Shown here: piece after piece, positions 1 through 37,251 of the stretch
Layout of the letters: every line of letters starts with the position of its first letter
Position numbering within the stretch: position 1 is the stretch's first letter
NCBI GenBank assembly: GCA_949156565.1
Contig: CASCZI010000008.1
Coordinates: 1 to 37,251, forward strand
Direction: 5' to 3'
Length of the DNA: 37,251 nucleotides
Origin: an uncultured Alphaproteobacteria bacterium
GTDB taxonomy: Bacteria > Pseudomonadota > Alphaproteobacteria > Rs-D84
The notes under the pieces: model-generated
Databases searched by the model: none
Seen by the model: only the letters and a program-made list of their open reading frames with translations
Told to the model about the DNA's origin: nothing
Position numbers and translations under genes: made by a program

Positions 1-1
1 G

Positions 2-109
2 TATTACAGCACGGCCGCGTCATCGGGGTATTACAGCACGGCCGCGTCATCGGGGGATTCCAGCAAGGCCGAATGCGCTGGAAAATATTCGGCATGTTCG
101 GCCCTTGGA
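2..109 (+). repeat. 27-bp tandem coding repeat
   Basis: Bases 2-28 and 29-55 are identical 27-mers encoding YYSTAASSG. Bases 56-82 and 83-109 are diverged copies that keep the Ser/Ala/Gly pattern and the closing Gly. The period is a multiple of three, so copy number can change without breaking the frame. The array probably extends left of the window. Confidence 0.85.
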
Positions 110-691
110 TACCACGCCGCAGTTCGTGGCGATTTAGGCAGTCTACTGATGTGTAGTGAATACGTCTGGCAGAACGATGATAAAATCCCGGTGGGCGGAT
201 TTGCATTGATTGTTGATGGAAGATTCATCAAACCGAATTGTTGGTACATCTGTGAATCCGGCACACCCGTTGAAGTAGATTTTACAGATAATGTCTTTTC
301 TCGGGTTCTCAGCACCAGAAAAAGCGGTGATTTTACCATAAAGACTGTTGTGATTGATGGTCGGGACGAACAATCAGTTTTGGTCATTCGCGCTGACGGC
401 GTGGCGGCACACGGGAAATCGGTCCGGGACGCCAAGAAAGATTTGATTTATAAAATATCCACTCGGGACACATCGGCGTATAAATCCTGGAAATTAACGG
501 ATAAAAAATCCGCTACGGAACTCATTGGGGCCTATCGGGCCATTACTGGGGCATGTTTTTACGGCACGCGGGCATTTTGTGAATCAATTAAACTGCCAAA
601 ATCCGCAACCGTGCAACGGGCCATTGAAATCACGCGCGGCCAATACGGATGGGATAAATTCGCCAAATTCTTTGGATACACGGGGAAATAG
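2..691 (+). CDS. Partial element-encoded protein with N-terminal nonapeptide repeats
   Basis: The reading frame is open from the window edge, so the 5' end is missing; the ATG at 149 is internal to it. The first visible part is a tandem nine-residue repeat ending in Gly (YYSTAASSG twice, then DSSKAECAG and KYSACSALG). It continues into a globular region of about 180 residues. The C-terminal part, from RDAKKDLIYKIS through RAITGACFYGTRAF to ITRGQYGWDKFAKFFG, resembles the ends of uncharacterised proteins I associate with phages and islands in gut-type bacteria, but I cannot name a family. It is followed 2 bases later by another small gene. Function is unknown; the repeats suggest a repetitive surface, fibre-like or solenoid segment. 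Confidence 0.75.
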   Translation, partial: YYSTAASSGYYSTAASSGDSSKAECAGKYSACSALGYHAAVRGDLGSLLMCSEYVWQNDDKIPVGGFALIVDGRFIKPNCWYICESGTPVEVDFTDNVFSRVLSTRKSGDFTIKTVVIDGRDEQSVLVIRADGVAAHGKSVRDAKKDLIYKISTRDTSAYKSWKLTDKKSATELIGAYRAITGACFYGTRAFCESIKLPKSATVQRAIEITRGQYGWDKFAKFFGYTGK

Positions 692-693
692 CG

Positions 694-924
694 ATGATAA
701 AAATAGAAGACTTATTACCACTGTTGCGCCCCGGATGGGTTGCGATGGATGAAGATAAACTTTGGTTTTGGCATCAGGTAAAACCAGATATTCAAAAAAT
801 TAATGGTATGGGTATGTGGGGAAGTAAAACTTATAGTGGAAAGATTATACGATTAAAAGATTTATTTGATATCGCCCCCTATGACGGTGACTGGAGTGAT
901 TCTTTAATGGAGTGTGGAAAATGA
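694..924 (+). CDS. Hypothetical small protein in integrated element
   Basis: A 76-residue acidic, Trp-rich protein (five Trp, including DKLWFWHQ and GMWGSKTY). The ATG lies 2 bases after the preceding stop and there is no clear Shine-Dalgarno sequence, so translation is probably coupled. Its stop overlaps the start of the next tiny reading frame. I do not recognise a family. No signal peptide or membrane segment is visible. Gene order and coupling support it as a real element gene of unknown function. Confidence 0.55.
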   Translation: MIKIEDLLPLLRPGWVAMDEDKLWFWHQVKPDIQKINGMGMWGSKTYSGKIIRLKDLFDIAPYDGDWSDSLMECGK

Positions 925-998
925 AAACCTTACATCTGGTCTTGAAAGGCAAATGGTACGACAAAATCACATCTATAACAAAACAGGATAATGAATGA
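921..998 (+). pseudogene. Remnant of an ASCH-like small protein (25 aa)
   Basis: This 25-codon frame starts inside the preceding stop (ATGA overlap) with MKTLHLVLKGKWYDKI. That resembles the N-terminus of small ASCH/PUA-fold proteins, which usually continue with a SGEK-like motif for another 100 or so residues. Here the frame instead reads TSITKQDNE and stops. The same ending (ITSITKQ plus a short acidic tail) occurs at the end of the gene at 1210-1620, and the DNA of the two tails is also similar. The simplest reading is a deletion or recombination that joined an ASCH-like start to a copy of the other gene's tail. The next gene starts in its stop codon. Confidence 0.4.
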
Positions 999-1207
999 TT
1001 TATTCTAAACCAATTTTAGGAAAGTGCGGCATCCGGTCAAAAGTGTCCAAGAAAATGGTGTTCGGAATATGTTGTGATTACGCCCGAGAATGTGAATCAG
1101 AACTGATTAAAAAAATTGGTTTTTGGGAATCTGAAAAATACCGCTGGCAATATGATAATTGGAACAAAAACGATATGAAAATGTATGAAACAAAACAGGA
1201 GAAATAA
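995..1207 (+). CDS. Hypothetical 70-aa protein
   Basis: Small basic protein starting in an ATGA overlap with the preceding short frame. It has four Cys (one near residue 11, two adjacent near 26 and one near 32) and a Trp/Tyr/Lys-rich C-terminus (RWQYDNWNKNDMKMYE). A metal site is possible but the spacing does not match a ribbon I know. A good AGGAG for the following gene lies inside its last codons. No family recognised. Confidence 0.45.
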   Translation: MIYSKPILGKCGIRSKVSKKMVFGICCDYARECESELIKKIGFWESEKYRWQYDNWNKNDMKMYETKQEK

Positions 1208-1209
1208 AC

Positions 1210-1620
1210 ATGTATATGTTTTGTAAACATTGCAAAAAAGAAAGTGGCGGCCAATACCCCAAATTCTGGCGTATTAGAATATTTGGCTTGACCCTATTTT
1301 TTGGCCACAAATGCAACAGATGTCCATATTGTGGTGCGAAATTGGAAATTAGACATTACAAAATTACATACGATTGTGCTGCTTGTCCTAATCGTGAATG
1401 CGAGTTTTATGACCACGAAATTAAGTTAAAAATGATGCGCGACCTAATCGCAGGTAAAGCCGCACAGGATGCGTTAAAAGAAGCAACTAAATGTATTAAT
1501 TGGGTTATAGATACCTTTGATAAAGGCCAAGAACTTGAAAGTGATATTGTGGGTTGTTGCGAAATATCATTAGACAGAATCACATCTATTACTAAACAAG
1601 GGGGCACGAATGATGAGTGA
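1210..1620 (+). CDS. Zinc-ribbon-like small protein
   Basis: A 136-residue protein preceded by AGGAG at a good distance. The N-terminal half carries paired cysteines typical of zinc ribbons: CKHC (residues 5-8), a CPYC pair near 38-41, and CAACPNREC near residues 56-64. The C-terminal half is helical and ends in DRITSITKQGGTNDE, a tail echoed by the remnant at 921-998. Likely nucleic-acid or protein binding through Zn, but nothing in the sequence fixes the role. It belongs to the plus-strand chain of element genes. Confidence 0.6.
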   Translation: MYMFCKHCKKESGGQYPKFWRIRIFGLTLFFGHKCNRCPYCGAKLEIRHYKITYDCAACPNRECEFYDHEIKLKMMRDLIAGKAAQDALKEATKCINWVIDTFDKGQELESDIVGCCEISLDRITSITKQGGTNDE

Positions 1621-1678
1621 AAAAATCATTAAAGCATGGGCCAAAGAATCTAACGCGGCTCAAACTAAGGCTAATTAA
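1610..1678 (+). CDS. Possible 22-aa peptide ORF
   Basis: A very short frame opens with ATGATG inside the last codons of the zinc-ribbon gene (MMSEKIIKAWAKESNAAQ) and stops at 1678. It may be a truncated gene start or noise. It is listed because it follows the same overlapping-start pattern as its neighbours; there is no other support. Confidence 0.2.
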   Translation: MMSEKIIKAWAKESNAAQTKAN

Positions 1679-1708
1679 TAATAATCACGGAAGGCAAAGG
1701 AGAAACAG

Positions 1709-1999
1709 ATGCGAAACAGACAACATGTCGGCATTATTGATGCGTGTAAGATTACCGGAAAAACATACGGCGCTTTTATGCGTCGTGTTGAACTGGGCCA
1801 AATCCCTTATTTCATGGACGGCCCGCGCAAGCGCTTTTATGTCGACGAATTGCAAAAACAACCAGAATCATCATGTCATATAAAGTCTTCAAGCGATCAA
1901 AAAGTTCGAAATACCAAGCGTACATATCGGTCCGTGTCGGAACCGAAACCAAAATATTGCGGTTTTCAACTCACGAAACTATCCGGGATAAAGCCTTAG
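1709..1999 (+). CDS. Excisionase-like DNA-binding protein (HTH_17 type)
   Basis: Preceded by AAAGGAG at a good spacing. Residues 6-50 (from HVGIIDACKITGKTYGAF through RRVELGQIPYF to KRFYVDELQ) follow the winged-helix pattern of MerR/Xis-type excisionase proteins: a helix-turn-helix, then a Gly-hinge and an Arg-rich wing. Such proteins set recombination direction for a tyrosine integrase. The frame runs 127 bases into the integrase gene in another frame. The overlapping 41-residue tail is Ser/Lys-rich and low in pattern, so the functional domain is probably only the first 50-55 residues. Regulation of the integrase by overlap is likely, because the integrase has no visible Shine-Dalgarno sequence. 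Confidence 0.6.
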   Translation: MRNRQHVGIIDACKITGKTYGAFMRRVELGQIPYFMDGPRKRFYVDELQKQPESSCHIKSSSDQKVRNTKRTYRSVSEPKPKYCGFQLTKLSGIKP

Positions 2000-2889
2000 A
2001 GGTGGCCCGCGCCACCGAGCAAAAATTATTAGCATCCGGGGGCGCCGCTGATATTACTATTGATCAAGCATTTGGGGAATTTTACACGCGCGAATCCAGC
2101 AACTATGCCGCGCCGCGCAATATATATTATACACTGAATCAATTATCCGCCTTTTTTGGTGGCACACGCCCTTTTTCTGAAATAACGGCCGCAGACATCA
2201 ATAACTATATTTATCATATGCGTGATTCCGGCCGCGCCGCCGGCACGATCAACCGTCATTTGGTGGTATTGTCGTCTGTAATTACGACCTGCCGCAAAAG
2301 ATGGCGGTACCGCGCCCCGGATGTGCGACCGTTGGAATTTCGAGAACGTGAACCGGACGGCCGTATCGGCCTGATCGACGACAACGACCGTCTGGCGATT
2401 ATGGGCGCGGCCGCCCCGCACCTACGCCTGGCAATGCAAATCGCATATTATACGGGGCTGCGCCGCGGAAACATATTAACGCTTCGTTGGGATGAAATAG
2501 ATTTTGAACGCGGCCTGATAATAAAACGGGTCAAAGACCCGACCATCGATGGCGGTCGTATTCACACCTGCGCCATTCCGAATTGCCTGGCCCAGATTCT
2601 GCGTGAACTGCCCCGCGTCTGCGATTATGTCGTCACATACCACGGGGCCCCGGTCAAAGACCTTAAAACCGCATGGCATGCCGCCTGCCGGCGGGCGGGC
2701 TTTCCACCACATAAATACACATTCCACGATATCCGTCACGCATCCGGCACGGCGGTGGTACGCAAAACAAACAGTTTGTTCGCCGCCCAAATGCATCTGG
2801 GCCACAAATCCCCCAACATGACCCAGCGGTACGCCAAATTTTTAACCGAAGACAAGATCGCCATTGCGTATTTGGTATTTGATAAATAA
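1873..2889 (+). CDS. Tyrosine recombinase / integrase of the element
   Basis: A 338-residue phage-type integrase. It has an N-terminal arm-binding region (about residues 1-60), a SAM-like core-binding domain (about 65-165) and a catalytic domain. Catalytic residues are visible: Arg197 in YYTGLRRGN, His285 and Arg288 in FHDIRHASG, His311 in HLGHKSP and the nucleophile Tyr320 in MTQRYAKF. It catalyses site-specific insertion and excision, most likely at the neighbouring tRNA-Gly 3' end, 137 bases downstream of its stop. ATG 1873 is the first good start, lying inside the excisionase-like gene without its own ribosome binding site. Nothing suggests inactivation. Confidence 0.93.
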   Translation: MSYKVFKRSKSSKYQAYISVRVGTETKILRFSTHETIRDKALEVARATEQKLLASGGAADITIDQAFGEFYTRESSNYAAPRNIYYTLNQLSAFFGGTRPFSEITAADINNYIYHMRDSGRAAGTINRHLVVLSSVITTCRKRWRYRAPDVRPLEFREREPDGRIGLIDDNDRLAIMGAAAPHLRLAMQIAYYTGLRRGNILTLRWDEIDFERGLIIKRVKDPTIDGGRIHTCAIPNCLAQILRELPRVCDYVVTYHGAPVKDLKTAWHAACRRAGFPPHKYTFHDIRHASGTAVVRKTNSLFAAQMHLGHKSPNMTQRYAKFLTEDKIAIAYLVFDK

Positions 2890-2892
2890 AAC

Positions 2893-2914
2893 TGTGCAAA
2901 AAATGTGCAAAAAA
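2893..2914 (+). repeat. Two tandem 11-bp direct repeats after int
   Basis: The motif TGTGCAAAAAA occurs twice back to back just after the integrase stop and about 110 bases from the tRNA 3' end. Short direct repeats at this position are typical integrase arm-binding or excisionase sites, which is my inference. The rest of 2915-3025 is an A-rich tract with no gene. Confidence 0.45.
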
Positions 2915-3025
2915 TTTTCGAAAACAAATGAAAAATCCCAGAAATACGGGAAATAAATCAAAACAAAACGAAACGAAAAAACCACGAAAAACGGGGTCAG
3001 AATTCTCTAAACCCCGCGGAAACTC

Positions 3026-3102
3026 TGGTGCGAGCAAAGGGGCTCGAACCCTCGACCTCAACCTTGGCAAGGTTGCGCTCTAGCCAACTGAGCTACGCTC
3101 GC
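3026..3102 (-). tRNA. tRNA-Gly (anticodon GCC), CCA encoded
   Basis: The minus strand folds into a standard cloverleaf. The seven-pair acceptor stem GCGAGCG/TGCTCGC has one G-T pair. The D arm is GCTC...GAGC, the anticodon stem is CAACC/GGTTG around loop TTGCCAA (anticodon GCC), and the T arm is GAGGG-TTCGAGC-CCCTT (outer G-T pair). Discriminator A and a templated CCA end at 3026. Its 3' end faces the integrase and is the probable attachment target. Confidence 0.96.
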
Positions 3103-3165
3103 ACTGCGGGATTATTTTTACATATATTTTTTATAAATGCAAGCATTATTTCTTGTCACAAAAAA

Positions 3166-3190
3166 ATCCCCTGCCATGGGGATATCTTTT
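3166..3190 (-). terminator. Rho-independent terminator of the LRR gene
   Basis: Perfect stem ATCCCC/GGGGAT with a six-base loop; on the minus strand it is followed by seven T. It sits immediately after the stop of the leucine-rich-repeat gene. Confidence 0.8.
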
Positions 3191-3902
3191 ATTTTATTAT
3201 CATACCATAGCGGCGTTTGCATTCATCATAAATCTTGGCATATTTGATCCGGCATCTATCGCATTCCAAAGCTAGAATCCTTGCAGCGCAAAAGTCGTTC
3301 AATGCAACCATGCTGTGGCACACCGCGTGAATACGGGCCATTTCCTGAATCAAATAATCAAGACGAATACGCGCTTCTGGATTGAGATTTTCCAGGATTT
3401 TGGAACAACAATTTCGGTATTGCCACATTCGGCCAGGGCATAAGGTCCAATACCAGTTAATGTATCGGGTAATATAAGATTTAATTTCTTGCACCCACGA
3501 AAACAGCTTTCTTTAAAACGAAAAACATCGGAATTAAATTCGACCGATTCCAGATTGATATCATTTTCACACATACCCCGGTTAACAACAGAGACCCCTT
3601 TGGGAAAAGACACCGATTTTAATTTCTGACAGTTAGACAAGACCTCATGCGACAACTCAACATTATCCGGGAATTTGATATGTCTAATACCGGTCGCATA
3701 AAAGGCATCCATATAAATTTCGCGCAAGCCATCATTAAAAACAACTTCTTTTAAATTATCCCCCAAGGCCGTGTGAGGCTCAAAAAAAATAAACGTCCGC
3801 ATCAAAAACCAAGCTTGTTAGACTTTTTAAATCAGCGACATCCAGTGGCTTATTTGCTTTCTTTTTCTTTGCAAAACGGATATAAACCCGCCTTTCCAAC
3901 AT
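3189..3902 (-). pseudogene. BspA-type leucine-rich-repeat protein, two frameshifts
   Basis: Three pieces in two frames make one protein. Codons from ATG 3902 give a start ending DLKSLTSLVFDADVYFF. The middle (about 3787-3415) is clearly LRR_5/BspA-like, with repeats such as LKEVVFNDGLREIYMDAF and LESVEFNSDVFRF. The end (ILENLNPEARIRLDYLIQ to the stop at 3189) is back in the first frame. The first break is at a run of eight T (one too many) and the second at a run of four A (one too few), so the two indels compensate. The N-terminus lacks a signal peptide, although relatives are usually secreted, and the start is uncertain. It may be a decayed gene or two homopolymer errors in an intact gene. 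Confidence 0.6.
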
Positions 3903-4002
3903 ACCCCGTTGTCATATGACATGCTTTTATCGACCTTTTTCCCCCGTACCCCCGTATCGTTACGGGATGATTAGAGACATACAATCGGAAAATGTCAAAA
4001 AA

Positions 4003-4024
4003 AGTCCCCTGACGGGGACTTTTT
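4003..4024 (-). terminator. Terminator of the coiled-coil membrane protein gene
   Basis: Seven-pair stem AGTCCCC/GGGGACT with loop TGAC. On the minus strand a T run follows. The stop codon of the gene at 4023 is embedded in its flank. Confidence 0.85.
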
Positions 4025-5015
4025 ACAGCCATTTCCACGGCTGGAACACCTTTAACAGACCATATGCCGTACGCTTATCCACAAACGCGTTTCCGCACCG
4101 CGGGCACACGATAAAGGGTTTTGTCATGGCCTTAACTTTCTTGAACAGCATGAACCATACCAGCCATCCAATCAACCACGCCAACGCAACCAATCCCCAC
4201 GCGGCATAGCCAAAGTATTTATTCACCGTGCCGGTAATGATTTGTACCGCATCAACATTAGATTTTTCCAAATCATTATAAATTTTCGACGCCACGCCCC
4301 AAGACTTGGGATCCCATGGATAAACGTGTTTAATCCCATAATTGGTTAACAATGTTGATCCCAATCCACCCGAATTTTTATCCAGTTGGTTTTTGATCGC
4401 ATCATCAATCATTTTATCAAATTCCGCCTGAAGCACGCGGGCCAAATTATTTTCAATCTTGTCCAATTGGGCATTGACCATTGCGGCGGTATTATCAACC
4501 TTGGCAACGGCCTGATCTGCCTTGGCAATATTGGCATCCATTTTATTCAATGCCCGGTCCACCCCATCGGTCTTAACACCGAATTTACCGACAAACCCGG
4601 TCAACTTTTTGGCATCATCATTACGCTTTTTGGCATCGGCCGTGGCATCTTTGACCCGGGCGGTGATATCTGTCACCTTGTCAACGGCATTGCCGGCCAT
4701 TTTTACCCGATCAATGGCAAAGGCAACCGGTTTTTCCAGATTAATGGATTCTTTGATCCCGTCCAGCAATTTTTCATACTGTTCAACAATACTGCGTTGC
4801 AGATCAAAGAACATCGATACAACAATGGATTTCTTGATCGGTTCACTGTATGTATTTTTCACATGTAACGGTACCCAAATCACGGCCGCAACCCATACAA
4901 TGGATATAACCGCAAAAATGCGTTTAACCCACGTGATAAACGCCGTTTTCTTTTTAACCGTCTTGGCGCCACCACGATCGATGACGTCGATTTCTTTTTT
5001 CTTTTTCGGTGCCAT
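4023..5015 (-). CDS. Two-TM coiled-coil membrane protein, unknown function
   Basis: I chose the ATG at 5015 (MAPKKKKEID), 9 codons after a possible upstream start, because AGGAG sits at the right distance before it. The 330-residue protein has a Lys-rich cytoplasmic start and TM1 at about residues 28-48. About 200 residues of Ala/Asp/Lys/Val-rich helix follow, with strong coiled-coil character (repeats such as KMDANIAKADQAVAKVDN). TM2 lies at about 269-291, then a short tail with a single CPRC (304-307). The topology places the coiled coil outside the inner membrane and both ends inside. A half zinc ribbon could dimerise. No family recognised. It stands alone with its own terminator. Confidence 0.8.
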   Translation of the reverse strand: MAPKKKKEIDVIDRGGAKTVKKKTAFITWVKRIFAVISIVWVAAVIWVPLHVKNTYSEPIKKSIVVSMFFDLQRSIVEQYEKLLDGIKESINLEKPVAFAIDRVKMAGNAVDKVTDITARVKDATADAKKRNDDAKKLTGFVGKFGVKTDGVDRALNKMDANIAKADQAVAKVDNTAAMVNAQLDKIENNLARVLQAEFDKMIDDAIKNQLDKNSGGLGSTLLTNYGIKHVYPWDPKSWGVASKIYNDLEKSNVDAVQIITGTVNKYFGYAAWGLVALAWLIGWLVWFMLFKKVKAMTKPFIVCPRCGNAFVDKRTAYGLLKVFQPWKWL

Positions 5016-5070
5016 TTGAATTTTCTCCTTTGGGATTATCATAGAAAAATTTCGTTCAATAATGCAATAA

Positions 5071-5391
5071 CTATCTGATCATTTGATTGAAATCTTTTAT
5101 TTTATGCCCTAAATACATTTCAATCGCCGACCACGCCGCGTTATTATAATTACACTTAATCGTATCATTGATGGTTTTGAAATAAATATCTGCATCCTGG
5201 GGGTTGTCAAATGTATTCACTTCGGTTTGGGGCGTCATTGAATACGCACCCAATTTATCAGGGGCCAAAAATAATGTATAAATGAAAATCAAGCGATGAT
5301 CCGCAGACTTGCGTAATGCAACCGCCAAAAAGAATTTTGCCCCAATATCAATCGTTAACCGCGGCTGCGGCGTTTCATTCTTTTTAATCAT
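5071..5391 (-). CDS. Hypothetical protein at the end of the queA-tgt operon
   Basis: Start chosen at ATG 5391 (MIKKNETPQPRLTID), which overlaps the tgt stop, so translation is coupled. The 106-residue product is soluble, with a central beta-rich segment (AKFFLAVALRKSADHRLIFI) and an acidic helical end. No motif or family is recognised. It is the last gene of the long minus-strand operon. Confidence 0.65.
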   Translation of the reverse strand: MIKKNETPQPRLTIDIGAKFFLAVALRKSADHRLIFIYTLFLAPDKLGAYSMTPQTEVNTFDNPQDADIYFKTINDTIKCNYNNAAWSAIEMYLGHKIKDFNQMIR

Positions 5392-6508
5392 TATCGATCT
5401 TTTTATTTGTATAGTTTTCAATAAATTCTTTCTTGAATTCGGCAAAGCGACCCTGCTCTATTGCACCGCGGATGCCGCGCATCAGGTCCTGATAGAACCA
5501 CAAATTATGCTGGGTCAATAATGTCGCCCCCAGGATTTCGTTACATTTTATCAAATGATGGATATATGCCCGCGACAGCTTGCACGCCGGGCATCCGCAC
5601 CCGTCATCAATGGGCGACGCATCATCGCGAAAACGTGCATTACGCATATTCATGGTGCCGTGACGTGTAAATGCCTGGGCGGTGCGGCCGGCGCGCGTGG
5701 GCATCACACAATCGAACATATCAATACCACGTTCAACCGCCCCCAATATATCCAATGGTGTTCCTACCCCCATCAGATACCGCGGCCGATCCATTGGCAA
5801 CAGCGGTGTTGTATGTGCAATCATGCGAAACATAACGTCTTGGGGTTCACCAACGGCCAATCCGCCCACCGCATAACCATCAAATCCAATATCAACCAAC
5901 GCGCGTGCCGATTTTTCGCGCAAATCCGGTTGATCGGCGCCCTGGACAATACCGAAAATCCCGTATCCCGGTCGGTCGACAAAGGCATCACGCGAACGCC
6001 GGGCCCAGCGGGTCACCATGTCGACGTTTTTTTCAACCCGGTCCCGCGGCGCCGGCAGATGCAGGCATTCGTCCAACACCATGGTGATATTAGAATCTAA
6101 TTGATGTTGAATATGAACGGAATCTTCGGGACGCAAGAAATGTTTAATTCCCCCATCAATATGCGATGTAAACTCAACACCTTCTTCGCGCATTTTGACC
6201 AGGTTCGATAAACTCATCACTTGGAAACCACCGGAATCGGTCAAAATGGGCCCCGTCCATCCACCAAATTGATGCAATCCCCCCATTTTTTCCACCAAAT
6301 CCCCCCCGGGTCGCATCATCAGATGATACGTGTTGCCTAAAATTACCTGGGTGCCGGTGGCCGCCACTTGGTCCATGGTCAATGCCTTGACCGTTGCGGC
6401 GGTGCCAACCGCCATAAACGCCGGCGTTTCAAAGTCCCCATGTGCCGTATGAACGCGTCCGCGTCGCGCGCCACCATCGGTTGCAATCAAATCAAATTTC
6501 AACGACAT
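5384..6508 (-). CDS. tgt: tRNA-guanine transglycosylase
   Basis: Bacterial Tgt exchanges guanine 34 of GUN-anticodon tRNAs for preQ1, the first tRNA-bound step of queuosine synthesis. The 374-residue length is normal. Visible family features are the substrate loop DSGGFQVMSL, the catalytic region around CVMPTRAGRTAQAF (the conserved Asp lies in the preceding DMFDC), and the zinc site CGCPAC followed by a His in LLTQHN. The start at 6508 directly abuts the queA stop, so the two are co-transcribed and act in sequence in the same pathway. No precursor-synthesis genes (queC/D/E/F) are in the window. A small unknown gene overlaps its stop. Confidence 0.96.
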   Translation of the reverse strand: MSLKFDLIATDGGARRGRVHTAHGDFETPAFMAVGTAATVKALTMDQVAATGTQVILGNTYHLMMRPGGDLVEKMGGLHQFGGWTGPILTDSGGFQVMSLSNLVKMREEGVEFTSHIDGGIKHFLRPEDSVHIQHQLDSNITMVLDECLHLPAPRDRVEKNVDMVTRWARRSRDAFVDRPGYGIFGIVQGADQPDLREKSARALVDIGFDGYAVGGLAVGEPQDVMFRMIAHTTPLLPMDRPRYLMGVGTPLDILGAVERGIDMFDCVMPTRAGRTAQAFTRHGTMNMRNARFRDDASPIDDGCGCPACKLSRAYIHHLIKCNEILGATLLTQHNLWFYQDLMRGIRGAIEQGRFAEFKKEFIENYTNKKIDND

Positions 6509-7680
6509 TATTCCCCATCCTTTTTAAACAATAAACAACAATCGCCATATGAAAAGAAGCGGTATTTTTCATCCACGGCATGCCGGTATGCCGCACGCAT
6601 GTTGTCCACCCCCGAAAACGCCGACACCAACATAAACAACGTCGATTTCGGCAAGTGAAAATTGGTCAGCAATACATCCACCGCCCCAAAACGATACCCC
6701 GGCGTGATAAAGATATCCGTTGTCCCGCAAAACGGCACCACACGGGCACCTTCACCCAATGCACGGGCACGTATTGCCGCACTCTCCAGTGTTCGCATCG
6801 ATGTTGTTCCCACCGCAATAACGCGCGATGCGGCGTTGATAATGGTGGCATGTTCTGGTGTAATTTGGCACCATTCACTGTGCATTTTATGTTGGGATAA
6901 ATCTTCGGTTTTGACCGGCATCCATGTGCCCGCCCCAACGTGTAATGTCACGTTTACAATTTGCGCCCCACGCGCCCGAATTTGATCCAATAATTCGGGG
7001 GTAAAATGCAACCCAGCGGTCGGCGCCGCCATCGATCCCAACGGCCCGGCATACACCGTCTGATACCGGTCACGATCGGCATTATTGGCCCCCCGCTTCA
7101 TATACGGCGGTAACGGCATTTTCCCCACCCGGTCCAAAACGTCCATTAAATTATCACAATTAAATTGCAGTTTCAGCCCGCTGTCATCATCATGCGCCAA
7201 CACGGTCGCGGTCGTCCCATCGTCCAAGGTCAAGGTTTCGCCAACAGGGATTTTATTAAATTTTTTACACAACCCCCACCACGTGCCATCGGACACAGCG
7301 GTATGCAGGGTAACTTCATACACGCGGCCCGACGAATCGGTTGCATTAAACCGTGCGGGAATCACACGCGAATTATTAAAGACAACGACATCACCGGGAC
7401 GAACATAATCCAAAAAATCCCGAATATGACGGTCAGATAACAAAAGACCACCCCGGGCTGCGCCCCCCCCTCCACAGGAGGGGAACTTAGACTCAGCGTG
7501 GCACGGTGCAACTTCTCCTCCTGTGGGGGAGTACCCCGAAGGGGGGAGGTGGTCTTTTGTTAATTCTTGTTTGACATCCCCACCAACCACCAACATACGG
7601 GACGCATCGCGGCGTTCCAACGGGTGCGACGCGATTAATTCGGTTGGTAATTCAAAATCAAAATCGGACGTATGCAACAT
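6508..7680 (-). CDS. queA: S-adenosylmethionine:tRNA ribosyltransferase-isomerase with in-frame insertion
   Basis: QueA transfers the ribosyl part of SAM to preQ1 in tRNA, making epoxyqueuosine. The family start (FDFELPTELIASHPLERRDA), the middle (RPGDVVVFNNSRVIPARF) and later motifs (TAGLHFTPELL; PTSMRTLESA-like region; NFHLPKSTLFMLV) are all present. Length is 390 residues against about 345-350 usual. The excess is a block at residues about 40-81, rich in Pro, Gly, Ser and Cys, encoded exactly by a palindromic DNA element (7438-7562). Removing it joins GGDVKQEL to SDRHIRDF, which is normal QueA sequence. The frame is kept and no stop is introduced, so the gene is probably still functional. 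It starts one base after the preceding gene's stop. Confidence 0.96.
   Translation of the reverse strand: MLHTSDFDFELPTELIASHPLERRDASRMLVVGGDVKQELTKDHLPPSGYSPTGGEVAPCHAESKFPSCGGGGAARGGLLLSDRHIRDFLDYVRPGDVVVFNNSRVIPARFNATDSSGRVYEVTLHTAVSDGTWWGLCKKFNKIPVGETLTLDDGTTATVLAHDDDSGLKLQFNCDNLMDVLDRVGKMPLPPYMKRGANNADRDRYQTVYAGPLGSMAAPTAGLHFTPELLDQIRARGAQIVNVTLHVGAGTWMPVKTEDLSQHKMHSEWCQITPEHATIINAASRVIAVGTTSMRTLESAAIRARALGEGARVVPFCGTTDIFITPGYRFGAVDVLLTNFHLPKSTLFMLVSAFSGVDNMRAAYRHAVDEKYRFFSYGDCCLLFKKDGE
7438..7562 (-). repeat. Palindromic element inserted in frame within queA
   Basis: The ends are 15-base perfect inverted repeats (TAACAAAAGACCACC and its complement). Inside is a second pair of arms, CCACAGGAGG/CCTCCTGTGG, so the whole 125-base unit can fold into one long hairpin. 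It lies entirely within queA and is translated as about 42 residues. Two related copies lie at 13862-14048 and 14102-14187, sharing the order CTTCGGG - TACTCC - GGAGAA - GCACCG - AAGTTCCCC. Behaviour and size resemble the Rickettsia palindromic elements, but I cannot show sequence homology to those families. Confidence 0.85.
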
Positions 7681-7878
7681 TTAATGTACACGCACCTGAC
7701 CCATATCACGAAAAACAGCGTATGTCACATTATCACGCGCATCCGCTGGACGCATACTGTCGCGCGGTGTAATCGCCCCCCGCGTCCGGGCCACATGTTG
7801 CGCCGGCTTGCACGACGCGCAAAGGGTCAAAATCGAGCCCCCCAGAATAATTAAGAAATATTTTTTTGATGTTTTCAT
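7681..7878 (-). CDS. Small secreted or lipoprotein-like protein
   Basis: A 65-residue protein with a Lys-start signal sequence (KTSKKYFLIILGGSILTLCA) ending in CASC. The second Cys could be a lipobox Cys, although the -3 position is Cys rather than Leu. The mature part is short, basic and of no known family (KPAQHVARTRGAITPRDSM). It is packed between the HAD-like gene (9-base gap) and queA (no gap), so it belongs to the operon, but its role is unrelated to queuosine as far as can be seen. Confidence 0.6.
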   Translation of the reverse strand: MKTSKKYFLIILGGSILTLCASCKPAQHVARTRGAITPRDSMRPADARDNVTYAVFRDMGQVRVH

Positions 7879-7887
7879 GACTAATCC

Positions 7888-8472
7888 TTATTCTCGGACG
7901 CGCCCATAAAACGCGTCATGTAAATTTTTATAACCATTATGTTTATCAATCCACCGCGTATCCAGGCCCAAGGCCGTGGCTTCGTCAATATGCCGTTTGG
8001 CATCATCCACAACAATCACCCGATCATGGGGATATTTTTCATGAATTTGGCGATAAAAATCCCCCTTGGTCGAAAATGCCGGCACAAAATGCACCCCCGC
8101 CAGGCCCGGAAAAGTTTTCATAAACCAATTACGATAAATGGCATCGGATTCGGCCGAAAAGGCGTTTGCCGAACAGATATAAACCCGCCCCGGATGGTCG
8201 GCAATCAGACGATTAACCGTGCGCCGCGCCCCACGAATCAAGGGAATTTGAATATGCCGGTTTTGAACATAAAATTCGGTAATGTACTTGGTTTCTTCGG
8301 CATTCATTTTGCCAGCGATGTTACCGCGCACCCGCCGCATCAGGCGCAAATACACCGCCGGGGTCATTTTCCCCCGTAACAACAAACCCAAAAAGAACCG
8401 ACGCGCGGTGCATACGGCATGCCGTTGAATCACGCCGTTGGAATCCAAAACAATCCGAACATTTTTATCCAA
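7888..8472 (-). CDS. HAD-superfamily-like hydrolase
   Basis: N-terminal IVLDSNGV occupies the position of HAD motif I (nucleophile Asp, but the usual second Asp is Asn). The middle segment VYICSANAFSAES carries a motif-II-like Ser. VIVVDDAKRHIDEATALGL gives the paired acidic residues and the downstream glycine of motif IV. It is therefore probably a small phosphatase-like HAD protein with an altered motif I. I chose the TTG at 8472 because AAGGTG precedes it and it puts motif I near residue 10. A GTG at 8499 is the alternative. Translation is coupled to the gene before it, whose stop lies just upstream of the TTG. Confidence 0.65.
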   Translation of the reverse strand: MDKNVRIVLDSNGVIQRHAVCTARRFFLGLLLRGKMTPAVYLRLMRRVRGNIAGKMNAEETKYITEFYVQNRHIQIPLIRGARRTVNRLIADHPGRVYICSANAFSAESDAIYRNWFMKTFPGLAGVHFVPAFSTKGDFYRQIHEKYPHDRVIVVDDAKRHIDEATALGLDTRWIDKHNGYKNLHDAFYGRVRE

Positions 8473-8473
8473 T

Positions 8474-8722
8474 TTACTGCACCTTTTGTTGCATGACACG
8501 GATAATACTGTCGCGGCGGGCGATTTCGTAATTTAGAGAATCAACCGTGCGCGAATGCGACGCGCAAATCTTGGCATTATTCTGCGGACGTTCTGATTTT
8601 GAATTGACAACACCCAACACATCCGGAATCCGGAAATAGCAGCATAAGGCCGCCCCCACATTCAGAATCTTTCCAGCACGCACCATCACCCGCCAAACTT
8701 TGTTTGTTGTTTTATTATTCAT
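8474..8722 (-). CDS. Hypothetical 82-aa protein
   Basis: The start overlaps the era stop by four bases (ATGA). A basic, moderately hydrophobic N-terminal part (VRAGKILNVGAALCCYF) may be a weak membrane anchor. The C-terminal half (SLNYEIARRDSIIRVMQQKV) looks like a short coiled coil. The arrangement recalls a small septum- or membrane-associated protein, but no family is recognised. Confidence 0.55.
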   Translation of the reverse strand: MNNKTTNKVWRVMVRAGKILNVGAALCCYFRIPDVLGVVNSKSERPQNNAKICASHSRTVDSLNYEIARRDSIIRVMQQKVQ

Positions 8723-9612
8723 TTCTTAAACTCCAACCCTTGGTCGGTGTAGTTTTCGGCTTTATTCTCCCAATCGGGTTCCACACGCACAAACAGATGC
8801 AGGCGCGCGTTCACCCCCCACTGATCCTGAATATCATGACGGGCGGCCGTGCCGATTTGCTTTAATTGTTCACCGCCGCGGCCAATAACAATCTTTTTAT
8901 GGGCATCATTTTGGACGACTATCTTTTGATAGATATCCAAGACCCCGTCCGCATCCACGTCGACTTTTTCGGTCACAACGTTGATGTGATACGGCAATTC
9001 TTGATGAATATATTTATACACCTTTTCCCGGGTTAATTCCGCCAGATATAATTCATCCGGCACATCCACCGCGTCGGAATCATTAAACAAATATGGCCCG
9101 GCCGGCATCACCGCCGCCAAGGATTCCAACATCCCCGTCACACCATCGTTTTTCAATGCCGAAATCATAAAGATGTCAACCCAATCGGCCATCGATGACA
9201 ATTCGGCCACAATGGGCAGCAAATTTGGCTTTGCCACCGCGTCCACCTTGTTCAGGGCAACGAACAAATTCGGGCGATCTTTGATTTTTTCAACCAAGTC
9301 GCGAATGGTGTCGGTAATCCCCTTTTGCGCGTCCATAATCAACAAAATCGCATCTGCATCCCCCACGGCATCCATGGCGGCACCCACCATCGCCCGATCC
9401 AGGCGACGTTTCGGCCGAAAAACGCCCGGGGTATCGACAAAGATTAATTGCCGCGCCCCAACCATTTTCACCGCACGCAGCCGGGTTCGCGTCGTCTGCA
9501 CCTTGTGCGAAACAATGGACACCTTGCGCCCCATGATTTGGTTTAATAATGTGCTTTTGCCCGCATTCGTGGGGCCAATAATGGCGATAAAGCCGGAATA
9601 TGTCTGTGTCAT
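8719..9612 (-). CDS. era: GTPase Era
   Basis: Era binds the 3' end of 16S rRNA and helps mature the 30S subunit. The true start is ATG 9612 (MTQTYSGFIAIIGPTNAGKS); upstream in-frame ATGs would add an unrelated 42-residue extension. G1 is GPTNAGKST, G3 is DTPGVF, G4 is NKVD, and the C-terminal KH domain shows VIGRGGEQLKQIG. Length of 297 residues is normal. It is the first gene of a minus-strand operon running to 5071 and is divergent from dcd. Confidence 0.96.
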   Translation of the reverse strand: MTQTYSGFIAIIGPTNAGKSTLLNQIMGRKVSIVSHKVQTTRTRLRAVKMVGARQLIFVDTPGVFRPKRRLDRAMVGAAMDAVGDADAILLIMDAQKGITDTIRDLVEKIKDRPNLFVALNKVDAVAKPNLLPIVAELSSMADWVDIFMISALKNDGVTGMLESLAAVMPAGPYLFNDSDAVDVPDELYLAELTREKVYKYIHQELPYHINVVTEKVDVDADGVLDIYQKIVVQNDAHKKIVIGRGGEQLKQIGTAARHDIQDQWGVNARLHLFVRVEPDWENKAENYTDQGLEFKK

Positions 9613-9732
9613 GGGCAAAACAATAGCACGAAAAAGTAAAATGTGAACAAAAATCTTGAAATTTCTGTAAATCAATGGCAAAGTATTTATTGCCGGGGGG
9701 GATGACATTGGCACAATACAAAGGATGCAGAA

Positions 9733-10455
9733 ATGCAATTAACCGGTCCGGAAATTCAAAAACGCATGGATGAAACGGGCGATATTGTTATTATCCCGTT
9801 TGACAAACGCTGCCTGGGCAGTAACAGTTACGACCTGCACCTGGCAGATACCTTAAAAATCTATAAACATACATTGCCCGCCGGCATGCGCCCGGCCATT
9901 GAATACGATCCGACGCGACGCGATTATTCCATGGCAGATTGGTTTTATCATCGTCGGCAATACCTGGACTATCTGCGCCATCCGGACAAATACGATATTC
10001 GCAACCCACGATATCTATTGAACCCGTGCAATGAAAAATGTCATCAAACAATGGATATAAAAATTCCGGAAACGGGTCTGATACTGTCACCTGATATTGG
10101 ATATTTGGGATCCACCGTCGAATATACAGAAACGCATAATTTATTTCCATATATTGATGGAAAATCATCGGTTGGACGCAATTTTATCTTAAACCATCAT
10201 ACGGCCGGACGTGGGGACGACGGATTCTGTGGCGATTGGACATTGGAAATTCGCGTATTGTATCCCACCGTTGTATATCCATACATGCGTATCGGCCAAA
10301 TATATTATGAATCATTTACGGGCGAACGACAACCATACAATAAAAACAGTGCCAGCCATTATAACGGCCAACGCGGCCCGACACCGGCGGCCCCAATCCC
10401 CGTAGACATGTTCTTGGCAGATCATATATCAAAGTTAAATACCAAGGGGAAATAG
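9733..10455 (+). CDS. dcd: dCTP deaminase family protein, with insertion
   Basis: The dUTPase/Dcd trimer fold is recognisable: SNSYDLHL near the N-terminus, YIDGKSSVGR (usual form GRSSLAR) and GDWTLEIRV with the likely catalytic Glu, then RIGQIYYESF. The reaction would be dCTP to dUTP for thymidylate synthesis. At 240 residues it is about 50 longer than a typical Dcd. The extra block (about residues 47-105) is rich in Tyr, Arg and Asp. The start at 9733 has AAAGGA upstream. A direct nucleotide-binding role is likely, but the insertion leaves open whether it is a mono- or bifunctional variant. Confidence 0.85.
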   Translation: MQLTGPEIQKRMDETGDIVIIPFDKRCLGSNSYDLHLADTLKIYKHTLPAGMRPAIEYDPTRRDYSMADWFYHRRQYLDYLRHPDKYDIRNPRYLLNPCNEKCHQTMDIKIPETGLILSPDIGYLGSTVEYTETHNLFPYIDGKSSVGRNFILNHHTAGRGDDGFCGDWTLEIRVLYPTVVYPYMRIGQIYYESFTGERQPYNKNSASHYNGQRGPTPAAPIPVDMFLADHISKLNTKGK

Positions 10456-10527
10456 TTCACCATCAATTGGTATAATAACAATTCCGTATAAAGGTGTATG
10501 TGCCCGTCGCATCAGCATAGGGATTTA

Positions 10528-10559
10528 CAACGTCACAAAACCACAACTTTTTGACGTTG
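10528..10559. repeat. 8-bp inverted repeat between dcd and bamD
   Basis: CAACGTCA and TGACGTTG are separated by 16 bases, between the convergent 3' ends of dcd and bamD. There is no T run on either side, so it is not a normal terminator; it might be a protein site or a weak transcript end. Confidence 0.35.
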
Positions 10560-10565
10560 AATCGG

Positions 10566-11294
10566 TTACTTTAACCGTTTTGTCCATTCATTATCGGGGA
10601 AATTCAACCGTAACATCTCGGCATACCCGGACGCCTGGGCATCCAGACCAATGGCGGTATAACATTCGGTTAAACGGAATAACGCCTCTGGGGTCATGAC
10701 GGTTCCCTGGGCACCAGATACAACCGATTGCAGGCGGGAAATCGCACTGGGCCAATTCTGTTCGTGCATATCTGTGCGTGCAGAATACATAACCTTGCCC
10801 GCGATATAATTTTTCAAAATGGCAATTTTATTGCGGGCGTTTTCGGCATATTCCGACCGGCCAAAGCGTTCCACCAATTGTTCAAATTGTTGCAATGCAT
10901 ACACCGACATCCCCGGTTCCCGGCGGACATCACTGACCTGGCGGTAATAACACATCCCGCGCAGATACAACATATATGGCACATCTTTATGTCCCGGATG
11001 GAATCGCATAAATCGATCAACGGTCAAAATCGCACCGGGAAAATCACCATCCAGATATTGGGCATATGCCGCCATGACCAATGCATCCGCGGCCCATGGA
11101 CTGGACGGGTACTGGGTTTCGGCCGCCAAGAATTCATTGGCCGCCGTATCATAATGCTTTTTATTCATTTGATCATATGCCGCGTTGTATATTTCACGCA
11201 ATCCGCGTTCTATTCCTGTTCCATCGGTTTTTGATGTCGTCGTACAACCGGCCAACAACCCAACAATCCCCACCAGCGCAAATAACTTTTTCAT
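10566..11294 (-). CDS. bamD: Outer membrane assembly lipoprotein BamD
   Basis: BamD is the essential lipoprotein of the BAM complex that folds outer-membrane beta-barrels. The signal sequence ends with lipobox LLAGC (Cys17). The mature 226 residues contain the expected tetratricopeptide-like helices, including AANEFLAAETQYPSSPWA, AILTVDRFMRFHPGH and the diagnostic stretch DVPYMLYLRGMCYYRQV. Length is typical for alphaproteobacterial BamD. Divergent from murJ with only 52 bases between the starts. Confidence 0.93.
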   Translation of the reverse strand: MKKLFALVGIVGLLAGCTTTSKTDGTGIERGLREIYNAAYDQMNKKHYDTAANEFLAAETQYPSSPWAADALVMAAYAQYLDGDFPGAILTVDRFMRFHPGHKDVPYMLYLRGMCYYRQVSDVRREPGMSVYALQQFEQLVERFGRSEYAENARNKIAILKNYIAGKVMYSARTDMHEQNWPSAISRLQSVVSGAQGTVMTPEALFRLTECYTAIGLDAQASGYAEMLRLNFPDNEWTKRLK

Positions 11295-11309
11295 ACCTTT
11301 ATTCCTGCC

Positions 11310-11339
11310 TTGATTTTATCTTTCAAACCAGAGTATAAT
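11310..11339 (+). promoter_or_regulatory. murJ promoter (leaderless geometry)
   Basis: TTGATT (11310-11315), an 18-base spacer and TATAAT (11334-11339) end 7 bases before the murJ ATG, so transcription should begin at or next to the start codon. No Shine-Dalgarno sequence is present. On the opposite strand the same bases read TATACT, a possible bamD -10 box. Confidence 0.6.
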
Positions 11340-11346
11340 CGAAACC

Positions 11347-12813
11347 ATGAACATTGGCAAACATATTTTCGGGGTCGGCGCCATGACCGGCATCAGCCGC
11401 CTGTTCGGATTTATCCGCGACATGTTGATTGCGCGCTATTTGGGGGCGGGCCGTTTGTCGGATATATTTTTGACGGCGTTTAAATTACCTAATTTATTCC
11501 GGGACCTGTTGGGCGAAGGTGCCCTGTCGGCGATTTTTATTCCCATGTATACCGATTTGAAAAAAGATGACACATTTGCCAAGAATGTGTTTTCATGGCT
11601 GATGCTGGTTTTATTGGCAATTACATTGGCATTCGAAATACTTATGCCGGTTGTGGTATGGATATTGGCCCCGGGCTTTGCCGAAGATCCGGGTAAAATG
11701 CAAATGACCGTAACCATTTCCCGCATCATGTTCGGGTACGTTATCTTTGTGTGTGGGGCGGCATTTCTGTCGGCGATTTTGAATGCATTTTCGCGCTTTT
11801 TATTGGCGGCGTTTATGCCGGTTATGTTAAATATCATGTTAATCATGGTGATGTTGGGAACATCGATGTATGCGGGGACAACGGTTCTCTATGCCATGGC
11901 CATAACCGTGGTGGCATCGGGCATTGTCCAATGCGCTATTTTGTGGACACGGGTACGCCGCCGGCATTTTGGGTTACGATTGATATGGCCCCGTTGGACG
12001 CCAGGAATCAAACGCCTGATAACCCGTCTTGGGGTCAGTATTATTGGCAATGGATTCTATCAAATCACAATTATTGCAGGCACATTAGTTGCCAGTTTTC
12101 AAAACGGTGCGGTTTCATGGCTTTATTACGCCGATCGTATTGTGCAATTACCGTTTGCCATTATTGGATTGGCCGTTGGAACGGTATTAATGTCATCTAT
12201 ATCAAATGCATTGGCCAATGGAAACATGCGTGGCGTCCATATTCAACAAAATTCAACATTGCGCCGGTCGATGATGTTAATCTTGCCATGCGTGGCGGGA
12301 TTGGTCGTATTGGGCGAACCCATTATTCGTACCCTGTTCCAATATGGGGCATGGACCCACGAATCCACCCATGCCGTTGCCATCGCCATTATGATCCAGG
12401 CATTTGTTTTACCTGCAATGATGTTAAGTCAGATTTTGGGCAAAACCCTGTATGCGGCCCAGGATGTTGTGACACCGGTCCGAACCAGTATGGTTTCATT
12501 AACCGCGGCGGCGGTCATTTACCTGGGGCTGTTCCCAATCATTGGGTATTTAGCGATCCCCGTTGGATTGGTTATCAGTGGATATTTGAAAACCGCCCTA
12601 TTGGCACGGGCATGCCGTAAACGCCATTTATTTCAAATTGACGCACGTGCGCGACGGGCCATTGTGGGATTTGGTATTCTGGCGGCGGGATTGGGGGGAA
12701 TTATGGCGATGATTCCCATTGCCGGACCAATCGCATTGGGGGCGGTAATCATCGGATATGGAATGGTATATTTGCCAATGGCATGGATAATTGACCGCAA
12801 CGTCGGACGATAA
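11347..12813 (+). CDS. murJ: Lipid II flippase MurJ
   Basis: MurJ flips lipid II across the inner membrane for peptidoglycan synthesis. The 488-residue product is strongly hydrophobic throughout, consistent with 14 transmembrane segments. It starts with the family signature (GAMTGISRLFGFIRDM, then LGAGRLSDIFLTAF and LLGEGALSAIFIPMY). The C-terminal PxxxL-type helices and the charged central loops are present. Two large frames overlapping it on the same strand are shadows. There is no RBS; see the promoter entry. RlpA follows 98 bases downstream. Confidence 0.95.
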   Translation: MNIGKHIFGVGAMTGISRLFGFIRDMLIARYLGAGRLSDIFLTAFKLPNLFRDLLGEGALSAIFIPMYTDLKKDDTFAKNVFSWLMLVLLAITLAFEILMPVVVWILAPGFAEDPGKMQMTVTISRIMFGYVIFVCGAAFLSAILNAFSRFLLAAFMPVMLNIMLIMVMLGTSMYAGTTVLYAMAITVVASGIVQCAILWTRVRRRHFGLRLIWPRWTPGIKRLITRLGVSIIGNGFYQITIIAGTLVASFQNGAVSWLYYADRIVQLPFAIIGLAVGTVLMSSISNALANGNMRGVHIQQNSTLRRSMMLILPCVAGLVVLGEPIIRTLFQYGAWTHESTHAVAIAIMIQAFVLPAMMLSQILGKTLYAAQDVVTPVRTSMVSLTAAAVIYLGLFPIIGYLAIPVGLVISGYLKTALLARACRKRHLFQIDARARRAIVGFGILAAGLGGIMAMIPIAGPIALGAVIIGYGMVYLPMAWIIDRNVGR

Positions 12814-12821
12814 AATAACGT

Positions 12822-12850
12822 TTGAATCCGGCCCTTTTTTATGATAAAAT
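12822..12850 (+). promoter_or_regulatory. Probable rlpA promoter
   Basis: TTGAAT (12822-12827), 17-base spacer, TAAAAT (12845-12850). The following leader of about 50 bases can form a small GGGGTGT/ACAGCCCC hairpin before the GAGGAG that precedes rlpA. Confidence 0.5.
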
Positions 12851-12910
12851 CAAAAACAAGAAGAACGGGGTGTCTGAATCCACAGCCCCCATCGCAAGAG
12901 GAGAATGGAG

Positions 12911-13807
12911 ATGAGAAAAATCGTATCTTTAACGGTTCTGACCGCGTTGGTCGCCGCCTGTACCCAGCCACAGTCCGGATCAAACGTTTCTGATTATGGC
13001 AGTGATGGTTTCGGCGAAGAAGTTTTGGTCACAACCAATGATCAAATGTTAAATACCACCTATTTAACCGCACCGGCACCCAAATATTATGTTGGTAACG
13101 CGTACAAGGTCGAAGATGTTCAATACATCCCGGTCGAAGACCTAACCTATAACCAAACTGGAATTGCGGGAATTATCCCGGCCGAACTAAACGGAACCAA
13201 AACCAGCAATGGCGAAACATTTGATATGAATCAGATGGTCGCCACCAGCAAGACGTTGCCATTACCGACAATTGCACGGGTTACAAATCTGGACAATGGA
13301 AATTCTGTGACGGTGCGCGTTAATAACCGTGGCCCGTTTGTAAATACACGCATTATGGACCTGTCGCCGGCGGCGGCGCGTAAAATCGGCATGAATGGTA
13401 CCGCCAAGATCCAGGTCCAGGTTATTGCCGACCAATCTTTGGCCGTGAAAAATGCAACATTGGGTGCAACGGCGGATACAACACCCACCGAAACCATCGT
13501 CACCACAACCACCACAACGGTAACAGAACCAACCCCAATGCCCCAACCTGGGCCGGTGGCAACATCGGGCGATTACAGTGTGCAAATCGCGGCATTCTAT
13601 GCCGAAGACAGCGCATCCAACCTGGCCAATCGGATGAAACAATATGGGGATGCCACCGTCGTCAAAGAAGGCGATATGTACAAGGTGCGGATTGTCGACT
13701 TGGATGCGGCCGCCGCGCGGCGGACAATTGATGCCCTGCGTCAGAACGAAGGCATGGCACCAGGTCTGTTAAAGAATGGCCGTTGGGTTAACGCCGACAG
13801 CATTTAA
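12911..13807 (+). CDS. rlpA: RlpA-family septal lipoprotein with SPOR domain
   Basis: I chose ATG 12911 because AGGAG lies 7 bases upstream; ATG 12905 is too close to it. Signal peptide with lipobox LVAAC (Cys17). The double-psi beta-barrel domain (about residues 75-180) shows SNGETFDMNQ, KTLPLPTIARV, VRVNNRGPF and RIMDLSPAAARKIGM. A Thr/Pro-rich linker leads to a C-terminal SPOR domain (about 222-298, YSVQIAAFYAED) that binds denuded septal glycan. In RlpA lytic transglycosylases the Glu and Asp of GE..D and a His eight residues on are important. Glu102 and Asp105 are present, but the His position is Ser113. Activity may be altered. Confidence 0.9.
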   Translation: MRKIVSLTVLTALVAACTQPQSGSNVSDYGSDGFGEEVLVTTNDQMLNTTYLTAPAPKYYVGNAYKVEDVQYIPVEDLTYNQTGIAGIIPAELNGTKTSNGETFDMNQMVATSKTLPLPTIARVTNLDNGNSVTVRVNNRGPFVNTRIMDLSPAAARKIGMNGTAKIQVQVIADQSLAVKNATLGATADTTPTETIVTTTTTTVTEPTPMPQPGPVATSGDYSVQIAAFYAEDSASNLANRMKQYGDATVVKEGDMYKVRIVDLDAAAARRTIDALRQNEGMAPGLLKNGRWVNADSI

Positions 13808-13811
13808 AATC

Positions 13812-13834
13812 TCCCCCGAACGGGGGATTTTTTT
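13812..13834 (+). terminator. rlpA terminator
   Basis: Stem TCCCCC/GGGGGA with loop GAAC, followed by seven T, 4 bases after the rlpA stop. Confidence 0.88.
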
Positions 13835-13861
13835 ACAACTTTCAGATTGCAGAGTTCAAAT

Positions 13862-14048
13862 AAAAGCCCCCCCTTCGGGATACTCCCTCGAGGGAGGAGA
13901 ACCCATGCACCGATCTAAAGTTCCCCCGCCAGAACCCACCCACGGAAATTTAACAATTTCCGCGGTGCCCAGGGTCGGGGGTGGACGCGCAATCAGGCGC
14001 CGCAAAAATTGAAAATTTTTGTGGGTGATATCGACGGGGTGGTCTTTT
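13862..14048 (+). repeat. Palindromic repeat copy A (intergenic)
   Basis: It begins AAAAGCCCCCCCTTCGGGAT and ends GGGGTGGTC plus a T run, matching the ends of the element in queA. The shared core is CTTCGGG, TACTCC, GGAGGAGAA, GCACCG and TAAAGTTCCCC. It is longer than the queA copy because the middle holds two extra perfect hairpins (GGAAATT/AATTTCC and CAAAAATT/AATTTTTG). The left hairpin reads CTCCCTCGAGGGAG here and CTCCGCCACAGGCGG in copy B, so pairing is kept while sequence changes. No credible gene lies in 13808-14299; the short frames there are shadows of this repeat. Confidence 0.75.
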
Positions 14049-14101
14049 TTTTTAAATAATCCTGATGGATGTTCGGGGTGTCGGCAATAGCAGTGTTCAT
14101 G

Positions 14102-14187
14102 GTGCAGAGTACAGAATCCAGATAAAAGACCACCTCTCCGCTTTGGGATACTCCGCCACAGGCGGATAACATACGCCCCGATCATCG
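14102..14187 (+). repeat. Palindromic repeat copy B (partial)
   Basis: AAAAGACCACCTC, CTTTGGGATACTCC and CCACAGG match the queA copy base for base over short blocks, but the right-hand terminal arm is missing, so the copy is truncated or diverged. Copies A and B are both preceded by TGCAGAGT and a short A-rich spacer, suggesting duplication of a larger unit. It lies about 110 bases before the GNAT gene. Confidence 0.65.
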
Positions 14188-14299
14188 GTTATGTATGCGA
14201 CGCAAGGAACATGACCATTAGCGGCGCGACGTATCGGGTTGAACAAGCGACAAAGAATTTTATTTGACAATAATTATAATTTGTGCAACAAATAATTCC

Positions 14300-15040
14300 A
14301 TGACAGATATCAAAATTTTTCCCATTTTTGACCAAGGGCAATGTACCCTGTGGCATGAATGCGCCCGTATATGGGTTGATGCCACCATTGCCCCATCGGT
14401 CAGTCTGGAAAAGCGGAAAACCGAAATCACGGTAATGCAACAATTTTTCACCCAAGAATATAGATATAATCACGTGAATTTGGTTTTTGGGGCATGGGAC
14501 CAAGACAAAATGGTGGGATTTATCCACGGCAGTTGCAACGACAATTCTGCCACGGGCAACCGGTTGGCGGTTCTGCCACGGTATCAATCCATGCATATTG
14601 GGGGCACATTGTTATCGCATTTTGAACGGGCCGTGTCATTGGATTCGAAATACATTAATCTTATTGCCCTGGAATCTGTAGTTAGGTTTTATCTTCGTCG
14701 TGGTTATCGCACCACGGGCACCTATGAATTTATCAAAGACATTCGATATATTGCCAGTGGACATGTCATCCCGGTTTTTCGTGTGCCATCATGGGTCAAT
14801 CCGATATGTCGTGAAATTGCCCAGGCATATGATTTAACGTGGAATAATGGCATAATCAATACGGGCAATGCCCCATTCTTTGTTTATATTGATGAACATT
14901 CCTGTATCCAAGGATTTGCCACAATCACCCCATCGGGTCCATTGATCTGTGCAAAAAATCACAATACCCAGATTTGTGACCAATTATCTAAAACCATTAT
15001 CCCATGGATGGAATTTATGCAAAATGGACATAAACGATAA
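14300..15040 (+). CDS. GNAT-family N-acetyltransferase
   Basis: The acetyl-CoA binding motif appears as RYQSMHIGGTLLSHFE, with the preceding strand VNLVFGAWDQDKMVGFIHG and the following Tyr-containing segment RFYLRRGYRTTG, as in GNAT acetyltransferases. A second half (about residues 150-246) contains another beta-rich segment (FFVYIDEHSCIQGFATI), so it may be a two-domain GNAT. The substrate is unknown. I chose ATG 14300; a TTG at 14264 would add an implausible Ile-rich start that overlaps a -35-like TTGACA. No strong RBS is visible. Confidence 0.8.
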   Translation: MTDIKIFPIFDQGQCTLWHECARIWVDATIAPSVSLEKRKTEITVMQQFFTQEYRYNHVNLVFGAWDQDKMVGFIHGSCNDNSATGNRLAVLPRYQSMHIGGTLLSHFERAVSLDSKYINLIALESVVRFYLRRGYRTTGTYEFIKDIRYIASGHVIPVFRVPSWVNPICREIAQAYDLTWNNGIINTGNAPFFVYIDEHSCIQGFATITPSGPLICAKNHNTQICDQLSKTIIPWMEFMQNGHKR

Positions 15041-15045
15041 AATAA

Positions 15046-15073
15046 AACACCGCCCCATGGGGCGGTGTTATTT
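15046..15073. terminator. Bidirectional terminator between GNAT gene and groL
   Basis: An eleven-base perfect inverted repeat AACACCGCCCC/GGGGCGGTGTT flanked by A-rich and T-rich ends, placed between two convergent genes. Confidence 0.85.
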
Positions 15074-15081
15074 TACCGGAT

Positions 15082-16701
15082 TTACATCATGCCCGGCATG
15101 CCACCCATGGCGGGCGATGGGGCGGGTTTTTCTTCGGGAATTTCCGACATAACGGCCCCGGTTGTTAATAATACACCCGCTGTACTGGCCGCGGCCTGGA
15201 TCGCGGTCTTGACTACCTTGGCCGGGTCAATAATACCCGCATGCATCATGTCGACATATTCGCCCGTCTGTGCGTTATATCCAAAATTGTAATCTTTGGA
15301 TTCACTGACCTTGCCGACAACAATTTCACCGGATACGCCCGCATTTTCTGCAATCTGGGCACACGGTGCAACGATGGCGCGACGAACAATATCAATACCA
15401 ACATTCTGGTCCGGATTGGCACCCTTAACCTTGTCCAGGGCGCGTGTGGCACGTACCAATGCAATACCGCCACCGGCAACAATTCCGTCCGCCACGGCCG
15501 CCCGCGTGGCCGCCAATGCATCATCCACACGATCTTTCTTTTCTTTGACCTCTAATTCTGTCATGCCGCCCACCTTAATCACGGCAACACCACCAACCAA
15601 TTTGGCCAACCGTTCCGATAATTTTTCACGATCGTAATCACTGGTGCTGTCGGCGATAGATTTGCGGATTTCATCCGCACGCGCTGCGATCGCGGATTTA
15701 TCGCCTGCCCCCTGGGCCAGCAAGGTTGAATCCTTAGAAACAACAACCTTTTTCGCAGAACCCAACACCGCCGGCGTTATATTTTCCAACGTCATGCCCA
15801 TATCATCAGAAATCACGGTTGCACCGGTCACAATTGCAATATCTTTCAACATTTCTTTGCGCCGATCGCCAAAGCCCGGGGCCTTGACCGCACAAACCTT
15901 TAACCCGCCACGCAACCGGTTCAAAACCAATGTTGCCAATGCCTCGGATTCAACATCTTCGGCAATAATCAATAACGGACGGCCCGATTGTGCAATCGGT
16001 TCCAATATCGGCAACAGTGCCTGAAGTCCTGTAATCTTTTTTTCCGACACCAGAATCTGGGCACCATCCAATTCCGCCAGCATTTTTTCACTGTTGGTGA
16101 CAAAATACGGGGACATAAATCCTTGGTCAAACTGCATCCCTTCGACCACATCAATTTCAGTGTCCAGCCCCTTGGCTTCTTCCACAGTAATCACCCCTTC
16201 TTTGCCAACGCGTTCCATGGCATCGGCAATTTTTTCACCAATTTCACGATCAGAATTGGCAGAAATGGTTGCAACCTGGGCAATTTCTGCACTGTTTTTT
16301 ACCGGGCGCGCATGGGCATCAATATCATCCATAACGGCCGTAACCGCCAAATCAATTCCCCGTTTTACATCCATTGGGTTCATCCCCGCGGCGATAACAC
16401 GCCGGCCTTCGCGGATTAATTTCTGGGCCAGAACAGTTGCCGTTGTGGTTCCATCGCCGGCCTTGTCGCCGGCCTTTTTGGCCACTTCTTGAACCATTTT
16501 GGCGCCAATGTTTTCCACCGGATCTTTTAATGACACTTCACGTGCAACGGTAACACCGTCCTTGGTGGCAACCGGACCACCATATGTTTTTTCAATAACC
16601 ACGGTGCGTCCCTTGGGGCCCATGGTGATTTTAACGGCATTGGCCAATTTATCGACCCCCGCCGCCAATTTATCTGTATCAAATGTAATATCTTTGGCCA
16701 T
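15082..16701 (-). CDS. groL: Chaperonin GroEL
   Basis: The 60-kDa chaperonin forms the double-ring folding chamber. 539 residues, close to the family norm. ATP-binding motifs [11 protein letters not shown] and [11 protein letters not shown], the apical-domain peptide-binding region (about 190-375), and the C-terminal GGMPGMM tail are all present. RBS AGAGGAT. It follows groS by 21 bases in the usual operon. No CIRCE element is visible in the operon leader. Confidence 0.98.
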
Positions 16702-16722
16702 AATTTCTATCCTCTTATTTCG

Positions 16723-17007
16723 TTAAAGAATCCCCAGAATATCTGTTTCCTTGATCAACACATAATCTTTGCCGTCCAATTTGACGTCATTCGCACTGGA
16801 CGCCCATTTTGCAAATAAAACCGTATCACCGGGTTTAACCGACATCGGAACGCGGTTTGCCCCATCCATGGCCCCGTCACCGGCGGCAATAACGCGACCG
16901 CGTGATGGTTTTTCCTTGGCATTATCGGGGATAATGATTCCGCCGGCGGTTTTGTTATCTTCTTCAATCCTTTCCAACAGAACGTAATTGTATAGTGGTT
17001 TCAGCAT
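16723..17007 (-). CDS. groS: Co-chaperonin GroES
   Basis: The 94-residue lid protein of the chaperonin. Family features are [13 protein letters not shown], the mobile loop [24 protein letters not shown] and a C-terminal [14 protein letters not shown]. It is the first gene of the groS-groL operon and follows an RpoH-like promoter, with a purine-rich RBS (AAGGGAG) before the ATG. Confidence 0.98.
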
Positions 17008-17036
17008 ATATTTCTCCCTTGGCTGATATGCCCATT

Positions 17037-17065
17037 AATATAATGCGCCATTATGCGATTTCAAG
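17037..17065 (-). promoter_or_regulatory. groS promoter, RpoH-like
   Basis: On the minus strand CTTGAA (17065-17060), a 17-base spacer and TATATT (17042-17037) lie 30 bases before groS. CTTGAA is the -35 core of alphaproteobacterial heat-shock promoters; the -10 box is also acceptable to the housekeeping sigma factor. No TTAGCACTC-type CIRCE repeat was found. Confidence 0.55.
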
Positions 17066-17123
17066 GCTTGATTTTCAAACCGCACTATAATACCATCGGT
17101 CAATGAATACCAAGGGGAAAAAA

Positions 17124-17507
17124 ATGTACGATTCAAACAATGTCTTTGCGAAAATCATTCGTGGCGAAATACCATGCAAAAAAATATGTGAAAATGACCA
17201 CGCCCTTAGTTTTTATGACATTAATCCCTTGTTTGAAAAACATGCCTTGATCATCCCAAAGGGCGATTTTGTAAACATATTGGATTTTGTGACACGCGCC
17301 ACACCCACGGCCCAACAAGAATTTTGGAATTGTTTTCGCCAAACCGCAGAAAAATTGGGTATAAATGAAAACTTTAACATTATGGCCAATGCCGGCGCAG
17401 ATGCCCCATTTGTAGAACAATCGGTATTTCATTTTCACCTGCATCTGATGTCGGGGGGGCGGGTTGCCGAATTCGACCGGGAAATGGATCGGATATGCCA
17501 CAAATAA
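17124..17507 (+). CDS. HIT-family nucleotide hydrolase (HinT-like)
   Basis: Start chosen at ATG 17124 (MYDSNNVFAKIIRGEIPCKK) because AAGGGG lies just upstream and the family begins this way. The catalytic histidine triad is HFHLHL near the C-terminus, and NPLFEKHALIIPK is the usual HIT core. 127 residues, typical. Such proteins hydrolyse AMP-linked substrates such as adenosine phosphoramidates. A TATAAT at 17086-17091 may be its -10 box, divergent from the groS promoter. The next gene overlaps it by 13 bases. Confidence 0.92.
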   Translation: MYDSNNVFAKIIRGEIPCKKICENDHALSFYDINPLFEKHALIIPKGDFVNILDFVTRATPTAQQEFWNCFRQTAEKLGINENFNIMANAGADAPFVEQSVFHFHLHLMSGGRVAEFDREMDRICHK

Positions 17508-17713
17508 AAATCCGGGTTATACCGCGGGCCCGACGCAATGCCATTGATACGATGGATGATGGAACCATTCGTATTCATACAACGGCGGCACCAACCGACG
17601 GGGATGCCAATGCATCTGTTATAAAATTATTGGCACGCCATTTTGACGTGCCAAAATCCCAGATTCAAATTATTCGCGGGCACACATCCCGGGACAAAGT
17701 AATCGAATTTTAA
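17495..17713 (+). CDS. DUF167 / YggU family protein
   Basis: A 72-residue protein with the whole DUF167 pattern: IKIRVIPRARRNAID, then IRIHTTAAPTDGDANASVIK and IIRGHTSRDKVIEF. The family is widespread, small and of uncertain function. It overlaps the HIT gene, so the two are translationally coupled, and its stop overlaps the stop of the convergent LOG gene by three bases. Confidence 0.9.
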   Translation: MPQIKIRVIPRARRNAIDTMDDGTIRIHTTAAPTDGDANASVIKLLARHFDVPKSQIQIIRGHTSRDKVIEF

Positions 17714-18264
17714 TAATTTAAAACCTTTTCCATTAATTCGTCGGGGGTATTCGCGCCATGCATATTATAATCTTCGGGGCGAACAAAAAATCCGGTGCGT
17801 TTCATATGAACCATCAAACGAGCAAATGGTGCCCAGAAATTTTCTGTATTCATGAAAAACAATGGTTTTGTTGTTTCCCCAATTTGTTGCATCGTCATAA
17901 TATCGGTCAATTCATTTAATGTTCCCGTCCCCCCGGGCAAGATGATGAACCCATCCGAGAGATCATACATCTTTTGTTTACGTTCATTCACCCCATCGGT
18001 GATTTCAAAACAATCCAAATTATCATGCAAGGGTTCTTGCTTGGCCACAACATCGTGTGTTGTAATCCCGGTCACATGACCACCCGCCGCCAATGCCGCA
18101 TTGGCCGCCGTTCCCATTAATCCAACATTGCCCCCACCAAATACCATACGTATCCCATTTTTCGCCAACATTTCACCAATGCGCGCCGCATCCCGGGCAT
18201 ATGCAGGATTATTACCAAATTGATGTCCGCAATAAACCGCCATTGATTTCAAACGTCCTGACAT
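17710..18264 (-). CDS. LOG family protein (TIGR00730 Rossmann fold)
   Basis: Contains GGGNVGLMG (nucleotide-binding loop) and the signature LPGGTGTLNELTD, plus the Arg-Lys pair in NERKQKM. Proteins of this family are often misnamed lysine decarboxylases and act as nucleotide 5'-monophosphate phosphoribohydrolases (cytokinin-activating in plants and some bacteria). 184 residues, typical. RBS AAAGGA precedes ATG 18264. Divergent from tilS. Confidence 0.92.
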   Translation of the reverse strand: MSGRLKSMAVYCGHQFGNNPAYARDAARIGEMLAKNGIRMVFGGGNVGLMGTAANAALAAGGHVTGITTHDVVAKQEPLHDNLDCFEITDGVNERKQKMYDLSDGFIILPGGTGTLNELTDIMTMQQIGETTKPLFFMNTENFWAPFARLMVHMKRTGFFVRPEDYNMHGANTPDELMEKVLNY

Positions 18265-18313
18265 TTTCTTTTTTCCTTTATTTTTGCGAATTATAACATA
18301 AAATAGATCTATA

Positions 18314-19303
18314 ATGAATCAAAAATTCACCGATTTTATCGCCCCCATCCGGCACAAAAACATCGCCATCGCCGTCAGTGGGGGTGCCGATTCTTTGGCA
18401 TTGCTGCATATGTCGATGATGGCCGGATTAAAAATCGTTGCATTGCATGTAAATCACAAATTACGACCCGACGCGGATGCAGACGCGGCCCACGTCCAAT
18501 CCATGGCCAATGCATGGGGCATTGATATTCAAATCTTGACATGGGCGGGGGATAAACCCAATACCGGTATCGAAGATGCGGCGCGCACCGCCCGATATAA
18601 ATTAATGACCGATTATTGCCAGAAAAATGGAATTGACATATTAATGGTTGCCCATCATGCCGATGATCAAATTGAAACATTCTTGATGAATTTGGCCCGC
18701 GGCAGTGGGGTTTACGGTCTGGCCGCGATGCGTCCGATAACAATACGGGATGGAATTAAAATTATGCGGCCATTATTAACCATACGCCGGGAAGAATTAC
18801 GTACCTATTGCGTGGACCATGGCATCACATTCGTCCATGATGAAATGAATGATGATGAACACTATGCCCGGGTACGAATGCGGCGGCGACGCGCCTGTTT
18901 AACCAAAGAACTTGGGATCAGTGACGATCGCATTTTATTAGCGATCAAAAACCTTGGGCGGACGCGGGACGCATTGGATGATTATATCGCCCAACGCCAA
19001 GAAAATTTGGTCCATGATAACCGCGCCATCTTTGATGCATTTTTTCTATTTGACGAAGCGCCCGATATTAGACTAAAGTTGCTGGGCAACTTGTTACACC
19101 AAATTGGTGGGAACAATTATCCGCCACGTTTGGACGCGTTGGAACGTGCGTTGAAACGTCTGGGGGGGGATTGCAAATTTACCCTTGGGGGCTGCGTATT
19201 GCGTCGTCTGGGGGAAAAAATTCTGATTGCGCCCGAAGGGGCCCGTACCAGTTTTAAGGTTAGGAAGGGAAATGAAAAAACAAAACAACACAGCAAAGCG
19301 TGA
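18314..19303 (+). CDS. tilS: tRNA(Ile)-lysidine synthase
   Basis: TilS modifies C34 of tRNA-Ile(CAU) to lysidine with lysine and ATP, so that AUA is read as Ile. The N-terminal PP-loop is SGGADS (residues 22-27), followed by ALHVNHKLRPDAD and VAHHADDQIETFLMNLARGSG. 329 residues is short compared with E. coli TilS (about 430), consistent with a reduced C-terminal substrate domain as in many alphaproteobacteria. The coding end overlaps the start of ftsH by 32 bases, a common tilS-ftsH pairing. Confidence 0.94.
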   Translation: MNQKFTDFIAPIRHKNIAIAVSGGADSLALLHMSMMAGLKIVALHVNHKLRPDADADAAHVQSMANAWGIDIQILTWAGDKPNTGIEDAARTARYKLMTDYCQKNGIDILMVAHHADDQIETFLMNLARGSGVYGLAAMRPITIRDGIKIMRPLLTIRREELRTYCVDHGITFVHDEMNDDEHYARVRMRRRRACLTKELGISDDRILLAIKNLGRTRDALDDYIAQRQENLVHDNRAIFDAFFLFDEAPDIRLKLLGNLLHQIGGNNYPPRLDALERALKRLGGDCKFTLGGCVLRRLGEKILIAPEGARTSFKVRKGNEKTKQHSKA

Positions 19304-21155
19304 CGGATCAATCTGGTTTGCCGTCCTGTTCATCATTATGTTTGCGGCCATGATTGCCCGTACAACAATTATGGGATCGGGGGGGACCGGAACAATCATC
19401 ACCGGAAACGATACCACACCAACGCCCGTCGTATTGTCTTTCTCGGACGTATTAAATCAGGCAAAAAACATCCGCACCATGGATATCCGTGGAACCGACG
19501 CCCGGGGCGAATTAAAAGATGGCACACCATACCGCGCCACAATCGCGTATGATCCATCCCTGCTTAGCCGGATTGCAGATGGCGGCGCCACAATTTCAAT
19601 CAACGATGCCCGCGGATGGACCGATTATCTGGGGACATGGGTACCGATTCTGATGGGACTGTTGTTTATATGGTGGATTCTGCGCGGAATTCGCGGGGGT
19701 GGCGCAATGGGGGGATTGTCCCGAAATTTGGTCAACCAAAATCCAACCAAAATTGCCACCGGAAAACCCAAGACCACATTCAAAGATGTGGCCGGCATTA
19801 ATTCAGAGAAACAAGAATTGATGGAAGTTGTGGATTTTCTGAAAAACAAAGAAAAATTTAAATCTGTTGGTGCACGCGTGCCACGGGGGGTTTTACTGTC
19901 GGGGAATCCGGGAACGGGAAAAACATTGTTGGCCCGGGCGATTGCCGGCGAAGCAAATGTTCCCTTTTTCGCCGCATCCGGCAGTGATTTTTCCGGTATC
20001 ATCGTGGGCCTGGGGGTGGCAAAAATCAAAGAAATCTTTGAAATGGCGCGCCGCAATGCCCCATGTATTTTGTTTATTGATGAAATTGATGCCATTGGTC
20101 AACGACGCAGCACCCATTCATTTAATGACCAAGATCGTGAACAAACATTGAACCAATTGTTAATCGAAATGGATGGTTTTTCCAATGATACAGGAATCAT
20201 TGTGATTGGTGCCACCAATCGTCCCGACATGTTGGATCCGGCATTATTACGCCCAGGGCGTTTTGACCGCCAGGTGTTTATCGATCTGCCGGATTTATCG
20301 GGGCGGCGCGAAATTTTGGATCTGTATGTCAAACGGGTAAAGGTTGCAGATGACGTTGATTTGCAAAATCTGGCGCGGGGAACAACGGGATTTTCCGGGG
20401 CAGATTTGGAAAACCTGTTGAACGAAGCGGCCCTGCACGCGGTACGCGCCGGTCGCAAAGCCATTGAAACACCGGACATAGAAGAAGCGCGTGACAAAAT
20501 CTTGATGGGGCCACGCAAAATCCGCAAAATGCGACCCGAAGATATTAAATTAACCGCCTATCACGAGGCCGGACACGCCTTTGTATCCCAGATGTTTGCC
20601 GACATCACCGACCCCATACACAAGGCGACAATTATCCCCCGTGGACGCGCATTGGGGATGGTGCAACACCTGCCGATTGATGACAAAGTATCGATGACCC
20701 TGGCCGAGGTACGCGCCAATCTGGCGGTTTCTATGGCGGGTCGGGCGGCCGAGGAGGAGTTTTTTGGCCCCGATAAAATAACCACCGGTGCCGAAGGTGA
20801 TATTGCCGGCGCCACGCGCCTGGCACGCTATGCCATTACGGTGGCGGGGTTATCAGGAAAAATCGGTTTGGCCGCCGTGAATCAGGCCGGTCTAATGGGG
20901 GGACGGCGTGCACTGGAAAATGCATCAGAAAAAACCGCCGAAATGGTCGACAACGAAATCCGTCAATGGATGGATGTGGCGCACAAAACGGCATCTAAAT
21001 TATTGCACGACAATCGGACAACCGTAACCAAATTGGCCGAAGAATTATTGGCACGCGAAACACTAACAGGCGATGAAATCAAAGAAATCATTGCCAACGC
21101 ATCAAAACCCAAAAAACGTCCCGCACGTCAATCCAAGTCAAAGACCAAGAAATAA
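19272..21155 (+). CDS. ftsH: ATP-dependent zinc metalloprotease FtsH, unusual pore loop
   Basis: Membrane AAA+ protease of the inner membrane. Start ATG 19272 (MKKQNNTAKRDG) has GGAAGGG upstream. TM segments lie at about residues 14-31 and 120-138 with a periplasmic domain between. Walker A is GNPGTGKT (211-218), Walker B is LFIDEID, the SRH is ATNRPDMLDPALLRPGRFD and the zinc site is HEAGH (431-435). Oddity: the substrate-gripping pore-1 loop, normally with an aromatic residue before VGVGA, reads SGIIVGLGV, with Ile at the aromatic position (about residue 244). A Lys/Arg-rich tail ends the 627-residue protein. The next gene begins directly after its stop. Confidence 0.96.
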   Translation: MKKQNNTAKRDGSIWFAVLFIIMFAAMIARTTIMGSGGTGTIITGNDTTPTPVVLSFSDVLNQAKNIRTMDIRGTDARGELKDGTPYRATIAYDPSLLSRIADGGATISINDARGWTDYLGTWVPILMGLLFIWWILRGIRGGGAMGGLSRNLVNQNPTKIATGKPKTTFKDVAGINSEKQELMEVVDFLKNKEKFKSVGARVPRGVLLSGNPGTGKTLLARAIAGEANVPFFAASGSDFSGIIVGLGVAKIKEIFEMARRNAPCILFIDEIDAIGQRRSTHSFNDQDREQTLNQLLIEMDGFSNDTGIIVIGATNRPDMLDPALLRPGRFDRQVFIDLPDLSGRREILDLYVKRVKVADDVDLQNLARGTTGFSGADLENLLNEAALHAVRAGRKAIETPDIEEARDKILMGPRKIRKMRPEDIKLTAYHEAGHAFVSQMFADITDPIHKATIIPRGRALGMVQHLPIDDKVSMTLAEVRANLAVSMAGRAAEEEFFGPDKITTGAEGDIAGATRLARYAITVAGLSGKIGLAAVNQAGLMGGRRALENASEKTAEMVDNEIRQWMDVAHKTASKLLHDNRTTVTKLAEELLARETLTGDEIKEIIANASKPKKRPARQSKSKTKK

Positions 21156-21881
21156 ATGCCGGCAAAATTTGAAATTTTGACAATACCCCCAGAAAACACC
21201 AATTCCGTTCTGATGACGGTCGGAAATGATGCGGTGATTTTTGATCCATGGGGCCACGGCGATGATTGGGCAAAATTATTGGGTGAACGGGGGCTGGGAC
21301 TGCGCGCGATATACACCACCCATGGTCATGGTGATCATATTGCAGCGGCACCCGCATTGGCCATGCGATATAATGTCCCATGGTATCTAAACGCCGCGGA
21401 TGCCCCATTAATTAAATGGTCCGAGGGATTATTAGAATACTTTGGATTGCCATCCATTGATAAAAATACATCAACACATTTACCCGCCGGTCAATTTGAA
21501 ATATTGCCCGGCGCATGGGCGGATGTAATTTCTGTACCCGGACATTCGGCCGGGGGCATGGCATTTTATTTCCGCGATTCGGGCATTTTGATTATTGGGG
21601 ACACATTATTCGCAACCGGCGTTGGCCGTACCGATTTACCGGGCGGAAACCAGACGGCATTAACCGAAACAATCACGCGTTTAATGAATATGAATTTCCC
21701 CGATGAAACATTTGTCATTCCCGGTCATGGGTACGCATCCACATGGGGTGAAATGCGGCGGGTTAATCCATATATCCATTCGGTTTGCGGATGTGGGTAT
21801 GGCCAAAATTCATGCACATGTCATCACGAACATGCCGGTCCCGGATCCGATCATAAACATTCGTGTCAATATCATAAATAA
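21156..21881 (+). CDS. MBL-fold hydrolase (glyoxalase II-like) with Cys/His-rich tail
   Basis: The metallo-beta-lactamase fold is complete: THGHGDH (residues 55-61), His130 in VPGHSAGG, Asp149 in GDTLFATGVGRTDLPGG, and His191 in IPGHGYASTWGEM. This is the pattern of hydroxyacylglutathione hydrolase-like and persulfide-type enzymes. Beyond residue 207 there is an extra tail of about 30 residues containing five Cys and six His (CGCGYGQNSCTC, HHEH, DHKHSCQYH), which looks like a separate metal-binding segment. It starts at the ATG directly after the ftsH stop. The substrate is not known. Confidence 0.88.
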   Translation: MPAKFEILTIPPENTNSVLMTVGNDAVIFDPWGHGDDWAKLLGERGLGLRAIYTTHGHGDHIAAAPALAMRYNVPWYLNAADAPLIKWSEGLLEYFGLPSIDKNTSTHLPAGQFEILPGAWADVISVPGHSAGGMAFYFRDSGILIIGDTLFATGVGRTDLPGGNQTALTETITRLMNMNFPDETFVIPGHGYASTWGEMRRVNPYIHSVCGCGYGQNSCTCHHEHAGPGSDHKHSCQYHK

Positions 21882-21883
21882 AA

Positions 21884-21910
21884 CACCCCCCACTTGGGGG
21901 GTGATTTTTT
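21884..21910. terminator. Terminator after the MBL gene
   Basis: Perfect eight-pair stem CACCCCCC/GGGGGGTG, loop ACTT, followed by six T on the plus strand. The A-rich left side gives a weaker T tail for the convergent M23 peptidase transcript. Confidence 0.85.
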
Positions 21911-21992
21911 CAACCTATATTCATTCCTTTACGATTGGGCGTCTAATGGTTTTTCCCAATTTCCAACGGGTATATAATTTTTTCCCGAATGG

Positions 21993-23249
21993 CTATAGCT
22001 GGATAAACAAATTCGGATTATCCTTTAACTGGCTATTGGCATCATCGATCAAGGCGCGATACTTTAAAAACCGATCTTTGTCCCCCGTCCCCAGATTGCT
22101 GATCGCGGGCAATTTAACCGTCATTGGATTAACGTGTTTCCCATTTTTAATAATTTCATAGTGTAAATGTGGCCCCGTGGACATGCCTGTGGATCCAACA
22201 TATCCGATGGTTTGTCCCTGGCGAACGTTGGTGCCGACACCAACACCCTTGGCAAAACGCGACATATGGGCATACAGGGTTTCGTATGATCCATTATGGC
22301 GAATTTTGACATAGTTTCCATGCCCCTTGTTAAATCCACGCGCCACCACCCGCCCGGCCCCAGCGGACGGAATTGGTGTCCCCGTAGAGGCACGAAAATC
22401 CACCCCTTTGTGTGCGCGGGTAAATCCCAACACCGGATGTTTGCGACGTAAATTAAAGCTGCTGGTGATGCGGGCATTATTAATAGGCGTACGCTTTAAC
22501 GATTTAATTGCCCCATTCCCATTTTCATCATAATAACCAATTGTTCCATCTGATTTGCGAAACCGGTACATTTTAACATTGCCACGCAATGCTTCGAACC
22601 AAACCGCAATAACATGACCATTATCAATCTTGGCCCCGTCATGAAAGTTTTCTTCATAAAGAACGGAAAAACGTTGGCCGGCACGAATATCACGTTCAAA
22701 ATCCATTTCAAATGCCAACAAATCATACACATCGGCCAATATACCCGCCGGAATTCCCGCGCGCGATCCGGCGAGATAAAAACTGTCCCCGTCACGGATT
22801 TCACCCGCACGATAAACCGCACGTGTATCACGCTCAATGTCATGGGCCGCACATCGCCATGTACCTGCATCATCACATGTCAATTCCACCACGCGCCATG
22901 GCCCAGGCCGCAAGATCATTCGCGTTACCGGCGCATCATCCGATGCACGCACAAATTCGATTTTATCGTTGTCGGCACGCAATGTCGAAACACCGGCATC
23001 TTTTCGTAACATTTTGGCGATCGCATCAATATCACGTGCGGAAATACCCTGGGCCGATAATAATTTTCCCAACGTGTCGCCCGGGGCAACCACAACAACT
23101 GTTTCGCATGATGTATCCGACGGCCCAACATGGGTCCGATTCATACGCGATACCAACAACCCCACTGCCGTTAATGTTAAAAGACCCGCCAACACCAAAA
23201 CGGCCCAGGTTAATCGGCGAATTGTCAGAATATTTTTTGCTTTTTCCAT
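21993..23249 (-). CDS. M23 family metallopeptidase with LysM/OapA-like domain
   Basis: Peptidoglycan DD-endopeptidase of the envelope. I chose ATG 23249 (MEKAKNILTIRRLT); 12 codons upstream a further start would overlap prmC. An N-terminal TM anchor (about residues 13-34) is followed by a periplasmic OapA/LysM-like region (VVAPGDTLGKLLSAQG), a long middle domain, and the M23 catalytic domain. Zinc ligands are in RAHKGVDFRA and GPHLHYEI, with the GNYVKIRHNGSYETLYAHMS loop typical of active lysostaphin-like enzymes. About 418 residues. Confidence 0.93.
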   Translation of the reverse strand: MEKAKNILTIRRLTWAVLVLAGLLTLTAVGLLVSRMNRTHVGPSDTSCETVVVVAPGDTLGKLLSAQGISARDIDAIAKMLRKDAGVSTLRADNDKIEFVRASDDAPVTRMILRPGPWRVVELTCDDAGTWRCAAHDIERDTRAVYRAGEIRDGDSFYLAGSRAGIPAGILADVYDLLAFEMDFERDIRAGQRFSVLYEENFHDGAKIDNGHVIAVWFEALRGNVKMYRFRKSDGTIGYYDENGNGAIKSLKRTPINNARITSSFNLRRKHPVLGFTRAHKGVDFRASTGTPIPSAGAGRVVARGFNKGHGNYVKIRHNGSYETLYAHMSRFAKGVGVGTNVRQGQTIGYVGSTGMSTGPHLHYEIIKNGKHVNPMTVKLPAISNLGTGDKDRFLKYRALIDDANSQLKDNPNLFIQL

Positions 23250-23285
23250 GACGCGAATTATAATGGTTTCATGACAATAAATCAA
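23236..23285. promoter_or_regulatory. Bidirectional promoter of M23 gene and prmC
   Basis: The palindrome ATTATAAT (23257-23264) contains TATAAT on both strands. Plus: TATAAT ends 6 bases before the prmC ATG. Minus: it ends 7 bases before the M23 ATG, with a well-placed TTGATT at 23285-23280 (17-base spacer) lying inside prmC codons. For the plus strand a weaker TTGCTT at 23237-23242 (16-base spacer) lies inside the M23 coding region. Both transcripts should start at their start codons. Confidence 0.6.
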
Positions 23286-24038
23286 GCATTCGAAATATTA
23301 CAAAAATCCGGTGGCATCCGCGCCGCACGAATAATTACCGACCATTTTGGTCCAATGACCGGTATTCGGGTTCGTCGTATTGCCCGGCAATTGCGCCGGG
23401 ACGTGCCCGTGGCCAAGATTATTCATGAAAAATGGTTTTATGGCATACGATTTTATACCAACACGGCAACACTGGACCCGCGGCCCGATACAGAAACACT
23501 TGTATCAGCGGTTATAAAAGATTGCACGTTGGACGCCCCTCGCATTCTGGACGCTGGGACGGGTACCGGGTGTATTATTGGGGCATTGGCCAAGAATATA
23601 CCAACCATGCATGGCATTGGTATTGATCGATCATGGGGGGCGGTGCGCGTCGCACGAAAAAACATGCGTCGGTTGGGCTTGGCCGACCGAATTGACATAT
23701 TATGGCGCGGATTTGCTACCTTTGGCCCGGATAGGTGTTTCGATATCGTGGTGACCAATCCCCCGTATATCGCGCATGGGGATACCATGGTTGATGCCGG
23801 TGCCCGTCATGACCCGGCCATGGCATTATACGCACGGGACAATGGATTGGCGGCATATAAAACAATTGCACGACGGGCCACGCAATGGTTGCGGCCCGGG
23901 GGACGCATTTATATGGAAATTGGCATTGACCAGGAAACGCCCGTTCGTGAAATCTTTGATCATTTCGGATATAAATTTGTGCGATCTGAACAAGATCTGG
24001 GTGGCATTACCCGCGTTTTGATTTTTGATTATTCTTGA
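23271..24038 (+). CDS. prmC: Peptide chain release factor glutamine methyltransferase
   Basis: PrmC methylates the GGQ glutamine of release factors RF1 and RF2. SAM-binding motif I is LDAGTGTGCIIGALA, the acidic loop is IGIDRSWGAV, and the hallmark substrate-glutamine motif is NPPYIA. A PRPDTE-type element (DPRPDTETL) is present. 255 residues, slightly shorter than E. coli because the N-terminal helical domain is reduced. The start has no RBS and probably begins the mRNA. The 3' end overlaps the convergent recombinase gene by 10 bases. Confidence 0.93.
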   Translation: MTINQAFEILQKSGGIRAARIITDHFGPMTGIRVRRIARQLRRDVPVAKIIHEKWFYGIRFYTNTATLDPRPDTETLVSAVIKDCTLDAPRILDAGTGTGCIIGALAKNIPTMHGIGIDRSWGAVRVARKNMRRLGLADRIDILWRGFATFGPDRCFDIVVTNPPYIAHGDTMVDAGARHDPAMALYARDNGLAAYKTIARRATQWLRPGGRIYMEIGIDQETPVREIFDHFGYKFVRSEQDLGGITRVLIFDYS

Positions 24039-24955
24039 TTATTTTCTGTCCCGGCACGTGGATGGGCATGATTATAAATGTTCATAATTTCGGCCATATT
24101 GACCCGGGTATACAATTGTGTGGTCGATAACGATGAATGCCCCAATAATTCTTGTAATGTTCGCAAATCTGCCCCATCCGCCAACAGCGCCGTGGCAAAC
24201 GTATGACGCAATGCATGTGGGGTCACGAAATCCGGCAATTGCAAATAATGGCGTAACTTTTCTACCACTTTTTCCGCCATCCGCGACGTCATCGGCAATC
24301 CGCGCACACTGCGAAATAACGGATCTTCTGGGGCCGCCCCCCCGGGACGCAATGCCACATAACGATCAATTGCATCATAAACCGCGGGTAATATGGGAAC
24401 AATACGTTCTTTGTTCCCCTTGCCCATAATGCACAATGTTGCGGGCCGTTGGGCGATATCACGATTGGTTAATCCCAACGCCTCTGACACGCGCAAACCG
24501 CACCCAAACAGCAATACCACCAATGCCCAATCCCGGGCGGCAATCCATGGGGTTTCCCCATCCATCGCACACACGGCATCATGCATATCGGCCACATCAT
24601 CCGTTTCAAGGGCCTTGGACAATGCGCGCGGTATTTTTGGCGCAGAAATCAGACCAATGGCATGATTTTCAATATGATAATTTTTATTCAAATAACGATA
24701 AAATGTTCGCACCGCTGCCAATGCACGTGCCGTGGATTTATGCGATATACTTCGTTGAATGCGATTGGCCATCCATGCCCGAAACGCAACCGTATCCACA
24801 CCGGCCATGTCATGCAATAAAACCGTCCCCCCACGGTATGCGGCATAGAATTTGATCATATCCCAAATGTCACGTTCATATGCCGCCACCGTATGTGGGG
24901 AACAATTTTTGGTGCGTGCCAAATAATCTAAAAATTCGGCAATGATTTCATTCAT
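24029..24955 (-). CDS. XerC/XerD-like tyrosine recombinase
   Basis: 308-residue housekeeping recombinase for chromosome dimer resolution. The core-binding domain opens with the Xer pattern (LARTKNCSPHTVAAYERDI). Catalytic residues are seen in FGCGLRVSEALGL (Arg), GKGNKERIVP (Lys), HALRHTFATAL (His, Arg), ELLGHSSLSTTQLY (His and the Tyr nucleophile). The sequence alone does not separate XerC from XerD. Its start overlaps the SIMPL gene stop by four bases, so the two form one transcript. It is far from the element integrase and of a different subfamily. Confidence 0.9.
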   Translation of the reverse strand: MNEIIAEFLDYLARTKNCSPHTVAAYERDIWDMIKFYAAYRGGTVLLHDMAGVDTVAFRAWMANRIQRSISHKSTARALAAVRTFYRYLNKNYHIENHAIGLISAPKIPRALSKALETDDVADMHDAVCAMDGETPWIAARDWALVVLLFGCGLRVSEALGLTNRDIAQRPATLCIMGKGNKERIVPILPAVYDAIDRYVALRPGGAAPEDPLFRSVRGLPMTSRMAEKVVEKLRHYLQLPDFVTPHALRHTFATALLADGADLRTLQELLGHSSLSTTQLYTRVNMAEIMNIYNHAHPRAGTENNQE

Positions 24956-25677
24956 TTAATTTCAAAAACCGCCGACACAGAAACAGATAATTCTGTATCC
25001 TTGGCCACGATACCACCCGCACTAAATGCGGCTTCTTCGGCAACCGCCATTTTGGCCGACCGCAGATAGTTCGACGTCGGACGTACCACATTATTCACCG
25101 CGGCCCCATATTCAACAGCAATCATTTTTCCAGCACGACGATTATCCCCCGCGGCCAATGCGTTGGCCCGCACACGCGCATTTTCAACCGCCGTTCCCAA
25201 ACATTTTTCCAAAATTGGCTTCATGGTTTCTGTGCTGGTAAACATCCGCAGATTTTCCGTATAGATGTTTTGCATGCCAGCAAATTTAGTCAATATTTTT
25301 TCGATGGTTTCGATGTTATCGGCCGATACTTCGATCGCGATGGTTGTTTCAATACCCAACTTGACAGATTTTTGGGCATCGCGATCCCATTCTGTTTTCT
25401 CGTACGAATCAAACTGGGTCGTTTGCATTTCAACGTCCAATGTCTTTAGATATGCCGTCATGGCGGCCACTTGGGCACTGGCCAATTTCATGGATTGGGC
25501 CGCATTTTTATCCAATGTTGTCACACGCAATGTGATGGCCGTACGATCTTTGGGTGCCGTGGTCAGGCATTCGCCCGTCACCGCAATTGTCCGCGAATCA
25601 CGGGCCGGTCCACCAACCCATGCGATCACCGCGGCGGCGGCGATTATTGCCGCAGCGGTCAAGATTGTTTTCTGCAT
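24952..25677 (-). CDS. SIMPL domain (DUF541) periplasmic protein
   Basis: An N-terminal signal anchor (KTILTAAAIIAAAAVIAW) is followed by the SIMPL/DUF541 fold: ISVTG-like start TIAVTGECLTTAPKDRTAITL, an amphipathic helix with TLDKNAAQSMKLASA, and VSADNIETIEKILTKFAG. 241 residues. The family is periplasmic or exported and of uncertain biochemical role, often linked to stress. RBS AAAGGAGAA precedes ATG 25677. It is the first gene of the two-gene transcript with the recombinase. Confidence 0.85.
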   Translation of the reverse strand: MQKTILTAAAIIAAAAVIAWVGGPARDSRTIAVTGECLTTAPKDRTAITLRVTTLDKNAAQSMKLASAQVAAMTAYLKTLDVEMQTTQFDSYEKTEWDRDAQKSVKLGIETTIAIEVSADNIETIEKILTKFAGMQNIYTENLRMFTSTETMKPILEKCLGTAVENARVRANALAAGDNRRAGKMIAVEYGAAVNNVVRPTSNYLRSAKMAVAEEAAFSAGGIVAKDTELSVSVSAVFEIK

Positions 25678-25744
25678 TTTCTTTTCTCCTTTGGTTTATC
25701 TTATCCCCTATTCTAATACCTTTGTTTCATAAATCAAAGTGTAA

Positions 25745-25772
25745 AAAAAATCCCCCCGAACGAGGGATTTTT
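25745..25772 (-). terminator. trpS terminator
   Basis: Stem AAATCCC/GGGATTT with a nine-base apical region; on the minus strand a run of T follows. It sits about 60 bases after the trpS stop. Confidence 0.75.
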
Positions 25773-25835
25773 ACCTTGGACAATGGTGGCACATCTTTGT
25801 CTATTCTACTCATTACGAACCACCTTTATATCCAT

Positions 25836-26828
25836 TTATCCCAACATTGCGTGTTTAACGCGATTATATGTTTGTTCGGCAACCGCGCGGGCATGTTCGG
25901 CCCCGGCCGCCAATACCGCGTCAATTTCCGCCGGATTTGCCATCAATCGTTCATATTCCATCCGTACCGGTGTCAATGCGGCATTAACCTTGTCAAACAA
26001 TTCTGTCTTGGCCATCCCATATCCCATTCCCGGCGCGGCAAAGCGGGCACGAAAATCTGCCAATTCGTCGGCATTGGCAAAATGTGCATAGAGTTGCACA
26101 ATCGTCGACGCATCCGGATCTTTGGGTTCATCGGGCATTTTAGAATCGGTGATAATACGCATAATTTTCTTTTTTAATTCATTTTCCGGACAAAGCAAGG
26201 GAATCGTGTTGTCGTACGATTTACTCATCTTACGGCCATCCAGACCCGGAATAATACCTGTATCTTGGCCGATAGCCGGTTCCGGTAATTTAAATGTTTC
26301 GCCATAGATTTTATTAAAATATCCGGCAATATCACGCGCAAATTCCACATGCTGTTTCTGATCGGCGCCAACGGGGACAATATCGGTCCCATACAATAAT
26401 ATATCCGCCGCCATCAACACCGGATATGTATAAAGCCCCATATTCACCCCGGCATCGGTATCCAACCCAGCCGCCGTATTTTTATCCACAGACGCCTTGT
26501 ACGAATGGGCACGGTTCATCAATCCCTTTGGCGTAACATTCATCAGCATCGTTGCCAATTGTGATACCTGAACAATATCAGATTGCCGGAATAAAACAGC
26601 ATTTTCCAAATCTAGCCCGGCCGCCATCAACAACGCCGCAATTTCATAGGTATGACGCCGTATCTGGGCCGCGTCATGGATTGTATTTAATGCATGCAAA
26701 TCCGCAATAAACATATATGTTTTATTGTGACGTGCCATTTCAATCAATGGCTTTAACGCACCAACATAATTGCCAATATGCGGAATACCGGTCGGCTTGA
26801 TCCCCGTTAAAACAATTTTTTCTGACAT
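25836..26828 (-). CDS. trpS: Tryptophanyl-tRNA synthetase
   Basis: Class I synthetase charging tRNA-Trp. Start chosen at ATG 26828 (MSEKIVLTGIKPTG) with AAAGGA upstream. The HIGH-equivalent is PHIGNY and the KMSKS loop is KMSKSYDN, after the dimer-interface residues of the Rossmann domain. 330 residues, normal. Transcribed alone, with its own terminator. Confidence 0.97.
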   Translation of the reverse strand: MSEKIVLTGIKPTGIPHIGNYVGALKPLIEMARHNKTYMFIADLHALNTIHDAAQIRRHTYEIAALLMAAGLDLENAVLFRQSDIVQVSQLATMLMNVTPKGLMNRAHSYKASVDKNTAAGLDTDAGVNMGLYTYPVLMAADILLYGTDIVPVGADQKQHVEFARDIAGYFNKIYGETFKLPEPAIGQDTGIIPGLDGRKMSKSYDNTIPLLCPENELKKKIMRIITDSKMPDEPKDPDASTIVQLYAHFANADELADFRARFAAPGMGYGMAKTELFDKVNAALTPVRMEYERLMANPAEIDAVLAAGAEHARAVAEQTYNRVKHAMLG

Positions 26829-26953
26829 TTTTTTATCCTTTGTTACCCCCATTTTAATACGTTTTTTATGAAAATAAAAGTCAGAAATGACATCCGCATC
26901 ATATAAAAATTATCAATTCCCCGCACCCATTGGCCATACCACACATTCATTAA

Positions 26954-26977
26954 AAATCCCGCCATCTGGCGGGATTT
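26954..26977 (-). terminator. RNase J terminator
   Basis: Eleven-pair stem AAATCCCGCCA/TGGCGGGATTT just after the stop of the RNase J gene, with a T run on the minus strand. The stem is identical to the one after alaS at 29893. Confidence 0.85.
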
Positions 26978-26978
26978 C

Positions 26979-28826
26979 TTATTTTTGAACAAAGTGCACA
27001 TTGTATTGCGGCTTTTTATCGGCACCCAATGCGGCACGTACAACACGGTTTGTTGCCACCTGAACCGCGCGAACCAAATTATCACGATCCTTGCGTTCTG
27101 CCTTGGTCAATGCATCAATCGCCTTGGTGATTTCAATTTGAATCTGACGTTTCATGAAACCGGTGGTGTCGGTTTCAAAGATACCGGCACTGGACACTTC
27201 GGGCACACCCTTTAAGAATCCGCGTTTATCCACCGGTAACGTCACAAAGACGGCACCATTTGTGGCAATCTTTTTGCGGTTTTTGTAAACCTGATCATTG
27301 GCGGATCGTTCGGTTTCACCCTCCATCACGACAAAGCCGGTTGGGACCGTTTCTGTGACGTATGGTTCCGCCCCATCTGCCAACGCGATCATTTCCCCGT
27401 TGTGAACAACCATCATAAATTTGGCCCCACCCCGTTCCATCGCCATTTTTCCATTCAACATTTCGTTGATATAATCCCCATGCATCGGCACCGCAACCTG
27501 GGGATGAACCATATCATAAAATCGTTCAAATTCCGGACGACCGGCATGGCCACTGGCGTGAACGTTGGTGGTATCAAAAATCGTATGCGTGCGAATCCCC
27601 ATCCGCGCCAATTTGTTATAAAGGAAAGATACTTCTTGTTCACGGCCTGGGATAATAATAGCACTAAAGACCACGGTATCTGTCGGTTGCAGTTTCATTT
27701 CCTTTACATGCCCCCGACATAAACGGGTCAACATGGCATATTGTTCGCCCTGGGATCCGGTCAAGAATATGGCCTGTTTTTCGGCGGGCAAATCCTTGAT
27801 TTCGGAATGCAGATAGACTTCTTCTTTGTCCAGATATCCAAATTCAATTCCCATTTCCCGAAATTCTGGTAACCCGACATAGGGCACAGGACGCGGATTA
27901 CTGCGTTCTTTGATCGCGGCAACACGTCCCGCGGCACGCGCCGCATCGGCAAACATTTTGATACGCGCAATGGACCGGGAATATCCCGTTACAATAACGC
28001 GTCCCGGGGCATTTTTCATGATTTCGGTTAATGCGTCACGAACCTCTACCTCGGTCGTTTGACGGGTTTGACGGGAAATTGATGTCGAATCCGACATCAC
28101 CGCCAATAATTTCGGATCTGAACCGATTTCACGTAACCGGGCAAAATCTGTGGCCGGTTCCAATGGATTATCATCATTAAATGTCCAATCCCCCGTATGC
28201 AGGATTTTCCCCGCCGGGGTTTTGATGATCAGCATTTGCGCCTCTGGCACGGAATGTGTAACGTGAAATGTTTCAATTTCAAATGGCGGAATTTTAAAAG
28301 AATCCCCATTGTGATCGGTCACGATAATATCCTTGGACGGATTGAAATCAATTTCACAACCCTGAAATGTGCGACGAATAATTTCGGCGGCAAAACGGGT
28401 GCAATAAATCGGCTTTCTAAATTTGGGCCAAATATATTTTAACGCCCCAATATGATCTTCGTGGGCATGGGTAATCACAAACCCCACAACGTCCTTTTTA
28501 CGCTTTTCCAGCCATGTTGTATCACAATATTGGACATCACCGGCGCCGATTTCTTCTTCAAGAAATCCCATTCCGCAATCCACCACCAGGTATTTTCCCC
28601 GATACTTATACACATACATGTTTTGACCAACATGTTCCAAACCACCCAACGCCAAGAAATATATCTTGTCATCATTGGCATCGTTTTCGGCCGTCGTCAT
28701 ACCCGAAATTTTGGCCGGCGCCATGGGTGTATTACCACGACGCTTTTTCTCGTGGCGCGGTGCATCCGATGCACGCACGTCATTTTCGGGCGCGGGTTGC
28801 GCCGCATGTTCACGTACTTTGACCAT
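26979..28826 (-). CDS. rnj: Ribonuclease J
   Basis: RNase J is a metallo-beta-lactamase/beta-CASP RNase with 5'-exo and endo activity, used in place of or beside RNase E. The metal site is THAHEDHIGALK with later ligands in LHTGDWTFND and VHASGHAGRPE. The beta-CASP and C-terminal domains are of normal length. An N-terminal extension of about 50 residues (charged, Ala/Pro-rich, ending before KIYFLALGGLEHVGQN) is unusual. ATG 28826 is preceded by AAAGGAA. Confidence 0.95.
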   Translation of the reverse strand: MVKVREHAAQPAPENDVRASDAPRHEKKRRGNTPMAPAKISGMTTAENDANDDKIYFLALGGLEHVGQNMYVYKYRGKYLVVDCGMGFLEEEIGAGDVQYCDTTWLEKRKKDVVGFVITHAHEDHIGALKYIWPKFRKPIYCTRFAAEIIRRTFQGCEIDFNPSKDIIVTDHNGDSFKIPPFEIETFHVTHSVPEAQMLIIKTPAGKILHTGDWTFNDDNPLEPATDFARLREIGSDPKLLAVMSDSTSISRQTRQTTEVEVRDALTEIMKNAPGRVIVTGYSRSIARIKMFADAARAAGRVAAIKERSNPRPVPYVGLPEFREMGIEFGYLDKEEVYLHSEIKDLPAEKQAIFLTGSQGEQYAMLTRLCRGHVKEMKLQPTDTVVFSAIIIPGREQEVSFLYNKLARMGIRTHTIFDTTNVHASGHAGRPEFERFYDMVHPQVAVPMHGDYINEMLNGKMAMERGGAKFMMVVHNGEMIALADGAEPYVTETVPTGFVVMEGETERSANDQVYKNRKKIATNGAVFVTLPVDKRGFLKGVPEVSSAGIFETDTTGFMKRQIQIEITKAIDALTKAERKDRDNLVRAVQVATNRVVRAALGADKKPQYNVHFVQK

Positions 28827-28862
28827 ATATTCATTCCTTTGTTTATGGTTTTATCAATCGCA

Positions 28863-29060
28863 TCACCACCGGAATCCATTGCGAATAAAGGATCTGTCTT
28901 TATTTGTAGTGAATCCGTGGCAATGCGGGCATTTGTCGTCCCCAAAATCGTATCCAAAATTTGATGGATGCCGGGGACAAATTTCATACCAATCGTCCGA
29001 TGGACGATGGAATTCCCTGCTACACCCCATGCATACTAATAAAAAATACCAAAAATGCAA
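28863..29060 (-). CDS. Possible small zinc-ribbon protein
   Basis: A 65-codon frame from TTG 29060 contains CMGC and, 40 residues later, CPHCHGF with an intervening ICPRHPSNFGYDF segment, so it has both Cys pairs of a zinc ribbon. The first pair requires a start upstream of the ATG at 29030. No good RBS is visible. It lies 36 bases before RNase J on the same strand. The rest of 28827-29169 holds no other feature except a plus-strand promoter. It may be a real small protein or chance. Confidence 0.35.
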   Translation of the reverse strand: MHFWYFLLVCMGCSREFHRPSDDWYEICPRHPSNFGYDFGDDKCPHCHGFTTNKDRSFIRNGFRW

Positions 29061-29122
29061 GGAGAAATAAATTCCCCCCCATGATAAAACACACCCAATA
29101 CATCCGAAACGGCTAAATTAAC

Positions 29123-29150
29123 TTGACAATTTTCCAATCGGTGCTACACT
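29123..29150 (+). promoter_or_regulatory. Promoter of the 29170 membrane protein gene
   Basis: TTGACA (29123-29128), a 16-base spacer and TACACT (29145-29150), then a short leader with AGAGG before ATG 29170. Confidence 0.65.
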
Positions 29151-29169
29151 TACCCAAAAGAGGCTTTAC

Positions 29170-29892
29170 ATGACCAAAATCAATTTTCCCCAAACAGAAA
29201 AAGAACAAAAACGGGCAGAACGCAAATCGGAAAAAGCAACACGCAAACAAGAAAAGGCCGAGGATCGGGCCTATCTTAGACCGCTGTGTACGGGGATGCC
29301 GTTGCTGTCAATGGAATATCTGCCGAACGCATGGTCAAGTGATTCGTTATCCGGATTCTTGGTAAAGGGGCTAGCACTAATGGGGCTGGGGACTGGGATT
29401 TTTATATATTATGCCAATGGTCTTGAATTTGATTTCACGTGCCTGCACCCCGGCAAAAACATATTGGTCCTGCCCATCGGGTTAAATGTGATCTATGCGT
29501 TGGGGTTGGCCGGTCTGATGCTCTATAATCGCAAAAAGGTCATTTATGAACGCGGCCTTGATTTTGGGTTTAATGATGATGTCTGTGATTCGAATTTTAA
29601 CGTCGCCTTTGAGAAATATTCGAATGAATATGACCTAAATCGTGGTTCTTTTTACTGCATTTCACGCCCATTGTTGAAAAATCGGTCGATGAACAGCCCG
29701 ATTTATTTTGCAAAAATTCTAAATTACGCCTACACAAATGACAAGATTATCCAGGAAAATCCCACCTTTGTCCGTACGATTATAGAGGGGCACCTAACAA
29801 ACCATCCCGAAGACATTCAACGGGTCTTGGATGTATTCAATGCGGAAACATTGCCAAAAAGCATTCGAAAATACATCCCAAAAACGCATTAA
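29170..29892 (+). CDS. Two-TM membrane protein of unknown function
   Basis: 240 residues. A very charged N-terminal helix (about residues 10-33, Lys/Glu/Arg) is likely coiled coil. Two membrane segments follow, at about 63-82 (VKGLALMGLGTGIFIYYA) and 98-119. The C-terminal 120 residues are soluble and contain several aromatic-rich strands. No family recognised. It has its own promoter and is convergent with alaS, sharing the terminator. Confidence 0.75.
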   Translation: MTKINFPQTEKEQKRAERKSEKATRKQEKAEDRAYLRPLCTGMPLLSMEYLPNAWSSDSLSGFLVKGLALMGLGTGIFIYYANGLEFDFTCLHPGKNILVLPIGLNVIYALGLAGLMLYNRKKVIYERGLDFGFNDDVCDSNFNVAFEKYSNEYDLNRGSFYCISRPLLKNRSMNSPIYFAKILNYAYTNDKIIQENPTFVRTIIEGHLTNHPEDIQRVLDVFNAETLPKSIRKYIPKTH

Positions 29893-29920
29893 AAATCCCG
29901 CCAGATGGCGGGATTTTTTT
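29893..29920. terminator. Bidirectional terminator between membrane gene and alaS
   Basis: Stem AAATCCCGCCA/TGGCGGGATTT, loop GA, T run on the plus strand and A run on the left. It directly joins the two convergent genes and the alaS stop lies in its flank. Confidence 0.88.
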
Positions 29921-32066
29921 ATTCGGCCATGGTTCCAACCGACATCGTAATACGGCGGATACCACTGCTGATAGATTTTTCTTTATTAATCTTGGCGCGG
30001 ATAATTTCACCGGTGTGCGTTACATGGGTACCGCCGCACAGTTCACACGATACGTCACCGGCCGTGATCACACGGACCCGATCACCATATTTTTCCCCAA
30101 ACAATGCCATGGCACCCCTGGCCTTGGCGTCGTCAATCGACATTTCTTCGTGTTTAACAGGCATATCGGCCGCAATCCATTTGTTCACCAGATCTTCGAC
30201 CGCCGTCTTTTCTTCGGCCGTCATGGCCCGACCGAACGAAAAATCAAACCGCACGGAATCGGGCGATACCTTGGACCCGCGCTGTTCCACATCTTCGTTC
30301 AAGACCGAACGTAATGCCGCCTGAAGCAAATGGGTCGCGGTATGTGCACGCGCGGTTTGTTGCCGGACCGTTTTGTTAATGACGGTTTTCACGACATCGC
30401 CCACCGCCAATGGCGCGGTCAATGTTCCCTTGTGAATGACGACGTTGCCCACGCGCGCGGCCTCGGCCACGGTCATGGCGGGAACCCCATCACGATTTAA
30501 TGTGCCGGCATCACCAACCTGGCCACCCTGGGTGCCATAAAATGATGTTTTATCCAACGCCACCTCTACCATATCACCGGTATTTGCCGACGGAACAAAT
30601 TCCCCGTCTTTTAAAATGGCCATAATTTTGGATTCTATATCTGCCACAATGGGAATTTCTGGGGCATCCATTGGACCGTTGGGATCGGCCCATCCACATT
30701 GTATCGCAAAACCGTCTATAGGATATTTTGCGGTGTCGTCGGTCGGGGCCAGTTGTGTCTGGGATTCCCACAGAACCCGTGTTCCCTTGGTATCGGCACG
30801 CGACCGTTCCTTTTGTAATGTCATGGCGGCATCAAACCCGGCGATATCGACATCCATCCCGCGATCACGCAAAATCATTTGCGTTAAATCCAGCGGAAAT
30901 CCATACGTATCAAACAACTTGAACGCCACATCGCCTGGCAATGTTTTGTTGGTCAATTTCGGTAATTCCGCATCCAACAATTTCATCCCGTTGTGTAACA
31001 TGTCGGTGAACGCATTTTCTTCGTTTTCAATAATTTCAAGAACACGATTTTTTTCACGGGCCAATTCTGGATATGCATCCCCCATTTCGGTGATTAATGC
31101 CGGATACAGTTTTGATAATAATGCCCCCCGATGTCCCAACATTTGCCCATGACGCATGGCACGACGCAAAATACGACGAATGACGTATCCCCGATCGGTG
31201 TTCGACGGAATAACACCATCGGCAATGGCAAATCCCACCGCCCGCAGATGGTCGGTTATCACTTTGAACGACGGTGTGTTTTCGGGTGTCTTGGCCACGC
31301 CTGTGACATCCGATACCGCCGCCATTAAATGTTGGAATAAATCCGTATCATAATTATCGTGCACACCCTGCATAATTGCGGCAACCCGTTCCAGACCGGC
31401 ACCCGTATCCACATTCTGTTTCGGCAACGGATTTAAATTTCCATTTGCGTCACGATCAAATTGCATAAACACATCGTTCCAGATTTCAACATAACGGCCG
31501 CCGTCTTCGTCCGCACTGCCCGGGACACCGCCGGGAAATTCCGGTCCAAAATCATAATGCATTTCCGTACATGGACCGCATGGGCCCGTATCACCCGCCG
31601 ACCACCAATTATCTTTGTCCAAACGAATGGCATCTTTGCCGGTAATTTTTTTCCAAATCGCGGTGGCTTCGTCATCGGTCGTATGTGTCGTAACAATGAT
31701 CCGGTTCGGATCCAGACCAAACACCTGGGTTAAAAGTTCCCACGACATTTTAATGGCTTCTTCTTTGAAATAATCGCCAAACGACCAATTGCCCATCATT
31801 TCAAAAAATGTATGATGACGACCATCAAACCCCACCTCGTCCAGGTCATTATGCTTGCCCCCGGCCCGAATACATTTTTGAACATCGGCCACCCGTGGGG
31901 CAAATGGTGCCTGGGTTCCCTGTAAGATTCCTTTCCATGGGACCATACCGGCCACGGTAAATAATAATGTGGGGTCATTTGGAATTAACGACGCCGATGG
32001 CACAATCGTATGTCCGTGATTTGCAAAATAGTCTAAAAATACCTTTCGTATATCATTATATGTCAT
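29919..32066 (-). CDS. alaS: Alanyl-tRNA synthetase lacking the C-Ala domain
   Basis: Class II synthetase. The aminoacylation domain (about residues 1-400) has the class motifs (GMVPWKGIL, FEMMGNWSFGDYF, GAGLERVAAIM). The editing domain carries its zinc ligands in HTATH (His575, His579) and ELCGGTH (Cys677, His681). The protein ends at 715 residues shortly after the editing core, whereas bacterial AlaRS is usually about 870-880. The missing part is the C-Ala (DHHA1-like) domain that docks on the tRNA elbow. The stop is followed at once by a terminator, so this is the real end. RBS AAGGGA before ATG 32066. Confidence 0.95.
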   Translation of the reverse strand: MTYNDIRKVFLDYFANHGHTIVPSASLIPNDPTLLFTVAGMVPWKGILQGTQAPFAPRVADVQKCIRAGGKHNDLDEVGFDGRHHTFFEMMGNWSFGDYFKEEAIKMSWELLTQVFGLDPNRIIVTTHTTDDEATAIWKKITGKDAIRLDKDNWWSAGDTGPCGPCTEMHYDFGPEFPGGVPGSADEDGGRYVEIWNDVFMQFDRDANGNLNPLPKQNVDTGAGLERVAAIMQGVHDNYDTDLFQHLMAAVSDVTGVAKTPENTPSFKVITDHLRAVGFAIADGVIPSNTDRGYVIRRILRRAMRHGQMLGHRGALLSKLYPALITEMGDAYPELAREKNRVLEIIENEENAFTDMLHNGMKLLDAELPKLTNKTLPGDVAFKLFDTYGFPLDLTQMILRDRGMDVDIAGFDAAMTLQKERSRADTKGTRVLWESQTQLAPTDDTAKYPIDGFAIQCGWADPNGPMDAPEIPIVADIESKIMAILKDGEFVPSANTGDMVEVALDKTSFYGTQGGQVGDAGTLNRDGVPAMTVAEAARVGNVVIHKGTLTAPLAVGDVVKTVINKTVRQQTARAHTATHLLQAALRSVLNEDVEQRGSKVSPDSVRFDFSFGRAMTAEEKTAVEDLVNKWIAADMPVKHEEMSIDDAKARGAMALFGEKYGDRVRVITAGDVSCELCGGTHVTHTGEIIRAKINKEKSISSGIRRITMSVGTMAE

Positions 32067-32174
32067 GGATATTATCCCTTGCTTATTTTTATGTCATGCG
32101 ATTTTATCCGTTATTTTTTCATCTTTCAATCACTGATTTATAAAAATGCGATTTTTTTAACGGCCGCTGTATGA

Positions 32175-32213
32175 TATAATTAAGCATAATAATATAAACT
32201 TTGGGGTTATATT
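32175..32213 (+). promoter_or_regulatory. -10 box and inverted repeat before the 32215 gene
   Basis: TATAAT at 32175-32180, then AATATAA (32191-32197) and TTATATT (32207-32213) as a 7-bp inverted repeat spanning the GGGG ribosome-binding region directly before ATG 32215. It could be an operator or an RNA hairpin that occludes the RBS. Confidence 0.4.
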
Positions 32214-32214
32214 A

Positions 32215-32691
32215 ATGAAGCCATTAATGATGTTTTCCATTGTTGCCGTGGCGGGAATTATCCTGGCGGCGGCGTTCGGGTTACGTGTTTTGCCGATGTC
32301 GTCACCGTTACCGGCCGGCATGAATACGGCAGACATATTGTTTGTATGTCCGGCGGAAAATCAATCATGGGTTCAAATTGCAGACATTTTACGACCGGCG
32401 TCACGTCAAATTATTATGGCATTTTGTTTTGTGTCCATGCTGTTGCTGTTTGCATGGGGATGGGCACTGTACCAAAATTTATTAAAAGATAAATTTGTGG
32501 GCGACGCCTATAAAAAGCCCTGGAAAATGACCAAGGCGGTTTTTTGGTTGGCCATGGTCATGATATTATTGACGATGACGCCCAATCATTTCCGCCGTGT
32601 CCAGATTTCTGGCGCACCCGGCAATTGGGTTTTATGTGAAGAATCAGATCTGGGGGCGCGGGCGGTGCGCGCCAATGCGGTTCGGCCATAA
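32215..32691 (+). CDS. Three-TM membrane protein of unknown function
   Basis: 158 residues with hydrophobic segments at about 5-24, 65-87 and 106-121, the last two separated by a basic loop. The first loop contains a Cys-Pro (FVCPAENQS). No family recognised. It is followed by the HU promoter. Confidence 0.65.
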   Translation: MKPLMMFSIVAVAGIILAAAFGLRVLPMSSPLPAGMNTADILFVCPAENQSWVQIADILRPASRQIIMAFCFVSMLLLFAWGWALYQNLLKDKFVGDAYKKPWKMTKAVFWLAMVMILLTMTPNHFRRVQISGAPGNWVLCEESDLGARAVRANAVRP

Positions 32692-32721
32692 AGCCATTTT
32701 TTGCGATCATAAAATATACAC

Positions 32722-32750
32722 TTGACTTAAAGGCCGGATTTCTCTACGAT
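32722..32750 (+). promoter_or_regulatory. hup promoter
   Basis: TTGACT (32722-32727), 17-base spacer, TACGAT (32745-32750). The expected start of transcription is near 32757, right at the foot of the hairpin described next. Confidence 0.7.
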
Positions 32751-32756
32751 TCGATC

Positions 32757-32870
32757 AAGCAGGGCGGGCAATGCCCTTAGAATACGGGGGTGGGCGAACA
32801 TTGGGATTTCAAAAGTCCCAGGATTCAAGGTCTTTTTACCCAATTCTAATGGCATTGCCCAATATCTGCC
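32757..32870 (+). ncRNA. Rod-like structured RNA leader of hup (candidate ncRNA)
   Basis: A 10-bp perfect stem joins 32766-32775 (GGGCAATGCC) to 32851-32860. After one mismatch it continues as 7 bp (TTAGAAT 32777-32783 with ATTCTAA 32843-32849), then GGGT/ACCC and a large internal loop. An apical hairpin TGGGATTT-CAA-AAGTCCCA lies at 32802-32820. Outside, GCAG (32759-32762) can pair with CTGC (32866-32869). The whole forms one long hairpin with bulges starting at the predicted transcript 5' end. No terminator separates it from hup, so it is either a structured 5' leader or a processed small RNA. A 6S-like shape was considered but no conserved sequence supports that. Confidence 0.45.
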
Positions 32871-32905
32871 GGACAACCTAAAACCTGTATGAAAGGAGAA
32901 AAATC

Positions 32906-33178
32906 ATGAACAAATTACAATTGATCGAAGCAATTGCAAACGAAGTTGACGTGACGAAATCGACCGCCGCCGCTTGCCTGGATGCGTTCATCAATACGGT
33001 TACCAAAGTTCTGAAGAAAAAAGGCGAAGTTCGTCTGGTTGGTTTCGGAACATTCGCAACCGCAAAGCGCAAGGCGACAACAGGCCGTAACCCGCAAACG
33101 GGTGCCGCGATCAAGATTCCGGCGTCCACCCAGCCGAAGTTTAAGCCGGGTAAAGCGTTAAAAGATGCTTTGAACTAA
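32906..33178 (+). CDS. hup: DNA-binding protein HU
   Basis: 90-residue nucleoid protein. The N-terminal helix pair (NKLQLIEAIANEVDVTKS) and the beta-arm region with GRNPQTGAAIKIPAS and PKFKPGKALKDALN are classical HU. It bends DNA without sequence preference. RBS AAAGGAG before ATG 32906. Transcribed from its own promoter through the long structured leader and closed by a terminator. Confidence 0.97.
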   Translation: MNKLQLIEAIANEVDVTKSTAAACLDAFINTVTKVLKKKGEVRLVGFGTFATAKRKATTGRNPQTGAAIKIPASTQPKFKPGKALKDALN

Positions 33179-33183
33179 AAAAA

Positions 33184-33210
33184 ATCCCCGCCTGATGGGC
33201 GGGATTTTTT
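33184..33210 (+). terminator. hup terminator
   Basis: Stem CCCGCC/GGCGGG with a five-base loop, extended by A-T pairs and one bulged C, followed by seven T. Beyond it, up to 33353, I see no gene. Confidence 0.8.
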
Positions 33211-33353
33211 TACGTTAAAATGGTACTGTTATATAAACCGTAATTGAATATGATGTCGTTTTGGGGTAATAAATCCGTATTTACCCATGCCCGCCGACAT
33301 GAACATAATATCGCATAACCATCGAATTATAATTATAAACCCCAAGCCCAGAT

Positions 33354-34052
33354 TTAAAAATATCGATGCAATTGGGCGCCATGAACCGTCAACCAACGCC
33401 GCGCCCGCTCTACCCCAAATCCATAAAGTTCACGCACATACGCCCAAAATTCGGGCGAATGGTCCATATGACGACGGTGTGCCAATTCATGCATGACCAC
33501 ATATCGCAAAACGTCCAACGGGGCAAACGCCAATCGCCACGAAAATGAAATGGTGCCAGATGTGGAACAACTGCCCCAACGGGATGTGGTATCACGCACC
33601 GTAATACGCCGGGGCCATATTTCCCGGGGCACAGTATGAACCATTTCACGGACGGTGGTTAAAAATTCTGCCATAATAACATCACGCAATCGGCGTTCAA
33701 ACATATCCGCCGCCCCACCAAGAATTAATTGCGTTCCATCGGATGAATACCCATTACCACGACGCATGGGATCATGAACGACAACCAATTCTCGGCCCAA
33801 GAATTCTATTTTCATGCCCGGAATAATGGGTTCTTTGGCCGGGGCACGCAAATAAATGTTTTCCACCCATCGACGCTTTCGTTCCAAAAAATGCATGGCC
33901 GACATCGTCGGTGTTAACCATGGCTTTGACAAACAAATTTCACGACGCGGCACGACCCGCGGCCGCAATGTCATATTTCGCATCCCCCGTCGCGTTGTTA
34001 TAACGATCGGAATTTCTTCACCAGACGATAAAACAAAAACATGATCCGGCAT
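33354..34052 (-). CDS. DUF45 / YgjP-type metallopeptidase
   Basis: 232 residues. C-terminal HELAH zinc motif (VVMHELAHRRHMDHSPEFW) preceded by TTSRWGSCSTSGTISFSWRL, the signature of the YgjP/DUF45 family (SprT-related gluzincins). The role is uncertain. It starts 8 bases after the transketolase stop on the same strand, so it is co-transcribed, without obvious functional link. Confidence 0.88.
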   Translation of the reverse strand: MPDHVFVLSSGEEIPIVITTRRGMRNMTLRPRVVPRREICLSKPWLTPTMSAMHFLERKRRWVENIYLRAPAKEPIIPGMKIEFLGRELVVVHDPMRRGNGYSSDGTQLILGGAADMFERRLRDVIMAEFLTTVREMVHTVPREIWPRRITVRDTTSRWGSCSTSGTISFSWRLAFAPLDVLRYVVMHELAHRRHMDHSPEFWAYVRELYGFGVERARRWLTVHGAQLHRYF

Positions 34053-34060
34053 AATGACTC

Positions 34061-35842
34061 TTAATTCATTATCGTAGAAATTTCATCCACAATGGTGTCC
34101 GCATCAAAACCAAAGTGCCGATACACATCGCCCCCCGGGCCCGACATACCAAATGAATCCATCCCAATCACGGCATCCGCAAATTCAAACCATGGGGTGG
34201 GATTTGATGCCTCTATGGCGATAACATTGCCTTTTAATACCGATTGGCGATAGGCGCATGTTTGCGCCCGAAATAATTCAACACACGGCACACTGGCCAC
34301 GGCAACACCACGCATTTTTTGTGCGGCGGCAACCGCCAATGGCACTTCGGCACCGGTCGCAATTAATGTCATCCGCACCCGTCCACGTGGGGCATAGATC
34401 ACATATCCGCCCCGATTAATATCGTCCGGGTTGGGCGTTGGGATTTGATGCACCGACTGGCGCGATAAAATAATGGCACTTGGGTGATCATGGGCATCAA
34501 TCGCATGACGCCATGCGGCGGCCACTTCGGCCATATTACACGGGCGCCATACATGCAAATTAGGGATCAATCGCAATGACGGCAATTGTTCCACCGGCTG
34601 ATGCGTGGGCCCATCGGGACCGACCGCAATACTGTCATGGGTAAAAACATAGATTACCGGCAAATGCATTAACGCCGCCAAACGTATCGCCGGGCGCATA
34701 TAATCACTAAAGACCAAAAAGGTTGACCCATACGGCCGCGCGCCTGTAATGGCCATGCCATTCATAATGGCCCCCATCGCATGTTCCCGCACACCATAAT
34801 GAATAAAGTTTCCATTGAAATTATCCGACGTAATATCAATATGCGCCGATGTGTGGACGTTGGTACTGGCGGATAAATCCGCACTGCCCCCGATTAAACA
34901 TTTATCGGTTTCAACCAATTTTTCCAAGAAAATGCCCGACAATTCACGCGTTGAAATATCCACCCGATCAATCGATGGTGTGGGTACAATGGCACGCACC
35001 GGCGCATCAACAATTGTTCCGCATGGCGCGGCCGCACGTCCCGCCACCGTCGCCCATAATTTTTCCCCCATACGGGACGTGTATTTTTCGATTAAATCCG
35101 CTATTTCCGTATCACTTAGTGCCAATCCATGTGCACGTGATGTACCGGCAACCGATGCCCCGGCCCCAATCGTTGTGGTACACCGGATAAACACAGGGCC
35201 ATTGATCTTGTGCGCGCGGGCAATCGCCATCCCCAATGCACGGGGATTATCCCCCCGCACGGCAATGACCGACCACCCCGCCGCCGCCATGCGCGCCGGA
35301 ATATCCATTTCCGTCTGGGCGGTGCCATCAATACTGATGCCATTATCATCCCAAAATAAAATTAAATTATTTAATTGATACCGCCCGGCAAAGCCAATCG
35401 ATTCGGCGGCCACACCTTCCATTAAATCACCATCAGAACATAGGCAATAAACACGACCATCCCCGCCACATATTTTGGCCGCCATGGCCATACCGACCGC
35501 GTTGCCAATTCCCTGCCCCAGCGGGCCTGTCGTCGCATCCACACCGGGAATACCGTATTCCGGATGACCGGGCAATCCCCCAATTTGGCGAAAAGATTTT
35601 AAATCCCCCACGTCATACCCCGCCAACTTTAACGTGGCGTATAACATCGCACTGCCGTGGCCGGCGGACAAAACAAATCGGTCACACCCACGCCGCATCC
35701 AATTGGCATAGATAACCGTGATAATATCCGCCGCCCCCAATGCAATACCCGCATGGCCATTTCCGGCCGCCCGTAACGCCGTCAATGCGCCCGCGCGCAC
35801 CATATCGGCCATTTTCTTTAATTGGTTGGAATCGTATGTCAT
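34061..35842 (-). CDS. tkt: Transketolase
   Basis: Thiamine-diphosphate enzyme of the non-oxidative pentose phosphate pathway, transferring two-carbon units. The ThDP motif is CSDGDLMEG...NNLILFWDDN; GHGSAMLYATLKL, TGPLGQGIGNAVG, and the second-domain SADLSASTN and HDSIAVGPDGPTHQP are conserved. 593 residues against about 660 usual; the C-terminal domain is complete, so the loss is in loops. TATAAT ends 8 bases before ATG 35842 and no RBS is visible, so a leaderless mRNA is likely. Confidence 0.96.
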   Translation of the reverse strand: MTYDSNQLKKMADMVRAGALTALRAAGNGHAGIALGAADIITVIYANWMRRGCDRFVLSAGHGSAMLYATLKLAGYDVGDLKSFRQIGGLPGHPEYGIPGVDATTGPLGQGIGNAVGMAMAAKICGGDGRVYCLCSDGDLMEGVAAESIGFAGRYQLNNLILFWDDNGISIDGTAQTEMDIPARMAAAGWSVIAVRGDNPRALGMAIARAHKINGPVFIRCTTTIGAGASVAGTSRAHGLALSDTEIADLIEKYTSRMGEKLWATVAGRAAAPCGTIVDAPVRAIVPTPSIDRVDISTRELSGIFLEKLVETDKCLIGGSADLSASTNVHTSAHIDITSDNFNGNFIHYGVREHAMGAIMNGMAITGARPYGSTFLVFSDYMRPAIRLAALMHLPVIYVFTHDSIAVGPDGPTHQPVEQLPSLRLIPNLHVWRPCNMAEVAAAWRHAIDAHDHPSAIILSRQSVHQIPTPNPDDINRGGYVIYAPRGRVRMTLIATGAEVPLAVAAAQKMRGVAVASVPCVELFRAQTCAYRQSVLKGNVIAIEASNPTPWFEFADAVIGMDSFGMSGPGGDVYRHFGFDADTIVDEISTIMN

Positions 35843-35850
35843 TTTATGGT

Positions 35851-35856
35851 ATTATA
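35851..35856 (-). promoter_or_regulatory. -10 box of tkt (leaderless geometry)
   Basis: TATAAT on the minus strand, 8 bases before the tkt ATG, in the 36-base gap shared with rnhA. The -35 region is not clear. Confidence 0.45.
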
Positions 35857-35878
35857 GCACAAAATAGATGGATTTAAA

Positions 35879-36307
35879 ATGCTAAAAATTTGGACAGATG
35901 GCAGCTGTTTGGGCAATCCCGGTCCCGGTGGGTGGGCATTCCTGGCAACAGATGGAAAAAATGTGGCCACCCGATCGGGGGGCGACGCCAACACGACAAA
36001 TAACCGAATGGAATTAATGGCGGTTATTCGCGCCCTGGGGGCGGCACGACACCATTCGTGCGTTGAAATTCATACCGACAGTCAATATGTTAAAAACGGC
36101 ATGACGTCATGGCTTAAAAATTGGAAAAAGAATAATTGGCGGACGGCGGATAAAAAACCGGTCAAAAACCAAGATCTTTGGATGGCATTGGATACGGCGG
36201 CCGAAAATATTGAAATCCATTGGGTATGGGTCAAAGGCCATGCCGGCGAAGAATATAATGAAACGGTGGACAACCTGGCGCGGGGGGCCGCCGAGAGTTT
36301 TCGATAA
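35879..36307 (+). CDS. rnhA: Ribonuclease HI
   Basis: Degrades the RNA strand of RNA-DNA hybrids. Active-site residues appear in IWTDGSCLGNPGPGGW (Asp), NNRMELMAVIRAL (Glu), EIHTDSQYV (Asp) and ETVDNLAR (Asp), with the conserved His in KGHAGEEYN. 142 residues, standard. Divergent from tkt. The gap 36308-36446 contains no feature I can name. Confidence 0.96.
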   Translation: MLKIWTDGSCLGNPGPGGWAFLATDGKNVATRSGGDANTTNNRMELMAVIRALGAARHHSCVEIHTDSQYVKNGMTSWLKNWKKNNWRTADKKPVKNQDLWMALDTAAENIEIHWVWVKGHAGEEYNETVDNLARGAAESFR

Positions 36308-36446
36308 ATCGATTATCCCATCTTGATCGAACGGCCCGATAATGTACAAACCAACGGTGATTACTTGTTGGGCTTGGGCACAAAAATACCCTATGTTTCA
36401 CCATCGGAAACATAACATCAACATTATATCAACATATAATAAAGAT

Positions 36447-37208
36447 TTAGGATGGGTTACGATACGTACAATTTTCACCATATGTAAACGACCCACGTTC
36501 ATCCACCATTTTGGTTCCTTTGGGCATATAGCATGTGGTTTTACTTGTATTATTTCCCCCGGGCGATGTACCGTAAAATTGCGATTCGGTCTTGTCTTTG
36601 ACCGTTGGACACAGAATACATCCCGCATTTCCCGCCGCGTTCGCGGTTCCATAATATCCCGGCGCACATTCGTATTGACGATCACAGACGCAGCTACTGC
36701 ATTCACATGTGCATGTTTTAATTTCAATATATCCGTTTTTCAAATCTTTTCTTGACCCGGGACATCCGCCGGGACAATTATTGCAATCGGGCACGCAAAC
36801 ATCGTATGATTCCAACCAATGCGAAGATACATCGTCATTACACCCCATGGGGCTGGGGGCACCATTTATCTGTTCTGTAACGGTATGATATCCGGCCCGA
36901 CATTTTTCGCACGTCACAACACGGCCATGAAAACGTTTGAAATCCCAAGATGTTGATGTTCCCCCAGATGGTGGTGTTTCCCCAGATGGTGGTGTTATGG
37001 ACGACGTACTCAGATAACTATACGAACATCGATATGTTGCCTTTTCACAGTATACCAAATCGCCAAACCCATGAATTCCCGCGTCTTTATCTTCTTCGTC
37101 ACATAATTGCCATGTGCATACACGATCACGTTCTCCTGGTTCAATAACGGTCGTTGCCATGGCACCGCCCGCCCATACAATTCCAACCAATATAAATAAC
37201 TTTTTCAT
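36447..37208 (-). CDS. Cys-rich secreted protein
   Basis: Start chosen at ATG 37208 with a clean signal peptide (KKLFILVGIVWAGGAMA, cut before Thr). The 235-residue mature part holds about 25 Cys in repeating groups: TCEKCRAGYHTV, CNNCPGGCPG, CTCECSSCVC and ECAPGYYGT...GCILCP. The CAPGYYG...CxxCP pattern resembles EGF/GCC2-like modules of surface proteins. A Pro/Ser linker with two copies of PPSG(E/G)T is encoded by an 18-base near-repeat. Probably a disulphide-stabilised exported or surface protein; no specific function is known. The gene's promoter may lie past the window edge. Confidence 0.75.
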   Translation of the reverse strand: MKKLFILVGIVWAGGAMATTVIEPGERDRVCTWQLCDEEDKDAGIHGFGDLVYCEKATYRCSYSYLSTSSITPPSGETPPSGGTSTSWDFKRFHGRVVTCEKCRAGYHTVTEQINGAPSPMGCNDDVSSHWLESYDVCVPDCNNCPGGCPGSRKDLKNGYIEIKTCTCECSSCVCDRQYECAPGYYGTANAAGNAGCILCPTVKDKTESQFYGTSPGGNNTSKTTCYMPKGTKMVDERGSFTYGENCTYRNPS

Positions 37209-37251
37209 AATCTTGATTCCCCCGATAAAACCACCCTTTGGATTAGGCATA

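Follow-up and report, generated by a model that had tools for sequence, protein, structure and literature searches.

The two palindromic copies A and B in the window (the whole analysed stretch of DNA, 37,251 nucleotides) are probably orphan, non-autonomous and partly degraded copies of mobile palindromes that resemble REP and RPE elements and are associated with DUF559 nuclease genes; we infer that DUF559 mobilizes them. They belong to a repeat family whose hairpins covary, that accompanies DUF559 genes and that is carried in-frame within protein genes. Copies A and B themselves are modest relics, and the interest lies in the family.

Copies A and B and the repeat family

The basic repeat is a half-unit, H, of approximately 40 nt that forms two hairpins in the order GTT-stemA-TG-stemB-GGGGTGGTC. 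An intact unit of approximately 118 nt is an inverted pair of H, arranged as H'-spacer(X)-H. Reading about 40 loci in the genome that harbors the window gave the unit layout AAAGACCACC-hairpin-hairpin-AACTT-spacer-AAGTT-hairpin-hairpin-GGTGGTCTTT, in which the spacers and the right half differ module-wise between copies. This genome (G000) is 1.07 Mb and 95.8% complete, and the window is one contig of it.

Copies A (13848-14048) and B (14104-14170) are intergenic. Copy A lies directly behind the terminator of an RlpA-like DPBB/SPOR gene (12905-13807, assigned by Pfam), and a GNAT acetyltransferase gene starts at approximately 14300, beyond copy B. Their parts, and the unit located in queA, are listed in Table 1.

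Table 1. Parts of copies A and B and of the queA copy, by position in the window
Feature	Position	Strand	Basis or remark
Intrinsic terminator of the upstream DPBB/SPOR (RlpA-like) gene	13812..13834	+	terminator scan, Pfam
Copy A, left tag TGCAGAGTTCAAAT, common to most copies in the genome	13848..13861	+	
Copy A, half-unit H', stem B of CCCTTCGGG type, stem A CTCCCTCGAGGGAG	13862..13902	-	R1 match 13867-13902, 27.9 bits
Copy A, spacer X	13903..13921	+	alignment with other units
Copy A, right half-unit, with longer hairpin modules breaking into or replacing stems A and B, end GGGGTGGTCTTTT	13922..14048	+	
Copy A, inner hairpin GGAAATTTAACAATTTCC, recurrent exchangeable module	13944..13961	+	found in many copies
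Copy A, second inner module, hairpin CAAAAATTGAAAATTTTTG at 14003-14021; in sister species part of a different palindrome	13985..14035	+	
Copy A, right flank, like right flanks of other copies	14049..14103	+	
Copy B, left tag GCAGAGTACAGAATCCAGAT	14104..14123	+	
Copy B, half-unit H'	14124..14170	-	R1 match 14129-14170, 29.7 bits
Intact unit H'-X-H, in-frame in queA, about 40 aa	7442..7558	-	absent from other QueA of the genus
queA with in-frame unit, 390 aa	6508..7680	-	uninterrupted QueA of the genus mostly 340-365 aa

Each copy has one recognisable H'. The right half of copy A is broken up and enlarged by other hairpin modules, AATTTAACAATTT and AAAAATTGAAAATTTTT, and copy B has kept only one half, the rest of the unit being missing or degraded. 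The two copies align with 72% identity over 46 nt. Compared with shuffled sequences, the fold of copy B is no better (z-score -0.2), that of copy A reaches -2.5 and that of the intact unit -7.1. In the sister species the AAAAATTGAAAATTTTT module sits within a different palindrome, of GTCATCCCG type. At one locus (L010, 484-700) such a GTCATCCCG-type palindrome with the AAAAATTGAAAATTTTT module adjoins a GIY-YIG-like reading frame. The window's own genome has three GIY-YIG matches, one of them (G000:C7:27838-28143) within a 308-aa open frame.

An earlier note on this DNA had assigned A and B to the family of the queA element. The assignment is backed by a half-unit covariance model (R1), whose training set includes H from the same genome, the queA halves among them, and neither A nor B. 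Scanning the window with R1 recovered A, B and both queA halves (7447-7486 and 7512-7553, 52-56 bits), and nothing else convincing. Several details described earlier are likewise borne out. The left hairpins, CTCCCTCGAGGGAG in copy A (13883-13896) and TCCGCCACAGGCGGA in copy B (14152-14166), keep their pairing while the bases differ, and this covariation holds family-wide (see below). TGCAGAG(T) and an A-rich spacer precede both copies, and the same tag stands ahead of most copies in the genome. The two extra hairpins of copy A are present and missing from the queA copy, and the variation of modules among copies supports the suggestion that the inner part is exchangeable.

A blast search with 13848-14187 as query matched the genome at 66 places, far more than chance would give, with a best non-self E of 5e-59; the queA copy as query matched at 52. 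R1 gave 68 half-unit matches in this genome and matches in 36 of the 59 genomes of the genus. The model-based search proposed in the earlier note did not, then, return these copies alone without structural conservation. H occurs as singles, as tandem or direct repeats and as inverted pairs, on both strands. Most copies in the genome appear intergenic, several lie behind terminators, and there is a T-run at the right end. No class of downstream gene is common to most copies.

Several copies are located no more than a few hundred bases from the end of a contig (C1, C3, C4, C5, C6, C7, C9 and C10). The repeats or adjoining paralogous genes probably broke the assembly there, and the copy number may therefore be underestimated. 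In the right flank of about a dozen copies (L016, L020, L022, L028, L033, L034, L043 and L049-L051) stand a sigma-70-like promoter (TTGTCA-N17-TATAAT) and a palindrome, ACTATGCCTAATCC... Several of these loci also encode exported, cysteine-rich proteins that are paralogous to one another and may form a variable surface-protein family.

Covariation of the hairpins

Stem B was tested with anchors placed outside it, so that pairing was not a selection criterion, and with the 3' arms dealt anew in each shuffle. It is 96% paired, compared with 70% after shuffling (shuffle maximum 80%), with 23 distinct stems in one length class. An alignment of 29 half-units with a fixed structure (A4) is 92.9% paired versus 78.5% when shuffled, and has 42 double-change cells where 13.6 are expected; none of 500 shuffles reached 42. 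The excess recurs in a cross-phylum alignment of 126 distinct half-units (A5; 119 double-change cells versus 33 expected, 0/500) and among the half-units of the window's own genome (72 versus 28, 0/500), although these two alignments were fitted to the model and therefore lean towards its structure. The shuffles leave relatedness in; slid controls drop to 53-68% paired. The covariation test called for earlier thus gave an excess of double changes that no shuffle reached.

The commonest loop of stem B is cGAAg, and cGTAg and cGCAg also occur. Compensatory changes recur at the same positions in distant lineages, together with this recurring cGNAg loop. Unusual stability in single-stranded DNA is a property of cGNAg loops, which here gives no more than a lead.

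Association with DUF559 genes and in-frame insertions

We chose 80 DUF559 loci by protein similarity only and then scanned them with R1. They come from Alphaproteobacteria, Bacteroidota, Cyanobacteria, Armatimonadota, Spirochaetota, Deltaproteobacteria, Clostridia and others. H was found within 250 bp in 78 of the 80 loci and on both sides in 66, of which 58 have it inverted. The density of H is 5.6/kb near DUF559 and 0.14/kb beyond 600 bp, a 41-fold difference. The flanking inverted-repeat score alone is a weak control because all loci share H, and we used the model-based count of H. In Pseudanabaena, full H'-X-H units are located on both sides of DUF559.

Within the genus, at least 8 copies of H are found in 14 of 21 DUF559-positive genomes versus 7 of 38 DUF559-negative ones (p 0.0005, a rough value since the genomes are related). 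Four DUF559-positive genomes gave no R1 match. The genome of the window departs most strongly from the trend in the genus, as it has 68 H and lacks DUF559; a search for remnants at E values up to 10 gave none, indicating that A and B are orphan copies and not autonomous elements. The simplest account is an orphan family left after gene loss, while a missed gene or another mover is possible.

Pfam assigns the nuclease domain to DUF559 (PF04480). In an AlphaFold model of a QueA-DUF559 fusion this domain has a pLDDT of about 95, and only this part of the model is reliable because the QueA alignment is shallow. The DUF559 model matches a DUF559 structure (3hrl, Z 11.7), the homing endonuclease I-Bth0305I (3r3p, Z 10.5) and Vsr (1cw0, Z 9.5), and D, E, D and H, the candidate catalytic residues, hardly vary. 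The modelled domain has the Vsr/EDxHD-type PD-(D/E)XK fold. The DUF559 protein VsrA of Caulobacter belongs to the PD-(D/E)XK superfamily and is genetically linked to DNA damage in vivo (PMC12907096).

The queA reading frame of the window passes through the intact unit without a stop, and an in-frame scan showed this to be the only clear in-frame copy in the genome. QueA was found in 56 of the 59 genomes, in most relatives as an open frame of 340-365 aa without the insert. Several sister species carry an in-frame DUF559 domain in the QueA loop that holds the unit here, or in a second one around residue 305. A full unit lies directly ahead of DUF559 in a sister species. H repeats flank seven of the nine in-frame QueA-DUF559 insertions in sister species, with the series GTTCCCCTCC..GGAGGGGTGCC..GGCGGGGTGGT ahead of the domain and its inverse after it. 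The other two (G013 and G030; L082/L094 and L085/L093) have a different DUF559 subfamily and another end palindrome, CCCCGCCCTTGTGGCGGGG.

Many DUF559 frames elsewhere also lie in-frame within larger genes, encoding HsdR, HsdS, a type ISP enzyme and QueH, and the HsdR insertion is at a similar place across several Bacteroidota and Calditrichia lineages. A lipoyl-synthase-like frame appears by eye to be a further case. A Pfam search of the frames with inserts gave host and nuclease domains only. The QueH insertion is at L214 (G067), and a similar 364-aa DUF559 frame is present in G080; two queuosine genes, queA and queH, are hit in one genus. By eye, the HsdR genes at L129 and L134 that carry DUF559 apparently also carry an in-frame GIY-YIG-like nuclease domain.

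Other DUF559 lineages come with other palindromes. Six plasmid DUF559 loci examined with R1 had no significant H and mostly other repeats, and phages gave one weak DUF559 match. On a plasmid of Synechocystis sp. B12, a DUF1156 gene is split by a DUF559 gene (L205, 2358-3054) whose ends are of CTCACCCCTAGCCCCCTCTCC type. The DUF1156 gene is whole in Nostoc and Planktothrix, and the ends of the Synechocystis insertion are of a different type from H. For the H-flanked element, the loci examined yielded no exact DNA-level empty site, target-site duplication or exact gain event.

Origin of the repeats and comparison with known systems

We suggest that H is the end repeat of small mobile elements coding for the DUF559 (PD-(D/E)XK, Vsr-like) endonuclease, which would be arranged as H-ORF-H' or have a full H'-X-H unit at either end of the gene. 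Copies of H that lack the gene would spread as well, singly, in tandem or as inverted pairs, the H'-X-H units of the window's genome being an example of the last. In brief, DUF559, or another nuclease acting in trans, may recognise the hairpins in their paired form, whether the DNA is single-stranded or a cruciform, and cut near them, and break repair or copying would then place the repeat elsewhere. As the repeat is palindromic, either strand would fold. Insertions would persist between genes or, the repeat being readable without stops, in-frame where a protein loop tolerates them. The covariation would reflect a need for DNA hairpins in mobility. Mobilization by DUF559 would require that the enzyme has been lost from this unit-rich genome, was missed at 95.8% completeness or acts only rarely. 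The palindromy, the tie to DUF559 in many phyla, the in-frame copies and the single, direct and inverted arrays all fit mobile DNA hairpins of REP/RPE type.

The main competing explanation, which we consider unlikely, is that the palindromes are passive. General recombination or template switching would spread H, quasi-palindrome correction alone would keep the arms paired, and DUF559 would home into the repeats or hitch-hike with them, the repeats being targets and not cargo. This would accommodate the many H without DUF559 in the window's genome, the different palindromes of different DUF559 lineages and the exchange of arms as modules within a single copy. It accounts less well for the bracketing of DUF559 by inverted H, seen across many phyla in 58 of the 66 loci with H on both sides, for compensatory changes that recur at the same positions in distant lineages with the same type of loop, and for H-DUF559-H' at sites, QueA among them, that are free of palindromes in relatives.

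A structured RNA or cis-regulatory element (a 3'-UTR structure, a terminator or a riboswitch-like element) selected as a transcript is improbable. The earlier note had proposed selection on structure. The hairpins do stay paired under change, but the implied role in transcripts is not the best reading of this. The strong fold of the intact unit, the real covariation and the apparently intergenic position of most copies, with terminators ahead of several and a T-run behind, would suit an RNA. On the other hand, the Rfam scan of the window gave tRNA only and no intron, and the units are palindromic, lie on either strand, in-frame inside coding genes and in tandem or inverted arrays, with no common class of downstream gene at most copies. 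Copies A and B are moreover degraded, B to the point of folding no better than shuffled sequence.

Least probable of all is movement by a RAYT (Y1 tyrosine) transposase as in REP/BIME elements: the look is similar, with short palindromes, unpaired tags, inverted pairs and mostly intergenic copies, but Y1_Tnp (PF01797) is absent from the window's genome while control genomes were positive, the unit tags are GTT and GGGGTGGTC and not GTAG or CGTC, and the gene linked in other genomes is DUF559. On these grounds membership in the RAYT-moved REPs (REPtrons) was rejected.

We therefore return to the DUF559-associated mobile palindromes. More tentatively, these may constitute a cross-phylum class of mobile element, in which two-hairpin palindromes bracket a Vsr-like DUF559 endonuclease. 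Such an element would insert into host genes in-frame, with no splicing involved, and give off its palindromes, which would then be non-autonomous repeats of RPE type. Published accounts leave open by what route RPE-like palindromes come to lie in-frame in genes and what mobilizes palindromes that have no RAYT (PMC2229807; PMC3733652). With DUF559, the class of bacterial palindromes without a known mover gains a candidate, and if the proposal is true the DUF559 element supplies the mover missing for palindromic repeats without a known transposase. It would also account for the puzzling presence, in restriction and tRNA-modification proteins, of in-frame nuclease domains and of repeat peptides (NSPPLEGCPQGGVV). 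Since the family accompanies, in many phyla, a nuclease with a homing-endonuclease fold, the question of the mover is directly testable. In the literature searched, with preprints and most subscription papers outside it, no element tying DUF559 to palindromes, inverted repeats, homing or in-frame insertion is described.

RPEs (Rickettsia palindromic elements) are palindromes of about 105-146 bp with terminal inverted repeats, located between genes and in-frame in genes for conserved proteins (PMC2229807). The unit described here resembles them in its length of approximately 118 nt, its terminal AAAGACCACC/GGTGGTCTTT, its long stem-loop fold (z -7.1) and its in-frame position in queA, a comparison of general architecture only. 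Both are found in small-genome Alphaproteobacteria, and the mover of RPE is unknown. Unlike RPE, the unit consists of two two-hairpin half-units, and H flanks DUF559 in many phyla, which is not reported for RPE in the cited literature. The GTAG/CGTC REPs are likewise small palindromes that bear unpaired tags, form inverted pairs, also occur inside genes and flank a gene of nuclease type, and the CGTC REPs are stated to have no dedicated transposase (PMC3733652). REPtrons (REP plus RAYT) differ in their tags and in having a Y1 transposase in place of DUF559 as the associated protein.

On the protein side, the DUF559 model matches the catalytic domain of I-Bth0305I, a Vsr-like EDxHD homing endonuclease, and in both cases the endonuclease gene is embedded in another gene. 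In contrast to I-Bth0305I, no intron or intein is evident, and host and nuclease form one continuous reading frame. VsrA of Caulobacter shares DUF559 and the PD-(D/E)XK superfamily; unlike the H-linked DUF559, it has been studied as a nuclease of mismatch-repair type and not as part of a mobile element.
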